Assembly (NCBI GenBank): GCA_024280215.1
Contig: JAJRQO010000023.1
Span: 1 to 64,000 of the forward strand
DNA from: Candidatus Zixiibacteriota bacterium
GTDB taxonomy: Bacteria > Zixibacteria > MSB-5A5 > GN15 > FEB-12
DNA: 64,000 bases
Reading direction: 5' to 3'
This document shows positions 1-64,000 of the stretch, one piece after another. The translations under genes were made by a program, and so were the position numbers. The notes below the pieces were generated by a model. That model was not told the origin of the DNA. It saw nothing but the letters and a program-made list of their open reading frames with translations, and searched no databases. Position 1 is the stretch's first letter; each line of letters begins with the position of its first letter.

Positions 1-1
1 G

Positions 2-97
2 AATATTATGAAGAAATGGACTATGCCGATACGGAACTGGCCGCTGGCTGTCCATCAATTTGCTATACGATTTGGAGACAGAGTACCAAGAATTTGA
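2..97 (+). CDS. IS256-family transposase, C-terminal fragment
   Basis: The frame is open from the window edge to TGA at 95-97. It encodes a tail containing KKWTMPIRNW, VHQFAIRFGDR and VPRI. Mutator-type transposases (Transposase_mut) characteristically end in a W-x-x-A-x-x-Q-x-x-I-x-F-x-x-R segment like this. No DDE catalytic residues are in view because only about 31 residues are present. Whether the full gene is intact cannot be told from here. The family call rests on one short but distinctive segment. Confidence 0.7.
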   Translation, partial: NIMKKWTMPIRNWPLAVHQFAIRFGDRVPRI

Positions 98-112
98 GAT
101 AACCAATTAACT

Positions 113-138
113 GTTTACACAAAATTTATGACACAGCC
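113..138. repeat. IS256-type terminal inverted repeat (outer end)
   Basis: This 26-base stretch directly follows the transposase stop and has the GTTTACACAAAATTTATGAC composition usual for IS256-family right ends. It also supplies the last four codons and the stop of the disrupted minus-strand frame, which supports insertion into that gene. Confidence 0.65.
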
Positions 139-329
139 TTTTTCACTTTAATTATATAATCTCTTATGATTGAATAGGTGAAAAAAGCTACAATAAAGCC
201 TGATATAAACATTAAAATAAAATAAACAAAGTTTATGAGATTGTTTACATTAGTTTTGTACATTATTACTAAAAAGCATATTAGAAAGAATATTGCCTGT
301 AAGTAATATTTTTTTAATAATCTAAACAT
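126..329 (-). CDS. Small membrane protein, 3' end replaced by the IS
   Basis: 67 residues. The N-terminus MFRLLKKYY is basic and is followed by two hydrophobic segments (about residues 10-24 and 31-52), then a basic tail. I do not recognise a family. Its last codons (KAVS and TAA) are read out of the IS terminal repeat, so the native C-terminus is probably missing. The ATG at 327-329 overlaps the stop of a 22-codon frame (ATGTTTAG), which has the only good Shine-Dalgarno, so translation would be coupled. Broken gene or remnant. Confidence 0.45.
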   Translation of the reverse strand: MFRLLKKYYLQAIFFLICFLVIMYKTNVNNLINFVYFILMFISGFIVAFFTYSIIRDYIIKVKKAVS

Positions 330-390
330 TAGATTGACCTACAAATATTTTTACAATTGTAATAAAGGTTTGAAATTTTTGTCCTACCAT
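322..390 (-). CDS. 22-residue leader-type ORF coupled to the small membrane protein
   Basis: ATG at 388-390 is preceded by a strong GGAGG six bases upstream. The frame begins MVGQKFQTFITIVK and stops at 322-324, overlapping the next ATG by eight bases. It is either a leader peptide that couples translation or the true N-terminus of the following gene separated by a frameshift. The sequence alone does not decide. Confidence 0.35.
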   Translation of the reverse strand: MVGQKFQTFITIVKIFVGQSNV

Positions 391-434
391 ATATTTCCTC
401 CGTGCGTATATAATATAAACGTATAAGTTTAATA

Positions 435-468
435 TAATGATTAATGTTTTGTGTGTCTATCACATTCG
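435..468. repeat. 34-bp direct repeat, copy 1
   Basis: This sequence is identical over 34 bases to 1818-1851 and in the same orientation. It begins TAATGATTAATG and ends TATCACATTCG. The two copies bracket the dockerin-like gene and its terminator, as if that gene were a cassette that arrived or could leave by recombination. Confidence 0.85.
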
Positions 469-483
469 TATACTAACATATTA

Positions 484-512
484 GAAAAGAGACTCACCCC
501 AAAAGGTGAGCT
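484..512 (-). terminator. Rho-independent terminator of the 521-1759 gene
   Basis: On the minus strand, just past the stop codon, CTCACC pairs with GGTGAG around a short loop and is followed by a T-rich run (TCTCTTTT). Its position fits termination of the secreted dockerin-like protein gene. Confidence 0.6.
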
Positions 513-520
513 ACCGAGTT

Positions 521-1759
521 TTAAACCGTAGGACAAGCATCTAGTTCAGGTCCATTTCTAAACATGTAACCTACAAGTGCAACAAGATCACCAATATCAA
601 CAGAGCCATCGCTCACTACATCGGACTCTTCAAAACAAATCGGAACAAGTCCACCTCTGAACATATAATCCACTAGATATACAAGGTCACCAATATCAAC
701 AAAATCATCAGCCGAAGCATCAATATTACCAGTAAGCCCGACACAACATTGCCCTGAATTAACTGACATCAACTCTTTTATTGAATTATTATTGACTTGG
801 TTTTGATTGAGATAATAGAACAATTCTCTATAAATATCTGGAAAACGATATTGATCAAAAGCGTGAAAAACTATCCCCATTATTTCATTTTCATCTACCT
901 GATCTAAATTCGCCTTTATATAATCCAATCTTTCCACAGCAAACTCGTAATTAATAGAATCATCCTCTATTATCAGATTATTTATATCTGTGTATACAGA
1001 GACTAATTGACAATGCGAAATAAAATAAAAAGTTTCATTAGGAAGAGAAACAGTATCAGGTATTGAAATTAAGTCTTCTTGGTTACCACCTTCTGTCAAG
1101 TACCGTATTTCGTCTGGTTTATCAATTTGAGTATCTGTTATGCATCCTGTAACTACACTGTCATTTAAAGTAGTGGCTAATTGTTGTAAATAGATAAAAC
1201 TCTGTTGCATATCGCCCCTATATAAGCCAGAATTTAAATACCTGTCCAAATAAAAATCATCACCTGGATATACGGTACCCTGAAAACGATTTGTGTAGCC
1301 CCCCCAATCTACATGACCTATCCCATGATGGTGCATTGCTAATTCATGTCCATTTTGCACCCAATCATTAAATATATTTATTTTTTGAGTATCTCGCAAA
1401 ATGTATTCTGCCATTTGAGATTGTAATGCTAAGGTTAACTTAATATTAAATGAGTCGGCTGTTTGAACCATACTTACAACTGATGGCCAAATCAGACGTT
1501 GAAATGTTAAACTATTAGTCGTTAACGAATCAGGCGGATATCCGAATTCATTAAATAAAATATCGTTAATTAGAGGATGTGTCGTATCTCTGCCGGCTTC
1601 AAAATGAACCATTATAAATACTTTAGTTATATTCTGTTCAAATGTTGAACTTGGGATGTCTGCAAATGTTGTAGCTGATATATGCCCAAATATATTTGTT
1701 GCAGATAAACATATAAGCAACAGAGTTACATAGGAACTTTTCTGTAATATTTTATTCAT
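521..1759 (-). CDS. Secreted protein with deacetylase/hydrolase-like domain and C-terminal dockerin-like repeats
   Basis: 412 residues. A signal peptide covers about residues 1-28. The central domain (about 40-330) carries FIMVHFEAGRD near its start and GHELAMHHHGIGH in the middle. These resemble the metal-binding Asp and His clusters of NodB-like polysaccharide deacetylases, but I cannot confirm the fold. The C-terminus has two dockerin-like units, GNIDASADDFVDIGDLVYL and SDGSVDIGDLVALVGYMF, with Asp-rich calcium-loop patterns. Such tails are frequent on secreted proteins of Zixibacteria-like genomes. The gene stands alone between oriC and an IS end, framed by direct repeats. The substrate is unknown. 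Confidence 0.7.
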   Translation of the reverse strand: MNKILQKSSYVTLLLICLSATNIFGHISATTFADIPSSTFEQNITKVFIMVHFEAGRDTTHPLINDILFNEFGYPPDSLTTNSLTFQRLIWPSVVSMVQTADSFNIKLTLALQSQMAEYILRDTQKINIFNDWVQNGHELAMHHHGIGHVDWGGYTNRFQGTVYPGDDFYLDRYLNSGLYRGDMQQSFIYLQQLATTLNDSVVTGCITDTQIDKPDEIRYLTEGGNQEDLISIPDTVSLPNETFYFISHCQLVSVYTDINNLIIEDDSINYEFAVERLDYIKANLDQVDENEIMGIVFHAFDQYRFPDIYRELFYYLNQNQVNNNSIKELMSVNSGQCCVGLTGNIDASADDFVDIGDLVYLVDYMFRGGLVPICFEESDVVSDGSVDIGDLVALVGYMFRNGPELDACPTV

Positions 1760-2287
1760 AATTTTCTCATTAAATAATTGTTTGTATATATTAAGACAAT
1801 TTGATAGCGAGAAAGATTAATGATTAATGTTTTGTGTGTCTATCACATTCGCAGAACAAAACAGTAACCGCTTAACGTATGAAATTAGTAGAGGTTAACT
1901 AAAGTGACTATTAATTGTAACATACATATTCATTGTTTCTCTCTGAAACAGTTTTATGCAACCGCTCTAACTACAACAGATACAACATCTTTAATAAAAG
2001 AAATAATTAATAACATTCGCACACTTGACGGTGGATAACTCATAAACTATCTATAGTCACAAGCTTATACTTGTTTACGAATGTGAACAGCGTGTGGATA
2101 ATTTTCTGACGTAAAGTAAAAACTCATTGTCTTTCTTTACTTTATATGCACCACAAAAAAATAAAAATGTTAATAAGTTTGTGTATAACTTTTGTATTGA
2201 ATGTGAATAATTATATACAACTATTGAAGAGATAACAAATTAGTATATGGATATAGATGTTAATAACCGCTCAGGGGGGATCCTGAA
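1760..2287. other. Probable oriC, dnaA-upstream part (DnaA boxes plus A+T-rich stretch)
   Basis: This 528-base gap has no gene. It holds DnaA-box matches, all but the last in the TGTGNATAA orientation: 2093-2101 (TGTGGATAA), 2180-2188 (TGTGTATAA), 2202-2210 (TGTGAATAA), and near matches at 2030-2038 and 2211-2219. The last 130 bases before dnaA are almost entirely A and T, a plausible unwinding element. Similar boxes lie on the other side of dnaA, so the origin may be bipartite. Cluster plus position next to dnaA makes this the best origin candidate in the window. Confidence 0.7.
1818..1851. repeat. 34-bp direct repeat, copy 2
   Basis: Exact second copy of 435-468 in the same orientation, 1.35 kb away. 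It lies upstream of the dockerin-like gene, at the outer edge of the presumed origin region. Confidence 0.85.
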
Positions 2288-3655
2288 TTGAATGAAGTAA
2301 TGACTAACTCAACACAATGGTCTGACTGTCTTAACTACCTATCTCACCGGGTAAAAGAACAGACTTTTCGTACGTGGCTGAAACCAACGATTGGTACGCC
2401 AGGTAATAATGGTGATTTTAATGTGTCGGTTCCTAATCAGTTTGTTGCTGATTGGATTCGAGACCATTTTCAAGAACTTATCGACGAAGCTCTTACTGAG
2501 GTATCGGGGAAAAAATACGATGTTGTGTATGTTATCAAAAATAATGATGACGCCGATCAGCGTTCTATTGATTTTTATGCCCCTCCTCAAGAAAAAAAAA
2601 CTTTGACGATAAAATCGGTAGCTGAACAAAAGAAACACAACTTAAATGAAAAGTATAATTTTAATTCGTTAGTTGTTGGTGATTTTAATCAGTTTGCCTG
2701 TGCGGCCGCTAATGCTGTTGCCGAAGCACCTGGGTTGACCAAGTATAATCCGCTGTATATTTACGGTGGCACGGGACTTGGCAAGACGCATATTATACAA
2801 GCAATCGGGCATAAGATATTGGAACAGTTTCCTGATAAAAAAGTTATGTATGCGACGTCTGAAAAGTTTACCTCAGATTTTATCTCGTCGATCTCGAGCC
2901 ACTCGGTTGCTGATTTTACTCGCAACTATCGTGATGTAGATGTGTTAATCATTGACGATATACAGTTTTTTGGTGGGAAAGAATCTACGCAGGAACAATT
3001 TTTCCATACCTTTAACACATTGTATCATTTAGGGAAACAGATAATCTTGTCATCTGACCGTTCTCCAAAAGATATTAAGGGGCTTGAAGAAAGATTGCTC
3101 TCTCGTTTTTCATCGGGGCTTGTGACTGACCTGCAGGCACCAGATATGGAAAACCGTTCGGCTATTCTTTTGAAGAAGCTTGAGTCTGAGGGCGTCACGC
3201 TTCCTGACAATGTTGTGCGATATATTGCAGATAAAGTCTCAACGAACGTGCGTGAGCTTGAGGGAGCCTTAATCAGGCTGTTGGCATACTCATCACTCAA
3301 GAACGAAGGTGTGGACTTAGAGCTTGCTAAAAAAGTGTTAGCTGATACTTTTTCAAGTAAGAAGAAAGAAGTTACTATTAATTTAGTACAACAACAAACT
3401 GCTGAACATTTTCATATTGACCTTGAGATGATGAAAGCGAAAAAGAAGACATCCAATATTGCTTTAGCACGTCAGGTTGCGATGTATTTATCACGCTCTC
3501 TTACCGAACATTCGCTCAAAACTATTGGTGATGAATTTGGCGGACGAGACCATTCAACAGTAATTCATGCGTGTGATTTGATCTCAAAAAAGATGTCAAA
3601 CGACCCTTCATTACGTGATAAAATTGATAAAATATCAGCTTCTTTGCTCTATTGA
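2288..3655 (+). CDS. dnaA: Chromosomal replication initiator DnaA
   Basis: 455 residues, normal family length. DnaA binds DnaA boxes as ATP-bound oligomers and opens oriC. Domain I (about 1-85) is followed by a short linker. The AAA+ domain has Walker A GGTGLGKTH and Walker B VLIIDDIQFF. The C-terminal DNA-binding domain carries the signature GGRDHSTVIHACD. The start is taken as TTG 2288 because a GGGGGGA run lies eight bases upstream; the alternative ATG at 2300 would be too far from it. DnaA boxes on both sides suggest autoregulation. dnaN and recF follow. Confidence 0.97.
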   Translation: MNEVMTNSTQWSDCLNYLSHRVKEQTFRTWLKPTIGTPGNNGDFNVSVPNQFVADWIRDHFQELIDEALTEVSGKKYDVVYVIKNNDDADQRSIDFYAPPQEKKTLTIKSVAEQKKHNLNEKYNFNSLVVGDFNQFACAAANAVAEAPGLTKYNPLYIYGGTGLGKTHIIQAIGHKILEQFPDKKVMYATSEKFTSDFISSISSHSVADFTRNYRDVDVLIIDDIQFFGGKESTQEQFFHTFNTLYHLGKQIILSSDRSPKDIKGLEERLLSRFSSGLVTDLQAPDMENRSAILLKKLESEGVTLPDNVVRYIADKVSTNVRELEGALIRLLAYSSLKNEGVDLELAKKVLADTFSSKKKEVTINLVQQQTAEHFHIDLEMMKAKKKTSNIALARQVAMYLSRSLTEHSLKTIGDEFGGRDHSTVIHACDLISKKMSNDPSLRDKIDKISASLLY

Positions 3656-3939
3656 TAAGCTGTGGAAATATTTGTGGATAAACTATGAACTGTGTGAGTA
3701 AAAATTTTAGTGTGGACAACCTATTTAAAATGTTAGAAAGTGTGAATTTAGTTGTGGAAAACTTTCTTTCTGATTATCATATGTTAAGTTGTTTGAAGAC
3801 TATAAGTAAGCCTCGAGTTGAAAGCTCGCAAGTTGACTTATCGACATTTACACAGTAGTTATTATTATTGTTTTATATATATAAAAGAGAAGAAAAATAA
3901 GATTATGTGTGGATTTGTAAATTTCAGGAGAGTAAATAA
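3656..3939. other. DnaA-box cluster between dnaA and dnaN
   Basis: 284-base gap with an exact TGTGGATAA at 3673-3681. One-mismatch boxes lie at 3711-3719 (TGTGGACAA), 3753-3761 (TGTGGAAAA) and, inverted, 3838-3846 (TTATCGACA). It is A+T-rich towards dnaN. It may be the second half of a bipartite origin or the dnaN promoter region under DnaA control. Confidence 0.55.
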
Positions 3940-5052
3940 ATGAAATTCGCTTTACCAAAATCAAGGTTGTTTAATTATCTACAACACGTATTGCAAGTTG
4001 TACCATCAAAGTCAACATTGCCAATACTTACAAATATTTTAATCGAAGCATTAGATAATAAGATAAAAATATCTGCGACTGATTTAGATATTTCAATAAC
4101 CGCATCAATTGATTGTACGGTTATAAAAAAAGGTTCAACATCAATTCCTGCTCGAATTTTATTTGATATAATCAAAGAACTTCCAGAGTCTGATATTTCT
4201 TTTGAAGCAACATCATCACGAGTTGAGATTAAAATTCCAAATGGTTCTTACAAGATTGCCTCGGTTGCACCTGATGAGTTCCCAAAACTTCCTGCGGTCA
4301 ACACCAAAAAAGAGATTAAAATTTCAGGTTCTGATTTAGCAAAGATGGTCTCAAAAACGACATTTGCTTGTTCAGACGATGAGACTCGTCCAGCATTAAA
4401 CGGTGTTCTTTGGCAGACAAAAGGTGACAAGATGCTTATGGTTGCTACCGACGGTCATCGTTTGGCGAAAATGTCTGTTGAAAATAAAAAACTAAAAGGT
4501 TTATATGACGACGTTATTGTACCCCCTAAAGTGTTGAATTTGATACCAAAATTTATCGGCGATACCGATAAAGAGATTGGTATTATTTTTGGTGAGAATA
4601 ATATTATTTTTAATATGGATGATATTGTATTGACTTCTCGTTTAATTGATGGACCTTATCCTAATTTTGAACAGGTTATTCCAGCGAGTTCTGATAAAAA
4701 AATGAGAGTCTCAAAAGATGATCTCTCACGTGCCGTTAAACGTGTTTCTATTCTATCAAACTCTTTAACTCATCAAGTGAAGTTTACGTTGAAGGACGCT
4801 TCTCTCACACTCTCTACAACGAACGCTGATGTTGGTGGTGAGGGTAAAGAGTCGCTTGAGTGTGATTATAATGGTGACGAATTAGAACTTGGTTACAACG
4901 CAATTTATGTTAATGATATATTAAATAAGATGGATGCTGATGAAGTAATTTTTGAACTATCATCATCGGTTGCTGCGGGAATTATTTATACTCCATCAAC
5001 ACCCCGTGAAGATTTTCTTTGTTTAATTATGCCACTTCGTTTAGCTGACTGA
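3940..5052 (+). CDS. dnaN: DNA polymerase III beta subunit (sliding clamp)
   Basis: 370 residues, full length. DnaN forms the ring that tethers the replicative polymerase to DNA. Three tandem clamp domains are visible. The start region MKFALPKSRLFNYLQHVLQ and the end LIMPLRLAD match the clamp family, whose C-terminus typically reads (Y/L)xMP(M/L)R. The ATG has a clear AGGAGAG upstream. It lies between dnaA and recF as in most bacteria, and a strong hairpin terminator follows, so recF probably has its own promoter. Confidence 0.97.
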   Translation: MKFALPKSRLFNYLQHVLQVVPSKSTLPILTNILIEALDNKIKISATDLDISITASIDCTVIKKGSTSIPARILFDIIKELPESDISFEATSSRVEIKIPNGSYKIASVAPDEFPKLPAVNTKKEIKISGSDLAKMVSKTTFACSDDETRPALNGVLWQTKGDKMLMVATDGHRLAKMSVENKKLKGLYDDVIVPPKVLNLIPKFIGDTDKEIGIIFGENNIIFNMDDIVLTSRLIDGPYPNFEQVIPASSDKKMRVSKDDLSRAVKRVSILSNSLTHQVKFTLKDASLTLSTTNADVGGEGKESLECDYNGDELELGYNAIYVNDILNKMDADEVIFELSSSVAAGIIYTPSTPREDFLCLIMPLRLAD

Positions 5053-5069
5053 TAAAATTATTATATATG

Positions 5070-5102
5070 AAACGGTAGGTATAAAATATCTACCGTTTTT
5101 TA
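5070..5102 (+). terminator. Rho-independent terminator after dnaN
   Basis: AACGGTAG (5071-5078) pairs with CTACCGTT (5090-5097). The stem continues inward through a G-U and A-T pairs to a three-base loop, and a run of T follows. It is a strong terminator inside the dnaN-recF gap. Confidence 0.85.
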
Positions 5103-5115
5103 GTTTGAGATAGAA

Positions 5116-6204
5116 ATGATAATCAACTCCCTTTCGTTAACAAACTTTAGAAACTTTGAAAAGCTACAAACAGAGTTTTCACCCACCGTTAATATTTTCT
5201 ATGGTAAAAATGGTTCTGGTAAAACTAATCTCTTAGAAGCGATATTTGTCTTATGTCTTGGGCGTTCACATAGAGCGGCATCGGAAACTGTTCTTGTACA
5301 AAAAGAAACAGATTTTTATCGTATAGAGGGAAACTTATCACAAGATGATGTTTCTATCGAACTTGCTGTTGCATACCAAAAACATACTCGTAAAAAAATC
5401 ATGCTTGATAAAGTAGCGATTAAGACGTCAGAATTATATGATAATTTTTGTGCGGTTGCCGCGGGACCTGAAGATTCAGAAATACTTGCGGGTTCTCCAT
5501 CATCAAGACGGAATTTTATTGATATTTATCTTTCGCAATACTCAAAAAAATATCTTCGGCTTCTCACAGATTACCATAAAGTACTTCAACAAAAAAATGC
5601 AGGTCTAAAAAATAGAGTTGATATATCAGCATACAACGAATTACTTGTTTTAAATGGTTCCGAAATAATTTTATTACGTAAACAATTTTTGGACGCTATT
5701 AAAACCGAAACAAAAGAATATTATAAACTGATTTCTTTAGGATCATATTTTGATTTACTTTATAAACCATCAATAAAAGAGACCGAAAACTTAGAGTCAG
5801 TTGAATTGATTCAAGAAAAATTCAGAGAAGTACTTGAGAATTATCGCATGAAAGAATCTATTATGGAACGATCGCTTGTCGGACCGCATCTTGACGATAT
5901 CTCATTTACAATTAATAATCTTCCTGCTCGTAACTATGGTTCACAAGGTGAAATTCGTACAGCCGCTTTGTCGTTAAAACTTGCGGTATATAAACTGATA
6001 AAAGAAAAACGTCAGATTACCCCCCTGCTTTTATTGGATGAAATATTTGCTGAGCTTGATGTAGGACGTGCTGAAGGGTTGATAAATTTATTTGCTAATT
6101 TTGATCAATTGTTTTTAACTACAGCTGTAGAACCACCTGAGTTTTTAAAATCTCAAGGCAGATCGTTTTTGATTGACGATGGAAAGATTATAGATAAAAA
6201 ATAA
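5116..6204 (+). CDS. recF: DNA replication and repair protein RecF
   Basis: 362 residues, typical length. RecF is an SMC-like ATPase that acts with RecO and RecR to load RecA at single-strand gaps. Visible features are SLTNFRNFEKL at the N-terminus, Walker A GKNGSGKTNLLEAI, the region SPSSRRNFIDIYLSQ, a signature-like GSQGEIRTAALSLKLA and Walker B PLLLLDEIFAELD. The stop overlaps the next gene by one base (TAATG), which implies co-translation with the ABC ATPase, an unusual neighbour for recF. Confidence 0.96.
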   Translation: MIINSLSLTNFRNFEKLQTEFSPTVNIFYGKNGSGKTNLLEAIFVLCLGRSHRAASETVLVQKETDFYRIEGNLSQDDVSIELAVAYQKHTRKKIMLDKVAIKTSELYDNFCAVAAGPEDSEILAGSPSSRRNFIDIYLSQYSKKYLRLLTDYHKVLQQKNAGLKNRVDISAYNELLVLNGSEIILLRKQFLDAIKTETKEYYKLISLGSYFDLLYKPSIKETENLESVELIQEKFREVLENYRMKESIMERSLVGPHLDDISFTINNLPARNYGSQGEIRTAALSLKLAVYKLIKEKRQITPLLLLDEIFAELDVGRAEGLINLFANFDQLFLTTAVEPPEFLKSQGRSFLIDDGKIIDKK

Positions 6205-7247
6205 TGAACTCACTCTATCTAAACAAAGTATTTAAATCGTTTGGAAAAACTAAAGTTTTAAATAATATAAATTTAGAACTTAATGAAAATGAACTGTTGG
6301 TAATTCTTGGTCCTTCAGGTTGTGGCAAGTCGACACTACTTCGATTAGTTGCGGGGCTTGAAGATTTGACATCTGGTGAAATTTATCTTCATGATAAACG
6401 TATAGACAAATTAGAACCAAAAGATAGAAACGTTGCGATGGTTTTTCAGAATTATTCTTTATATCCACACATGACTGTTGAGAAAAATCTTGGCTTCCCT
6501 TTAAAAATTGCAAAAGTTAAAAAAGAAGTTATAAAAGAAAAAGTAGAAGCTATTGCTGAGATGCTTGGACTTACAGATAGGTTATTATTTAAACCATCTG
6601 CACTCTCCGGTGGACAAAGACAGCGAGTCGCACTTGGGCGGGCTATTATTCGGAAGCCTGATATTTTTCTTTTAGATGAACCTCTTTCAAATCTTGATGC
6701 TGATTTACGTTTGAAGATGCGTGCTGAGATTGTGCGGATACAGCAGGAGCTTGAGATTACTACTATTCATGTAACCCACGATCAAGCTGAAGCACTCTCA
6801 ATGGCGGATAGAATTTTATTATTGAATGACGGTGAGATTGAACAACTTGGAACTCCTGAAGAATTGTATAAAAACCCGAATTCTCTTTTTGTAGCAAAGT
6901 TTATTGGTTTTCCGAAGATGAATATTATTGAAGCTACTATTAAAAACAATCAGCTTATGCCGTTTGGGATACCTTTTGAAAGCAAACAGATAGATGGTGT
7001 CGACGAACTCTTGGTTGGGATTCGTCCTGAAGATATTTCGATGATTTCAAATGGGCAGTATCGGGCGAAAGTTGTTTCGTCTGAATATTATGGTGAACAA
7101 TATATTATTACAATCGTATATAATAATATAGTACTACAAGTCTCAGGATGCCAACATTCAAAAAATATAGGCGATACGGTAATGTTTTCAATAAGCGAAT
7201 CAACTTTACACTTTTTCAATAAACAAACCGGCTCAAGAATTGGGTAA
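6204..7247 (+). CDS. ABC transporter ATP-binding protein, MalK/UgpC-like
   Basis: 347 residues. ATPase of a CUT1-type importer for carbohydrates or glycerol-3-phosphate, judged by family resemblance. Walker A GPSGCGKSTLLRLVAG, Q-loop VFQNYSLYPHMTV, signature LSGGQRQRVALGRA, Walker B IFLLDEPLSNLDA and H-loop THDQAEA are intact. A TOBE-like C-terminal domain begins near LLVGIRPEDI. No permease or binding-protein gene is nearby, so it may energise transporters encoded elsewhere, as MsiK-type ATPases do. Its start overlaps the recF stop. Confidence 0.9.
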   Translation: MNSLYLNKVFKSFGKTKVLNNINLELNENELLVILGPSGCGKSTLLRLVAGLEDLTSGEIYLHDKRIDKLEPKDRNVAMVFQNYSLYPHMTVEKNLGFPLKIAKVKKEVIKEKVEAIAEMLGLTDRLLFKPSALSGGQRQRVALGRAIIRKPDIFLLDEPLSNLDADLRLKMRAEIVRIQQELEITTIHVTHDQAEALSMADRILLLNDGEIEQLGTPEELYKNPNSLFVAKFIGFPKMNIIEATIKNNQLMPFGIPFESKQIDGVDELLVGIRPEDISMISNGQYRAKVVSSEYYGEQYIITIVYNNIVLQVSGCQHSKNIGDTVMFSISESTLHFFNKQTGSRIG

Positions 7248-7276
7248 AATTATAGTTATCTTAAAGGGAAAAAATT

Positions 7277-7405
7277 ATGATTATACAAATATCATGGATA
7301 GATAGAAAATTAGGTTTTGATTTTCCTCTTGAGATATTCCCGTGTTTGATAGAACGGATTCGTTTTACGACACAACATCCCCACCTTAGTCCACTGATGC
7401 GATGA
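7277..7405 (+). pseudogene. N-terminal remnant of a DinB-superfamily protein
   Basis: ATG at 7277 has an AAGGGA ribosome site eight bases upstream and heads a 42-codon frame: QISWIDRKLGFDFPLEIFP, then CLIERIR. This closely resembles the first residues of DinB/DfsB-type proteins, in which a W-(I/L)-x-R-K-F-x-F-D-x-P start leads into the first helix. The frame then degenerates and stops at 7405, just before the mutM 3' end. It looks like a truncated gene that kept its start signal. Confidence 0.5.
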
Positions 7406-7425
7406 AATCAAAAGTATTGAGAGTA

Positions 7426-8268
7426 TTAAATTTTTTGACACTTTGGGCAGTAGTGAGCCGAGCGGGAACCGATTTTTTCCCTGACAATTTTACGAGAACA
7501 TCGCTGGCATTGTTTACCTTCTTTACCATACGCTTTTAGATAATTTTGAAATTTCCCCGTCTCCCCATTCACTCCAGTATAGGTATCCACCGACGAACCC
7601 ATGTTGTCTATTGCCATTGACAAAATTCGCTGTATGTTTCCATGGAGTTCAATTAGTTTTTTCTTCGACAACGAAGAGAGAATTCTTTTAGGATGAATCT
7701 TCGATGCGTACAACGATTCATCGGCGTAGATATTTCCAATACCAACAATAAGAGACTGGTCAAGTAGGGCTGGTTTTATCATTCTATTTTTTGATTTAAC
7801 GAGTGTAACAAAATCGTTTGGTGAAATATCAAGCGGTTCAGGTCCGAGTTCTTTGAGACCCTTCTGCTCCATTACTTCATTGGTATAATAGAGACGGTTC
7901 CTGCCAAATCTTCTATAATCATTGAAGATAAGTTTAAAATTGCTATCTGGTTTTTTGAAATGAAAAGTTATCAAATCATGTTTTTCTTTTTTAGTCTTTA
8001 TATTTTTGTAATAAAAATGACCTGTCATTTTGAGGTGTACCCACAAAGTTATATCGCCAGACAATCCTATCAGAATATTTTTGCCACGCCTGTTGATTTG
8101 TTCAATAGTTCTGTTTTTTAAAACAGATTCAAATGATTTGTTTTTAAATGATTCCGAAACGACAATTGATTTAGGTGGTGCATCGACAATAACTTTTGCA
8201 ATAGTTTTATCTAAGACAGTTTTACGAAGTCCACGGACTACGGTTTCTACTTCTGGAAGTTCAGGCAC
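7426..8268 (-). CDS. mutM: Formamidopyrimidine-DNA glycosylase (Fpg/MutM)
   Basis: 280 residues, full length. A base-excision repair glycosylase/AP lyase that removes 8-oxoguanine and ring-opened purines. The N-terminal PELPEVETVVRGL supplies the catalytic Pro and Glu. The helix-two-turn-helix region contains LLDQSLIVGIGNIYADESL. The C-terminal zinc finger has four cysteines (CQRCSRKI then HYCPKCQK). uvrA follows on the same strand upstream, separated by a REP hairpin, so the two repair genes may share a transcript. Confidence 0.96.
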   Translation of the reverse strand: MPELPEVETVVRGLRKTVLDKTIAKVIVDAPPKSIVVSESFKNKSFESVLKNRTIEQINRRGKNILIGLSGDITLWVHLKMTGHFYYKNIKTKKEKHDLITFHFKKPDSNFKLIFNDYRRFGRNRLYYTNEVMEQKGLKELGPEPLDISPNDFVTLVKSKNRMIKPALLDQSLIVGIGNIYADESLYASKIHPKRILSSLSKKKLIELHGNIQRILSMAIDNMGSSVDTYTGVNGETGKFQNYLKAYGKEGKQCQRCSRKIVREKIGSRSAHYCPKCQKI

Positions 8269-8305
8269 GGGCGAATGCTTCTTTTAGTTTATTGTTAAAA
8301 TACTT

Positions 8306-8350
8306 GTCGGGTTCTACATTCGCTGTCGCTCAATTATGAACCCGACCTAC
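8306..8350 (-). repeat. REP-type hairpin (GTAG family)
   Basis: GTCGGGTTC (8306-8314) and GAACCCGAC (8338-8346) form a nine-base stem. CTAC at 8347-8350 reads as the GTAG head on the minus strand. It shares its stem sequence with the hairpins beside the REP-associated transposase at 12.1-12.7 kb. Confidence 0.75.
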
Positions 8351-8370
8351 AATGATTTTACTTGTTATAA

Positions 8371-11235
8371 TTATTTTTTCTTACTTAGTTCACGTTTTAG
8401 GTAATGACCTGTGTACGACGCTTTTACTTTGGCGACCTCTTCGGGAGTTCCCGCTGCAAGAATCCGTCCGCCCTCGTCGCCACCTTCGGGACCAATATCA
8501 ATTATCCAGTCGGCTGTTTTTATGACATCAAGATTATGTTCAATAACTAAAATTGTATTTCCACGGTCGACCAGTTCATTGAGTACCGAGAGGAGCATAC
8601 GAATATCTTCAAAATGCAAGCCTGTTGTCGGTTCGTCAAGAATGTACATAGTGCGACCAGTTGCCATCTTCGAAAGTTCGGTGGCAAGTTTTATCCGTTG
8701 GGCTTCACCGCCCGATAGTGTCGTCGCTTGTTGTCCAAGGTGTATATAACCGAGCCCAACATTGAAAAGAGTAAGCAGTTTCTTTTTTATACGTGGAATG
8801 TTTTCAAAAAAGTGCATCGCTTCTTCGACCGTCATGTCGAGAACATCGGCAATTGATTTCCCTTTGAAAGTTACCTCAAGAGTCTCGCGGTTATATCGTT
8901 TTCCTTTGCAAATTTCGCAAGGTACATAGACGTCAGGTAAAAAATGCATTTCAATTTTTATAATACCGTCACCTTCGCATGCTTCGCATCGTCCACCCTT
9001 GACATTAAAAGAGAACCGTCCTGGCAAATAACCACGAGCTTTCGCTTCGGTTAGTGATGAAAATAAGTCGCGAATATGGGTGAACAGACCCGTATAGGTG
9101 GCAGGGTTTGAGCGAGGGGTTCGTCCGATTGGAGATTGGTCAATGTCGATAACCTTGTCAATATGCTCGAGCCCTTTGATTTTTTTATACGGAAGCGGAG
9201 GTTTACGGCTTGAATAAAAATGTCGTGCCATGATTCGATAGAGGGTTTCATTTATAACAGACGATTTCCCTGAACCAGAGACACCAGTTACACAAACAAA
9301 ACAGCCAAGTGGGATTTCGACGTCGACATTTTTTAGATTGTTGCCTGTTGCTCCAAATAATTTGATAAAATTGCCATTTGGTTCACGTCGTTCTTTTGGA
9401 GATTCTATTTTACGTTTACCTGACAAGTATTGCCCTGTGATAGACTTTTTTGCTTTTAAAATATCTTTTGGGGTTCCGATTCCGACAATCTCTCCACCAT
9501 GTACGCCCGCACCAGGTCCAAGGTCAATGACAAAATCGGCGTTTTCAATTGTCTCGCGGTCATGTTCAACAACTAAGACTGTGTTACCGATGTCACGAAG
9601 TTCAAGAAGCATTTTCAGAAGTTTGTCGTTGTCACGTTGATGTAACCCGATAGATGGTTCATCTAAGATATATAATACCCCTACCAAGCGAGAACCTATC
9701 TGCGTTGCGAGACGGATACGTTGTGCTTCACCACCTGACAATGTCGACGCGGTTCGGCTGAGGGTAAGATAGTCAAGCCCGACATCGGACAGAAAACCTA
9801 AGCGTTCTTTAACTTCTTTTAATATTTGTTTGGCAATCGTGTTTTGGCGTTTGGTCAGTTTAATATTTTTGAAAAATAGAATCGCCTGTTTGATAGACAT
9901 CGCCGTTACGGTGTCGATAGTCTCTCTGTCAATAATGACCGAAAGTGCTTCGGGACGTAATCTTGCACCCTCGCATGCGGGGCAAGAGTTTTTGGACATG
10001 TAAGATTCTATCCAATTACGAACACCTGTTGATTGGGTTTGTTTGTAGCGACGATCAAGGTGTGGGACGACGCCCTCGAAAGTTGATTCGTATATACCTG
10101 CGGTGCGAGCGTTGCCAGATGATGGGACATATTCAAATTTCATTTTCTCTTTGCCCGAACCATGTAAGATAACCTGCTGAACTTTTTTTGGTAACTTGTT
10201 AAATTTGGTAGAAAATTTAAAACCGTAGTGATCGGCAACACCCTTGACCATAGCACGGTACCAATTCGACATATCGGGTCCGCCCCACGGTTTGATAGCT
10301 CCTTCGTTGATGGTCAGATTATCATCTGGGACAACAAAGGCAGGATCGACTTTCATTTTCTGACCGAGACCATCACATGTCTGACAAGCACCAAATGGTG
10401 AATTGAACGAAAAGAGTCGTGGTGATGGTTCTTCATAAGAGATATTGCAATTGAGACAGGCAAACTGCTCGGAGAAAAGTAAATCTTTATTTTTTATATT
10501 TATAAGGACTGTTCCCAGAGCAATTTTAAGTGCGGTTTCGACTGAGTCGGCAAGGCGACGTTTTGATTTTGCTTTTACAACCAGACGATCAACGACCGCT
10601 TCGATAGTATGTTTTTTCTTTTTATCAAGTTCTATATCAGAATCAGTTTCGACAATTTCACCATCGACACGAAGTCTGACAAACCCTTCACGTTTGGCTT
10701 CATCGATAATATCTTTATGCTCACCCTTTTTGCCACGGACAAGTGGGGCAAGAACAATCATGCGGGTTCCCTCTTCAAAGGTCAGCACCGAATCAACAAT
10801 CTGTTCGACAGTCTGCTGGGTAATTGGTTGACGACACTTGACACAATGCGGTACGCCAATACGGGCAAAGAGAAGTCGGAAATAATCGTAGATTTCTGTA
10901 ACTGTACCAACGGTCGAACGGGGATTTTTGGCAGTACCTTTTTGTTCAATTGAAATTGCTGGTGAAAGTCCTTCAATAAAATCAATATCGGGTTTTTCCA
11001 TCAGCCCTAAAAACTGACGGGCGTAGGCAGAAAGCGACTCAACATAGCGACGTTGCCCTTCGGCGTAAATAGTGTCAAAAGCGAGCGAAGATTTGCCCGA
11101 ACCAGACAGACCAGTAATAACAGTGAGGGAATCACGGGGGATTTTGACGTCGATATTTTTTAAATTATGTTCTCTGGCTCCTTTTACGTGCAGGAACTCT
11201 TTGTTTTTCTTATACTTATGATTTTTTTGTGCCAT
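8371..11235 (-). CDS. uvrA: Excinuclease ABC subunit A
   Basis: 954 residues, full length. The damage-recognition ATPase of nucleotide excision repair, which works as a dimer with UvrB. Two ABC ATPase modules are visible. The first has Walker [16 protein letters not shown] and signature [18 protein letters not shown]. The second has [15 protein letters not shown] and [13 protein letters not shown], with [13 protein letters not shown]. Zinc-finger cysteine pairs CVKCRQ, CLNCN, CQTC, CPAC and CEAC are all present. No uvrB or uvrC is in the window. Upstream is an intergenic stretch of about 240 bases with no recognised signal. Confidence 0.98.
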
Positions 11236-11477
11236 TTATCTCTCTTTTTTACAATCTTGTAATATACGCAATAACTCCTCTATTTAAAGAGAAATTTATG
11301 TTTTTTTAAATCACATATTGTACTTATGGCACTTTTATTCGTTTATATAGAGTTCTTTCAATTGAATAGGATTTAAAAGTATGGTAAGAGTGGTGTAGAA
11401 GTATATACTATGTAAAGAATTCAGTTGCGACCGAAAATACTTGACATCTAAGCCTATAACTATATAATAGGGTTACT

Positions 11478-12080
11478 ATGCATGATAAACATCAGGAATT
11501 TTTCGATAAGCTCGCCGAAGAGTGGGACTATACCTTTACTGCTGAAGACCTTGACCGTCTGCGTCATTTAGTCAGCAAAATAGGCGTTAAAGAAGGTATG
11601 CATATTTTGGACCTTGGATGTGGAACAGGAATATTGTTTGATATGCTCCGTCGGGCTGTTGGCGATTCTGGTTCGGTGACCGGTGTTGATTTCTCATTTG
11701 AAATGGCTCAAAAAGCTCATCGTAATTTCCCATTTCCAAATGTCAATGTTGTCGATGCTGATGCGGTTGCATTGCCGTTTGTCGACTCATCGTTTGATAT
11801 GGTTGTTGCTTTTGCTTCATTTCCACATTTTAGCAACCAACAACGAGCTTTAGATGAAGCCCATCGGGTGTTAAAAGCAGATTGTAAAATCAATATTATC
11901 CAACTTGAATCGACTAAAGAGATGATTGAAATTCATCACAAAGTCGGCGGAGTTGTTGCCGACGATGATATTCCATCGGAAGATATGCTTCGCGAGATGC
12001 TTCAAAAAAGTAAATTCAAAAACGAATCCATCGAAGACCATCCTGGCTTATACTTAGCCACCGCTACCAATAGTAAGTAA
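11478..12080 (+). CDS. Class I SAM-dependent methyltransferase (UbiE/Methyltransf_11 type)
   Basis: 200 residues. The Rossmann SAM-binding core shows motif I ILDLGCGTGILFDML, an acidic VTGVDFS after strand 2, and DADAVALPFVDSSFDMVVAF, which is motif IV-like. The order matches Methyltransf_11 proteins that methylate small molecules. The substrate cannot be inferred. It is a single gene transcribed away from uvrA with REP sequence 20 bases after its stop. Functional specificity is unknown. Confidence 0.8.
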   Translation: MHDKHQEFFDKLAEEWDYTFTAEDLDRLRHLVSKIGVKEGMHILDLGCGTGILFDMLRRAVGDSGSVTGVDFSFEMAQKAHRNFPFPNVNVVDADAVALPFVDSSFDMVVAFASFPHFSNQQRALDEAHRVLKADCKINIIQLESTKEMIEIHHKVGGVVADDDIPSEDMLREMLQKSKFKNESIEDHPGLYLATATNSK

Positions 12081-12100
12081 GAGTATATATTTAAATTTCC

Positions 12101-12147
12101 GTAGGTCGGTGTTCCAAGCTACTTGCTTGCAAGTTGCAGAACCCGAC
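12101..12147 (+). repeat. REP-type hairpin, left partner of the RAYT gene
   Basis: It begins with GTAG (12101-12104), then GTCGGTGTTC pairs with GAACCCGAC (12139-12147) with one bulged T, and an inner ACTTG/CAAGT stem. It is the inverted counterpart of 12676-12718 and lies five bases from the transposase stop. Confidence 0.8.
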
Positions 12148-12151
12148 AAAA

Positions 12152-12631
12152 TTATTCACCAAAACTTTTATCTGAATCAAACCTAATTTTATTTCCCCAA
12201 TCTCTTTGATAATATCCACCCTCAAAATATTTCATTAACGAAGAATGGTTATATGTAAATGGGTCATCTATAAATTTATGTTTTACGGGATTGTAATGTA
12301 TATAATCTAAATGATTATTGAAATCATTTTTGTCTCTTATAATATGATCCCAATATCTGTTTTGCCAAACCTTTCCTTTGGCAACTGTTTGGTTATAGTT
12401 CCATGTGTAGGTTCTTTTAAAAGAGTGCATAATCTTTAAAATCTCTTGTTGTTCTACATTAAGCATAACATGAAAGTGGTCTTGCAGAATAACCCAAGCG
12501 ATTGGTTGAATAGTTTTCCAGCTTTTCCAGAAGAAATTTATATTATTTAAAAGAATTGGTTGTCTGTTGTGAGTTACAGCTGTAATAAAATAATATCGAT
12601 TTTTAAGTTGGTATCTTCGAAGTGATTTCAT
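12152..12631 (-). CDS. REP-associated tyrosine transposase (RAYT, Y1_Tnp/HUH family)
   Basis: 159 residues. Such proteins are single-strand nucleases related to IS200/IS605 TnpA that cleave at REP hairpins. The HUH-type motif appears as DHFHVML and the catalytic Tyr region as YIHYNPVKHKF. The C-terminal extension typical of RAYTs (HSSLMKYFEGGYY) is present. The gene is bracketed by two inverted hairpins with outward GTAG tetranucleotides, the usual RAYT arrangement. Related hairpins occur elsewhere in the window, so this domesticated-type enzyme may have spread them. Confidence 0.88.
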   Translation of the reverse strand: MKSLRRYQLKNRYYFITAVTHNRQPILLNNINFFWKSWKTIQPIAWVILQDHFHVMLNVEQQEILKIMHSFKRTYTWNYNQTVAKGKVWQNRYWDHIIRDKNDFNNHLDYIHYNPVKHKFIDDPFTYNHSSLMKYFEGGYYQRDWGNKIRFDSDKSFGE

Positions 12632-12675
12632 GTATAGAATATATATTGTATGACTGACACATAGTGTCAGTATTT

Positions 12676-12718
12676 GTCGGGTTCTGCACGCTAAAGCGTG
12701 CTTGGAACACTGACCTAC
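12676..12718 (-). repeat. REP-type hairpin, right partner of the RAYT gene
   Basis: GTCGGGTTC (12676-12684) faces GAACACTGAC (12705-12714). An inner GCACGC/GCGTGC stem closes on TAAA. CTAC (12715-12718) is the GTAG head on the minus strand. It is the mirror image of 12101-12147. Confidence 0.8.
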
Positions 12719-12791
12719 GGTTAAAATACTACCCAGATGTCAATAATATGTCAGTTCACTTTGAATTTGTTCTAACTGTTTCTGCACTAGA

Positions 12792-12809
12792 TTCCGGCTA
12801 AAGCCGGAA
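12792..12809. repeat. Short palindromic hairpin
   Basis: TTCCGGC and GCCGGAA pair around TAAA. It is an isolated G+C-rich hairpin in A+T-rich intergenic DNA with no T-run, so it reads as a short REP-like element rather than a terminator. Confidence 0.45.
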
Positions 12810-12884
12810 AGGAGTTGTGATGAATTGTAAATACGTTATAAAAAATAGTTATTAGTTTTAATAACATATTACAGTCAACGTCTG

Positions 12885-13079
12885 TTATTCTTCAAATAAT
12901 TCGCAACCTTTGTGAGCACCATCGCAAAACGGTTGCTTGGTAGATTTGCCACATCGGCAGATAAAGGCTTTGCCTTCTTTAGTAACGATAGACCCATCTG
13001 GTAATTCAATTTCGATAATATCCGCTTCTATTTTTGCTGAAGCATTTTTATGGATTTTTATTTTAACTTTGTTAGGCAT
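12885..13079 (-). CDS. CDGSH-type iron-sulfur protein
   Basis: 64 residues. The single CDGSH motif CRCGKSTKQPFCDGAHKGC supplies three Cys and one His for a labile [2Fe-2S] cluster. The preceding 40 residues are a beta-rich DUF1271-like segment (IEIELPDGSIVTK). Roles of bacterial family members are redox or iron-sulfur transfer, without a firm assignment. It lies alone between REP hairpins, so context gives no partner. Confidence 0.9.
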   Translation of the reverse strand: MPNKVKIKIHKNASAKIEADIIEIELPDGSIVTKEGKAFICRCGKSTKQPFCDGAHKGCELFEE

Positions 13080-13112
13080 TGTGTTGATTCCTTATATTTA
13101 TTTTCTGTGTTT

Positions 13113-13160
13113 TTCGGGTTCTATAACCACCTATCGGTGGTTGTGTGAACCGCGACCTAC
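13113..13160 (-). repeat. REP-type hairpin (GTAG family)
   Basis: CGGGTTC (13115-13121) faces GAACCG (13147-13152). An inner AACCACC/GGTGGTT stem closes on TATC. CTAC at 13157-13160 is the GTAG head on the minus strand. It lies between the CDGSH gene and birA. Confidence 0.7.
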
Positions 13161-13184
13161 TCGGAAAGTCTACTAAAACAAATT

Positions 13185-14183
13185 TCAATTTTTTAGAATG
13201 GTGACTTCGCCAGAGTTAATAGTTTTAATTTCGCCATCACAGTCAAGTAGTAATGCACCATCTTGGTTGATGTCCAACACTTTTCCATCTATAATATCAT
13301 TGCCATATTCAAGATGAATTTGAGTACCGATAAGCGATGAATAGTCACGAAGTTTTGTAAGTATCGAGGTAAGCCTGTCTTGATTATATTGCATATAATA
13401 ATTTTCAAAATTTACGAGAAACTTTTGCAAGAACTGAACTCGATTTATTTGTGTTTTGCTTTCAAGCGATAACGATGTTGCTGTTGATTTAATCTCATCA
13501 TGGAAATCATCAGTTGTGTGGTTGATGTTCATACCGATTCCAATAATGACATGATTGATTTTATTTTTTTCAGCTGAAAGTTCTGTGAGGATTCCTGCGG
13601 CTTTTTTACTATTAAGCAAAATATCATTAGGCCATTTTATTTGTACCGACGCTTGGGTAAACTGTTTACAAGTGTCCGCCATTGCCACCGCAGTCATAAG
13701 CGACAATCCTGGGGCATCTTCGGGGTTGAAATTTGGTCGTAAAATTATCGAACAGTAGATTCCTTTTTTTTCGATAGAATACCAGTGACGGCTAAACCGT
13801 CCTTTCCCCTTAGTCTGTTTCTCAGAGACGACAATAGTTCCCTCGGTGGCTCCTTGTTCGGCAAGATTTTGTGCGGTACTGTTTGTTGATGCGACCGATT
13901 GAAATGCCACAACTTTGCATCCTATCAATTTTGTTTGTAGTCCAAAAGAAATTTCGGAATCTATAAGTGCATCTGGTGCTGAGACAAATGATAAATTACT
14001 GTTTTCATTGTTAATCGTGTAGCCCCATGATGCGATAGTTTTAAGATGTACCAGTAAGTCTTGCAAGCCGATTGAAAAGAGAGCAAGAGCTTTGTCTATT
14101 GGAATCGTCTGATTGATACGGATTTCGTTTATGAGTCGTTCGGTGACTCTTTCTTTGGTAGCGTTATTCATATCAACCTTCAT
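13185..14183 (-). CDS. birA: Biotin-protein ligase / biotin operon repressor BirA
   Basis: 332 residues. It makes biotinyl-AMP and attaches biotin to carboxylase carrier domains. The N-terminal 70 residues form a winged-helix-like segment (IDKALALFSIGLQDLLVHLK), so this is the bifunctional type able to bind DNA. The ligase core shows GKGRFSRHWYS, GIYCSIILRPN and IKWPNDILLNSKKAAGIL. A C-terminal SH3-like domain follows. It overlaps nadC by 11 bases, so the two cofactor genes are co-translated. Confidence 0.94.
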   Translation of the reverse strand: MKVDMNNATKERVTERLINEIRINQTIPIDKALALFSIGLQDLLVHLKTIASWGYTINNENSNLSFVSAPDALIDSEISFGLQTKLIGCKVVAFQSVASTNSTAQNLAEQGATEGTIVVSEKQTKGKGRFSRHWYSIEKKGIYCSIILRPNFNPEDAPGLSLMTAVAMADTCKQFTQASVQIKWPNDILLNSKKAAGILTELSAEKNKINHVIIGIGMNINHTTDDFHDEIKSTATSLSLESKTQINRVQFLQKFLVNFENYYMQYNQDRLTSILTKLRDYSSLIGTQIHLEYGNDIIDGKVLDINQDGALLLDCDGEIKTINSGEVTILKN

Positions 14184-15063
14184 GGGTAAGCAATGTAAAG
14201 TCTGAGCTGACTGCCGAATGTGTCAAAGCACCAATTGAAATATAGTTGACGCCTGTTTGGGCAATAGATGCGACCGTATCAAGATTTACATTTCCTGACG
14301 CTTCGAGCATGACGGCTGGGTTCATCGCTCTCGCTTTTTGTACCATCGCAGCAAGAGAATCAAGCGACTGGTTGTCCAATAGTAAACGCATGACACCGCA
14401 GTCTATAGCTTCAGCGAGTTGGTCGGTCGTGGCGACCTCGACTTCGATTTCGATTTTATCTCTTGTCGTATCAAATTGTAAACGAAAATCTGGAGTATCT
14501 AAAAACTGATCGGTCTGTTTAATAGCATTTGAAATAGAACCAGCCGATGCAATATGATTATCTTTGATAAGTATCATATCAAACAAGCCAATGCGATGGT
14601 TGTGACCGCCACCATGAGTAACGGCTTCTTTTTCAAGCATCCGAAGCCCTGGAGTTGTTTTACGAGTATCTAAGATTTTACAATTTGTATCTTTTACTTT
14701 TTCGACAAATTGATTTGTCAGCGATGCGATTCCGCTGAGGTGTCCTAAAAAATTGAGAGCGGTTCGTTCGACAGTAAGCACTGTCTGGTTGAATCCTTCG
14801 ATTTCAAATATAATATCACCCGTATTGAAAGAATCACCGTCATTTTTGACAGGGCGGATAATATTTGCCGAGTCGACAATATCAAATGCAATCAGTACGG
14901 GTTTGACACCCGAAAGGTAGCCGTCGCATTTTGCTTTTATCTGTGCGGTCATTGGATTTGGCTCAATACAGGCAAGCGAGGTCAGGTCGCCTTTACCGAT
15001 ATCTTCTTTGAGAGCAGTTTCTACAATAGTGCGAATTGATGCTATTTTATGTTCTGGCGTCAT
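14173..15063 (-). CDS. nadC: Nicotinate-nucleotide pyrophosphorylase (carboxylating), quinolinate phosphoribosyltransferase
   Basis: 296 residues from the chosen start. It converts quinolinate and PRPP to nicotinate mononucleotide in de novo NAD synthesis. Core motifs are ALKEDIGKGDLTS, TVERTALNFLGHLSGIAS, LDTRKTTPGLRMLEKEAV, GGGHNHRIGLFDMILIKDNH and LEASGNVNL. The frame is open 22 codons further, but ATG 15063 has GAGGAAG just upstream and the extra codons fall in repeat-like sequence, so 15063 is preferred. No nadA or nadB is nearby. Confidence 0.95.
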   Translation of the reverse strand: MTPEHKIASIRTIVETALKEDIGKGDLTSLACIEPNPMTAQIKAKCDGYLSGVKPVLIAFDIVDSANIIRPVKNDGDSFNTGDIIFEIEGFNQTVLTVERTALNFLGHLSGIASLTNQFVEKVKDTNCKILDTRKTTPGLRMLEKEAVTHGGGHNHRIGLFDMILIKDNHIASAGSISNAIKQTDQFLDTPDFRLQFDTTRDKIEIEVEVATTDQLAEAIDCGVMRLLLDNQSLDSLAAMVQKARAMNPAVMLEASGNVNLDTVASIAQTGVNYISIGALTHSAVSSDFTLLTHEG

Positions 15064-15081
15064 TTTTAATTCTTCCTCATT

Positions 15082-15138
15082 AAATAAGTCTACTTCGACT
15101 CCGCTCACAGCTTGCAAGCTGTTCAGCATGACTTATTT
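15082..15138. repeat. Nested palindromes in the nadC / IlvC-like divergent gap
   Basis: AAATAAGTC (15082-15090) pairs with GACTTATTT (15130-15138). Inside lies the perfect palindrome CAGCTTGCAAGCTG (15108-15121) preceded by the dispersed repeat core ACTTCGACTCCGCTCA. It is a cruciform-capable element occupying the divergent promoter region, probably a repeat insertion. Confidence 0.55.
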
Positions 15139-15192
15139 TGTGACATTAAACAAGCTCTTGGCAATCTGTCGTTACCTCAGTATATTCAGTTC

Positions 15193-16134
15193 ATGTTGAA
15201 AAAGGAATTGAAAAATAAAAAAATCGGTGTTTTAGGCTACGGCTCTCAAGGTCGAGCAGTTGCCTTGAATTTACGTGATTCGGGTTGCGATGTTATTATT
15301 GGGCTACCGTCTCAATCAAAATCACGAAAATATGCCAAGCAAGATAACTTTGTCGTGACTACAACACCCAAAACGGTCAAGCAATCTGACGTTCTTCTTT
15401 TTGCTCTTCCTGACCACTTGCAGGGAAGGATTTACAAATCTGAGATTGAACCAAATTTACAAGCAAAGACAACATTTGTTTTTCTGCATGGATTTGCTAT
15501 TCATTTTGGCTTTATTAAACCCCCTAATGAATCCGATATCTTGATGATTGCTCCTCATGCTCCTGGGATTGCCTTACGTGAAAAATATCTGACCGATAAA
15601 TCGGTCTCTGCATTTCAAGCGATTGAAAACGGTAAGAAAAACTCCAAGCAGCTTCTAACCGCATTGGCAGAAGCAATCGGTATTCGCAAAAATAAACTTG
15701 TAGAGAATAGTTTTAAAAACGAAGCAATCGGTGACCTTTTTGGCGAGCAGGCGGTTCTTTGTGGTGGGTTGAGTGAACTGGTTTTTAATGGCTACTCTGT
15801 TTTGACTGAAAATGGGCTTGACTCTGACAATGCATATTTGGAAGTATGTTACCAGCTTGATTTGCTTATCTCTCTCATAAAAAAGCATGGCATTATCGGT
15901 ATGTATGAAAGAATATCTGTTGCGGCACGGTATGGATCGGTAAAAAACAGTAAAAAAATTATAGACTCATCGGTCAAAAAAAATATGCAGGCGGTCTACG
16001 ATGATATTACGTCGGGCAAGTTTGCCAACAAACTGAATAAGTTAAATGAAAAAGATATTGAAAAACTTTCGCATTCTTTGAAAAAAATGAGTTCGGTTTC
16101 ATTTGAAAAATCTTCTAAAAAATTCTCTAACTAA
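15193..16134 (+). CDS. Ketol-acid reductoisomerase (IlvC) paralogue, divergent
   Basis: 313 residues from the chosen ATG. The Rossmann start IGVLGYGSQGRAVALNLRDSG and the later HGFAIHFGFIKPP and DLFGEQAVLCGG are classic class I KARI motifs for NADPH and Mg2+ binding. Differences are notable: the usual KGPG is HAPG, and the metal-binding AYFExxHE helix reads AYLEVCYQ, so the second Glu is Gln. The short segment before the Rossmann fold seen in IlvC is absent. The C-terminus is a low-complexity Lys/Ser tail. No ilvB, ilvN or ilvD is adjacent, so branched-chain synthesis is doubtful. Confidence 0.75.
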   Translation: MLKKELKNKKIGVLGYGSQGRAVALNLRDSGCDVIIGLPSQSKSRKYAKQDNFVVTTTPKTVKQSDVLLFALPDHLQGRIYKSEIEPNLQAKTTFVFLHGFAIHFGFIKPPNESDILMIAPHAPGIALREKYLTDKSVSAFQAIENGKKNSKQLLTALAEAIGIRKNKLVENSFKNEAIGDLFGEQAVLCGGLSELVFNGYSVLTENGLDSDNAYLEVCYQLDLLISLIKKHGIIGMYERISVAARYGSVKNSKKIIDSSVKKNMQAVYDDITSGKFANKLNKLNEKDIEKLSHSLKKMSSVSFEKSSKKFSN

Positions 16135-16308
16135 CCTAATCATATATATATAGTAAGAGTTAAAAACATTTCCATCTGATATTTCTTCTATGCAGTATAA
16201 TATAAAAATGGTGTAAATTTGTCTATTATTTGACAAATTGATGACATATTGATTGTTTTAACTTCGTACATTTTTCAATAAAATTAAACCGTTTTACTGG
16301 AGTCCACG

Positions 16309-18720
16309 ATGAGAAAACAATTTGTTATTTCTTTTATTATTGTATTACTATTTGTTGTGTCAATAGATGCTGCTACTATCAAAGGTCTTGTTTTAAGCGA
16401 AGAAGATAATAGCCCTTTACCAAATGCTACAGTTAGAATTTTAAATAACGATATCTCGCTAAAAACTGATGCTGATGGTAAATTTGAAATTAAAAATGTC
16501 GAACTACCTGTAACAATTTCTTTTAGCTATGTTGGGTTTATTACTAATGAAAGTAAAGAACTTTTGGCAGAGACAGAAAATATAATTCTGCTCAAACGTT
16601 CTTACACCGTTTTAAATAGTTATGTTGTGACTGCTAATCGATATCAAAAAGAAGCATATAAAGTATCACAACCGATAACATCTGTTTCTTCAGAAGAAAT
16701 TATCAATAAAGGTTATACAATTGTATCGGATGTGATTCGTACATTTCCTGGTGTTGATATGAATGATGCTGGACCGTTTCGTTCTCGTCCTGTTATTAGA
16801 GGACTTTTCGGAACACGTATTTTAGTTTTAGTTGATGGTGAACGACTTAATGACCAACGTGACATTTCAGAGTTTGCTGGTGTATCGATGTCATTAGTTG
16901 ATGTTTCAGAAATCGAACGTATTGAAGTTGTCAATGGTCCCTCGTCGGTGTTGTATGGTTCCGATGCGATGGGTGGAATTATTAATATCATCACTAAGAA
17001 AAATAAATATAGTGGTGAACCAAAAATTTTCGCACGCTACAATGGTCGTTATTCTACTGCCGACGAACAACATTCCAATAGAATTGATCTTGGGTATGAA
17101 ACTGAAAAATGGAGTTTTTCAGGTGGCTATCAATATCGTGAAGCGAATAATGATTTTGCTCCGCCAGATGGATGGAATGAAAACGACGATGTCTACAATG
17201 TATTCAGACCTGGTTTCTACGACTCTCTGAACAATGCTCAATCTGCTGATTATAGTTTAGATAGATTAGCAAACTCACAAGTTCGTGTGAACAATTATGA
17301 TTTTAAAGCAGGTTATAAAATAAATAGTAAAAGTCATCTGGATTTTGATTTTGGCATGTTCCGTACATCTGATATTGGTTATGCTGGTGTACCAAATGAT
17401 TCGACGCCGTTTCTATTTTTCTGGCCAAACCATGACAGAGATAATTTTTCATTATCATATACTGGCACAGGAATATCAGATAAAATGGCTCGCATAGAAG
17501 GAAAAATTTATTATCAGAAAATTTCTAAAGACTTCTTTACAAATTTTTATGGAGGAATTGTAGTTAATCCATTTCCAGGTGCGTCGATTATTCCACTTAC
17601 TTCAGCAAGTTCAACAGAAGTTACGAAAATAGGTTTGAATTTTCAGGAATTGTATAAACTGAATAGCAAATCAACTATGACTTTTGGTTTTGATGCATGG
17701 CAGGAAGAGATAACTGGCGGGATTACATCGTATACGCTTTTTGAAGGATTTGGTCCAACTCCGTTTGTAGATACTACCGTAGGTTCATCGGTTCCTGAAA
17801 ATAATTGGAAATCTGTTGGTGTCTACGCATCAGGTGAGTTTGATTTTGAACCACTAACTTTAAATGCTGGTTTACGTTTTGATAATTTTTGGGTGAACAC
17901 CGATGAAACTGACGGGTATCTTGATGATAATGATTCTTTGCTTCCAACAGCAGATGAAACATATAATTCGTTTAATGGTTCTTTGGGAGCTGTATATAGT
18001 TTGGGTGATGGTATCAACTTGGTTGGAAATATTGGAACTGCCTATCGTGTTCCAAATGTTGTCGAGCGATTTTTCTATGGTTCTGCCTCTGGGAGACAAA
18101 CAAGACCAAACCCAGATATTCAACCTGAAAAATCTGTTTCAATTGATTATGGAGTCAAAGCGGTTCACACAAATATAAACTATTCTCTTATGGGGTTTTG
18201 GTCAGATTATAAAGATTTTACACAACTGAAAATTTTTGGTTCAGGTCCAGAAGGTCTATTGTGGCGTTTTGAAAATGTTGACGATGTGACTATCTATGGA
18301 TTTGAAGCAGTTGTTGAGGGTAATTTTAGCAATGGTACTTTTGGCTCTTTGACATTTAGTTATCAGCATGGTCAAAATAAAGTAGAAGATCAACCTCTGT
18401 TTGTATCACCTGTGAAAACTACTCTTTCTATCGGTCACCAACATAAACGACACGGATTTATCTCAGAGTTTACAATTCGTCGGGTTGAAGATCAAAACCG
18501 TATTGCCAATGTGACTTATCTTGATGATATAGCGACAAAAGGATTTACTGTGGTTAATTTCACCAATGGAATAGATATTTTTGAAAATGTTAGGTTGACT
18601 GGTTCTATCAATAATATTTTTGATGTGCTGTATTCGGAACCATTCAACGGTCGTAACCCTGATAATCCGATTCCTGAATCTGGTAGAAATTTTATTATTG
18701 GTATTAATGCTGGAATATAA
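16309..18720 (+). CDS. TonB-dependent outer-membrane receptor
   Basis: 803 residues. A signal peptide (about 1-21) leads into a carboxypeptidase-regulatory-like beta-sandwich (KGLVLSEEDNSPLPNATVRI to about residue 90). The plug domain follows (SVSSEEIINKGY, RPVIRGLFGTRILVLVDGE, ERIEVVNGPSSVLYGSDAMG). A 22-stranded-type beta barrel runs to the C-terminus, with TonB-receptor-like patterns such as YRVPNVVERFF and PDIQPEKSVSIDYG. The ligand is not evident; no siderophore or transport genes are adjacent. A strong terminator follows, so it is a single transcription unit. Confidence 0.94.
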   Translation: MRKQFVISFIIVLLFVVSIDAATIKGLVLSEEDNSPLPNATVRILNNDISLKTDADGKFEIKNVELPVTISFSYVGFITNESKELLAETENIILLKRSYTVLNSYVVTANRYQKEAYKVSQPITSVSSEEIINKGYTIVSDVIRTFPGVDMNDAGPFRSRPVIRGLFGTRILVLVDGERLNDQRDISEFAGVSMSLVDVSEIERIEVVNGPSSVLYGSDAMGGIINIITKKNKYSGEPKIFARYNGRYSTADEQHSNRIDLGYETEKWSFSGGYQYREANNDFAPPDGWNENDDVYNVFRPGFYDSLNNAQSADYSLDRLANSQVRVNNYDFKAGYKINSKSHLDFDFGMFRTSDIGYAGVPNDSTPFLFFWPNHDRDNFSLSYTGTGISDKMARIEGKIYYQKISKDFFTNFYGGIVVNPFPGASIIPLTSASSTEVTKIGLNFQELYKLNSKSTMTFGFDAWQEEITGGITSYTLFEGFGPTPFVDTTVGSSVPENNWKSVGVYASGEFDFEPLTLNAGLRFDNFWVNTDETDGYLDDNDSLLPTADETYNSFNGSLGAVYSLGDGINLVGNIGTAYRVPNVVERFFYGSASGRQTRPNPDIQPEKSVSIDYGVKAVHTNINYSLMGFWSDYKDFTQLKIFGSGPEGLLWRFENVDDVTIYGFEAVVEGNFSNGTFGSLTFSYQHGQNKVEDQPLFVSPVKTTLSIGHQHKRHGFISEFTIRRVEDQNRIANVTYLDDIATKGFTVVNFTNGIDIFENVRLTGSINNIFDVLYSEPFNGRNPDNPIPESGRNFIIGINAGI

Positions 18721-18743
18721 ATAATCAAAATATGAAATAGAGC

Positions 18744-18785
18744 AAAACATCCCTTTGAGTTGGCTCATAGGGGTGTTTTATTTTT
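18744..18785 (+). terminator. Rho-independent terminator after the TonB receptor
   Basis: An 11-base stem (AAAACATCCCT with AGGGGTGTTTT) encloses a second stem TGAG/CTCA with a TTGG loop, then ATTTTTAT follows. Confidence 0.85.
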
Positions 18786-18833
18786 ATATATTAAATTGTT
18801 GACGACTATCTCTTTGACTCGTAAATTTTAAGA

Positions 18834-20822
18834 ATGAAAAATAAAATAACCACCGTACTGGTGCTGCTACTTTTTACCGTTGCGGCATATTATATCTATG
18901 ACCAACTTCGTACCCATTCAACTGAGGAAAAATTAGCTGAGATAATTCATCTTGAAGACAGCCGTGCATCAGTTGACAAATTTTCAGCATATTTAATTGA
19001 CGAAACTATAAAAGTTCGTGCTCGCACAGCCCTTGCCATCGGACGTATCGGAGCCAAAGATGCGGGTAAGACACTTTTTAATTTAATAACTACTGACGTT
19101 GATGATGTCGCTGCTCAAGCTGCCTTTGCAATTGGACTAACCGATGAATCATCGTACGCAGAAAAACTTTTGGATATTGGTTTTGATGCTCCGTCGCGTA
19201 TTGGAGCGATGGCGGTTTTGTCGGCTGGTCGACTTGCCGATAGTACGCACAGCTCGGTGCATACTTTCCTGACATCATATTTTGACCATCCATCTCCTGA
19301 AGTTCGCAAAGAAGCGGTTATGGCACTTTTTCGTTCGAATGGCAAAAAAGAATCTGTCGCACTTTTGCAATTTTTACAAGAGGAAAAAGATGACGATGTT
19401 CGCATAGCAGGTTTGTTTGCCCTTGCACGAATGCGTGTTGCTGAAGCGTACGAGTATTATGTTTCGTTTTTAGCAGATGCTGATCCATATGTTCGTTCAC
19501 TTGCGGTACGTGGTGTGGGACTTTCTGACAGAAAGAATGCAATTCATTATTTGACAATTGCCTTGAATGATTCCGATAACAATGTAGTCGCTCAGGCAAT
19601 CAGTTCGTTAGCATCGAAAAAAACCGAAAAAGCACAAAATAAACTTCTGCAAAAATTAGAACAAGAACGTGATGAAAAACTGACTACGCATCTGATTGAC
19701 GCTTTACTCAAGCAAGACAATGGTAACGGTGTTGAAATTGTTCGTAATATTCTCAAACTTAATTCATCTGCCAACATAGCGATTTCAGGGTTACAATACC
19801 TTGCTACATTTGAAAAAGATAAATCGGTTATGCTGATTGATTCTTTGATGCGACATGAGAACTACCGAATTAGAGCCGCAGCCGCGAATGCTTTTGGGAC
19901 AATAAAATCACAAAAAGTGAAACCACGCTTGAATAAACTGTTTAATGATGAAAATATTTCAGTTCGGGTAGCTGCTTTTAATCAACTGCTTCTTATTGAT
20001 TCTACAAACTTAAAATTTTATATAGACCAAGCATTAGCTGACTCAAACTATATGTTACCAACGATTGCTATTGATGAAATAGGTAGTCGTAAACTTAAAG
20101 CGTATCTTCCTAAGCTTCGAGAACTTTCGATGCTTCCTCTTCGTTTAGAGGTTGATGTCAGACGTACGTTGGTGAGTTGTGCCAAAACATTTTTAGAAGA
20201 AAATAAATCAGATAGTAACGCGTTGCGAATACTAATCAATGCAGTGTTAGATAGAGAATATATTGTTCGCAAAGATGGTGTCGATGTTTATAAATCAATT
20301 TTTGATGATGACCGTTCGGCAATGCTAAAAAATCCAGAAACTCGTATCTCAACATCGGAAATTTATAGTGCAATAAAAAAATATAAAACAAACCCGTATG
20401 TAAAAATTATTACCAACAAAGGTGAGATAGAAATGGAACTTTTCTTCGATGTGGCTCCATTAACAGTTTTAAATTTTATTGACTTAGCTGATGATTATTT
20501 TTATGAAGGTTTGTCGTTTCATAGAGTCATTCCAAATTTTGTTGTGCAAGGTGGCGATCCAGAAGGTACGGGGTGGGGTGGTCCTGATTATGCGATACGA
20601 TGTGAGTATTCAAATGAAAATTATATTCGTGGGACTGTTGGAATGGCAACCTCGGGAAAAGATACTGGCGGGTCACAATTTTTTATAACGCATTCGCCAC
20701 AAGCACATCTTGATGGTCGTTATACAATATTTGGTCAGGTGATAAGTGGCATGGATGTTGTCAATCAGATTGTTGTTGGTGATGAAATTCTTGAAATAAT
20801 AATTGATGAAGGATCTTTCTAA
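18834..20822 (+). CDS. HEAT-repeat protein fused to a cyclophilin-type peptidyl-prolyl isomerase
   Basis: 662 residues. The N-terminus has one membrane anchor or signal ([20 protein letters not shown]). Residues about 40-500 are tandem HEAT-like helical repeats with recurrent V-R-x-x-A-A-x-A-x-G patterns. The last 150 residues are a complete cyclophilin domain: [35 protein letters not shown] and [12 protein letters not shown]. The core Arg (FHRV) and the QGGD and FFI motifs are intact, so isomerase activity is plausible. It probably acts in the periplasm on envelope proteins. It overlaps the next gene by one base (TAATG). Confidence 0.9.
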
Positions 20823-21601
20823 TGATAAATAAATTTATAATATTTTGCTCTTTACTGTTTGTTTGTGTAACTCAAATAATAGCACAAAATAACAACGAAG
20901 CCTCTACTCTCGTACATCAGATTCTTGAAGTTGAAAAATTTCAAAAAGAAAAAGTACAAAACGTTACATTCGATGCCGAGTATATTGAAGCTGAAGAAAA
21001 AGATGGTAAGTTTGTTGAAAAAATTCGTTTTGATAAAAAGATTTATATAAAATACGACAATGACACCGCTTATCTTTTTGAAGATTATCTGGCATATTAT
21101 AAAGAATCCAAAAAACAATCGAACGATGATTTGCTGTCTGCTTCTAAAGAGAAAAAAGAAAAGAAGATAAAAAGAAAATCAAAAGATATTTCATACTCGA
21201 TGCTAAAGCCATTTTATGCTTCAAACTCAAAATTATATGATATTGAATATGTAGGGGTTGCCTCTGATAAAGTTGAATCATATACCTGTCATCACTTCAA
21301 GGTAAGAGCGAAAGAAGCAAACCAGGACCTTATCAATGGTGATTATTATTTTGATGCCGAGTCATTTCAATTGGTACGTGTTGAATTTTCTCCTTCTAAG
21401 CTTACTAAAAAGATGATGTTCAAAATGAAAAAGTTGAATATGATTATTCTTTATAAAGAATATGAAGACAATCTTTGGTTCCCAAAACAATTTGAGATTT
21501 CTGGAAAAGGGAAAGCGATGTTTTTTATCGGGGTTAATTTTGCAGGTACGGAGTATTATCGTAATCCACTGGTTAATCAAAATATTGACTCTAAATTTTA
21601 G
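20822..21601 (+). CDS. Secreted LolA-like / outer-membrane lipoprotein-sorting-like protein
   Basis: 259 residues with a signal peptide (about 1-21, ending IIAQ). The body is predominantly beta-strand with pairs such as GDYYFDAESFQLVRVEFSP and EDNLWFPKQFEISGKGK. These resemble the MucK/LolA-type half-barrel fold of lipoprotein-sorting relatives, though identity is uncertain. A Lys/Glu-rich insertion lies near residue 105 (KEKKEKKIKRKSK). Its start overlaps the cyclophilin stop, which suggests joint work on outer-membrane biogenesis. Confidence 0.6.
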   Translation: MINKFIIFCSLLFVCVTQIIAQNNNEASTLVHQILEVEKFQKEKVQNVTFDAEYIEAEEKDGKFVEKIRFDKKIYIKYDNDTAYLFEDYLAYYKESKKQSNDDLLSASKEKKEKKIKRKSKDISYSMLKPFYASNSKLYDIEYVGVASDKVESYTCHHFKVRAKEANQDLINGDYYFDAESFQLVRVEFSPSKLTKKMMFKMKKLNMIILYKEYEDNLWFPKQFEISGKGKAMFFIGVNFAGTEYYRNPLVNQNIDSKF

Positions 21602-21609
21602 CTAAACCT

Positions 21610-22389
21610 ATGCTTATATTTTCTAAAGATAAACAAAGACTCAAACGACATTTTGAAAAAGATGTCGTTCTCTTTTCGTATCATCTTGGTGACTTGGATG
21701 ATTTCTATTATCCGCATTGTCAATGGGCGGTTGATTATGGCGATAAATCTAAAATCGAAGATGCTATTTTGGTGTATACTGGGAATGAGGTTCCAGCAGT
21801 GCTGGCTTTTGGATTAACAGAGTTATTTAATGGACTTATTAGAGAGATGCTACCACTATTGCCTATGAAATTTTATTGTCATTTTCAAGAGAAACATAGA
21901 GACTTATTTTTGGAAAACTATAAAGAGACAGTTCTTGGTTCACATATTAAAATGAAACTTGAGAACTATCAATCTATTAGAACAAATTCGGACTTAGATA
22001 TCCAACAACTTGATATGTCACATCTTGAGTTGCTGAAGCAACTTTATAGTGAAGCCTATCCAGAAAATTATTTTAACGAACGGATGCTTGGGACGGGTAA
22101 GTATTATGGATGCTTTATAGATAATGAAATAATATCGGTGAGTGGTGTGCATGTTGACTCAAACGAATATAAAATTTCAGTCTTAGGAAATATCACTACC
22201 GCTGAAAAATATCGTGGCAAAGGAATCTCTACCCAAGTGACTTCGAGATTGCTTGAAGATTTAACTGCTGATAATAAAACGGTTTGTTTGAATGTCAAAG
22301 CTGATAACGAACCAGCGATTGCTTCGTACACAAAACTTGGTTTTGTCAAAGTGCATGAATACGAAGAAGCATACTTCGAACTTAAATAA
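21610..22389 (+). CDS. GNAT-family N-acetyltransferase
   Basis: 259 residues. The C-terminal half is a GNAT domain with the acetyl-CoA pyrophosphate loop RGKGIS (usually Q/RxxGxG/A) and the late motif EPAIASYTKLGFVKVHEYEE. The N-terminal half is a second, diverged GNAT-like segment, as in FR47-like proteins. The acceptor substrate is unknown. It starts nine bases after the LolA-like gene, so it probably belongs to the same transcript. Confidence 0.8.
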   Translation: MLIFSKDKQRLKRHFEKDVVLFSYHLGDLDDFYYPHCQWAVDYGDKSKIEDAILVYTGNEVPAVLAFGLTELFNGLIREMLPLLPMKFYCHFQEKHRDLFLENYKETVLGSHIKMKLENYQSIRTNSDLDIQQLDMSHLELLKQLYSEAYPENYFNERMLGTGKYYGCFIDNEIISVSGVHVDSNEYKISVLGNITTAEKYRGKGISTQVTSRLLEDLTADNKTVCLNVKADNEPAIASYTKLGFVKVHEYEEAYFELK

Positions 22390-22404
22390 TAATTAGGATG
22401 GTTT

Positions 22405-22899
22405 ATGAAAAATCTATTTGAATTAGGTGTTAGATTAATTGTTTTATTTTATTTATTACTTATGATAAACCCACTAATCGGAATTATTGATTATATCATA
22501 ACAGGAATAATGGAATATGATACACTTCCATTTGATTATTATTCAGCTTTTAAATTAGTAGTTTTTATTATTGGAGTTATTGTTTTCCTAAAACCAAATA
22601 TCCTTACAAAGTTTGTAAAAATTAATGATGATGAAATAAAAATTTCTATTGAGAATGAACAACTTTTACGAGTTGGACTTATACTTTTGGGTGTTTATTT
22701 CTTGATTAACTCAACAACAAATATCACAGCTCTATTGATGAGATTAGCAAATATTAAGGATATTGTTAAGAATGATGTATATATATCACCTTACTATATT
22801 AGCATTATTATTAATGCAATCTTTATATTTATTTCTTTTATTTTGGTGAGGAAATCTAAAAAAATCGCCAACTTTTTATTGAAAGATAAATCTCAGTAA
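22405..22899 (+). CDS. Four-helix integral membrane protein of unknown function
   Basis: 164 residues. Four hydrophobic segments at about residues 10-33, 48-66, 90-110 and 131-153 are visible, with a short basic tail. AGGATGG precedes the ATG. I do not recognise a family. It is the last gene of the run that begins with the HEAT-cyclophilin gene. Confidence 0.65.
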   Translation: MKNLFELGVRLIVLFYLLLMINPLIGIIDYIITGIMEYDTLPFDYYSAFKLVVFIIGVIVFLKPNILTKFVKINDDEIKISIENEQLLRVGLILLGVYFLINSTTNITALLMRLANIKDIVKNDVYISPYYISIIINAIFIFISFILVRKSKKIANFLLKDKSQ

Positions 22900-22923
22900 G
22901 ATAAATAAGAGCGGCTTCAGTCG

Positions 22924-23136
22924 TTAATTTGTGAAGAAGTCAAATATATTCCCAAGCATGCTGGAATCGGCTTTATAAAAATCAGTATATTTACATCTGG
23001 CACATGTTACCGATGTAAACTTTGCTCCCTGTACGTCGAATATCTTGCTCCAAAATCCACCTGCTGCCCGCATTTCGCCAATTTCGTATGTATCTGACCC
23101 GCATTTATCACATTTAAAGTTAATTCCTTGTTGCAT
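22924..23136 (-). CDS. Small zinc-ribbon protein (COG3478-type)
   Basis: 70 residues. One zinc ribbon is formed by CDKCGS at residues 9-13 and CARCKY near residue 45, with the conserved KFTSVTCARCKYTDFY segment of zinc-ribbon domains annotated as nucleic-acid-binding (DUF2082-like). It is convergent with the membrane protein gene. Its function in the cell is not established. Confidence 0.8.
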   Translation of the reverse strand: MQQGINFKCDKCGSDTYEIGEMRAAGGFWSKIFDVQGAKFTSVTCARCKYTDFYKADSSMLGNIFDFFTN

Positions 23137-23255
23137 ATTATCTCCTTTTATAACAATACTTTATTTATAGCAAAAGATTCAAAAGAATATTATTATAGAT
23201 TGATACGCAGTTTTTGTAGAATTGTTTTGTTCAAGAACTTTATTTTCATAAAGTT

Positions 23256-24401
23256 CTAATTATCTATATGACATGCTGAACAAATTTGGTTTGTTAAACC
23301 ATTTTCGTGCCTGAGAAAATATTCTCCTTCAACACCTGTATTTCCATAGCGATGAACTGAATGACAAGTTTCACACACCATCATGTTGGCTGTTGCTGAT
23401 GGCCAATCTGCTCCTGTGTTCCCATCTTCATCAATTTGGTTTGCCCATGGAACCACTGGAGTTAATCCATTATTCATTGAAATATCTGATGGAATTCCTA
23501 TATAGTGTGTGTTTCCTCCGATACCTGGAGCTTGTGAACCGTCATGACAAGAAATACAATATGCCGAGTTTGTATTATCCATTTTTAATAAATAAGGAAT
23601 ATTAGTTGAAAGTGGGTCATGAACGTCGTGACAAAGATCACATCCACCTGTTGGAAATGCTCCTGTTAAGGAAATTGATGGGTGTCGTACTTCAGTGCCA
23701 TCATTTACAGCTTCAGAATATAAAAGGCGATCATTTGCTGCTACTCGTCCTGTACCAACAACAGCTTCACCTGGGGCAATCCCAAGGTGGCAATGAACGC
23801 AAAAATTACCGTAGTACCCATCAGCTGGCATATTGTTATGTAATAAAATTGGATTTGTAAGACCTGCTGGATTGTTAGTTTGGACTCTGGCACCATGAAC
23901 CGTATGACACTGCTCACATCTGAAAGTTGTACCATTTGTAAAATGTGTTAACCCTGCTGTGTGATCTCCCAATCCTTCTGCTCCTGGAAACATTGTATCA
24001 TCATGACAGGTTTCGCAATAACTTCCGTTGGTTCTTTCAACAACAACAAACCTACCAGTACCATTTGGATTTTGGTTGTGGACATCATGACATCCTCCCT
24101 CACCTGAACAATCTGTTCCAACTTCAATATGTTGTTCATCGGTTTGTTCAAATATCGTTGTACTACCAGTTGTAGTTACTGAACCGTCATGACAAGTGTA
24201 GCATAAATCAGCAACACCTGAAAATGTCCCGCCAGGTACCGATACCCATAAATTTTGTCCTTGTGCATTGTGCGGGAGATGACATGCCATACAAAGTTGT
24301 TGCCCTGATCCCGTTAAATCGTGATCAGATCCATCAACACTTGCATAAACTGAACCTGTTGACAATAATGAAATTACAAAAATTAGTATGAAATTCTTCA
24401 T
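23256..24401 (-). CDS. Secreted multihaem cytochrome c with doubled CXXCH motifs
   Basis: 381 residues with a signal peptide (about 1-20). Nine canonical CXXCH haem sites are visible: CMACH, CYTCH, CETCH, CEQCH, CVHCH, CDLCH, CISCH, CETCH and CSACH. An additional CSGEGGCH could bind haem through a CX5CH spacing. Several sites are followed by x-V-H as in paired-CXXCH proteins. Such proteins carry electrons in the periplasm or at the cell surface. The gene is monocistronic with AGGGGAA ahead of its ATG. The electron donor and acceptor cannot be inferred. Confidence 0.92.
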   Translation of the reverse strand: MKNFILIFVISLLSTGSVYASVDGSDHDLTGSGQQLCMACHLPHNAQGQNLWVSVPGGTFSGVADLCYTCHDGSVTTTGSTTIFEQTDEQHIEVGTDCSGEGGCHDVHNQNPNGTGRFVVVERTNGSYCETCHDDTMFPGAEGLGDHTAGLTHFTNGTTFRCEQCHTVHGARVQTNNPAGLTNPILLHNNMPADGYYGNFCVHCHLGIAPGEAVVGTGRVAANDRLLYSEAVNDGTEVRHPSISLTGAFPTGGCDLCHDVHDPLSTNIPYLLKMDNTNSAYCISCHDGSQAPGIGGNTHYIGIPSDISMNNGLTPVVPWANQIDEDGNTGADWPSATANMMVCETCHSVHRYGNTGVEGEYFLRHENGLTNQICSACHIDN

Positions 24402-24767
24402 AAAATTCCCCTTGCTCTATATGTCCCTTTGTTCAATTCAAGAAGTAAGCGGTGGGCAAACTTCAAAATAACCTAATAAATCCATTATACTCAATTATGA
24501 AATAATAGCAAGATGAAAAGTGGAGTATCGTAGATGCAAAACAGATATAATAGGCTGCTCAATAAGGACTTACAGGGTATTGAAAGTCTGGTATTGTGGT
24601 AGAATTCAAAATAATTAAAATAATACTTGGTAAAACAGTAATTTTAATATAAGTTAAGTGTAAACTAGTTTGTAACGCAAACCGATAAGATTAGTAGTTA
24701 ATGTTAATGTTAATGTTAATGTTAATGTTAATGTTAATGTTAATGTAATTATAAAAAGTAGGAGTTT
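24402..24767. other. Divergent intergenic region with a hexanucleotide tandem repeat
   Basis: 366 bases between the cytochrome gene and the membrane-protein gene. Apart from the GTTAAT array at 24697-24744 and the two ribosome sites, I see no gene, hairpin terminator or recognisable regulatory motif. Confidence 0.6.
24697..24744. repeat. Tandem repeat (GTTAAT)8
   Basis: Eight perfect GTTAAT units end 23 bases before the ATG of the downstream gene and just ahead of its AGGAG site. Frame reading gives TAA stops in the gene's frame, so the array is not coding for it. A uniform array like this can change length by slippage and would alter promoter or leader spacing in six-base steps. Confidence 0.9.
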
Positions 24768-25388
24768 ATGATGGTAGAACAACCAAATCTAAAAGTTTTA
24801 GAAAAATCGTTTTATAGCAAATTCCAAGAGGATGGTATTTGGGATTTAATGATTGGACTGTTTTTTCTTAGTTTCGGGTTACTAATGGAATTTTCTGATA
24901 CTACATATGTAGGATTTTTTGGCGGTTTAGGTGGTTCGTTAATTTATGTTATGAAAAGAAAAATTACAAGACCAAGATTAGGCTATGTGAAGTTTTCAAT
25001 AAATAACCTCAAAAAACATCGTAGTTCATATTTCTCTCTTGCTATGATATTCATAGCGATAATTATTTTGGGAATTATGATTTATTTAAAAAATTATCCT
25101 ATAAGTTATTCAAACCAGTTCTTTGTTTTTGAAAATAAAATTTTGGCAGTATTGTTCTTAGCTTTGATCTTGGCTGCAGTTGCTTTTATGTTTAATATAA
25201 AAAGGTTTTTGTGGTATGCAGTATTGATAATGCTATTGTTTTCACTTGGCAATGTAATGCAGTTGAATAAGTCATATATATTTATTCTTTTAGGTACTAT
25301 TATTATTGTTAACGGAATAAAGCTATTGCTAAGTTTTATCAAAAAATATCCAAAGCTCGATGCGACGATGGAAAGCAATGGGGTCTAA
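24768..25388 (+). CDS. Five-helix membrane protein, partner of a winged-helix regulator
   Basis: 206 residues. The cytoplasmic start is followed by DGIWDLMIGLFFLSFGLL and hydrophobic segments at about 28-45, 47-62, 84-105, 120-140 and 150-190. The D-G-x-W-D-x-x-x-G-x-x-x-x-x-x-G pattern recurs in bacterial membrane proteins encoded with small HTH regulators, but no biochemical function is known to me. AGGAG lies eight bases before the ATG. The next gene overlaps its 3' end. Confidence 0.65.
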   Translation: MMVEQPNLKVLEKSFYSKFQEDGIWDLMIGLFFLSFGLLMEFSDTTYVGFFGGLGGSLIYVMKRKITRPRLGYVKFSINNLKKHRSSYFSLAMIFIAIIILGIMIYLKNYPISYSNQFFVFENKILAVLFLALILAAVAFMFNIKRFLWYAVLIMLLFSLGNVMQLNKSYIFILLGTIIIVNGIKLLLSFIKKYPKLDATMESNGV

Positions 25389-25710
25389 CTTGGAAAAGAA
25401 CCAATCCGATAAGGAACCTAAAATAGAACTCGATCGTGTGATACATGAACCAGCACGACTTTTGATAGTTACTCATCTCTATGTACTAGATTCAGCTGAT
25501 TTTTTATTTCTGCTAAGTCAGACAGGACTTACAAAAGGAAATTTGTCATCACATTTGAGTAAACTTGAAACTGCAGGATATGTTGAAATACACAAAGAGT
25601 TTATCGAAAAAATTCCGCATACAATGCTGACTCTTACCAACGCAGGTCGGGAAGCACTTATGCAGTATCGTTCTTATATGCAGGAAATGCTAAACAAACT
25701 ACCTAGTTAG
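25378..25710 (+). CDS. Winged-helix transcriptional regulator (HTH_34/MarR-like)
   Basis: 110 residues from ATG 25378, which overlaps the membrane-protein stop by 11 bases. The winged-helix core is RLLIVTHLYVLDSADFLFL, then TGLTKGNLSSHLSKLETAG as recognition helix, then the wing YVEIHKEF. The pattern matches the HTH_34 family of small regulators co-encoded with membrane proteins. It likely controls its own operon. A frame extension six codons upstream exists but lies wholly inside the previous gene. Confidence 0.82.
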   Translation: MGSNLEKNQSDKEPKIELDRVIHEPARLLIVTHLYVLDSADFLFLLSQTGLTKGNLSSHLSKLETAGYVEIHKEFIEKIPHTMLTLTNAGREALMQYRSYMQEMLNKLPS

Positions 25711-25756
25711 AGTTAAATAGGTTCAGTTTAGGATTTATGGAAATTCAAAATGATTT

Positions 25757-26128
25757 TTAGGAATTCGCCTTCAGGCGATAGTCTTCGATAGCGGCACGGA
25801 TAGCATCGGGGGCGATTGTTGAGCAAGCGATTTTTGCTTCGGGGAGTCCGTTGAGAACTTCGACAATATCCATCTTGCTGAGTTGTTCGGCTTCCTCGAT
25901 AGTTTTGCCGATAAGGATTTCCGATGCGACCGATGAGGTCGCTATTGCGGCGGCACATCCGAACGTTTTGTACTTCAGGTCGGCAATTTTGCCATCTTCG
26001 ATTTTGATATACATCATCATAACATCGCCGCAGTTGGGGTTGCCGACTTTACCAATACCATCGGCGTTTTCGATTTCGCCTGTGTTGCGAGGGTTCTGAA
26101 AATGTTCCATGACTGTTTCGTTATACAT
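25757..26128 (-). CDS. Iron-sulfur cluster scaffold, IscU/NifU N-terminal type
   Basis: 123 residues. It assembles transient Fe-S clusters from cysteine desulfurase sulfur. Conserved segments are MYNETVMEHFQNPRN, GNPNCGD with first Cys and Asp, TFGCAAAIATSSVASE with second Cys, and KIACSTIAPDAI with third Cys. Standard IscU has KxHCS; here the His is Ala. No iscS, hscAB or fdx is adjacent. It is a stand-alone gene, as in many anaerobes. Confidence 0.92.
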   Translation of the reverse strand: MYNETVMEHFQNPRNTGEIENADGIGKVGNPNCGDVMMMYIKIEDGKIADLKYKTFGCAAAIATSSVASEILIGKTIEEAEQLSKMDIVEVLNGLPEAKIACSTIAPDAIRAAIEDYRLKANS

Positions 26129-26180
26129 GTCGCTAATGTACGGAATTTAGCAAATTTGGCAAGTGAGAAATTTGGGGGAG

Positions 26181-26624
26181 TTATTCTAAATATTCGGGAT
26201 GGTTTTCTTTAAGCCAATGCTTGAGGTCGTATTTTAACTCAGACGCAATTTTTGTAGCTTCAGCTACATCTTGCTCGCTTATAGTACCGACAGCATCATA
26301 TTCGGCATAATTTCTTTTTTTCCTAATTTCGTGAATAACAATTCTTGTAATATTATCTGTATCCAATGTAAACTTTAAGGAATCAATAGTTTTTTCGTGA
26401 TGTCCTCGACCTACTGATATTCGATACCCCGAAACTTTTAGAGCTATCGACCCTATTGTCAGTATATTATTGTATGCAAATGCTAATCTCCAGTCGGGGC
26501 TGATTTCCTTTATCTCCAACTGTATTTCGTTAACTTCGATTTTTTTTAGGAGTGCATCAATTTCAGATTTACTTGTACGATGTTTTTTAATCCACCTATT
26601 ATTTTGCCAATCTTGTAAAGACAT
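26181..26624 (-). CDS. HEPN-domain protein (putative toxin of a HEPN/MNT pair)
   Basis: 147 residues from ATG 26624, chosen because GGAGAA lies six bases upstream; an in-frame ATG four codons earlier exists. The helical HEPN pattern includes WIKKHRTSKSEIDALLKK, DWRLAFAYNNILTIGSIAL and HEIRKKRNYAEYDAVG. The last holds the R-x-x-x-R-N motif that replaces RX4-6H in this subfamily. HEPN proteins of such pairs are RNases or substrates for AMPylation by their MNT partner. It overlaps the MNT gene by 26 bases, so the two are co-translated. Confidence 0.8.
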   Translation of the reverse strand: MSLQDWQNNRWIKKHRTSKSEIDALLKKIEVNEIQLEIKEISPDWRLAFAYNNILTIGSIALKVSGYRISVGRGHHEKTIDSLKFTLDTDNITRIVIHEIRKKRNYAEYDAVGTISEQDVAEATKIASELKYDLKHWLKENHPEYLE

Positions 26625-27213
26625 CAACTTCTCCAAGTATTGGTATTATTTTTGTTTTCACAACTGACGACATAAAATGATTTTCTTCAAGATTCTCTTT
26701 TTGTAATATCGTAATTGGATATATAGAAAAGTTGATTTCTCTTTGTAATACATCTTCAAGTGGTTTTAACAACACAGCAAATTCTCTAAATGATAAATCA
26801 GATACAAATAAAACATCTATATCACTATTTCCAGTATCTGTTTTTTGAGCAACTGATCCGTAGATAAAAGCGATTTCAATTTTATCTTTTAATGGTTCTA
26901 ATGCTTGTCTTAAAATATCAACAACCCCAAATGTTTTAATTACAATTTCACGCAAATCATTATAAATAAAACAATTTTGATTTACTTGATAATATCTTCG
27001 GTTACCAGAAAATTCAGTATTCAGTATTTCAGCATCTACTAAATTTTTTAATTCTTTTTCTACAGAACCAGGTGAAGATTTTAATAATCTTATTATCTCT
27101 CGATGATAATATGATTTATCTGGGTTTAAGAAAAAGAGCGATAGTAGCTGTCTTTTAATTTTTTGGAATAAAGCTTCGCCTAAGCTTTTCTGAATTTTGT
27201 CTTCTGTACTCAT
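26599..27213 (-). CDS. Winged-helix protein fused to a minimal nucleotidyltransferase (putative antitoxin/autorepressor)
   Basis: 204 residues from ATG 27213. The N-terminal winged helix (about 10-85: LLSLFFLNPDKSYYHREII, then SSPGSVEKELKNLVDAEIL) is followed by an MNT domain with FIYGSVAQKTDTGNSDIDVLFV, the G-S-x(9-10)-D-x-D active site. In HEPN/MNT modules the MNT partner neutralises the HEPN toxin by nucleotidylation. The fused DNA-binding domain and the palindromes over its promoter indicate autoregulation. The upstream promoter puts the predicted transcript start only a few bases before the ATG. Confidence 0.82.
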   Translation of the reverse strand: MSTEDKIQKSLGEALFQKIKRQLLSLFFLNPDKSYYHREIIRLLKSSPGSVEKELKNLVDAEILNTEFSGNRRYYQVNQNCFIYNDLREIVIKTFGVVDILRQALEPLKDKIEIAFIYGSVAQKTDTGNSDIDVLFVSDLSFREFAVLLKPLEDVLQREINFSIYPITILQKENLEENHFMSSVVKTKIIPILGEVDVFTRLAK

Positions 27214-27216
27214 AAG

Positions 27217-27288
27217 TAGTACAATTGTACTATATTGTAGTACAATTGTCAAGTATAATATGTACTTAAATATAGTACAATCGTACTA
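27217..27288 (-). promoter_or_regulatory. Promoter with three operator-like TAGTACAATTGTACTA sites
   Basis: A perfect 16-base palindrome TAGTACAATTGTACTA lies at 27217-27232. A partial copy starts at 27238 and a near-perfect third copy is at 27273-27288. On the minus strand TTGACA (27252-27247), a 17-base spacer and TACAAT (27229-27224) form a near-consensus sigma-70 promoter. The -10 lies inside the first palindrome and the -35 overlaps the second copy. A repressor bound here, most simply the winged-helix MNT protein, would block transcription. Confidence 0.75.
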
Positions 27289-27304
27289 TAAAAGAGTACA
27301 GTGA

Positions 27305-28207
27305 TCAGACCAACCGTGCTCGTTTGGATAAAAAGGCGTATAGGGCTTTGTCAAATGGCATCGAGGTATCTATCGGGACATAGTCGATATTGCTGGCTCG
27401 GCAGGTCGTTGCGATTTTGTCTGAAAATTCTTGTACTTGTGTAGCGAAATCTTTTTTGATTTGATATGGGAGGGTGGTAATCTCCTCGCCAGTTTCCATA
27501 TCTTTAAAAATCGCTTCTTTTGAAAAGGCAAAGTCCCGTTCGCGAGGGTCTAAAATATGAAAGACGATTACTTCATGATTGTTGTATCTAAAATGCTTCA
27601 GTCCCGACAATATCTTATCAGGTTCATCTAATAAATCCGACATCAATATAATCAACCCTCGACGTTTGATTCGTTCTGCCATTTCATGCAGAGCGTTTGA
27701 AATATCTGTTGATTCTGACGGGGTCTGTTTTGCTATCTCATTGAGCAGCACATGCAGATGACCTTTTTTGGAGCGGGGTGGAATATACTGACGAATCTTC
27801 TCATCAAATGTTACAATCCCGACCGCATCGCGCTGCTTCAATAACATATACGACAAGGCACCCGAAAGCATGCCCGCATAGTCGAGCTTATGCACTCTTT
27901 TTTCATCCGATGTATACGCCATAGATTTGGAACAGTCCAAAAGCAGATACGCTTTCAGATTGGTTTCTTCTTCATACTGTTTGATATAATAACGGTCCGA
28001 CTTGGCATATACTTTCCAGTCGATATCGGAAATATTATCACCTGGCATATACTGACGATGCTCGGCGAACTCAACTGAGAATCCATGATAGGGAGATTTG
28101 TGCATCCCAGCGATGAATCCTTCAACGACAAGACGTGCCTTGAGATCCATTCCTTTGAGTTTGGAAACAACTTCGGGTTCTAAATATTTTTTATAATCAT
28201 CTGACAT
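27305..28207 (-). CDS. DUF58 domain protein (vWA-like), partner of MoxR ATPase
   Basis: 300 residues. The diagnostic DUF58 segment GFSVEFAEHRQYMPGDNISDIDWKV appears as FAEHRQYMPGD and DIDWKVYAKSD near residues 45-75. A MIDAS-like DCSKSMAYTS opens a vWA-type fold. DUF58 proteins are typically encoded with MoxR AAA+ ATPases and aerotolerance/vWA proteins, in cofactor insertion or complex assembly. Here the MoxR gene lies 1.65 kb upstream on the same strand, with an isoaspartyl peptidase and a membrane protein between them. Confidence 0.87.
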   Translation of the reverse strand: MSDDYKKYLEPEVVSKLKGMDLKARLVVEGFIAGMHKSPYHGFSVEFAEHRQYMPGDNISDIDWKVYAKSDRYYIKQYEEETNLKAYLLLDCSKSMAYTSDEKRVHKLDYAGMLSGALSYMLLKQRDAVGIVTFDEKIRQYIPPRSKKGHLHVLLNEIAKQTPSESTDISNALHEMAERIKRRGLIILMSDLLDEPDKILSGLKHFRYNNHEVIVFHILDPRERDFAFSKEAIFKDMETGEEITTLPYQIKKDFATQVQEFSDKIATTCRASNIDYVPIDTSMPFDKALYAFLSKRARLV

Positions 28208-28227
28208 ATATTTTTCTACACTCTACC

Positions 28228-28335
28228 TTTCATTGCGAACGACCGTAGGGAGTGCAGCAATCTCATGTTTTATTTATTTAAGAACGAGATTGCCACGTTT
28301 CGATTGTTGTCACAATCTCAACTCGCAATGACTGT
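28228..28335. repeat. Dispersed repeat, inverted pair
   Basis: Two half elements face each other. ATTGCGAAC followed by GCAATCTC lies at the left, and GAGATTGCC followed by ACTCGCAATG at the right, with A+T-rich sequence between. This ATTGCGAxC/GCAATCTC family is common in many bacteria as intergenic REP-like sequence. No gene is present in this gap. Confidence 0.6.
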
Positions 28336-28362
28336 TGTTTGTTATTTCATAAAGTGACATTG

Positions 28363-29316
28363 TCACTCTTCTACAAATATCTTTACCGATAGTTCTTTGT
28401 CATTTGCCGAAAAAGATGCACGGTACATTCCAGGGGTGTTCATCGGCATTGCAATATTTCCATCTTTGTCAATTGCAATCACACCACCCGAACCATCAAT
28501 AGCGGATAATTTACTGATTGCTTCTTTAGAAGCATCTATTAAATCTAAATTCTTATAACTCATCATATCGGAAATATCTTTGGCGGTAACAAGTCGCATA
28601 AAATACTCGCCATGCCCCGTAGTAGAAACGGCACAGGTAGCGTTGTCGGCGTAGGTTCCCGCACCAATCATTGGTGTGTCGCCAATTCGGTTGAACCGTT
28701 TGTTGGTCATACCCCCCGATGAAGTCGCCGCCGCAAGGTTACCATCTTTATCTAAAGCGACTGCTCCAACAGTTCCATGTTTACTGTTGTCACCGTCATG
28801 GTCTAAAATCGTTCGTGTTGTCTCGGTCTCTTTTTCATTTTCTTTGACAACTTGCAGTTGGAACCATCGACGTTTGGTATGAAAATATTTGGGTTCGACA
28901 ATTTCAAGATTATGTAACTTGGCAAACTGTTCGGCACCATCTGATGCCAGTAGAACATGTTCGGATTTTTCCATGACAGTACGTGCAAAAATTATTGGGT
29001 TCTTAATATGTTTAAGAAGGGTGCCACATCCGCATGCGAGTGTTTTTCCACACATGATAGATGAATCCATTTCGTTAGTTTCATCGTGTGTGAAGACAGC
29101 ACCTTTGCCAGCATTAAATAGTTCGGAGTTTTCCATAACGATAATAGCAGCTTGAACAGCATCAAGTGAGGATCCGCCATCTTGTAAAATTTTATAGCCA
29201 TTACTTATAGACAATGTTAAGGCTGCGCGAAATTGTTGTTCAAGTTTGGGTGAGAGTTTTTCCCTGAGAATAGTTCCTGCCCCGCCATGTATTGCTATGC
29301 CGAAGTTATTATTCAT
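28363..29316 (-). CDS. Isoaspartyl peptidase / plant-type L-asparaginase (Ntn hydrolase)
   Basis: 317 residues. It autocleaves before a catalytic Thr and hydrolyses beta-aspartyl dipeptides or asparagine. The start IAIHGGAGT, the segment FNAGKGAVFTHDE and the cleavage region KHGTVGAVALDKDGNLAAATS with nucleophile Thr (HGTVG) are intact. GGMTNKRFNRIGDTPMIGAG then GHGEYFMR complete the family pattern. It overlaps the upstream membrane-protein gene by eight bases, so it is part of the MoxR-DUF58 run. Confidence 0.94.
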   Translation of the reverse strand: MNNNFGIAIHGGAGTILREKLSPKLEQQFRAALTLSISNGYKILQDGGSSLDAVQAAIIVMENSELFNAGKGAVFTHDETNEMDSSIMCGKTLACGCGTLLKHIKNPIIFARTVMEKSEHVLLASDGAEQFAKLHNLEIVEPKYFHTKRRWFQLQVVKENEKETETTRTILDHDGDNSKHGTVGAVALDKDGNLAAATSSGGMTNKRFNRIGDTPMIGAGTYADNATCAVSTTGHGEYFMRLVTAKDISDMMSYKNLDLIDASKEAISKLSAIDGSGGVIAIDKDGNIAMPMNTPGMYRASFSANDKELSVKIFVEE

Positions 29317-29815
29317 GTTGACCTTCGGGCAGTTTAAACAAATCTACGATTATAAGTAAACACATATACGGAATGACAACTAATAATGTCACACCACTTA
29401 GTGCTAACAAATCATCAAAAATCGAATAGAAGCCTTGTCCCGTTAATCCGATAGAATGAGTAAAGACTGCAATCCCAAAAATCCAATAAACATATTTTTT
29501 AATTTTATCTTTTGTCGATGTAAACAAGAAGATAAAGCCAATAACAAAATACAAAAGAGTCTGTCCGTTGATATGGGTATGGGCAAGACCGACATTGTGA
29601 CGAAGTTGCGATTCACCATTATTATTCAATAGTGATTCTTGAACTTGTTCGGTTTTGTCTTGCATGTAGAGTGGTTTGTCATTATCTCCCATAATTCCTT
29701 GATCGACATAAAAAATAATCATCGACCATAAGACAACACAAAGCATAAGAGTCGTTGTTATGCCGACAAATAATTTTCCATAGGGTGGAAGATTTTGAAG
29801 TTTTATATTTAACAT
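29309..29815 (-). CDS. Four-helix membrane protein of unknown function
   Basis: 168 residues. Hydrophobic segments lie at about 15-35, 85-97, 108-125 and 133-157. A polar loop (about 36-75) contains MYMQ-type Asn/Gln-rich sequence, and HNVGLAHTHINGQTLLYF places three His near the membrane, which is suggestive of haem or metal binding but unproven. I do not recognise the family. It lies between the MoxR and isoaspartyl peptidase genes in the same direction. Confidence 0.65.
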   Translation of the reverse strand: MLNIKLQNLPPYGKLFVGITTTLMLCVVLWSMIIFYVDQGIMGDNDKPLYMQDKTEQVQESLLNNNGESQLRHNVGLAHTHINGQTLLYFVIGFIFLFTSTKDKIKKYVYWIFGIAVFTHSIGLTGQGFYSIFDDLLALSGVTLLVVIPYMCLLIIVDLFKLPEGQHE

Positions 29816-29828
29816 AGTAATTTGAGTA

Positions 29829-29852
29829 CCCTTCGACTCCGCTCAGGGTGAC
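29829..29852. repeat. Dispersed repeat CCCTTCGACTCCGCTCAGGG
   Basis: CCCT and AGGG flank TCGACTCCGCTC. The same core occurs near 15092 and 62432, and inverted near 62476, so it is a multicopy intergenic repeat. Here it fills the gap after the MoxR gene. Confidence 0.7.
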
Positions 29853-29857
29853 AGATA

Positions 29858-30871
29858 TTATTCCGTCTTTGGTAATTTCACTGAGTCTAAAATCTTTGAG
29901 ATGATTTCCATTATGTCAATACCATCCGCTTCGGCATTAAATGATGTCACGATACGATGACGTAAAACAGGATATGCCGCAAAGCGGACATCTTCAGGAC
30001 CAGGAGTCGGGCGACCCTCAAGAACTGCTTTTGTTTTGGCAGCCAGTATGAGATATTGTGATGCTCTCGGACCGGCACCCCAGTTGACCCAGTTTTTGAT
30101 ATAATCAAAAGCGTTTTCTTCTTTTGGCCTTGTTGCTCGCACGATGTTCACGGCATACTCTATAAGATGGTCTGAAACTGGAACTCGTCTGACTAATTGT
30201 TGGAATGCGATTATTTCTTCATGTGATAATATTTTCTTAATCTTCACATCTGAAACTGCTGTTGTCGATTTTACAATTTGATGTTCTTCTTCAGCAGTTG
30301 GATAGTCGACCATTATGTTAAACATGAAACGATCAAGTTGAGCTTCGGGAAGAGGGTAGGTGCCTTCTTGTTCTATTGGGTTTTGAGTCGCTAAGACAAA
30401 AAATGGTTCATCGAGCTTAAATGTTTCTCCAGAGACAGTTACCTCATGTTCCTGCATTGCTTGCAAAAGTGCCGCTTGAGTTTTTGGAGGAGTACGGTTG
30501 ATTTCATCAGCTAAGACGATATTTGCAAATATCGGACCTTTGACAAAACGAAATTCCCGTTTGCCTGAAGTGTGATCTTCTTCGATAATTTCGGTACCAG
30601 TAATATCTGATGGCATCAAGTCGGGAGTGAACTGAATGCGATTAAAATCTAAATTGAGCACTTCGGCAAGTGTAGAAATCAATAAAGTTTTGGCGAGACC
30701 TGGTACACCTACTAAGAGACAATGTCCCGATGAGAAAAGTGAAATCAGAAGCTGCTCGACAACTTTGTCCTGACCGATTATTACTTTTGAGACTTCTGTG
30801 CGAATTTGTTGATAGGCTGATTGTAAATTTTCCACAGCTTGGAGGTCGTTTTGGTTGTCGCCTGCGGTCAT
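29858..30871 (-). CDS. MoxR-family AAA+ ATPase
   Basis: 337 residues. Walker A GVPGLAKTLLISTLAE, Walker B NIVLADEINRTPPKTQAALL, sensor 1 VLATQNPIEQEGTYPLPEAQ and an Arg finger region LDRFMFNI define the MoxR group. MoxR ATPases act as chaperones that insert metals or assemble complexes together with vWA proteins. The DUF58 gene downstream is the expected partner. The C-terminal lid ends in VLRHRIVTSFNAEADGI, normal for the family. Confidence 0.94.
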   Translation of the reverse strand: MTAGDNQNDLQAVENLQSAYQQIRTEVSKVIIGQDKVVEQLLISLFSSGHCLLVGVPGLAKTLLISTLAEVLNLDFNRIQFTPDLMPSDITGTEIIEEDHTSGKREFRFVKGPIFANIVLADEINRTPPKTQAALLQAMQEHEVTVSGETFKLDEPFFVLATQNPIEQEGTYPLPEAQLDRFMFNIMVDYPTAEEEHQIVKSTTAVSDVKIKKILSHEEIIAFQQLVRRVPVSDHLIEYAVNIVRATRPKEENAFDYIKNWVNWGAGPRASQYLILAAKTKAVLEGRPTPGPEDVRFAAYPVLRHRIVTSFNAEADGIDIMEIISKILDSVKLPKTE

Positions 30872-31211
30872 CTATTATTCCTTTTTATTCAAATAATCAT
30901 TATTAAAAAAACAGCATAACTTACATATAAGTAACTTAAAAAGTTATATACCGTTTATGCACACACTTGTATTATACTTTCAGCCCACATAAATGGCTAA
31001 AAAAATAGTAAAATATTGATCTATAACTTAACAAAAACAGTCTAAATATAGATATAACACCAACTTAATATAAAGGCTGTTTATCTTTGTTTTGTGGATA
31101 AACAGAATCTATAATCAATTAGTAAGCGAGATAACAAGAAGCAGGATAACAACATAGGGAGTTGTCCACAATTCAGGAGGGTTTTCCACAATAGTGTTAA
31201 GTTGTCAACAA
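30872..31211. other. Intergenic region with a second cluster of DnaA-box-like sites
   Basis: 340 bases without a gene. An exact TGTGGATAA lies at 31093-31101. One-mismatch inverted boxes lie at 31162-31170 (TTGTCCACA) and 31182-31190 (TTTTCCACA), with a weaker TTGTCAACA at 31202. The left half is very A+T-rich. It separates the moxR gene from the bactofilin-parAB cluster. It may titrate DnaA, regulate moxR, or be a remnant or additional part of the origin. Confidence 0.5.
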
Positions 31212-31631
31212 CTAAAAGTTGGAATTATCTTTATCGCTTATGACTGTTTCATTTTCTGCTTCTGGAGCTAAAAAACCAAGATTTGGCTTGGTATCTTTCA
31301 TATTACATGCTCCACAGAAAATAGCACCCTGTTCAATGACAAGTGATTTGGTGCGAAGATCGCCTTCCATTTCACATTTTGCCTGAAGCTCAATTTTCTC
31401 GGTTGTGACAACATTGCCAAACATTTTTCCAGCTATAATTGCTGTTTCGGCTTCAATTTCTGCTTCCACGATTCCCGTGGCACCAACTGTGACACAGTCA
31501 GAGCAGATAATTTTTCCTTTAACCGTACCGTCAACACGGAGAGCACCTTTGATATCGAGGGTACCATTAATAACGGTGTCTTGTCCAATAATTGTGTTCA
31601 TAAGTCCATCCGTTTCATTATTTTTTTTCAT
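31212..31631 (-). CDS. Bactofilin (polymer-forming cytoskeletal protein)
   Basis: 139 residues. The right-handed beta-helix core is visible as repeated short hydrophobic rungs: TIIGQDTVINGTLDIKGALR, VDGTVKGKII, ATGIVEAEIEAETAIIAGK and FGNVVTTEKIEL. Bactofilins form nucleotide-free filaments at membranes and often recruit cell-wall hydrolases. The M23 peptidase gene lies four bases upstream and parB beyond it, the same neighbourhood as bactofilin-ParAB modules of Myxococcus. Three Cys in the C-terminal part (CEM, CGAC) are unusual but of unknown meaning. Confidence 0.92.
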   Translation of the reverse strand: MKKNNETDGLMNTIIGQDTVINGTLDIKGALRVDGTVKGKIICSDCVTVGATGIVEAEIEAETAIIAGKMFGNVVTTEKIELQAKCEMEGDLRTKSLVIEQGAIFCGACNMKDTKPNLGFLAPEAENETVISDKDNSNF

Positions 31632-31635
31632 CGTA

Positions 31636-32400
31636 TTAGTTACCTAACGGATCTATAGGTTCATTGTTTATTCTCAATTCATAATGTACATGCGGTGCGG
31701 TCGACTTGCCAGTGTTTCCCGACAATGCAATCCGCCCACCTGCTAATATATTGTCTCCGACCTCAACTAACAACTCTTTATTATGTCCGTAGACAGTAGA
31801 TGTTGTATCGTTGTGCTGCAAGACAATCATGTAACCATAAGTCGAATCAAAATCGGCATAAATTACAGCACCATTTGCTGTTGCCAAAACGGGTAGCCCT
31901 TCAGCACAGGCGATGTCAACACCTGGATGATAATGTTGCCCGTCATCAGTTCTAAAATCTTGTGAAATAAATCCAACAAGTGGTAACCCAGATGGATAGG
32001 AAAAGTCTATCGAATTTTTACGTGGCATCAGCGTGTTTCTTTTCTGATCAAACGATGCAAACAATGTTGAGTCGTCGGGTAGTTCAGGAAATTTAAAATC
32101 TATTCCTGCAAGCTTGGTCAATCGTGTGACAATGTCTCGTGCTTCTATTAAATTCTTTTCCAACATCTGTACTTTATACTGATATTTCTTTAATCGTTCA
32201 TTTTCTTTTTCATATGCATCTGCTTCTGTCGCTCTTGTTATAATTTGCCCATAAAAGATAAAAAAAACAAGCATTGAAACTTGAAGTAGTACAAAAACAG
32301 AAACAACAAATTTGAAGAGCCATTGTTTAACACGAAGTCCTTTACGACTCTCAGTTCCATCAGGAACCAGCATGAGGGTATAGTATTTTGAATCAGCCAT
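31636..32400 (-). CDS. M23-family membrane-anchored peptidase (LytM-like)
   Basis: 254 residues. One transmembrane segment at about 28-52 and a coiled-coil stretch at about 60-95 precede the zinc peptidase domain. Zinc ligands are seen in HPGVDIA (His and Asp) and APHVHYEL (second HxH), with the connecting STVYGHNKELL. The family cuts peptidoglycan cross-links or, when degenerate, activates amidases; here the ligands look intact. Gene order with bactofilin points to a cell-shape or division role. Confidence 0.92.
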   Translation of the reverse strand: MADSKYYTLMLVPDGTESRKGLRVKQWLFKFVVSVFVLLQVSMLVFFIFYGQIITRATEADAYEKENERLKKYQYKVQMLEKNLIEARDIVTRLTKLAGIDFKFPELPDDSTLFASFDQKRNTLMPRKNSIDFSYPSGLPLVGFISQDFRTDDGQHYHPGVDIACAEGLPVLATANGAVIYADFDSTYGYMIVLQHNDTTSTVYGHNKELLVEVGDNILAGGRIALSGNTGKSTAPHVHYELRINNEPIDPLGN

Positions 32401-32404
32401 TGTT

Positions 32405-33253
32405 TTATTGTTCTATTTTTTTGAACAGATCAAGCATCCGTTCTAAATCTTCATCGGTGTAGTATTCAATCTCAATCTTACCACGCTTGAGACCTGGTGT
32501 AATTTTTACCGATGTTCCTAAGAGACGTTTCATATAATTTTCAACTTCAACTAAGGCAGGAATTTTTCGTTTTGGTATCAACCTACGTCTTTTCTGTTTT
32601 TTCGCAACCGTTTCTACTTGGCGTACCGAGAGAGAATTGTTTACAATCTGATCGGCGATAGTAAGCATCTCCGACTCTGTTTCAAGCGAAAGAATAGCAC
32701 GTGCATGACCTTCGGTTAATTTATTTGCACGAAGCATTTCTTTGATTGTATTAGGAAGACCCATTAGTCGCATTGTATTGGCAACGGCTGTTCTACTTTT
32801 TCCAACACGGTCTGCAAGTTCGTTTTGTGTTAGCTGACATTGTTCAGAAAGATGTTTGTATGCTTCCGCAGTTTCTATTGGATTAAGATTTTCACGTTGG
32901 ATATTTTCTATCAAAGCAAGCTCAAGCATCCGAGTGTCGGACACATCATGCATTAACATAACAGGAACTTCGGTAAAGCCCGCAAGTTTCGATGCACGAT
33001 AGCGACGTTCACCTGCTATTATTATATAATTGTTTCCATTTTGTTTTACAACCAACGGCTGCATGATGCCATTCTCTTTTAATGAACGAGCCAGTTGTTG
33101 CAAAGCTTCTTCATTGAATTGTTGTCTTGGCTGTTGAGGATTGGGAGCTATTTGCGAGAGTGGTACTTTTAAATATTTGTTTTCGCTACTATCGCTTGCT
33201 TCTTCAGCAGGGATTAATGCGGAAAGTCCTTTTCCTAATACAAGTTTACTCAT
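32405..33253 (-). CDS. parB: Chromosome-partitioning protein ParB
   Basis: 282 residues. A CTP-dependent clamp that loads at parS and spreads. The N-terminal domain has VPLSQIAPNPQQPRQQF and the arginine patch AGERRYRASKLAG. The helix-turn-helix region contains TQNELADRVGKSRTAVANT. A basic linker (KKQKRRRLIPKRK) leads into the dimerisation end. The gene overlaps parA by four bases. Two parS sequences lie within 4 kb. Confidence 0.96.
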   Translation of the reverse strand: MSKLVLGKGLSALIPAEEASDSSENKYLKVPLSQIAPNPQQPRQQFNEEALQQLARSLKENGIMQPLVVKQNGNNYIIIAGERRYRASKLAGFTEVPVMLMHDVSDTRMLELALIENIQRENLNPIETAEAYKHLSEQCQLTQNELADRVGKSRTAVANTMRLMGLPNTIKEMLRANKLTEGHARAILSLETESEMLTIADQIVNNSLSVRQVETVAKKQKRRRLIPKRKIPALVEVENYMKRLLGTSVKITPGLKRGKIEIEYYTDEDLERMLDLFKKIEQ

Positions 33254-34005
33254 TGTGCTAAGACCTCCTTGGTTAATGACATATAATTTTCAGCACCAGT
33301 TGAAAGTATATCATACAAGATTATTGGTTTGCCAAAAGATGGTGCCTCTGATAAACGAACATTACGAGAGATAACTGTCTCATATACTTTTTCATTAAAA
33401 TATTTACGTACTTCATCAGAAACTTGACGTGATAAATTCAGTCGACCATCATACATAGTAAGAAGCACCCCTTCGATTTTTAACGATGGATTGAGGTTCT
33501 CTTTGACAAGGTTGATTGTATTGACCAATTGCGACAGTCCTTCAAGGGCATAGTACTCACATTGTATTGGAATGATTATTGAATTGGCTGCGGTCAATGT
33601 GTTGATAGTGAGAATCCCCAATGATGGCGGACAGTCGATAATAATATATTCGTAATCATTGTCAATTTGGGTCAATGCACTCTTTAATCGTGATTCTCGT
33701 GACATCATATTGACCAGTTCAATTTCAGCACCAACTAAAGAAATCGAAGATGGCACGATGTTGAGATAACCAAGTTCGGTTGGCTGGATAGCTTCGTGTA
33801 TTGATTTGTTTCCGATGAGAACATCGTAGACAGACGGCTCTATATCTTTGTCAAGTCCGATACCGCTTGTCGAGTTTGCCTGCGGGTCCATGTCGATTAA
33901 GCAGGTTTTATGTTCGGCGGCAGCTAAACAGGAAGAAAGATTAACAGCGGTGGTAGTTTTACCAACTCCACCTTTTTGATTCATAATTGCGATAATTTTT
34001 GCCAC
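33250..34005 (-). CDS. parA: Chromosome-partitioning ATPase ParA (Soj)
   Basis: 251 residues. A deviant Walker A ATPase (KGGVGKTTTAVNL, with the signature Lys) that moves ParB-DNA complexes. Other motifs are DMDPQANSTSGIG, IIDCPPSLGILTINTL and IPIQCEYYALEGLSQL. It has no N-terminal HTH, so it is the chromosomal Soj type. It overlaps parB by four bases and lies 92 bases downstream of rsmG. Confidence 0.97.
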   Translation of the reverse strand: MAKIIAIMNQKGGVGKTTTAVNLSSCLAAAEHKTCLIDMDPQANSTSGIGLDKDIEPSVYDVLIGNKSIHEAIQPTELGYLNIVPSSISLVGAEIELVNMMSRESRLKSALTQIDNDYEYIIIDCPPSLGILTINTLTAANSIIIPIQCEYYALEGLSQLVNTINLVKENLNPSLKIEGVLLTMYDGRLNLSRQVSDEVRKYFNEKVYETVISRNVRLSEAPSFGKPIILYDILSTGAENYMSLTKEVLAQ

Positions 34006-34097
34006 AAAATACTCCTTAGTTCATATATACAAATATCTTACCTTATTGTACACATGCACAAATAGTAACGCAACTAAAATCTGCTATAAAGTTATAT

Positions 34098-34694
34098 TTA
34101 TTTTGAGATTAGGGAAAAATATTTATCAACTGAATTGGGACCGCTTGAATAAGAATAGGTTACAACAGATAGAGACTTATCGGAAACTTCAAACTCTGGC
34201 TTGTGGTAATAGATAAAAAGTCCATCTTTTGAGAGAATTTTGGAGATTTTTATTAATAGCCGATTATTGAGCTTTACTAACCGCATTGTAATCAAATCAA
34301 ACTGCTTTTCGAATTTACACTCTTCTACTTGTTTGCTGAATACAGTCAGGTTCTCAAGAGATAAAGATTCTTTCATGCGTACTAAAGAGTCCGCTTTTTT
34401 GCCAATACGCTCAGTAAGAATACTATTTTCTATATTGTGCGTCAGCATAATAGGAATCGATGGCAATCCTCCCCCTGAACCAATATCAAGATAGTTTAGA
34501 TATGATTTCTTTTCTATCTGCTCAAAAGGTAATAATGATTCGGCTACTAACTGAGGAAGCTTGCTTTCGATTGTTTCACGTGAAACAAGGTTCAACTTTT
34601 CATTTTCGGACTTGAGCGAGGTGTAGTATGCTTCGATTTTGTTGTGGTCATATTTTTCAAGCAACTTGCCTATATCTAAATGTATTTTTTCCAT
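34098..34694 (-). CDS. rsmG: 16S rRNA (guanine527-N7)-methyltransferase RsmG (GidB)
   Basis: 198 residues. It methylates G527 of 16S rRNA using SAM. The SAM motif reads YLDIGSGGGLPSIPIML, preceded by the helical region KLNLVSRETIESKLPQ and followed by LTERIGKKADSL and ITMRLVKL. It lies six bases after mnmG, as in the classical gidAB order. A perfect parS site is embedded in the coding sequence at 34572-34587, where it encodes the VSRET residues. Confidence 0.93.
   Translation of the reverse strand: MEKIHLDIGKLLEKYDHNKIEAYYTSLKSENEKLNLVSRETIESKLPQLVAESLLPFEQIEKKSYLNYLDIGSGGGLPSIPIMLTHNIENSILTERIGKKADSLVRMKESLSLENLTVFSKQVEECKFEKQFDLITMRLVKLNNRLLIKISKILSKDGLFIYYHKPEFEVSDKSLSVVTYSYSSGPNSVDKYFSLISK
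34572..34587. promoter_or_regulatory. parS site (ParB loading site), inside rsmG
   Basis: TGTTTCACGTGAAACA is a perfect 16-base palindrome identical to the widely conserved parS consensus. It lies about 1.3 kb upstream of parB and inside a coding frame, as many natural parS sites do. Confidence 0.95.
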
Positions 34695-34700
34695 ATTATC

Positions 34701-36569
34701 CTATTTGATCGACTCTTTATGTCTTTTTAAGAAAACCGATAGCACGGCGATATCGCCAGGTGTGATTCCTTCGATTCTTCCCGCTTGTCCTAACGAAAGT
34801 GGCTGGAATCGACTGAATTTCTCTTTTGCTTCATTTTTTAAACCATTTATATTAGAAAATGTGAAATCTTCAGGGATAGTCTCATTTTCCATCTTTTTGA
34901 ATTTATCAATCTCTCGTTGCTGTTTTGTGATATATCCAGCATACTTTATCTGAATTGCTGCTCGTTCTAAGACTTCTTGTGAATTTGAAAAGGTTTCCTC
35001 AAAGCTATCAAGCAATGGTAATAGGTCGGTAATAGTGATACCTGGTTGTTTTAGAAATTCTTCTAAGTTTATAGATTCTTTCCGTTTAAACCGTTTACCG
35101 ATTTCTCCAATTTTAGAAATTGCAATACGAGTTTTTTTTAATTTTAGTATTTCTGCTTCGGTCTCTTGTTTAAGAGATTCAAATGATTGTAAATAATCGT
35201 CAGATATAAGTCCGTATTTCTTTGCGTACGAGTAGAGTCGATCCCTTGCATTATCTTCCCGAAGGGCAAGTCGGTATTCCGCTCTCGAAGTAAAGAGTCG
35301 ATATGGTTCTGTTGTCGAACGAGTCGTGAGATCATCAACCATAACACCTAAATATGCCTCAGATCGATCCAAGACAAACGGTTTTTCATCTTCGATATAA
35401 AGCACTGAATTTATTCCTGCCAGCAGACCTTGACCAGCCGCTTCTTCATAGCCAGATGTTCCATTAATCTGTCCAGCGAAGAATAGTCCTGCTATCTTTT
35501 TAGTTTCCATTGATGGTTTTATCTGATGAGCTGGACAGTAATCATATTCTACCGCATAACCAGGGATAGTAATTCGGGCATTCTCAAGACCTGTTATTGT
35601 CTTAACCGCAAGATGTTGAACATCTTCAGGCAATGCTGTCGAAAAGCCATTAGGGTAGATATCGTCGGTACCATTTCCTTCAGGCTCCAAAAAGATCTGA
35701 TGGGTTTCTTTATCAGCAAAGCGGTAAAATTTATCTTCAATCGATGGACAGTAGCGTGGACCGCTCGAATTGATCTGTCCAGAAAATATCGGCGAAAGAT
35801 GAGAGTTTGATTTTACTATCTCTTTGGTTGCTTTGGTGGTATAGGTCAAGTAACATTTTGCTTGCTCGAAATTTTCCCGAGAAGAATTATGGGAAAAAAA
35901 TGGAATCGGGTTGTCGCCAGGTTGTGCCTCGCATTTGTCCCAATCGATAGTGTTTCCGTCAATACGTGGTGGAGTGCCAGTTTTAAGACGACCAAGCTCA
36001 AAGCCGAGTTCATGAAATGATTCCGAAAGTTTATAGGCTGCATTTTCACCAATTCGTCCTGCTTTAATTTGTTTTTCACCAATATGAATTAAACCACCCA
36101 AAAATGTTCCCGTACAGACAATAACTGCTTGAGAGAGAATAGTTTCGCCAGATTCGGTGATAATCCCTGTTATCTTATTGGTTTCGGTAAGAATTTTTCC
36201 TGCGAGCCCTTCTATGAGGCTTAAATGAGCTTGTGATTTTAGGAAGTTTACAATGTAATTATTATATTTATGTCGGTCTGCTTGCACTCTGGTCGACCAG
36301 ACTGCGGGACCTCGCGAGAGGTTAAGGCGACGGAACTGTATGCCAGTGGCATCAATTGCTTGAGCCATAATTCCGCCCAAGGCATCTATCTCTTTTACAA
36401 GATGTGACTTACCTATCCCACCAATAGCAGGATTACATGACATCGCACCCAGTTTATCAAGCTCCATTGAAATCAAAGCAGATTTTTTCCCCATTCGAGC
36501 AACTGCCAAGGCTGCCTCTACGCCAGCATGACCTCCTCCGATAACTATGACATCAAATTCCTTGTTCAT
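34701..36569 (-). CDS. mnmG: tRNA uridine-5-carboxymethylaminomethyl modification enzyme MnmG (GidA)
   Basis: 622 residues, full length. With MnmE it modifies U34 of certain tRNAs, using FAD, folate and glycine or ammonium. FAD motif VIGGGHAGVEAALAVARMG, family signatures CNPAIGGIGKSHLVKEIDAL and LGRLKTGTPPRID, and FFAGQINGTSGYEEAAGQG are all present. The C-terminal helical domain ends in EGITPGDIAVLSVFLKRHK. It overlaps the DinB-like gene by four bases. Confidence 0.97.
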   Translation of the reverse strand: MNKEFDVIVIGGGHAGVEAALAVARMGKKSALISMELDKLGAMSCNPAIGGIGKSHLVKEIDALGGIMAQAIDATGIQFRRLNLSRGPAVWSTRVQADRHKYNNYIVNFLKSQAHLSLIEGLAGKILTETNKITGIITESGETILSQAVIVCTGTFLGGLIHIGEKQIKAGRIGENAAYKLSESFHELGFELGRLKTGTPPRIDGNTIDWDKCEAQPGDNPIPFFSHNSSRENFEQAKCYLTYTTKATKEIVKSNSHLSPIFSGQINSSGPRYCPSIEDKFYRFADKETHQIFLEPEGNGTDDIYPNGFSTALPEDVQHLAVKTITGLENARITIPGYAVEYDYCPAHQIKPSMETKKIAGLFFAGQINGTSGYEEAAGQGLLAGINSVLYIEDEKPFVLDRSEAYLGVMVDDLTTRSTTEPYRLFTSRAEYRLALREDNARDRLYSYAKKYGLISDDYLQSFESLKQETEAEILKLKKTRIAISKIGEIGKRFKRKESINLEEFLKQPGITITDLLPLLDSFEETFSNSQEVLERAAIQIKYAGYITKQQREIDKFKKMENETIPEDFTFSNINGLKNEAKEKFSRFQPLSLGQAGRIEGITPGDIAVLSVFLKRHKESIK

Positions 36570-37090
36570 GAGTCGAGATATTTTTCCTGTATAATTTTCA
36601 TATGATGAATCGAATGTCCAAGTATTAAAAAGGCTGCTGCTGAAACCGAAAAATTGGTTTCGGATGTTTTTCCGATAATAGCAAATTGTTCATGGGAAAA
36701 TGATTTAAAAAGAGAAATTGTAGACAGTCGTACTGTTTTAAGCTCATCAAGCAGGTCGGTTGCAGTACGATTATTAGCATTTGAGTTTTCGGCGTACACA
36801 TTTTCATGAAATCCAGGTAATATAGCTTTATCACCACGAGCATAAGCTAATGCTCGGTAAGCAAATACCCGTTCGGTGTCGATTATATGAAGGAGAACTT
36901 CTTTGATTGTCCATTTGTCATCAGCATAACGATAGCTATATTTGTCATTTGGCATTGATACAAAAAGTTCGATAATGTCTTTTAAGTTCTGAATCATATG
37001 ATCGATTAGGTTTATATCATCGGGAAGATAGTTCAGGTATTTGATAGCATAGTCGGCATATTCACCTGGTTTTGGTTTTGAAAGTATCAT
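36566..37090 (-). CDS. DinB-superfamily metal-binding protein
   Basis: 174 residues. A four-helix-bundle protein with three putative metal-binding His: one in TIKEVLLHIIDTERVFAYRA and two in the late GHSIHHMKIIQEKY. The sequence WTIKEVLLHIIDTERVFAYR is close to the DinB_2 subgroup (related to bacillithiol S-transferase-like proteins), but no substrate can be assigned. It is inserted between mnmG and mnmE, which normally adjoin, and overlaps mnmG by four bases. Confidence 0.85.
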   Translation of the reverse strand: MILSKPKPGEYADYAIKYLNYLPDDINLIDHMIQNLKDIIELFVSMPNDKYSYRYADDKWTIKEVLLHIIDTERVFAYRALAYARGDKAILPGFHENVYAENSNANNRTATDLLDELKTVRLSTISLFKSFSHEQFAIIGKTSETNFSVSAAAFLILGHSIHHMKIIQEKYLDS

Positions 37091-37102
37091 ATTTTTATAA
37101 CC

Positions 37103-37116
37103 GTTTCACGTGAAAC
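37103..37116. promoter_or_regulatory. Second parS site, between mnmE and the DinB-like gene
   Basis: GTTTCACGTGAAAC is a perfect 14-base palindrome. It equals the parS core and differs from the 16-base consensus only at the two outermost bases. It lies in a 31-base gap. Confidence 0.85.
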
Positions 37117-37121
37117 TTTGT

Positions 37122-38510
37122 TTATTTTCCAATACAAAATTTAGAGAAAATTTTACCTAAAATATCTTCATTGTAAACTTTACCAGTAATTTCGTCAATT
37201 TCGTTGATTGCAAGTCTTAAATCAAACGCAGTAAGTTCTGGTGTTTCATTCGTTTGAAGCTTTTTAAGGGCTTCTTTAAGTTTAGAGAGTGCACCATGTA
37301 GTTTTTGTTTATGGCGAGCTGATGTCACTATCAGTCCAGAGGTCAAGTCAGGCATAGTAGCATCTATACGCAGTAGAATCTCTTTTTTTAAGTCAGGAAG
37401 AGCTTTTTTTGTTTTACAAGAAATTGCGATATGATTATAAGGCAATTCGGTGTTTTTTGATTCGTCTAATTTGTTGCCTACCAATATGTTATTTGATTTG
37501 TTGTACTTGTCGTTATCTTTGGAAAGATTACTTTTCCAGTTTTTTTGAGTCAGGTCATACATCCAAAGTACTAAATCCGATGAATTAATAATTCTTTGAG
37601 CAGTTTTCTGTCCCTCTTTTTCAATGACACCACCAGATTTTCTAATACCTGCGGTGTCGATAAGTTCGACTTTGTAGCCACCTAATTCGATAGTTTCCGA
37701 CAGATAGTCACGGGTAGTGCCAGCGGTCGGCGTTACTAAGGCTCGGTTTTGTTTGAGTAGGAGATTAAAAAGAGATGATTTCCCTGCATTTGGTCTGCCT
37801 GCGATGGCAATTTTGTATCCCTCTTGTATAATCTTGCCGCCTTTGTAGCTGTCTTTGAGTTCTTTTATTTGTGAAATTATTTTTTCTAAGTCTGATTGAA
37901 GCTTTTGTTTTTCTTTTGGGTCGATTTCATCTTCAGGGTAATCAATCGATGCTTCCACTTCGGCAATAATATCAATCAACGCTTCGCGGAGCATGCCAAT
38001 ATGCTCCGAATATGCTCCCGTGAGATGCTCCCGTGCTGAATTAAAAGAGCTTTTAGTGTTAGCAGAAATAATTTCAGCAACCGATTCTGCTTTAGTGAGA
38101 TCGATATTTCCATTTAAAAATGCCAGTTTACTGAACTCACCTGGTTCAGCCATACGAGCACCACTTAATATGATTGCATCCTGAATAAGCATGACAACTT
38201 GTCGACCTCCATGGCAAAAAATTTCAATCTGTTCTAAGCCCGTGTACGATTTTCCATGTGGCATATAAACCGCCATAACTTCATCGATAATGTTTTTATC
38301 AGCATCAATAAAATGTCCAAACCGCATAAGGAATGGTATAGCTTTTGTTTGTTTTTTAGCAATTGGTTGAAAATGTCGTTTGAGTAAAGACAAGCTACGC
38401 TTGCCAGCGATTCGAAGGGCGGCGATTCCGCCTTCACCTGGAGGAGTTATAACAGCGACAATTGTTTCATTATCGCTGTTATCTGTAGTTTTGTTAATTC
38501 TATCATTCAA
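37122..38510 (-). CDS. mnmE: tRNA modification GTPase MnmE (TrmE)
   Basis: 462 residues, full length. Partner of MnmG in tRNA U34 modification. The N-terminal folate-binding domain has ITPPGEGGIAALRIAG. The G domain has GRPNAGKSSLFNLLL, TAGTTRDYLSE, DTAGIRKSGG and VGNKLDES. The C-terminal helical domain ends in KFCIGK, the conserved C-x-G-K tail with the catalytic Cys. Confidence 0.97.
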   Translation of the reverse strand: MNDRINKTTDNSDNETIVAVITPPGEGGIAALRIAGKRSLSLLKRHFQPIAKKQTKAIPFLMRFGHFIDADKNIIDEVMAVYMPHGKSYTGLEQIEIFCHGGRQVVMLIQDAIILSGARMAEPGEFSKLAFLNGNIDLTKAESVAEIISANTKSSFNSAREHLTGAYSEHIGMLREALIDIIAEVEASIDYPEDEIDPKEKQKLQSDLEKIISQIKELKDSYKGGKIIQEGYKIAIAGRPNAGKSSLFNLLLKQNRALVTPTAGTTRDYLSETIELGGYKVELIDTAGIRKSGGVIEKEGQKTAQRIINSSDLVLWMYDLTQKNWKSNLSKDNDKYNKSNNILVGNKLDESKNTELPYNHIAISCKTKKALPDLKKEILLRIDATMPDLTSGLIVTSARHKQKLHGALSKLKEALKKLQTNETPELTAFDLRLAINEIDEITGKVYNEDILGKIFSKFCIGK

Positions 38511-38514
38511 AATA

Positions 38515-40248
38515 TTATGCAGTTTTGATATTTGTATTTTTCAAGCTTTTTCGTTTGAAAAGGAAATAATCTACAAGAGACATGAGTGAGAAGACTGCCC
38601 AGTATAACACTAAACCAGATGCAAAAGTATGGAACATGAAACCCATAAAGAGTGGCATCATGTAACCCATCATTTTATTTTGTTGCGTACCACCACCCAT
38701 AGTTAATTTCTGAGAAATAAATTGGGCACCAATCATGACCAAAACTAAAATCATATAAGGGTCTGTGTATGATGTTGCGCCTCTTGAGAGATCATCGAAT
38801 ATCCAGAAAAATGGTGCGTCTCGTAATAAAATTGTAGAACGGAACACAGCAAACATAGCAATGAACAATGGCATCTGCGGAAGCATCGGCAGACAACCAG
38901 AAATCGGATTGACACCATTTTCCTTATAGAGTTTCATCGTTTCTTTTTGCATCCGTTGAGGATCTTTACCGTATTTCTTTTTAACTTCTTCAAGTTGTGG
39001 TTGTACTTCTTTCATCGCATTCATTGATTTAAATGATTTCATTGAAAGCGGTAGAGTAACCAGTTTAACAAAAAGAGCGAAAAGAATTATAACGATACCA
39101 TAGTTAGGTATAAATTTATACATTTGTGGTAATAACCACATAATAGGAATGGCAAACATTTTTACCAGCCAACCTACGACTGGCCATGTTCCAATATCCA
39201 TAATATCTTCGAGGTGTACGTCGTATGAAGACATCATATGGTAATCAAGCGGTCCGACAAAAACAGTAAAGCTATCGGTAATTGAAACGACATTCGCAAA
39301 TGGCATATCAATTCCAACAGTTACTAAACGTTGATCAATCATTTCGTCGTTAGTTGAAATCGTATTTATAACACCATTGGCAGATACAGCATCAGCGTTT
39401 CTATTTTTAGGAATTAAAACTGCCGAGAAATACTTTGAACGAACACCTGCCCAAAGGGTGTTGCCATCAAGTGATTGTTTTAATTTGCCATCTTCGAAAT
39501 CATCTAAAGTTTCAAGCGAGCCACCCTGATAGGTCATTGCGTTCATGACTTCATAATCAGTTTTAGGTTGTGGTTCTGTAACGCCAAGTGGAGTGTTCCA
39601 TGTAAGAGTGTATTTACCAGTCAATCCCATTTTGTGAGGTTCAACAAGTTCGATATCTAAATCATAATGATATGTGTCTGGATAGAAACGATAATGTTTC
39701 TTAATTGCAGAACCATCCACTTTAACAAACTCATAGCTAATAGCAAATTCGCCCGAAGTAGCATCGTAGGTTCCAGCTTGACGAGTTGATGCAAACATGG
39801 TTTGGGATGTATTGTAGGTTCCGCCTGCAAACGATGCTGATGGAGTTGCATACTTAGCGTTCGGAAGCATTTCAATAAGTGTGTCGTTGCGGTAATCAAA
39901 TTCTTTTAACTTTAGAGAAACAGGTCCGCCACCAAAAGTAGACATTGTGACGATATATTTATTTGTTTCAACAATGACAGTATCACGAGAAACAACTTCC
40001 ACTGTTTGTTCAACTACAGATGAATCAACTTGTTGTACATCATTTGTTACTGGAGCAATACTGTTTAAACTTTGTGCAGGTAGAGTCTTATCAGTGTACT
40101 GAGTTTTTTGATTTGTTGTTGAATCAACAACAGTTTCTTTAACTGGTGGTACATAAGGGGTGTAGAGTCCTAATGCTTCCATAATGTCGAAATAGAAAAA
40201 TAGTAAAACTCCTAATGCGACTACAAGTCCGATTGTTTTTTTGTCCAA
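38515..40248 (-). CDS. yidC: Membrane protein insertase YidC
   Basis: 577 residues. It inserts and folds inner-membrane proteins. An N-terminal membrane helix (about 5-22) is followed by a large periplasmic domain (about 65-330), which marks the Gram-negative type. The conserved five-helix core follows, with FALFVKLVTLPLSMKSFKSM, NPISGCLPMLPQMPLFIAMF and LVLYWAVFSLMSLVDYF. It lies four bases after mnmE in the standard order yidD-yidC-mnmE. Confidence 0.97.
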   Translation of the reverse strand: MDKKTIGLVVALGVLLFFYFDIMEALGLYTPYVPPVKETVVDSTTNQKTQYTDKTLPAQSLNSIAPVTNDVQQVDSSVVEQTVEVVSRDTVIVETNKYIVTMSTFGGGPVSLKLKEFDYRNDTLIEMLPNAKYATPSASFAGGTYNTSQTMFASTRQAGTYDATSGEFAISYEFVKVDGSAIKKHYRFYPDTYHYDLDIELVEPHKMGLTGKYTLTWNTPLGVTEPQPKTDYEVMNAMTYQGGSLETLDDFEDGKLKQSLDGNTLWAGVRSKYFSAVLIPKNRNADAVSANGVINTISTNDEMIDQRLVTVGIDMPFANVVSITDSFTVFVGPLDYHMMSSYDVHLEDIMDIGTWPVVGWLVKMFAIPIMWLLPQMYKFIPNYGIVIILFALFVKLVTLPLSMKSFKSMNAMKEVQPQLEEVKKKYGKDPQRMQKETMKLYKENGVNPISGCLPMLPQMPLFIAMFAVFRSTILLRDAPFFWIFDDLSRGATSYTDPYMILVLVMIGAQFISQKLTMGGGTQQNKMMGYMMPLFMGFMFHTFASGLVLYWAVFSLMSLVDYFLFKRKSLKNTNIKTA

Positions 40249-40377
40249 CGAAAAATCCTTATCTCAAATTATTTTTTATCTGTTTTATCTTATACTCTTA
40301 TAACAAGTGCACAATAAAAAAAATCAAATGATGCTTGTCAAAGAATCTTCAATATATAATACTCAAATATCATAAAA

Positions 40378-40659
40378 TTATTCAACTGGGTCGTAACCAC
40401 CTTTATGCCACGGGTGGCATCGGAGCAGGCGTTTAGCTGCCACCATGCTCCCCTTAAATGCTCCGTATTTGTGTAAGGCATCTTCCGCATAATGTGAACA
40501 GGTAGGGTAAAACCTGCAATTATTTCCGATTATAGGAGATAAGGTTATACGGTATATATATATAGCAAATATAAGGGGGAATGTAGCGAAATGTGAGATT
40601 TTACGCCATATTGTTGATTTTTTTGAATAATCTAATGATTTCAGCATTAATCTGCTCAA
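40378..40659 (-). CDS. yidD: Membrane protein insertion efficiency factor YidD
   Basis: 93 residues (89 if ATG 40647 is used). The core IYRITLSPIIGNNCRFYPTC, then SHYAEDALHKYGAFKG and RLLRCHPWHKGGYDPV, is fully conserved. It overlaps the 3' end of rnpA by about 59 bases, which is usual for this pair and makes the exact start uncertain. Confidence 0.94.
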   Translation of the reverse strand: MSRLMLKSLDYSKKSTIWRKISHFATFPLIFAIYIYRITLSPIIGNNCRFYPTCSHYAEDALHKYGAFKGSMVAAKRLLRCHPWHKGGYDPVE

Positions 40660-40948
40660 ATGTAGCTCGTTTACACGCTTTTTTCGGGAGAATCGCTATA
40701 TATGAATCATCAATCAAATCATGATAATTCAAACGAATCGCCTCTTTGTATAGTCGCTTTATTCGGTTTCTTTCTACAGCGTTGCCAAGTTTTCTTCCAA
40801 CTAAGGTAGCAAACTTAAACTCTTTGGCCGCTGAATAAAAGAGTATAAACAAATCCCCGGATACTTTATGACCATTATTCAGCAAAGTGTTAATATCGAC
40901 CTTGCTTTTGAGGCTTTTCTTCCGGGGGAGTTTATTTCTTACGAGCAA
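40601..40948 (-). CDS. rnpA: Ribonuclease P protein component
   Basis: 115 residues. It supports the RNase P RNA in 5' maturation of tRNA. The RNR signature appears as [20 protein letters not shown], with an aromatic FKFATLV strand before it. The frame overlaps the 3' end of rpmH by 17 bases and yidD by 59. The rpmH-rnpA overlap suggests a nested arrangement like that in some thermophiles, although a later start is possible. Confidence 0.93.
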
Positions 40949-41084
40949 CTTTTACGGTTAATCTTTTTCTACCTTTTGCACGACGACGTGCTAAGACTTT
41001 TCGTCCGCCTACGGTAGCCATTCTTGCTCTGAAACCGTGGTCATTTAACTTCTTACGGTTCGATGGTTGAAACGTTCTTTTCAT
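40932..41084 (-). CDS. rpmH: 50S ribosomal protein L34
   Basis: 50 residues from ATG 41084, which follows a GGAAG site; codons further upstream are not conserved. [12 protein letters not shown], then [20 protein letters not shown] and the basic tail are the L34 pattern. It heads the rpmH-rnpA-yidD-yidC-mnmE run. In most bacteria rpmH lies beside dnaA; here dnaA is about 38 kb away. Confidence 0.97.
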
Positions 41085-41192
41085 ATCATTTACTTCCTTT
41101 AAATTAGCTCGATAATATACACAAAATTCAATAATAGGCAAGATATTAATAAATTTTCATAGCAATTTATTATAATTTCTCTATTATAGAGA

Positions 41193-42854
41193 ATGAATCA
41201 GAACGAACTCACAAATAAGCTCCAAGAATTGCTTAATTTACCCCATGAAACCGAATGTGTGGAGTTTAAGGAAAGAAAAACGGACATAAAATTTGATAAA
41301 ATTGGTCAATATTTTTCAGCATTGAGTAATGAAACCAATTTGAAAAATAAGACTTGTGGATGGTTAGTTTTTGGAGTAAATAATCAAAAAGAAGTAGTTG
41401 GAACAAATTATTAAGAAAATAGAATCTCTTTAAATAATATAAAAAATTAAGTTACTCAACATTTGTCACCGATTATTACTTTTGAAGAAATCTATGTTGT
41501 GAATTATGATGATAGAAGAGTAGTACTTTTTCAAATACCACCCGCACCAAAAGGGATGTCAGTATCTTGGAAAGGACACTGGTATGGAAGAGATGGTGAG
41601 TCTTTAGTTCCTTTAAGAATAAACGAATTAGAATTGATAAGAAGTCAAGTTCAACACGAAGATTGGTCAGCGAAAATTATTTCAGATGCTACAATTGACG
41701 ATCTTGATATACAAGCTATTGAAAAAGCACGAATCGAATATAAAAATAAAAACCCAGAATCTGATATTGATGCTTGGAATAACATAACTTTTCTAAATAA
41801 AGCAAAAATAACTATAAAAGGTAAGATTACTAATACAGCAATAATACTATTAGGCAAACCGGAGTCGGAACATTTTATATCACCATCAATTGTCAAAATG
41901 AGTTGGATATTAAAAGAAAATGATAATAAAGAAATAGATTACGAACACTTTGGTTCACCACTTCTATTACATGTTGATAAAATTTTAGGTAAAATTAGAA
42001 ATTTAAAATACAGATATTTTCCCGATGGAACTTTATTCCCAACTGAGATTTTTAAATATGACTCCGAAGTCATTCGTGAAGCACTTCATAATTGTATAGC
42101 ACATCAAGATTATTCTCTAAGTGGAAAAATAAATATAGTTGAGTTTCCTGATAGTATTATCTTTTCAAACCTTGGTTCATTTATTCCAGGATCTATTGAA
42201 AATGTTATTACACAAGATGCTCCTCAATCATATTATAGAAACAAATATTTAGCAGATGCGATGGTAAACTTTAATATGATTGATACTATTGGAAGTGGTA
42301 TAAAGAAAATGTTTGAATATCAAAGGAACAGATTCTTTCCTCTCCCTGATTTTGATTTGAGTAAAGCCAATGAAGTTAAAGTTTCAATACAGGGGAAGAT
42401 TATAGATCAAAACTATACGAATCTACTGATGGATAATTCCGAATTAGAATTAAAAACAGTTATCTTGTTAGACAAAGTACAGAAAAATAATAAGATTTCT
42501 AAAGAAGAACATCAGGTTCTTAAAAGCTATAAACTTGTTGAGGGCAGATACCCAAACCTTTATGTATCAGCGAGAATTGCATCTGCAACTGGCATGAAAG
42601 TACAATATATTAAAAATCGTGCTTTTGACACAAAGTATTATAAAAGTTTTATTATAAGTTATTTGGAAGTAAATAAATCAGCATCTAGAAAAGAAATTGA
42701 TGATTTGATAATTGGAAAACTATCAGAAACTCTTAATGAGAAACAGAAGAAAGTCAGAGTGAAAAATATTCTATATTCAATGTCTAAAGAAGATAAAACA
42801 ATTGAAAATATTGGCTCTTTAAGAAAACCAATCTGGATATTAAAAACTACTTAA
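41193..42854 (+). pseudogene. Schlafen-AlbA_2 / HATPase_c_4 DNA-binding regulator, interrupted by two in-frame TAA codons
   Basis: One continuous reading frame of 554 codons contains TAA at 41412-41414 and 41448-41450 and no other stop. The first part has an AlbA_2 start (HETECVEFKERK, GWLVFGVNNQKEVVGTNY). The frame resumes with SPIITFEEIYVVNYDDRRVV and YGRDGESLVPLRINELELIR. Residues 230-330 of the second part resemble the HATPase_c_4 module (EVIREALHNCIAHQDYS, NLGSFIPGS, GSGIKKMFEYQ), and a helical C-terminus follows. The family has roles in DNA binding and transcription or defence. It is most likely a recently inactivated gene. Confidence 0.75.
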
Positions 42855-42884
42855 GTGGTTTTATGTCTATTTAGTAAAATAATT

Positions 42885-43081
42885 AGACAAACTTTAATAA
42901 CTACTAGACAAACTTTTGCTATAACTACCTGACTATTAAGGACTTAAGTTTACGATTAGAATTCTAACTAGACAAACTTAGAATTCAGAATAGCTTTAAT
43001 ATCTTATGTGATGGGTATGTGATTAAACTAAAAGTTCTAAAACTTAACTCGTTGTTGCATAAGAATATAAGTTTAGAATTC
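42885..43081. repeat. Interleaved short direct repeats upstream of 43119
   Basis: TAGACAAACTT occurs at 42885-42895, 42905-42915 and 42969-42979. TTAGAATTC occurs at 42956-42964, 42978-42986 and 43073-43081. The 20-base spacing of the first two copies is near two helical turns. The region is otherwise A+T-rich and geneless. It could be a regulator binding array or decayed repeat DNA. Confidence 0.5.
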
Positions 43082-43118
43082 TATGTGATTTAAGGCTTTT
43101 AACCTGTTGGAGGAAATA

Positions 43119-43667
43119 TTGAAACTCAGATTTTATACTTTTTTAGTTCTTACTTTAACCGTTTTACTCTTACTTTCTGCTGTGCAAGCTGATAATTCAA
43201 GTGATAGTTCAGCTTTTGTCTGTTTGCAAAAAGTTCAGAAAAATATAGTTCTGAATAATTATATTCAGGTGACTGATAATAAAAATTATTCTTATAGTGG
43301 ATATTTTAAAGGAATTGATTATGAGAAGAATAAAATTACTTTTTTAAGAAATGAACCAGGTGTAGATGCGATAATGAAATCTATGCAATTTGATGATATT
43401 TCACAAATTATTGTACAGAAAAAGAAATTAAATAAAGCAAATATGCGGAGATGGGCAATTGGTGGAATTTTTGCTGGCTTTTCAGTTGCTGCAATAAAAG
43501 TTATAGGAAAAGATAAAAATATAAATGGATTAGGTAATCAAAAGAAGGATTTAGAGTTTACCGATTTTATAATACATTCAGCTATTGGTGGTGGAATAGG
43601 TGCTTTTATAGGATTAATCTCTGGCGGAAAAGTAACTGTTTCACAAACTATAACATGTGAGAAATAA
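43119..43667 (+). CDS. Secreted or envelope protein of unknown function
   Basis: 182 residues from TTG 43119, chosen because GGAGG lies five bases upstream and the protein then starts with a clean signal peptide (MKLRFYTFLVLTLTVLLLL to about residue 24). A beta-rich middle part (KNYSYSGYFKGIDYEKNKIT) is followed by two glycine-rich hydrophobic segments (RRWAIGGIFAGFSVAAIKV and IGGGIGAFIGLISGG) that look like glycine-zipper membrane helices. No family recognised. Confidence 0.65.
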   Translation: MKLRFYTFLVLTLTVLLLLSAVQADNSSDSSAFVCLQKVQKNIVLNNYIQVTDNKNYSYSGYFKGIDYEKNKITFLRNEPGVDAIMKSMQFDDISQIIVQKKKLNKANMRRWAIGGIFAGFSVAAIKVIGKDKNINGLGNQKKDLEFTDFIIHSAIGGGIGAFIGLISGGKVTVSQTITCEK

Positions 43668-43729
43668 TATGATGAGTATAAAAGCGAAAAAAGTTATAAA
43701 AAAACTATTCAATGTAGGTGTAAGAAAAA

Positions 43730-44374
43730 ATGTCCGATTATAATAATACATACAGTTCACACAAAGCAGTTTTTGGAGAGAAACCAGAAAAAATACTTAT
43801 CGACTTTTATAAACAAATCGACAACTCTTCGCCTGTTTTAGATATTGGAGCTGGTCAAGGGAGGCATTCTCTCTTTTTAGCAAGTGAAGGCTTTGCCGTT
43901 GAAGCGATGGAACCATCTGAAGTTGGCATTAAACAGATAAAAGAACTTGCCGAAAAGAATTCGTATCCGATATTTCTTTCTCAATGCGATCTGTCAGAGT
44001 TTGAACCTCGCGTAGACTACTATTCGGCGGTGCTTCTTTTTGGGCTACTACAAATTTTAACTCGTGCTGAGATAAATTCACTTATTAAGTCTCTGTACAA
44101 TTGGGTTGCTGAAGAGTCGCTTCTATTTATTACCGCATTTTCCACTGAAGCATCATCATTTGTATTACATAAAGAAAATGATAAAGAGATTGGGAAGAAT
44201 TCATTTGAAGATTCAAATGGAATGGTTCGGACATATTTGGAACCGAATGAAATTTTGGAATTGTTTCCAGATTATAAAGTGCTACATCATCGAGAGTACC
44301 TTGGTGAAGAACATCATCATGGCGATGGTAAGATGCAGCAGCATGCTGTCATTGAAGCGGTTTTGAGGGTCTGA
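43730..44374 (+). CDS. Class I SAM-dependent methyltransferase, TehB-like
   Basis: 214 residues. Motif I reads PVLDIGAGQGRHSLFLASEG, followed by acidic AMEPSEVG and LFGLLQIL. The arrangement is close to TehB/tellurite-resistance-type methyltransferases. A His-rich stretch EEHHHGDGKMQQH lies near the C-terminus and could bind metal. The substrate is unknown. It lies in the accessory block between a secreted protein and the restriction-modification pair. Confidence 0.78.
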   Translation: MSDYNNTYSSHKAVFGEKPEKILIDFYKQIDNSSPVLDIGAGQGRHSLFLASEGFAVEAMEPSEVGIKQIKELAEKNSYPIFLSQCDLSEFEPRVDYYSAVLLFGLLQILTRAEINSLIKSLYNWVAEESLLFITAFSTEASSFVLHKENDKEIGKNSFEDSNGMVRTYLEPNEILELFPDYKVLHHREYLGEEHHHGDGKMQQHAVIEAVLRV

Positions 44375-44431
44375 TTTATGAAAATGAAGAAAGTGATTGA
44401 TTTTCTATCTTAAAAGCTCGTAATTAATAGT

Positions 44432-45475
44432 ATGGCTGAAAAAAAATTAAAATTTATAGATTTATTTTGCGGTATTGGTGGCTTTCGTATAGGTTTAGAA
44501 CGAGCAGGAATGCAAAATGTTTTGAGTTGTGATATTGATGAAGCTTGCCGAAAGACATATTTTGATAATTTTGGGGTAATACCCGAATCTGACATACAAG
44601 AAATAAATATTAGTAAAATCCCTGATTTTGATGTACTAGCAGCGGGGTTTCCATGTCAACCATTTAGTATCAGTGGGAAAAAGAATGGTTTTAACGATAC
44701 CAGAGGCACATTGTTTTTTGAAATTTTAAAAATAATTAAAGTAAAATCTCCCAAAGTTGTTATTTTAGAAAATGTTAAACATTATGTACATCATGATAAA
44801 AAGAAAACTTTGAAAGTTACTTTGGACTCTTTAAAGCAACTTGGTTATAAAATTTCTTTTAGTGTGTTGAATGCTAAAAATTATGGAGTTCCTCAAAATC
44901 GAGAACGCCTAATTATTATAGGATCTAAATATGATTATTTTGACTTTTCAAGATTAAAAACTAAAGAAATTAATCCATTAAGGAACTTTTTAGAAGATAG
45001 ATTGGATTATCAATATCTTGATAAGTCTGAATATACATTGATTGAAAAACCTGTTTTACAATCTTCAGGTTTAATTTTTGTTGGCTATAGAAATAAGAAT
45101 ATGCATAAAAATGGTATAAGACCAAATACAGAACATCTTTCTCGTGTACACAGGCAACCTAATAGGATTTACTCTATTGATGGCTTACATCCTACGATAC
45201 CATCACAAGAAACAAGTGGTCGTTTTTTTATTTATATTCCAGAATTAGATAAAGTTAGAAAGTTATCAGTTAAAGAATGTTATAAGTTAATGGGATTTCC
45301 TGAAGACTACGTTATGCACAAAACGTCAGTTCATAAATATAAACAAATAGGTAATTCAATTTGCATTCCTATGGTTGAAGAAATAGGTAAGCAAATTTTG
45401 AAGCAAAAAATATATGTCAATGAACCACAAAGAGAAATTAGAAGAGATTTATCATCGCTCGGTTTCAATTACTGA
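44432..45475 (+). CDS. DNA (cytosine-5-)-methyltransferase of a type II R-M system
   Basis: 347 residues. It transfers a methyl group from SAM to cytosine C5. Motifs are FIDLFCGIGGFRIGLERAG (I), AAGFPCQPFSISGKKNG with the catalytic Cys (IV), VILENVKHYV (VI), PQNRERLIIIG (VIII) and YKQIGNSICIPMVEEIGK (X). The target-recognition segment lies at about residues 190-300. Its 3' end overlaps the endonuclease gene by 62 bases, so the pair is translationally linked. Confidence 0.96.
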   Translation: MAEKKLKFIDLFCGIGGFRIGLERAGMQNVLSCDIDEACRKTYFDNFGVIPESDIQEINISKIPDFDVLAAGFPCQPFSISGKKNGFNDTRGTLFFEILKIIKVKSPKVVILENVKHYVHHDKKKTLKVTLDSLKQLGYKISFSVLNAKNYGVPQNRERLIIIGSKYDYFDFSRLKTKEINPLRNFLEDRLDYQYLDKSEYTLIEKPVLQSSGLIFVGYRNKNMHKNGIRPNTEHLSRVHRQPNRIYSIDGLHPTIPSQETSGRFFIYIPELDKVRKLSVKECYKLMGFPEDYVMHKTSVHKYKQIGNSICIPMVEEIGKQILKQKIYVNEPQREIRRDLSSLGFNY

Positions 45476-46514
45476 TGTCGAAGGTTTGCCTCAAAAAATA
45501 AAAGATCATTGCGAAGTAATAAGTAATAATTGCTTAAATCAAAAAGGTGTTTATACTGTTTTAATTACACTCATAATTCATAAGATACTACACCCTAAAC
45601 AAGACGTTCGCTATCATCAAGCAAGTATGGAAAATGGGTTTTCTGGTAGATCAATTGATACTGAATTTATTACTCCTACTTTAAAAGAGCTTGGATTACC
45701 ATCAATGGCAGAGAGTGGTTGGCTTACTCGTTCTTTAGAACAACCTTACCCATATAATTTGGGCTATGAGGGGCGTATCAGCAATACTGCTCTTAAAGAT
45801 TCCTTTTTACAAATACTTGACATAATTCAGAAGGACTCATCACTATGTCAAGATATTGTTGCGATGATTCTTATTGGGGCTAAAAAGAAAATTGATGAAA
45901 ATAAAATCGAAATTAAGCCCTTAAAGAATTCGGACACAATATCAATTGACCAAATAATAAAAATATTAGAAGTGCATTTTTCTACAAGTTATCATGTTGC
46001 TGGAGGAGCTAAGTTACCTGTACTCGCTTTTCATGCGATGTATCAAATGCTAGTTATAGAAGCAAAAAGATATGATGGTTGCATATTAAATGACTTAAGT
46101 AGCCATACAGCATCTGATAGAACTTCAAAAACTGCTGGTGATATAGAAATTTTTAAAAATGATTTTCTATATGAGGCTATTGAAGTGAAATTAGACAAAG
46201 AAATTGATTCTAACATGATAAGAATTGCATATGAAAAGATAAAAAGGTTTAACCCTAAAAGATATTATGTTTTATCTCACGTAGGTGTTTCTAAAGATGA
46301 TGAAAATGTAGTTTCCGGGTTAGTAGAAAAGATAAAAAACGAACATGGCTGTCTGGTTATTATAAATGGAATTATCCCTACATTGAAATACTATCTTCGA
46401 TTAACTGAAAATTTAGATGATTTTATTAATAATTATATTCACTTAGTTCAAATGGATGATGAATTAAAACCTATTCATAAAACGACTTTAATTGAATTAT
46501 TAAAACAACAATAA
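45414..46514 (+). CDS. Type II restriction endonuclease, possibly SacI-like
   Basis: 366 residues (364 from the second ATG). It overlaps the methyltransferase gene. A PD-(D/E)XK-type site is visible as GDIEIFKNDFLYEAIEVK, with Asp and E-x-K in the expected order. The segments VRYHQASMENGFSGRSIDTE and MAESGWLTRSLEQPYPYN recall the SacI family, whose members cut GAGCTC, but I rank this below certain. Pairing with a C5 methyltransferase is consistent with that. Confidence 0.75.
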   Translation: MSMNHKEKLEEIYHRSVSITDVEGLPQKIKDHCEVISNNCLNQKGVYTVLITLIIHKILHPKQDVRYHQASMENGFSGRSIDTEFITPTLKELGLPSMAESGWLTRSLEQPYPYNLGYEGRISNTALKDSFLQILDIIQKDSSLCQDIVAMILIGAKKKIDENKIEIKPLKNSDTISIDQIIKILEVHFSTSYHVAGGAKLPVLAFHAMYQMLVIEAKRYDGCILNDLSSHTASDRTSKTAGDIEIFKNDFLYEAIEVKLDKEIDSNMIRIAYEKIKRFNPKRYYVLSHVGVSKDDENVVSGLVEKIKNEHGCLVIINGIIPTLKYYLRLTENLDDFINNYIHLVQMDDELKPIHKTTLIELLKQQ

Positions 46515-46516
46515 AA

Positions 46517-46551
46517 AAGCAGGAACGAGAGTTCCTGCTTGGATATTTTTA
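46517..46551. terminator. Bidirectional terminator between convergent genes
   Basis: AGCAGGAAC (46519-46527) and GTTCCTGCT (46532-46540) form a nine-base stem with loop GAGA. An A-run on the left and GATATTTTT on the right let it work on both strands. Confidence 0.85.
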
Positions 46552-46571
46552 ATACATAAAAAAATTATGAT

Positions 46572-47078
46572 TTAATGATTATGTCCATCATGTTCTCCGT
46601 GTGCTTCCATACCTGCCATCATCTTTTTCATCTCTTCAGCGTTCTTATCAGCCCAAGTATGAAGTTCTGTGACTATTTCAGCGTTGTCAGATGTGAAGAG
46701 CATGATGTTACCGTTTGAAGTGGCTACCTTTTCATGTTGGAGTCCTTTTGGAAAGAGAGAAGCAAGCGATGCACAGCTTCCGCATAGATCCATTTTTTCA
46801 CCAGCCATTAGTTTAGCCCCCATCGCATCTCTTGCCTGACAAGAACGACCAAATGCTTCCATATAATCTGGTGTGACTGTTGCAACAGAAATAATACCAT
46901 TAGAGATATTGTGCTGTTCCCATGTCATGTGTTCCATGAGACCTTTTTCAGCCATCATTCCAGAACACATAGTACAGTTTTCCATGTCGAACCATTTGGC
47001 TTCATCTGCTTGTGTCATACTGATTCCAACTCCAACAATCAGTGCAATTACGAGAGTAATCATGAGTAATTTTTTCAT
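46572..47078 (-). CDS. Secreted Cys- and His-rich protein of unknown function
   Basis: 168 residues from ATG 47078, seven bases after AAGGA. A signal peptide (MKKLLMITLVIALIVGVG to about residue 25) precedes a domain with CTMCSGM, a lone Cys in RSCQARDAMG and CGSCASL, and a C-terminal GEHDGHNH. The Cys pairs and His tail suggest metal binding in the periplasm. I do not recognise the family. It is a single gene, convergent with the restriction gene. Confidence 0.65.
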   Translation of the reverse strand: MKKLLMITLVIALIVGVGISMTQADEAKWFDMENCTMCSGMMAEKGLMEHMTWEQHNISNGIISVATVTPDYMEAFGRSCQARDAMGAKLMAGEKMDLCGSCASLASLFPKGLQHEKVATSNGNIMLFTSDNAEIVTELHTWADKNAEEMKKMMAGMEAHGEHDGHNH

Positions 47079-47303
47079 TTTCATTTTCCTTGTGTTTTGA
47101 ATTTTGTTGTTATTATTTGTCTGTAAAATACGAGATAGAATTTTAAAACACAATCACTATTTAGGTATATTAGACCTATGTTATCGTCATTATCTTGTTA
47201 ATATGTTATATTTCATTCACTTACATTAAAAACTAACAATAGAATATATTTTAAGGAAATTTTATATCTCCTTGACAAACTTCTGTTTTTACTCCTATTT
47301 CGC

Positions 47304-48140
47304 ATGATGACAAAAGGTATACAATATATTCTGCTTGCGACTCTGTTTTTTACATTTATGAGTATTGGTGTAAAATATTTACAAACTATCCCGTCATATG
47401 AAATAGTTTTTTTCAGAGCTTTGGTCTCATTAATTGTTTGTTATGTCATGGTCAAGCATCAGAGAATTCATCCGTGGGGAAATGATAAAATAAATCTTCT
47501 GCTTCGTGGGACTTTTGGAACAGCAGGATTGCTTATGTATTTTTATACAATACAACAAATGCCTTTAGCATCGGCAGTAACAATACAATACCTTTCGCCT
47601 ATTTTTACTATTATTATTGCTGGGTTTATGCTCAAAGAATATCCACGTCCTATACAATGGTTCTTTTTTCTACTTTCTTTCTCTGGTGTTATAATGATAA
47701 AAGGATTCGATCCAAGGATTTTACCCTTTGATGTGGTTATCGGAGTTTCGGCTGCAATCTGTTCTGGTTTTGCCTATAATTTTATACGGAAACTAAAAGA
47801 GAGCGACCATCCTCTTGTAGTGGTGTTGTACTTTCCGCTTGTGACGGTTCCAATTGTAGGGACGTATACAATGATGCATTGGGTACAACCACAACCAATT
47901 GAATGGCTGATACTTTTAACAGTAGGGATTGCTACAACTTTTGCTCAAATATTTATGACGAAAGCATATCAACTTGAAAGAGCAGCCAATGTTAGCAATT
48001 TTAATTATCTTGGCTCGGTCTATGCCTTGGTAGTTGGATATTTTATATTCGGAGAGTCTATTGGATTGTTGGGTATGGTTGGCATGGTGGTGATTTTTGG
48101 TGGTGTTCTTTTGTCGGCAAAATTTAAAACTAAAGTATAA
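47304..48140 (+). CDS. EamA/DMT-family transporter
   Basis: 278 residues with about ten transmembrane helices in two EamA halves (about 5-135 and 148-273). Typical features are YEIVFFRALVSLIVCY in the first half and FNYLGSVYALVVGYFIFGE in the second. Members export amino acids, sugars or other metabolites; the substrate is unknown. ATG 47307 is an equally possible start. A strong terminator follows. Confidence 0.88.
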   Translation: MMTKGIQYILLATLFFTFMSIGVKYLQTIPSYEIVFFRALVSLIVCYVMVKHQRIHPWGNDKINLLLRGTFGTAGLLMYFYTIQQMPLASAVTIQYLSPIFTIIIAGFMLKEYPRPIQWFFFLLSFSGVIMIKGFDPRILPFDVVIGVSAAICSGFAYNFIRKLKESDHPLVVVLYFPLVTVPIVGTYTMMHWVQPQPIEWLILLTVGIATTFAQIFMTKAYQLERAANVSNFNYLGSVYALVVGYFIFGESIGLLGMVGMVVIFGGVLLSAKFKTKV

Positions 48141-48175
48141 AAAAACCGATAGTAAATGCTATCGGTTTTTATTGT
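48141..48175. terminator. Terminator between convergent genes
   Basis: AAAAACCGATAG and CTATCGGTTTTT pair perfectly over 12 bases around TAAATG. It can serve the transporter gene and the convergent M1-like gene. Confidence 0.9.
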
Positions 48176-48189
48176 ACTTTTAAAAATAA

Positions 48190-50439
48190 TTATTTTTTTA
48201 CAACATTATCATTTGATAACACAGAAAATAATTCGTTGAAAACAAAACCTGATGGTTTATCAGTAAATGGCCCAAACGAAAGTGAAGTGTGTTCCCCACT
48301 GATTTGCACTCGTTTGAGGTTTGCTTCACCATTGGAATCTTTAATATTCATAATCATTGGGTGTGAGAAATTTTTATCAACACCACTCGCGTCAACTTCT
48401 ACAGAAATAAAGTACTCGGCTCCCTCTTTATAAATACGATAGGTAACATCAAATGTCGGTACGGTATAATTAAACAACCATTGATCGAAAAACCATCTCA
48501 AATCGGCACCATGATATTTTTCAGCAAGTTTGATAATATCTTCATTTGTAAAAATCTTTCCATTGGATAGCATAGCTAATCTATAGAAGAATTTTGTAAA
48601 GTTTTGGTTTGAACCTGTTTCAAGGTCAAGCATAACCATCCGAAGCATGTGGAAAAACCAAATTCCTTTATTGGTATTGATTATTTCACCTGCTCTTTTA
48701 TTAGCATAAAGAGGTCTGGTCATTTTTTGCTGGTCAAATTTGTATAAAGAATCTTGATGCAGTTTCATATTGGTATAGTAAGCAGTTGAACTTTTACTTT
48801 CAACAAAGAGCAATGAAAGGTACTCCGCTGCGGATCTTTTAAGCCATGCTTCCCTTGTAGAGTATGGTTTTAGAAGGTGGCCAAACCATTGTTTTGCCAT
48901 TGCATGCCCAGCTAATTTATCGAAACCGCCGAGTGGTTCTGAGTAACCAGGGTTATAACAAAGCACTTGTGGCATTTCAACTAAACCAGGCATCGACATA
49001 AAATTTTCAGGGAAAACATTAATACTAAAGGTACCAATTGGAGCTCCAACTTTTGAAGACATAAAGTTGACAGCATCCATCATTGATGTTTCATAAATTT
49101 CATCAGGAATAAAACAGCTTACGCCTTTTTTAATTGCTTTTGATTTTATGAAATTTATTTGCATTCCCAATTCAGAAATTTTAGAAAGCGTGTCATAGTT
49201 GGTTGCATATCCTTGAAAATAAAATTCTGAAAGTGGTTGTTGAGGGAAGACAGAAAATGTATCAGTTCCCTTGTCTGCTTTGGCTAAGTCTCCCATTCCA
49301 GGCATAAGATAGTTGTAGCCTCTTGGGATTGTAAAATGCAAGCTATGATCGGTCGCTTGTCTGTTTTCGACATACGGCATGAGATAGTCGAAGTTTTTAC
49401 CGTAGTACCAGTATGTTAAATTAAGGGTGTCTCCTTTGTGAAAATACTCTGGAAGTATTATACCTATAAATTTAAAATCTTTTCGACGATGATAATCTAC
49501 TGGGGAACCGTTTAAGTATATTGAATCCAGCTTGAGATTATAGTGTAAAAAAGTGGAGACAAATTTTAAACTGTCAGCGTTGACAACAAGTTTAAAATTC
49601 GTTTGTGCTGATTCTAATTTTTTACCATCCAAACCTGCCATAGTAAGATAGATTTCATGGCTTATTGGTATTGTAGGAAATGTTATATCTGATAAACTTT
49701 TGGTGTCAATTTCATTTTGGAGATGACTTTTGAGATAGACAGCGTCGGTGATTTCCATATCGTTTATTTCAAATTCATATCCAATAATAATTGCTTCTGG
49801 TCGACTTGGATCATAGGTGAAATTATAGCGGTTAAAATCAATCCAGAAATATCCATTGTCACCATCAAGTTCACGTGTGTAAAGTGAACGTGCTAATTGG
49901 AAAAAATTGTCATAGGTATGAAAAATATTTGGTTTAAACAAAAACTCACCTTGAGATTTTTTAACCTGTTGAAAATCTTTCCATTTTAATTTTTTTCTGA
50001 CAGTGCTGAATTTTTCTTTTAACCGTAAATCAAAATCATCTGCCATGCGAATAAAACAAATTTTAAATGATTCATCTATGACAGAATCTTTTGCTATGCC
50101 CATGAGTGTCATCCGCTCGGCATGCGATGGAATCGAAATCTTGGCATGTCCTTCACCTATAAATACTGCTGTGGTAGGACGACCATCAATATAACGGAGC
50201 AAATACATCTTTCCACTTTTAAAATAAAATGTTGCTAAATCTTTTTGGTAGGTAAAATCTTCGACATCCATCTCTTCGATTTCATGTCGTAAAAGATCTA
50301 TGTCGATTGTTTTATAATCTGTTTCAAATTTTTTGAAAAAATTAGATTTAGCAGAAGCGTTTGTACTGCTGAAAATTAATATCAGGGTGAGAACTGTAAT
50401 GACTGTCATTGACAGCTTTATTCTCTTTTGTAAATTCAT
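48190..50439 (-). CDS. M1-like (gluzincin) secreted protein with a lost zinc site
   Basis: 749 residues with a signal peptide (about 1-29). The C-terminal half follows the M1 aminopeptidase pattern, but the HExxH motif reads HAMAK (H512, A513, K516) within LAGHAMAKQWFGH. The downstream W-L-N-E-G-F-A-E-Y reads WLKRSAAEY, so the third zinc ligand Glu is Arg535. The general base Glu and two of three ligands are therefore missing. It is probably a binding or structural protein rather than a peptidase. It is intact in length, with no stops. Confidence 0.8.
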   Translation of the reverse strand: MNLQKRIKLSMTVITVLTLILIFSSTNASAKSNFFKKFETDYKTIDIDLLRHEIEEMDVEDFTYQKDLATFYFKSGKMYLLRYIDGRPTTAVFIGEGHAKISIPSHAERMTLMGIAKDSVIDESFKICFIRMADDFDLRLKEKFSTVRKKLKWKDFQQVKKSQGEFLFKPNIFHTYDNFFQLARSLYTRELDGDNGYFWIDFNRYNFTYDPSRPEAIIIGYEFEINDMEITDAVYLKSHLQNEIDTKSLSDITFPTIPISHEIYLTMAGLDGKKLESAQTNFKLVVNADSLKFVSTFLHYNLKLDSIYLNGSPVDYHRRKDFKFIGIILPEYFHKGDTLNLTYWYYGKNFDYLMPYVENRQATDHSLHFTIPRGYNYLMPGMGDLAKADKGTDTFSVFPQQPLSEFYFQGYATNYDTLSKISELGMQINFIKSKAIKKGVSCFIPDEIYETSMMDAVNFMSSKVGAPIGTFSINVFPENFMSMPGLVEMPQVLCYNPGYSEPLGGFDKLAGHAMAKQWFGHLLKPYSTREAWLKRSAAEYLSLLFVESKSSTAYYTNMKLHQDSLYKFDQQKMTRPLYANKRAGEIINTNKGIWFFHMLRMVMLDLETGSNQNFTKFFYRLAMLSNGKIFTNEDIIKLAEKYHGADLRWFFDQWLFNYTVPTFDVTYRIYKEGAEYFISVEVDASGVDKNFSHPMIMNIKDSNGEANLKRVQISGEHTSLSFGPFTDKPSGFVFNELFSVLSNDNVVKK

Positions 50440-50511
50440 TTGTATTACCTTCCTGCGTTATTACTATTATTCATATCTTCTATATTAGAAGACGATAAAA
50501 AGTCTGTTTTG

Positions 50512-51057
50512 TTAATTATTTTTTTCACTAATGATACTCATCAAACTCTCTTTAAATTCAATAAATTTTTCTTCAATCGAATTGCGTGCTTTTATAAAAT
50601 AAAAATGATGGTGTGATGACCATGCGGTTTTGAGATTATACTCTATTTCTTTTGCCTCGGCAATTGATTCATTTCTAATTTTGTCAGTTTTATAAAATTT
50701 GTCACCCAAATTTGCGGAACTTTCAAGTAAAATTACTGCCGTATATCTCTTATACTCTTTTTCTATGCTCGAATTGACCTGAGCGGCTGTGTCGGGATGA
50801 AAAGCAAATGTGTCAACTGTGCCTCGGTCAGTGATAAATGATTTAGAATTATTATCTTCACGTTCAACCTGTCGGTTATAGATATCGAGATGAAACTGGT
50901 TCCAGTTGGAGCGATAGGAAGGTGTCTCTTCTAAAAGTTGACGAGCGAGTTCATCAAAAAATATGAACTCCGAAAGAAACAACTCTGTTTTCACTCTTTC
51001 AAAAAAAAGAGTTTTCCCCGATGCGGGAGCTCCAGTTATGACAATACGATGTAACAT
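50512..51057 (-). CDS. P-loop ATPase/kinase, AAA_28 (NadR-kinase-like)
   Basis: 181 residues. Walker A GAPASGKTLFFERV, a DELAR segment (FFDELARQLLEE) and ITDRGTVDTFAF match the AAA_28 family of small nucleoside-kinase-like ATPases. The substrate is unknown. It lies between two envelope-protein genes and has no obvious partner. Confidence 0.78.
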   Translation of the reverse strand: MLHRIVITGAPASGKTLFFERVKTELFLSEFIFFDELARQLLEETPSYRSNWNQFHLDIYNRQVEREDNNSKSFITDRGTVDTFAFHPDTAAQVNSSIEKEYKRYTAVILLESSANLGDKFYKTDKIRNESIAEAKEIEYNLKTAWSSHHHFYFIKARNSIEEKFIEFKESLMSIISEKNN

Positions 51058-51196
51058 GTTTGTAGTAAAAAAGAATCTACATGAAATGTCAACATCTGCA
51101 TGAATATTAGTTAAAATAGTGATGTCATAGTTGCAAATTAGAGGATTTTAACTATATTCAAGAGTCGATTTTAAATTGTAATGTGTGAGGTACGTT

Positions 51197-52468
51197 TTGA
51201 AAAAAGTTTTCTTTTGTGTTGTTCTGTTTGTAGGTATAAGTCAATCAGTACATAGCTCTGATTTTGATTTTCAAAGTCATTATTATGGGAACTATTTAGA
51301 TTCAATAGCTATGACTGGAAACTTAGAAGTATTACAAAGTGAAATAATAAAGCTCAGAAACAATAAGGAAGTAAATAGCCTGACATTAGAATTGTTAGGC
51401 AACTATAAACAAATATTGAATTATAAGACTAATTTTCCCGTCAAGAATTCTTCAAAGTTAGAGAAATTTGTAACCAGTAAACGAATCGAGGAAAAATATT
51501 TTTCTGAAAGTTTTGCAGGGGAAAATGCATATATATCGTATCAAAATTATTTAGAGAACGCTGATGCCAATAATTTTTTTGAAGCAGCCAAGTATTATTT
51601 TATCGCAAATTATTTAAGAACAAAAAATATTGATTTTAACCTAAGAAATATACCAGATGTTTATAAACTAGCGTTAGATTTGCATGATGCTGGTGAGTAT
51701 CAAAAGTCTTTAGATTATATTGAGGCAAACAAAGTCGACCCAGGCAATAATTATATTCTCAAAAATTATAATGATGATATCAATGCTTTAGTAGACCTAA
51801 ACCAGAAAAAGTTAAAAGCTCTTTCCGATAAAGAATTGTACTGGCATAGTAAGAAAAATCTGACCAAAAGTTGGTTTTTTTCTATAGGTCTCCAGTCGGT
51901 ATTTCAACCATCCCATGAAAATATTATATTTGATTTTTCCACTCAGACACCTGCCTTTGTCTATACCCAAGGGTTAGTCGCCAAACAAAATAATTTTGGA
52001 TTTTCAATCAATTTGCAACATACTTTTTCCGACCGCTTTGCACTTGGAGTCGATATGATGAAAACACAACTTTCCTATACCTCAGAGTTTGATCTCAATC
52101 AGATTTATTATGATTATAGTTTTGATGTTGTATCGACGCATCTAAAAGGAATATATTATCTAAGAAAATATGTTGGCTTTCGTCCTTATGTTGCGGTTGG
52201 TGTTGGATATTTGAGTGCAACACGTGAAGAGTCTGAAGTAAAAGTTATAATCAATCCGCTCGGACCAATTTCAAACAGCTACACACTTCCTGAAAAAACA
52301 TTTTCGAGCATGCATTCTCTCTATGAAGTCGGTATCCAATTTATCGCAAATGGAAATAGTCAACTATTTTTTAATGTTAAAGCGACATTCTATAAAAATC
52401 ATGATGAAGACATCGCTTTAAAAACTGCGACAAAATCTATTGGATTAGATATTGGGTTTTTGTTTTAA
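51197..52468 (+). CDS. Outer-membrane beta-barrel protein of unknown function
   Basis: 423 residues from TTG 51197, six bases after GAGG; a GTG four codons upstream is the alternative. A signal peptide (MKKVFFCVVLFVGI, cleaving near residue 20) leads to a helical region (about 25-220) with many aromatic residues. A beta-barrel follows, with alternating strands such as SWFFSIGLQSVF, NNFGFSINLQHTF and FRPYVAVGVGYLSAT, ending in SIGLDIGFLF. The terminal aromatic Phe is typical of barrel insertion signals. Confidence 0.7.
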   Translation: MKKVFFCVVLFVGISQSVHSSDFDFQSHYYGNYLDSIAMTGNLEVLQSEIIKLRNNKEVNSLTLELLGNYKQILNYKTNFPVKNSSKLEKFVTSKRIEEKYFSESFAGENAYISYQNYLENADANNFFEAAKYYFIANYLRTKNIDFNLRNIPDVYKLALDLHDAGEYQKSLDYIEANKVDPGNNYILKNYNDDINALVDLNQKKLKALSDKELYWHSKKNLTKSWFFSIGLQSVFQPSHENIIFDFSTQTPAFVYTQGLVAKQNNFGFSINLQHTFSDRFALGVDMMKTQLSYTSEFDLNQIYYDYSFDVVSTHLKGIYYLRKYVGFRPYVAVGVGYLSATREESEVKVIINPLGPISNSYTLPEKTFSSMHSLYEVGIQFIANGNSQLFFNVKATFYKNHDEDIALKTATKSIGLDIGFLF

Positions 52469-52472
52469 ATAT

Positions 52473-53114
52473 TTATAGTGCGTTAATCATCTGAAAGTCT
52501 ATATCTTGTAGACTTGCGACGATTCTATCAGCAAGTGAAAAATCATTGTCAGCGGTATAACAATTTGGTACCGCAATCGATTTCATTCCCGCTTCGTGGG
52601 CGGCGATGATTCCTTTTTGGGCGTCTTCGATAACAACGCATTCGGATGGATTGATTTTGAGTTCATCTGCTAAGTACAAGAATATATCTGGTGCTGGTTT
52701 TGGAATCGCTACCGATTCTTTGTGGGCGACCATTTCAAAAAAATGTTTCATGCCTAATCGTTCTATAATAAAAAGAACATTTTTACTATACGAACTGGAA
52801 GCCAGTAAAAGTTGGTAGTTGCCCGACATCCGTTCTAAAAAATTTGTCGCAAAGGGCATCTCATCTAAATCCGCATGTAGCATATCCCAGAAAATTTTTA
52901 ACTTATGATTTCGAACCTCATCTGGATTGAGTGATAGTTGTTTTTTCTCAACATGCTCCGCTATACCCTGACCATCACGAATCCATAAATCAATATACTC
53001 TTGGTCGGTGAGTGTCTGTCCAAAATGAGCCAATGTTTGTTGATACGCTTTGAGATGCAAAGTCTCGGTATCTGAAAGCAATCCGTCCATATCGCATATT
53101 ATTGTTTTAATCAT
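52473..53114 (-). CDS. HAD-superfamily hydrolase, beta-phosphoglucomutase-like
   Basis: 213 residues. HAD motif I ICDMDGLLSDTE provides the nucleophile and general acid Asp, motif II is LLASSSYSK, and motifs III/IV are IPKPAPDIFLYLADEL and CVVIEDAQKGIIAAHEAG. The cap is the alpha-helical C1 type. Family members are phosphatases or phosphomutases of sugars. It is convergent with the barrel gene, four bases apart. Confidence 0.9.
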   Translation of the reverse strand: MIKTIICDMDGLLSDTETLHLKAYQQTLAHFGQTLTDQEYIDLWIRDGQGIAEHVEKKQLSLNPDEVRNHKLKIFWDMLHADLDEMPFATNFLERMSGNYQLLLASSSYSKNVLFIIERLGMKHFFEMVAHKESVAIPKPAPDIFLYLADELKINPSECVVIEDAQKGIIAAHEAGMKSIAVPNCYTADNDFSLADRIVASLQDIDFQMINAL

Positions 53115-53210
53115 AGATTACAATGTATGGAAAAATATTCAGATGACAAGTAACTTAAAATAGGTATATTCTATTATTGTATAGTTGGGAATTTTACACA
53201 ACGATACGCT

Positions 53211-53322
53211 GTCAGGAAGGGTTCCTGACGGCTCATATCGTTTATTATCGAATCTGTAGGTCAAGACTCTTGCGGTCTTGACAATTTAATAATAAGTCAG
53301 AAGCACAGGGCTTCTGACCTAC
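53211..53322. repeat. BIME-like cluster of three REP hairpins
   Basis: GTCAGGAA/TTCCTGAC lies at 53211-53229. GTAG followed by GTCAAGAC/GTCTTGAC lies at 53256-53282. GTCAGAAG/CTTCTGAC followed by CTAC lies at 53296-53322. The last two face each other with GTAG heads outward. This is the RAYT-type arrangement, with a stem sequence different from the 12-kb hairpins. It sits 30 bases before the PNP gene. Confidence 0.75.
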
Positions 53323-53353
53323 GGAGTTACTTGAATCATTAGTGGAGATACAA

Positions 53354-54184
53354 ATGTTAGATATAGAACAATTTCATACAGAACTTAACGAAGCGGTCGA
53401 TTATATTAAATCAAAAATTGATTTCACACCATCCATCGGAATTATCTTAGGCACAGGACTTGGGTCATTAGTAGATGGTATCGAGATGGTCGGAACAGTT
53501 GACTATGACGATATTCCGCATTTTCCAGTTTCGACAGTTGAGTCGCATCACGGGCGTTTGTTGTTTGGAAATCTTAATGGAAAAAAAGTTGTCTGTATGC
53601 AGGGACGGTTTCATTTTTATGAAGGCTATTCATTTCAGCAGATAGTTTTTCCTGTGCGAGTTATGAAAGCACTCGGTATGGAGACAATCATCGTTTCAAA
53701 TGCTGCGGGTGGTATGAATCCGAATTTTGTTGCGGGCGATATTATGTTAATCAGCGATCATATCAATTTCTTCCCGGGCAATCCGCTTATCGGAGCTAAC
53801 GATAATACATGGGGCCCTCGTTTTCCTGATATGTATGAAGTCTATAACAAAAAGTTTTTACAACTTGCCAAAGATATAGCCCTCAAGCAAGACTTGCGTT
53901 TGCAAGAAGGTGTCTACCTTGCGGTGACTGGTCCATGTCTTGAGACTGCTGCCGAGTATCGGATGTTTCGTCGGATGGGCGGAGATGCTGTTGGTATGTC
54001 GACCATTCCCGAAGTGATTGCCGCTCACCATCAGGGCAACCGAGTCTTGGCGTTCTCGATTATTACCGATATGGGGCTACCTGACAATATGCATCCATGT
54101 ACTATTGAAGATGTCATCCGTATTGCAGGTGAAGCCGAACCGAAACTGCGTGACTTAATCGCAGGATGTGTTGAGCAGATGTAA
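53354..54184 (+). CDS. Purine nucleoside phosphorylase (inosine/guanosine type)
   Basis: 276 residues from ATG 53354, six bases after GGAG. It cleaves purine ribonucleosides with phosphate. Motifs are IGIILGTGLGSLVDGIE, ESHHGRLLFG, the substrate Met in VVCMQGRFHFYEGYSFQ, VSNAAGGMNPNF, GPCLETAAEYRMFRRMG and AVGMSTIPEVIAAHH. These match the trimeric, PunA/XapA-like PNP class. It is monocistronic, with a BIME between it and the HAD gene. Confidence 0.96.
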   Translation: MLDIEQFHTELNEAVDYIKSKIDFTPSIGIILGTGLGSLVDGIEMVGTVDYDDIPHFPVSTVESHHGRLLFGNLNGKKVVCMQGRFHFYEGYSFQQIVFPVRVMKALGMETIIVSNAAGGMNPNFVAGDIMLISDHINFFPGNPLIGANDNTWGPRFPDMYEVYNKKFLQLAKDIALKQDLRLQEGVYLAVTGPCLETAAEYRMFRRMGGDAVGMSTIPEVIAAHHQGNRVLAFSIITDMGLPDNMHPCTIEDVIRIAGEAEPKLRDLIAGCVEQM

Positions 54185-54285
54185 CAGCCGAATGGCTTGA
54201 TTGGGAATTCGGTTTATAGTAAACTTTATATTAGACAAAGAGCAGCATTATTACTAACTTCTTGTAAGTAACAATATAGTTTTTA

Positions 54286-55953
54286 ATGGGAGAATTTTTG
54301 ATACAACTTGAAAAGTTAGAACCAATACACGTTGGTTTAGTAGCACTAATTGTACTAATCTTATATTTTGCTAATAAGATACGAGTTACATACAGTATCA
54401 AAAAACAATTAGAGCAAATCAGAAATAATTGGGGAAAACCTTGCCAAAATAAAAAATTTTCAGAATCGACACTGCTTTACTATTCTCTTAAAGAAAAATC
54501 AAAAGATGATAACAGTTATCATATAGATGATGCTACTTGGCATGATTTAAACCTCGATGAAGTATATTCAATTCTAAATAGAACTACAACAGAAATTGGT
54601 TCTCAATATATGTATAATTTACTTCGTAATCCAGTTATGAGTCGAGAAGAACTACAAAAAAGAGAAAAACTGATTGGTTCATTTGGTGAGAATAAAAATT
54701 TAAGGGAAGATACTCAACTTTGTCTGACTTTCCTTTCTTCAACAGATGGAGCTTACATACCTTATTTGCTTTGGGGTGCTTTGCCTGAAAAATCTCTATT
54801 TAGATATGTTGTTCCTGTTTTACATTATGTCTCAATATCAATTTTATTGCTAACAGTTTTTCAATATCTGCACTTTAGTGCTATTCTCATTATGTTTTCG
54901 GTTAATGTTTTAGTACGCTATTTTCTAAAAAGAAAAATTGATATGTATATATATTCTTTTAAAGATTTAGTTAAACTACTCTACACAGCAAAAAAAATCT
55001 CAAAACTAAAGTTTCCTGAATTAAAGAATTTACAGGAGCAACTAAAAGAGAACCTAAAAAAGACAAATAGTATTCTTAAGAAAATATTTATCTTTCAATT
55101 TAAATATCCTATAGGTTTTATAGACTATGTAAATAGTTATTTTTTATTTGATATAAAAAGTTATTACACGGTATTAGCAAAAATAGAAAAAAATAAAAAT
55201 CATCTAAGAGAAATTTATGAATTGATTGGATATATTGATTCTATGATTTCTATTGCATCGTTTCGGACAGAATACTCTAAACATTGTCAGCCTATGTTTA
55301 ATGCTCACGATAAGTTTGTTGAAAATATATATAACCCGCTTATAAAAGAACCTGTTTTAAACTCATTTATTTTTGAAAATAATAGTACAATCGTAACTGG
55401 TTCAAATATGTCAGGGAAAACAACATTTTTAAAAACAATTGGTGTCAATAGTATACTCGCTCAGACTATTCATACCTGCCTTGCTGACAAGTATCAAATG
55501 CCATTTATAAAAACAACTTCTTCATTGAATATTGCTGATAATCTTTTGGAAGGTAAAAGTTATTACCTCTCTGAAATAGAATCAATCTTGAGAATTATTA
55601 AAGCGTCTGAGTCTGATACTTTGCATTTGTTTTTATTAGACGAAATATTTAGAGGTACAAACTCAACCGAACGACACGCAATATCAATTGAAGTGTATAA
55701 GTATCTTGCAAATAATAAAGATATCGTACTTGCTACAACGCATGATTTACAAATTTGTAATCATTTAGAAGATATATATAATAACGTTCATTTTAGAGAA
55801 CAGATAATCGATAGTAGTCTTGTTTTTGATTACAAAATTCATGAAGGCATTTCTACCAGTCGAAATGCTATTGAACTCTTAAGGCAAGTTGGCTATCCAG
55901 ACAAGCTTATTGATAATGCCAGAAATTTAGTTGATGTTGTAGAAACAAAATAA
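54286..55953 (+). CDS. MutS-related ATPase with N-terminal membrane segments
   Basis: 555 residues. The C-terminal third has a MutS domain-V ATPase core: Walker A TGSNMSGKTTFLKTIG, the segment LSEIESILRII, Walker B LHLFLLDEIFRGTNSTER and ATTHDLQIC. The N-terminal part lacks the mismatch-binding domain. It has a membrane helix at about 14-29 and a hydrophobic pair at about 175-210. This matches the membrane-associated MutS-like group seen in Bacteroidetes rather than classical MutS. Its cellular role is not established. Confidence 0.85.
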   Translation: MGEFLIQLEKLEPIHVGLVALIVLILYFANKIRVTYSIKKQLEQIRNNWGKPCQNKKFSESTLLYYSLKEKSKDDNSYHIDDATWHDLNLDEVYSILNRTTTEIGSQYMYNLLRNPVMSREELQKREKLIGSFGENKNLREDTQLCLTFLSSTDGAYIPYLLWGALPEKSLFRYVVPVLHYVSISILLLTVFQYLHFSAILIMFSVNVLVRYFLKRKIDMYIYSFKDLVKLLYTAKKISKLKFPELKNLQEQLKENLKKTNSILKKIFIFQFKYPIGFIDYVNSYFLFDIKSYYTVLAKIEKNKNHLREIYELIGYIDSMISIASFRTEYSKHCQPMFNAHDKFVENIYNPLIKEPVLNSFIFENNSTIVTGSNMSGKTTFLKTIGVNSILAQTIHTCLADKYQMPFIKTTSSLNIADNLLEGKSYYLSEIESILRIIKASESDTLHLFLLDEIFRGTNSTERHAISIEVYKYLANNKDIVLATTHDLQICNHLEDIYNNVHFREQIIDSSLVFDYKIHEGISTSRNAIELLRQVGYPDKLIDNARNLVDVVETK

Positions 55954-56102
55954 TTTAACAGAATCAAATTATTGCTAATGACACTCTAATCTCACAATCC
56001 ACTTGCACTCTATTGTTTCGCAGAAAAACCTTGTATTAAAGACCGACTTAACCTATATTGCTGCTTCAAACCCTATATAGGTGAATCAATTAAGGAGAAG
56101 TC

Positions 56103-58781
56103 GTGGCTTTAGAAGCAGGAATAAAACTCGGTCCCTACGAAATTATCGAACAAGCTGGTGCCGGTGGCATGGGTGAAGTCTACAAAGCAAAAGATACCCG
56201 TCTTGACCGCATTGTCGCAGTCAAAGTTTTGCCAGCGACTTTTGCTCTTAACGATGACATCAAAGCTCGTTTCGAACGTGAAGCAAAAACAATCTCATCG
56301 CTTAACCATCCAAATATCTGCACCCTCTACGATGTCGGCAAGCAGGATGGCTTAGACTATTTGGTTATGGAATTTATCGAGGGCGAAACGTTATCGGAAA
56401 AGATCAAACAAGGTCCGATTCCAATGAAAGAGTTTTTAGAAATTTCGATCCAAATTGCCGATGCTTTGGACAAAGCCCATCGCCAAGGACTCATACATCG
56501 TGATTTAAAACCAGGCAATATCATGCTGACTAAAGATGGTGCCAAGCTATTAGATTTTGGTCTTGCAAAAATGCAGATGGATAATTCTGTTCCTGGTGTT
56601 CAAAGCATTACACAGACAACTCCGCTTACTGGGGTGGGGATTCTACTCGGCACAATGCAGTATATGGCTCCTGAGCAACTCGAGGGTAAAGAAGCCGACA
56701 CTCGTTCCGATATATTTTCTTTTGGTGCGGTCATGTATGAAATGGCAACTGGTACTAAAGCGTTTGGTGGTGGTTCGCAAGCAACGCTTATTGCGTCTAT
56801 CTTGAAAGATGAGCCAAAATCAGTTTCGATAATTTCACCTCAACTCCCTCCTTTACTTGAGCAGACAATATCACAATGTATCGACAAAGACCCTGACCAA
56901 CGTTGGCAATCGGTTGGTGACCTCAAACGTTCACTTCAATGGATAGCTGATGGCAAAGTTGGTTCTGCGACACACAGTTTAATTCCAGAGAACCGTTCGA
57001 CTCGCGAAACGATTACGATGGTTGGCATGATTTGCTTCTTTTTAGTCTCTGCTACTCTCGCATATATACACTTTAAGTCAGACAATTCAAAAGGACAGAC
57101 AGTACGAGCAGTTATAGTTCCACCCACTAACGCCGAAGTGCAGTCATTTGGTGGTGGGCATATTTCTATTTCGCCAGATGGCTCAAAATTAGTTTTTCTT
57201 GCTAAAGATACTGCAACGGGTGATAATCTCTTATGGGTGAGACAAATAAATTCATTGTCGGCGGTTCCGCTTCAGGGAACCAAAGATGCTATATATCCAT
57301 TTTGGTCACCAGATAATAGGTATATTGGTTTTTTTGCGGACAGTAAAATGAAAAAAATTCCTGCTATTGGTGGACCAGTTCTTACTTTGTGTAACACAGA
57401 AGATGATCCTCGTGGCGGAAGTTGGAACAGAGATAATATTATTCTGTATGCACCGAGTATAACTGACCCGATTTATAAAGTCTCGGCAGCTGGTGGAGAA
57501 CCTGTTGCTGTAACTGAGATGGATAGTACATTAAATGAAAATTCACAACGGTTTCCTGAGTTTCTTCCCGATGGTAACCATTTTATATTTTTCTCAAGGG
57601 TAAGTGGTGGTAATGGAGGCGAAAGAGATGCAGTCTGTTTGAGTGCTCTTAATGATCCAACTGTACATCGTCTTTTTTTAGCGAAGTCAAATGCTATCTA
57701 TGTTGATGATTATATTTATTATATGCGTGATGATTTTTTGATGGTTCAACCATTTGATGAAAATTCTTTTGAATTGACGGGTGATCCATTTCCTATTGCT
57801 GAAGAAGTTATTTTTGTAAATAGATTTAATAAAGGATCTTTTACTGTTTCACAAAATTCGGAACTGTATTATGAAAAAGGAACTGCAACAGACGGTTCTT
57901 TACTGTTAATAAGAAATAGAAATTCTGTTGAAGTTGATACGGTGTTAAGTGGTGAGTTATATTTTTCGGCAGAATTTACTCCAGATGAACAGACTATTGT
58001 GATTACGTATGTAGAAGATGCAGGTGGAGATGCAGATGTTTGGTTATATGATTTTAATCGAACCATTAAAACCCGTTTTACTTTTGAAAAATCAGCAGAC
58101 TATTTACCTATTTACACCCCTGATGGTTCACACATTGTTTATGCATCCAACAAACTGGATACAACTAATTCATTGCAGGATTTATTTATTAAGGATGCTA
58201 ATGGAATCAAACCAGAATCTTTGCTCATAGCAGATGATAAAGCCAATATATTCCCTTGTACTTTTACACCTGATGGTAAAACATTGATTTATCAACAGCT
58301 TGAAAATTCAAGTTGGGAATTATGGACGCTTGATATGGAAACTGGTGAGACAGAATCTATATTTGATTCTACAGAAGATGTTACATGGGGAATGATATCG
58401 CCAGATGGTAGATGGTTAGCTTATCAACTGACCAAAGATAATAAAGATGCGATATATATTACTACATTTCCAAAACCATTGGGGAAATGGCAAGTATCCA
58501 AAGGTGTAGGTTATTTACCAAGATGGAACCAGAATGGTCAAGAGTTATTTTATATGAATAACAATAATGAACTTTGTGCTGTAGAGATAAATGGAGAATC
58601 AGATTTTCTGAAAATTGGAAAAATAAAACCAATGTTTCAACTAAATCCACTTATTCCGGGTAAAGTATATGTTCCGTTTAATGATGGTGAACGATTTATC
58701 ACATTAGAAAATTTTAGTGCTGTAAGCGAAAACAAAATCATCTTTGTACAAAATTATAAACAAGAATTTATAAACAAATAA
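56103..58781 (+). CDS. Membrane Ser/Thr protein kinase with C-terminal beta-propeller
   Basis: 892 residues from GTG 56103 with GGAG upstream. The kinase domain (about 10-285) has GAGGMGEVYKAKDTR (G-loop), VAVKVLP (Lys), LIHRDLKPGNIML (catalytic loop) and LLDFGLAK (DFG). One transmembrane helix (about 306-323) leads to a periplasmic region of WD40/TolB-like repeats such as FWSPDNRYIGFFADSK and SPDGRWLAYQ. Hanks-type kinases of this architecture sense extracytoplasmic signals. No partner gene is adjacent. A terminator follows. Confidence 0.94.
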   Translation: MALEAGIKLGPYEIIEQAGAGGMGEVYKAKDTRLDRIVAVKVLPATFALNDDIKARFEREAKTISSLNHPNICTLYDVGKQDGLDYLVMEFIEGETLSEKIKQGPIPMKEFLEISIQIADALDKAHRQGLIHRDLKPGNIMLTKDGAKLLDFGLAKMQMDNSVPGVQSITQTTPLTGVGILLGTMQYMAPEQLEGKEADTRSDIFSFGAVMYEMATGTKAFGGGSQATLIASILKDEPKSVSIISPQLPPLLEQTISQCIDKDPDQRWQSVGDLKRSLQWIADGKVGSATHSLIPENRSTRETITMVGMICFFLVSATLAYIHFKSDNSKGQTVRAVIVPPTNAEVQSFGGGHISISPDGSKLVFLAKDTATGDNLLWVRQINSLSAVPLQGTKDAIYPFWSPDNRYIGFFADSKMKKIPAIGGPVLTLCNTEDDPRGGSWNRDNIILYAPSITDPIYKVSAAGGEPVAVTEMDSTLNENSQRFPEFLPDGNHFIFFSRVSGGNGGERDAVCLSALNDPTVHRLFLAKSNAIYVDDYIYYMRDDFLMVQPFDENSFELTGDPFPIAEEVIFVNRFNKGSFTVSQNSELYYEKGTATDGSLLLIRNRNSVEVDTVLSGELYFSAEFTPDEQTIVITYVEDAGGDADVWLYDFNRTIKTRFTFEKSADYLPIYTPDGSHIVYASNKLDTTNSLQDLFIKDANGIKPESLLIADDKANIFPCTFTPDGKTLIYQQLENSSWELWTLDMETGETESIFDSTEDVTWGMISPDGRWLAYQLTKDNKDAIYITTFPKPLGKWQVSKGVGYLPRWNQNGQELFYMNNNNELCAVEINGESDFLKIGKIKPMFQLNPLIPGKVYVPFNDGERFITLENFSAVSENKIIFVQNYKQEFINK

Positions 58782-58810
58782 TCTCTCCTCGGGAATTTTT
58801 GTGGATATGT

Positions 58811-58843
58811 ATAGGGAACCGTTGATTCGGTTCCCTTTTTTTT
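58811..58843 (+). terminator. Rho-independent terminator after the kinase gene
   Basis: AGGGAACCG (58813-58821) and CGGTTCCCT (58828-58836) form a stem around TTGATT, followed by eight T. Confidence 0.92.
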
Positions 58844-59002
58844 CTTGACGAAAAAGCTATTTTTGTATACTATAGTTATAAAATAACTAACTGATTTCTA
58901 CATTCAGCCAAGATTATACAGGATTTTACCATACTACAGTTTCATGTACATACGTACGATATATATAGATAGATTACCAACCGTCAATTTTTGAGGATCT
59001 AT

Positions 59003-61420
59003 TTGAAAAAACTGCTCATTATCATTTCTTTTACTCTAATTGCAACTTCCCTTTCTGCCAATATAACTGTTCGGCTTGATAGGCTCTATTGCATTTCATC
59101 GGGCGAAATTGTCGACTTGCCTATTCTTCTTGAAAACAGTTTTCCGTCGTATCAATTAGGCGGTTTTGATTTCTTGATTGAACATGATAGCAGGCTGATT
59201 TTTTTGCAAGCATCACCTGGCGAATTGTTGACAAATTGTGGATGGGAGTATTTCACTTATAGTTCTCCGTCGGTTAATACTATCCGTGTCGTTGCCCTTG
59301 CCGAAACCAACAACGGCCCCAATCATCCGAGTTGTTTTGCAGAAACATCAGGAAAGCTGGCATCGCTTCGATTCCAAATAGCATCCGATACAACTTTTAT
59401 CAATGACTTCCTTCCAGTATGGTGGAGCTGGTCAGACTGTGGCGACAATACGGTTTCATCGCAGGATGGAAACGCACTCTATATCTCTGACTCTGTTTAT
59501 TTTTTCAATGGCTCCAATGAAACTAACATTACACAGGATGCATTTTTTCCAACCCCTTATGGTTCTCAAGCAGAATGTATTGCCGAAGTTTCCCCAACAC
59601 CGATTCGTATGATTGATTTTTATACGGGTGGATTTGATATTTCTCCAAATGGGTTTCAAGTGACTTGTATTTCAGATATAGTGACTGCAAACGATAGTGG
59701 TACTTGTGGAGCGATTGTAGCCTTTGAAATTCCGATAAACTCAAGTTGTGCTGGGATGGGAGTAGAAAATTTTCCACCTTCTGGTTCTTTCTTTCCAATT
59801 GGGTCAACTATTGTAACATCAGTTGCGACCGATAACATCGGGCATATTGACAGTTGTTCATTTTTTATAACTATTGAAGATAGAGAAGCACCGACGGTGA
59901 TTGAATTTCAAACTGATACAACATTATATACAGTCACTGGCGAATGGTGGTCGCAACTCAGCTATGATTTTTCTGCAATAGATAATTGTTCGGAGGTGAC
60001 GCTTTCAAGTTCTCACCCGACAGGGTCATACTTTGCTATTGGCAATACAACTGTTTACTGTTTTGCAACGGACTCATCGGGTAATGTCGACACAACATCA
60101 TTTGTCGTAACAGTCATTGACAATGAAGCTCCTGTTGTAACATGTCCCGAGACAATATTTCTTCCAAATGAAAACTCTTTGTGTGGAGCAGTCGTTCAGT
60201 TTTTAGTGACTGCATCTGATAACTCTTTACAATCAACACTAACTGTCTCTGAAACCTCTGGTACATTTTTCCAAGTCGGTACAACCTATGTTGCCGCTAC
60301 CGCAGTTGATCCATATGGTAACTTTGATAGTTCTGGATTTTATATAATTATAGAGGATGTCGAACCACCTCAAATTTCTTGTATCGAAAATATCGTTATT
60401 GCAAATGATATCGGAACTTGTGGAGCAGTTGTAACTTACGATATTATCGCAACCGATAACTGTGGCACACCTACCATCGAAAATTCGGTTCCTTCGGGTT
60501 CATTTTTTCCAATTGGTTCAACTTTAGTTGTATCAAAAGCAGTTGATAACTCTCTTAATATTGACAGTTGTCTGTTCTACGTTATAGTGCAAGACAATGA
60601 ACCACCACAAATATCGGCACCACTTGATATTGTTACGAGTGCAGACCCTGATGCCTGTGGGGCGATTGTTGCTTATGAGTTTACAGTATCGGATAATTGT
60701 AGTGGATATACGGTACAAGCAAATTATGAAGCGGGGTCATTTTTTGAAATAGGCTCGACATTAGTTCTCTTGGAGGTAACTGATGTCGCTGGTTTAAAAG
60801 ATTCTGCTTCATTTACTATTGTTGTCGAAGATAATCAACCTCCAACTATATCAAACTACCCCGACTTAAATCTGTTTTCAGACTCAGGCTTCTATGGAGC
60901 AGTTGTCAATTACGATCCTCTTATCTCCGATAATTGCCAACTTGATTCAGTAACTATAAATCCTCAGTCGGGAGCATACTTTGAAATTGGTTTTAGTGAG
61001 GTTCAGATTGTGGCAGTTGACATGTTTGGCAATATAGATTCGGTAACATTTATTGTCAATGTAGAGTTACAGGACGTCGACAACGACCAAGTCGCAGATT
61101 TTGAAGATAACTGTGTCACATCATATAATCCACTTCAAAAAGATAGCGATGCCAACGGAGTCGGAGATGCCTGTTGTTGCGTGGGGATTCGTGGGAATAT
61201 CGACAATGGTTTTGAGAACCCTCCGAGTAATAATGGAATTGATATTTCTGATATTGTCTTCTTGGTCGCTTATATGTTTGGTGTACCGAGCGGTCCTTCG
61301 CCTGCATGTCCCGCAGAAGCGGATATTGATGCGAGTGGAGCGATAGATATTTCTGATATTGTACATTTGGTCGGTTATATGTTTGGCGATTCTGGCGTGC
61401 CACCCCAAAATTGTCTATAA
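59003..61420 (+). CDS. Secreted cohesin-like/HYR-repeat protein with C-terminal dockerin-like repeats
   Basis: 805 residues from TTG 59003, six bases after GAGG. A signal peptide (MKKLLIIISFTLIATS, cleaving near 19) is followed by a cohesin-like beta domain (about 25-190, with YQLGGFDFLIEHDS). Six HYR-type repeats follow, each with a GSFFPIGST-like segment and a late V-x-D-N-E-x-P pattern. One calcium-binding thrombospondin type 3-like unit (DNDQVADFEDNC) and two dockerin-like units with DISDIVFLVAYMFG and DISDIVHLVGYMFG close the protein. It is probably a cell-surface adhesin or matrix protein. Confidence 0.82.
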   Translation: MKKLLIIISFTLIATSLSANITVRLDRLYCISSGEIVDLPILLENSFPSYQLGGFDFLIEHDSRLIFLQASPGELLTNCGWEYFTYSSPSVNTIRVVALAETNNGPNHPSCFAETSGKLASLRFQIASDTTFINDFLPVWWSWSDCGDNTVSSQDGNALYISDSVYFFNGSNETNITQDAFFPTPYGSQAECIAEVSPTPIRMIDFYTGGFDISPNGFQVTCISDIVTANDSGTCGAIVAFEIPINSSCAGMGVENFPPSGSFFPIGSTIVTSVATDNIGHIDSCSFFITIEDREAPTVIEFQTDTTLYTVTGEWWSQLSYDFSAIDNCSEVTLSSSHPTGSYFAIGNTTVYCFATDSSGNVDTTSFVVTVIDNEAPVVTCPETIFLPNENSLCGAVVQFLVTASDNSLQSTLTVSETSGTFFQVGTTYVAATAVDPYGNFDSSGFYIIIEDVEPPQISCIENIVIANDIGTCGAVVTYDIIATDNCGTPTIENSVPSGSFFPIGSTLVVSKAVDNSLNIDSCLFYVIVQDNEPPQISAPLDIVTSADPDACGAIVAYEFTVSDNCSGYTVQANYEAGSFFEIGSTLVLLEVTDVAGLKDSASFTIVVEDNQPPTISNYPDLNLFSDSGFYGAVVNYDPLISDNCQLDSVTINPQSGAYFEIGFSEVQIVAVDMFGNIDSVTFIVNVELQDVDNDQVADFEDNCVTSYNPLQKDSDANGVGDACCCVGIRGNIDNGFENPPSNNGIDISDIVFLVAYMFGVPSGPSPACPAEADIDASGAIDISDIVHLVGYMFGDSGVPPQNCL

Positions 61421-61423
61421 AAA

Positions 61424-61460
61424 AAGCGTCTACAATTGTAAACGCTTCTAACTTTTTTCG
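61424..61460 (+). terminator. Terminator after the HYR protein gene
   Basis: AGCGT pairs with ACGCT, continues past one mismatch to TAC/GTA around AATT, and a T-rich run ends at 61460. Confidence 0.65.
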
Positions 61461-61519
61461 TTCACGACGAAATTTATATATGAGACAAACATCCTTGTCT
61501 GTCACAACATAATTTATCC

Positions 61520-61726
61520 TCAGCTAAATCCTGAACTACACCCACCACCGTTGCCTCCACATGATGGAGAAGATTTTGAACTACTAATCGATGCAGCAAA
61601 AGAAGAAATCTGTTTTTCGACATTTTCGGATTGGCATGTTGTACAGACAACAGTTGAACGAGAGCCAAGGACTAACTCTTCAAATTTGTTGTCACACTCT
61701 GAACATTTGTATTCAAAAATTGGCAT
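61520..61726 (-). CDS. FmdB-family zinc-ribbon protein
   Basis: 68 residues. MPIFEYKCSECDNKFEEL and CTTCQSENVEKQISSF give the CxxC...CxxC zinc ribbon of the FmdB/CxxC_CxxC_SSSS group, with the typical Ser-rich and Gly/Cys-rich tail (CGGNGGGCSSGFS). It is proposed in the family as a small regulator of formamidase or sulfur-related genes, without firm proof. It lies three bases after the UGA-containing gene on the same strand. Confidence 0.9.
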   Translation of the reverse strand: MPIFEYKCSECDNKFEELVLGSRSTVVCTTCQSENVEKQISSFAASISSSKSSPSCGGNGGGCSSGFS

Positions 61727-61729
61727 AGA

Positions 61730-61912
61730 TTAATTCTTTTCTTTTTTATCAAACGACATCACCAGACCGGCAACAGCACCAAAGAGTAACATTGGATACG
61801 GGTTCGATGTCAATTGTCAGGTGGAACCCATGGCACAGATAGCAACATAGTATCCGTAGCCGAGTACCATACCTGCTCCAACAAATAGTGATATACGTTT
61901 TATTTTATTCAT
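61730..61912 (-). CDS. DUF6132-like small membrane protein with an in-frame TGA (putative selenoprotein)
   Basis: Reading from ATG 61912 gives 60 codons ending in TAA at 61730-61732, interrupted once by TGA at 61817-61819 (codon 32). The sense parts are FVGAGMVLGYGYYVAICAMG, ST, then the TGA, then QLTSNPYPMLLFGAVAGLVM. This matches the DUF6132 pattern of a GxxxGYxYY helix, a Cys-x-x-G-x-Cys-like turn followed by (P/A)-(I/L)-T-S-N-P, and a second helix. The TGA stands at or next to the second Cys position. It could encode selenocysteine, or the gene could be broken by one mutation. FmdB starts three bases downstream. Confidence 0.55.
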
Positions 61913-61966
61913 ACTAATTTAGTCGCAACAGCTCCTACAAACTTTCTTCTAATTATGTGATTATCC

Positions 61967-62356
61967 TTAAACAGAAATATCCATAATATGTTTCAATTTC
62001 TCTTCTACTTCCATTGCCATCTCTTTAAGTTCATCTTTTTGAATAAAAGAAGAAATGACAGATGGGAGAAATAATGTTACTTCGACTTTTCCATCTTTGT
62101 CAGTTACCACATATTTACATGGCATAAAAAGAGCGACTGATGGATCGATACCTAATGCTTTATAGGCAAAACCAGCGTTACAGACTTCCATAATTTTGAG
62201 CGGATTGATAGTGAATTCTTTTTCGGCAAGCGTTGCAGTGACATCGTGGGTGTGGAGTACTCGAAACATATTGTCGGCAACATTTTTCTCAAGTGATGCG
62301 ATAGTCTCATCAAATGATTTTGATGATGTTTTTACGTAAGTTATATTTTGTTCCAT
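61967..62356 (-). CDS. DUF302 domain protein
   Basis: 129 residues. The DUF302 core SFDETIASLEKNVADNMFR, then PLKIMEVCNAGFAYKALGID and LFMPCKYVVTDKDGKV are present. Two Cys (EVCNA and PCK) recur in a subgroup of the family and might bind a metal or thiol. The function is not known. It lies 54 bases upstream of the UGA-containing gene on the same strand, in a possible operon of small redox proteins. Confidence 0.9.
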   Translation of the reverse strand: MEQNITYVKTSSKSFDETIASLEKNVADNMFRVLHTHDVTATLAEKEFTINPLKIMEVCNAGFAYKALGIDPSVALFMPCKYVVTDKDGKVEVTLFLPSVISSFIQKDELKEMAMEVEEKLKHIMDISV

Positions 62357-62417
62357 TTTGTATATCCTTTATTTACATGTTGTTCATTAGACGTTTTTAA
62401 GCCGAAAATGATTCAAT

Positions 62418-62486
62418 TTAATTTTTCAAGACCCTTCGACTTCGCTCAGGGTGACTTGAAAAATTAAAATGTGTCTTGCGGAGTGG
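62418..62486. repeat. Dispersed CCCTTCGAC repeat within a larger inverted repeat
   Basis: TTAATTTTTCAAG (62418-62430) and CTTGAAAAATTAA (62455-62467) form an outer stem around ACCCTTCGACTTCGCTCAGG. An inverted copy of the core (GGAGTGGAGTCGAAG) lies just after. The repeat matches the elements near 15092 and 29829. Confidence 0.65.
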
Positions 62487-62510
62487 AGTCGAAGTATGCT
62501 CTGTTAATCT

Positions 62511-62927
62511 CTACTCATTTATAATTTCATAACTCGATGTTACTTCGGCGACTTCTTTCATTGTCTGGCTAACAACACAGAATTTTTCCTCAGACATACT
62601 TATTGCTTTTTTAAGGCGTTTTTCTTCAAGATTTTTGCCCGTAGCGGTGAATTTAATCTCAAAAGTGTGGAATGGCTTTGGATAGTCATCTTGTTGGTGA
62701 GCAATAACTTCAATCTTGAGAGCAGTCATTTCCTGACGTTGTTTTTTCATCAGACGGACAATATCGACACCCGCACACCCTGCTATACCATAGAGGATTA
62801 GCTCAGTCGGTTTGTAACCTGCCGATGTGCCACCATGTTCTTCGGCGGTGTCGGTTGAGATATTATGCCCAAAGGCAGAGACCGAGTCAAACTTCATACC
62901 GCCAGCCCAGTTCATTTCTATTTTCAT
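62511..62927 (-). CDS. OsmC/Ohr-family protein
   Basis: 138 residues. OsmC-fold proteins reduce hydroperoxides with a pair of Cys; YGIAGCAGVDIVRLM has the first Cys and EEKFCVVSQTMK the second, so the site appears intact. The N-terminal strand MKIEMNWAGGMKFDS is typical. It is the first gene of the downstream run with DUF302, the UGA-interrupted protein and FmdB. Confidence 0.92.
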   Translation of the reverse strand: MKIEMNWAGGMKFDSVSAFGHNISTDTAEEHGGTSAGYKPTELILYGIAGCAGVDIVRLMKKQRQEMTALKIEVIAHQQDDYPKPFHTFEIKFTATGKNLEEKRLKKAISMSEEKFCVVSQTMKEVAEVTSSYEIINE

Positions 62928-63026
62928 ACAAACTCCTTTTTAAATTCACTTGAATATATACAATGAGTACCGCCCTGTCTCCAAAAATTAAGAATTATTT
63001 TTCTGCTAAATTTATATATATTGTTT

Positions 63027-63068
63027 CGTTAGTTCCTGATTTTGATTTATCAAAATTGAGAACTAACG
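63027..63068. repeat. Long imperfect hairpin
   Basis: CGTTAGTTC (63027-63035) pairs with GAACTAACG (63060-63068), then an internal loop, then ATTTTGA/TCAAAAT closed by TTTA. Confidence 0.75.
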
Positions 63069-63079
63069 TTTATGTGCAA

Positions 63080-63111
63080 GTTCTCAATTCACTAAAAAGT
63101 GAATTAGGAAC
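63080..63111. repeat. Hairpin related to 63027-63068
   Basis: AATTCACT pairs with AGTGAATT around a short A-rich loop, extended by GTTC/GAAC outside a two-base mismatch. It shares the AGTTC/GAACT ends with the previous hairpin. Confidence 0.7.
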
Positions 63112-63360
63112 CGACACAACAGGTTAATGTCAATGAGTTCTCGCCATATCATCCCAGAATTAATCTGGAAACCAGTCTTTTGAATTTTTTCTCTATAATT
63201 TGATCACACTCTTAATGTTAGAGCAGATTGGGTTTGTTTTGTCAAATTTTAGTGTTTTATTATTATCTCTTCTTTTTTCTAAATTTATATATTATCGCAT
63301 AGAACCGTAGAGGAAGCGATTAAACATTTGTTTTGTATTGAATTTGAAAAGAGAAAGAGA

Positions 63361-64000
63361 CTATTTTAACAGAATCATTTTCTTAGATGATTTGTACTGT
63401 TCTGTTTCTAAACTGTAAAGATATATCCCGCTTGTGACATTTTTCCCTAAGTTATTTGTTCCATCCCATGTTACTGTATGACTGCCTGCTAAATATAGAT
63501 TATCAGTTAAAAGTCGTACTTCCTCTCCTAATATATTATAAATTGTAAGTTTCAAATCGGTTTTAGTCGGTATTGTAAATGATATTTCTGTTGTAGGATT
63601 AAATGGGTTAGGATAGTTCTGACTTAACTCAAACCCAGTTGGAAGTTCAGCAGAAATATCATCAATATCAGTAGGTACTTTTCCAAAGGCATAAACATCA
63701 CCAGTTATCGATGCGATAAAAAGCTTGTTATTAGCTATTGTCAGATATCCGCCTGCTGGGTATTCCCAAACTTTTTCTTGAGTTGCTAAATCAAGGGCTA
63801 TTGTTTTATTTTGGGTAGATACGAAGATAAGTCCATTTGCAATTGCAGTTGAATAAGCAGTAAGGGTATCGAGAGGATATCGCCATTGTTCTTCACCAGT
63901 TAGACCATCCATAGCAATTAAAGTATCTAAAAAGATATTGTATACGTTCCCTTCACATATTGTTGGAGTACTTAAGATTACATTCCACATAGAAAAGAAA
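63361..64000 (-). CDS. Secreted beta-propeller protein with T9SS-type sorting domain (5' end outside window)
   Basis: Open to the window edge; at least 209 residues of the C-terminal part. Residues about 15-120 contain repeated PQQ/WD-like strands, for example GLTGEEQWRYPLDTLTAYS and ALDLATQEKVWEYPAGG. The last 80 residues are a type A sorting domain: LSQNYPNPFNPTTEISFTIP, KLTIYNILGEEVRLL and SGIYLYSLETEQYKSSKKMI. Such a tail routes proteins through the type IX secretion system in FCB bacteria. The ATG at 63990 is unlikely to be the true start because the frame continues past the window edge. Confidence 0.8.
   Translation of the reverse strand, partial: FFSMWNVILSTPTICEGNVYNIFLDTLIAMDGLTGEEQWRYPLDTLTAYSTAIANGLIFVSTQNKTIALDLATQEKVWEYPAGGYLTIANNKLFIASITGDVYAFGKVPTDIDDISAELPTGFELSQNYPNPFNPTTEISFTIPTKTDLKLTIYNILGEEVRLLTDNLYLAGSHTVTWDGTNNLGKNVTSGIYLYSLETEQYKSSKKMILLK

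Follow-up and report, generated by a model that had tools for sequence, protein, structure and literature searches.

The mechanism by which bacteria insert selenocysteine (Sec) is known; the protein family described here is new to it. Neither DUF6132 nor the motif found in this family appears among the 119 prokaryotic selenoprotein families inventoried in 2026 (PMC13188914). No selenoprotein model of NCBIfam (June 2026) matches any of 25 Sec-form sequences at E<=0.1. A literature search for DUF6132 yielded no paper on the family, and the string match obtained is a paper on a nucleotide sugar transporter. The selenoprotein family is absent from current catalogues and thus appears to be new, with GOS_A as a possible exception; GOS_A comes from a 2008 ocean survey (PMC2398784), which knows it from two metagenome reads and prints neither an accession nor a sequence for them.

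Several described systems resemble parts of this locus. The Cys forms of DUF6132, such as those of Marinilabilia, Bacteroides fragilis and families f9/f10, are alike in length, in having two Gly-rich helices, and in a C/U-x-[ILM]-[TM]-x-[NS]-P turn in which the U column aligns with the second Cys of C-x4-C. They differ in that Sec replaces Cys here and the partner Cys is displaced (C-x5-U in the window protein, U-x3-C in most Sec relatives). A putative mercuric transport selenoprotein (MerT-like, PF02411, C/SxxU; PMC13188914) is also a small integral membrane protein predicted computationally; however, no profile relation to it was found, and its motif and neighbours are different. Selenoproteins of the FmdB family (TIGR02605) and OsmC-like family (PF02566) from the GOS/Sargasso metagenomes belong to the same families as the operon neighbours discussed below, whereas at this locus Sec resides in the gene between them and the aligned matches of the neighbours have no stop codon inside them. 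As in the bSECIS consensus and E. coli fdhF, a hairpin is found just 3' of the UGA, with its loop mostly 20-28 nt downstream. In contrast to those elements, the loop sequence is variable and a second, covarying hairpin follows.

The gene and its protein family

The window, i.e. the whole stretch of DNA analysed, is 64,000 nucleotides long and comes from a Candidatus Zixiibacteriota contig. The gene, which encodes a Sec-containing, DUF6132-like small membrane protein, lies on the minus strand at 61730..61912 and consists of 60 codons and a stop. From 61912 down to 61730 it reads MNKIKRISLFVGAGMVLGYGYYVAICAMGST-[TGA]-QLTSNPYPMLLFGAVAGLVMSFDKKEKN-TAA, giving the protein MNKIKRISLFVGAGMVLGYGYYVAICAMGSTUQLTSNPYPMLLFGAVAGLVMSFDKKEKN*. 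Codon 32, the UGA at 61817..61819 (minus strand), is almost certainly read as selenocysteine because only TGA, TGC and TGT occur at this column among homologues. An earlier note on this DNA had described a 60-codon frame that one TGA interrupts, at codon 32, as well as C-x5-U spacing and a TSNPYP stretch; all of these are present as described, and the strand, which the note did not give, is minus. Reassignment of UGA throughout the genome can be ruled out, since TGA is the stop codon of 9 of the 42 long frames in the window.

The note had also called the gene DUF6132-like. This description holds for the features of the protein, as its two helices, the Cys/Sec turn between them and the TSNP that follows the turn are those of the family. 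It does not hold for the profile score: against Pfam DUF6132 (PF19628) the window protein reaches 20.6 bits (E=3.5e-4), below the gathering cut-off of 23.2. Two other Sec forms score similarly (L112, 21.7 bits; L113, 20.0 bits), and the Cys forms L040, L091 and L044 score 37.6, 28.1 and 26.9 bits, all above the cut-off. The C-x5-U of the window protein also departs from the C-x4-C turn of DUF6132; the spacing varies in other members too.

An AlphaFold2 model of moderate confidence (pLDDT 70.6) places helices at residues 3-27 and 39-57 and residue 32 in the turn between them. The protein is thus predicted to cross the membrane with two helices, and the Sec to sit in the short turn that connects them. 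A Foldseek search against the PDB gave no significant fold match. Because the N-terminus is positively charged (Lys/Arg) and is followed by two helices, both termini are probably cytoplasmic, and the selenol would face outward.

Evidence for selenocysteine at codon 32

The codon at the TGA column was followed through two sets of genomes. By tblastn, a homologue is found in 24 of 60 related genomes, and all 24 have TGA at the same column. A profile search of 132 genomes of the phylum finds the family in 69, with TGA at exactly this column in 56 (family f1 contributes 42 of these, f4 11, f5 two and f15 one) and Cys in the other 13, which are spread across f5, f6, f9, f10, f15 and f16. Nine further homologues, from Bacteroidota and Clostridia, all have Cys. 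Over 78 distinct sequences the column therefore holds TGA 56 times, TGC 14 times and TGT 8 times, and no other codon. These counts answer two checks proposed in the earlier note, whether relatives have Cys at the TGA column and whether homologues share the TGA, in favour of Sec: every homologue without TGA has Cys, and 56 distinct sequences have TGA. Its claim of a conserved Cys near the TGA fails, as the upstream Cys of the window protein, Cys26, is absent from most Sec relatives, which have U-x3-C instead; it cannot count as a conserved partner. The only residues that every Sec form and every Cys form share are Gly18, Sec/Cys32 and Gly49.

In a tree that was built on few columns and is to be read with caution, the Sec forms occur in three places: f1 together with f4, f15, and f5. 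One Sec form and one Cys form are sisters in f15, with mixed support (99/53), and Sec and Cys forms fall within one clade in f5 (support 96/88). Close relatives with Sec or Cys at the same position include L098 (genome G111) versus L109 (G112), and L112/L113 versus L110/L111. The exchanges in f5 and f15 offer a natural comparison of selenium and sulfur in one protein. The Sec gene was not found in four f1 genomes that are 97-99% complete and have selB (G014, G018, G020 and G036).

Selection on the two halves of the gene is the same. In 16 close pairs, pN/pS is 0.28 before the TGA and 0.28 after it, and this equality of purifying selection argues for in-frame translation of the codons that follow the TGA.

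The genome encodes a full kit for Sec insertion, for which the earlier note had proposed a search: selA (C40:52036-53112, 436.9 bits), selB as the gene directly downstream of selA (L002 10173-12062, 322 bits), a tRNA-Sec(UCA) with anticodon tca (C40:40198, 63.7 bits), and selD (C39:48581-49501, 372 bits). The selD gene itself contains one in-frame TGA, followed 3' by a SECIS-like hairpin (GCCAAA-GUU-UUUGGC) whose loop is 20 nt away from it. Across the phylum selB is nearly universal, being above the cut-off in 113 of 132 genomes. A search for a Sec formate dehydrogenase returned 0 matches above the cut-off and 0 in-frame stops within matches.

Hairpins downstream of the UGA and rival readings

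The hairpin at the position expected of a SECIS (hairpin 1) was assessed by its folding energy. The null permutes synonymous codons within columns, so that the proteins and the codon make-up of each column stay fixed. Counting the first base of the UGA as 0, the region is nt +12..+44, corresponding to 61775..61807 (minus strand) in the window. In the Sec forms (n=53) its energy is -12.1 kcal/mol versus -8.2 expected (z = -12.1). In the Cys forms (n=22) the same region gives z of +0.8 to +0.9, and the hairpin is absent. Sliding windows peak at +12..+44 (z = -12.0); no other position, and no position in the Cys forms, comes close to this value. The apical loops of the Sec forms start mostly 20-28 nt after the UGA, so the family has a hairpin after the UGA whose loop falls within the 16-37 nt published for bacterial SECIS elements (PMC13188914).

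The window's own copy of hairpin 1 is weak. It has a 4-bp CCAA/UUGG stem and the loop UGUUACUCU, which begins 25 nt after the UGA; the canonical hairpin has about -2 kcal/mol and misses the published threshold of -7.5, and the whole fold of nt 3-66 has -14.2 kcal/mol. The apical loop contains the G that the bSECIS rule expects only when it is taken as 9 nt long. The hairpin is stronger in congeners of the window gene (L013, -11.4; L014, -7.8; L015, -11.1). The weakness of this copy explains why the earlier note could not fold a SECIS; the check it proposed comes out in favour of a hairpin strongly conserved across Sec forms, and against a strong one in the window copy. RNAalifold did not detect hairpin 1 on the ungapped alignment, because the register of the hairpin shifts between sequences. 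An Rfam search gave chance matches only.

A second hairpin, GUUGCC-GGUCU-GGUGAU, lies at 61757..61774 (minus strand), nt +45..+61 on the same count. Its cells are paired in 84% of cases, and changes on both sides occur in 5 of 6 pairs. None of 500 shuffles reached its covariation score, in a test that relatedness may inflate. In the window copy it has -4.3 kcal/mol. Its loop lies 48 nt after the UGA. The GGUCU sequence, which we take to be also the loop of the E. coli fdhF SECIS, at first favoured hairpin 2 alone as the SECIS; this was rejected because the GG of the loop is imposed by a conserved Gly codon and is shared by the Cys forms, and because the protein-preserving null far prefers hairpin 1 (z = -12 versus 4.6 for hairpin 2 against the codon null).

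Because 56 genomes keep the UGA where other relatives have Cys, we consider the window gene almost certainly an intact 60-residue selenoprotein with Sec at codon 32. The column codons, the machinery, the selection and the family-wide hairpin all support the selenocysteine proposed in the earlier note. SelB and the UGA-reading tRNA-Sec would insert selenocysteine at codon 32, and the comparative data suggest that an RNA hairpin starting about 15 nt after the UGA would direct the insertion.

Two other readings deny this. A sequencing or assembly error for TGC or TGT, or a fresh pseudogene, might be suspected in a genome that is a 42-contig assembly, the more so as a single base separates TGA from TGC/TGT. 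Such an origin is rejected and has a negligible probability: TGA is shared at the same codon by 55 other genomes, selection after it matches that before, and the operon and the reading frame are maintained. It is also very improbable, if slightly less so, that the UGA is a purposeful stop that yields a 31-residue peptide, with the long form made by occasional read-through (Trp or a near-cognate). UGA is leaky in bacteria, and the weak SECIS of the window copy would fit this reading. However, homologues that lack the TGA all encode Cys at the column, and neither Trp nor Arg occurs there; the second helix is conserved in the family; the hairpin is restricted to Sec forms; and SelA, SelB, SelD and tRNA-Sec are all present.

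The operon and a possible redox role

The gene is part of a run of genes on the minus strand, the products of which the earlier note named as FmdB, DUF302 and OsmC; Pfam confirms all three. The osmC-like gene (62511..62927, E=4e-16) is the first of the conserved run. The DUF302 gene (61967..62356, E=7e-16) is upstream of the Sec gene in the same operon, and the fmdB zinc-ribbon gene (61520..61726, Zn_ribbon_8, E=1.4e-13) starts directly 3' of it. Most members of f1 and f4 share the order osmC-DUF302-[Sec gene]-fmdB, DUF302-[gene]-fmdB is retained around the Cys forms of f16, and fmdB is downstream in all in-phylum members examined. The aligned FmdB, DUF302 and OsmC matches contain no stop codon at any locus examined, which makes Sec specific to the gene between them. 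Cys forms in Bacteroidota have as neighbours thioredoxins, a rhodanese and a methyltransferase, arsM-like in our own reading, at L037, and a flavodoxin, DoxDA and a thioredoxin at L044.

From this neighbourhood, the protein could provide a selenol redox centre, anchored in the membrane, to a small module in which OsmC, DUF302 and FmdB also take part and which would handle thiols, peroxides or sulfur. We hold this tentatively, at a little under even confidence; the protein would then act in the membrane as a redox relay for such compounds, and the thioredoxins, rhodanese and DoxDA beside Cys-form relatives count towards such a role. Handling of metals or metalloids, by a small membrane carrier like MerT, is a distinctly less probable role for the selenoprotein. 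Small membrane selenoproteins of the MerT type are known (PF02411; PMC13188914), the methyltransferase gene adjoins the Cys form at L037, and the position of the partner Cys is variable, all of which would suit a carrier. Against it, Pfam shows no relation to MerT, and none of the neighbours, whether OsmC, DUF302 and FmdB or the thioredoxins, rhodanese and DoxDA of the Cys forms, is a metal pump. Returning to the redox reading, its fullest version is speculative and rather doubtful: the outward-facing membrane selenol of the conserved operon might serve OsmC, DUF302 and FmdB as a redox relay, with the UGA served by a two-part SECIS made of the canonical hairpin and the second covarying hairpin, whose loop is about 48 nt downstream.

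The family is one bound to escape automatic annotation, being a gene of about 60 codons split by a stop. Its recognition singles out Sec32 as the residue that is probably active in these uncharacterised membrane proteins, and it supplies a redox hypothesis by which the OsmC-DUF302-FmdB group can be tested.

Elsewhere in the window, a minus-strand frame at 12152-12835, presumably that of a REP-associated transposase-like protein, passes one TGA at codon 32 of its open stretch; this TGA is possibly just a stop 5' of the true start. A large secreted protein with dockerin-like repeats at its end is encoded at 58991-61420 (plus strand), and a protein with a C-terminal tail like a sorting signal (SQNYPNPFNP...) at 63361-63990 (minus strand). 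Both are, we assume, of a type known from Zixibacteria-like and related phyla.
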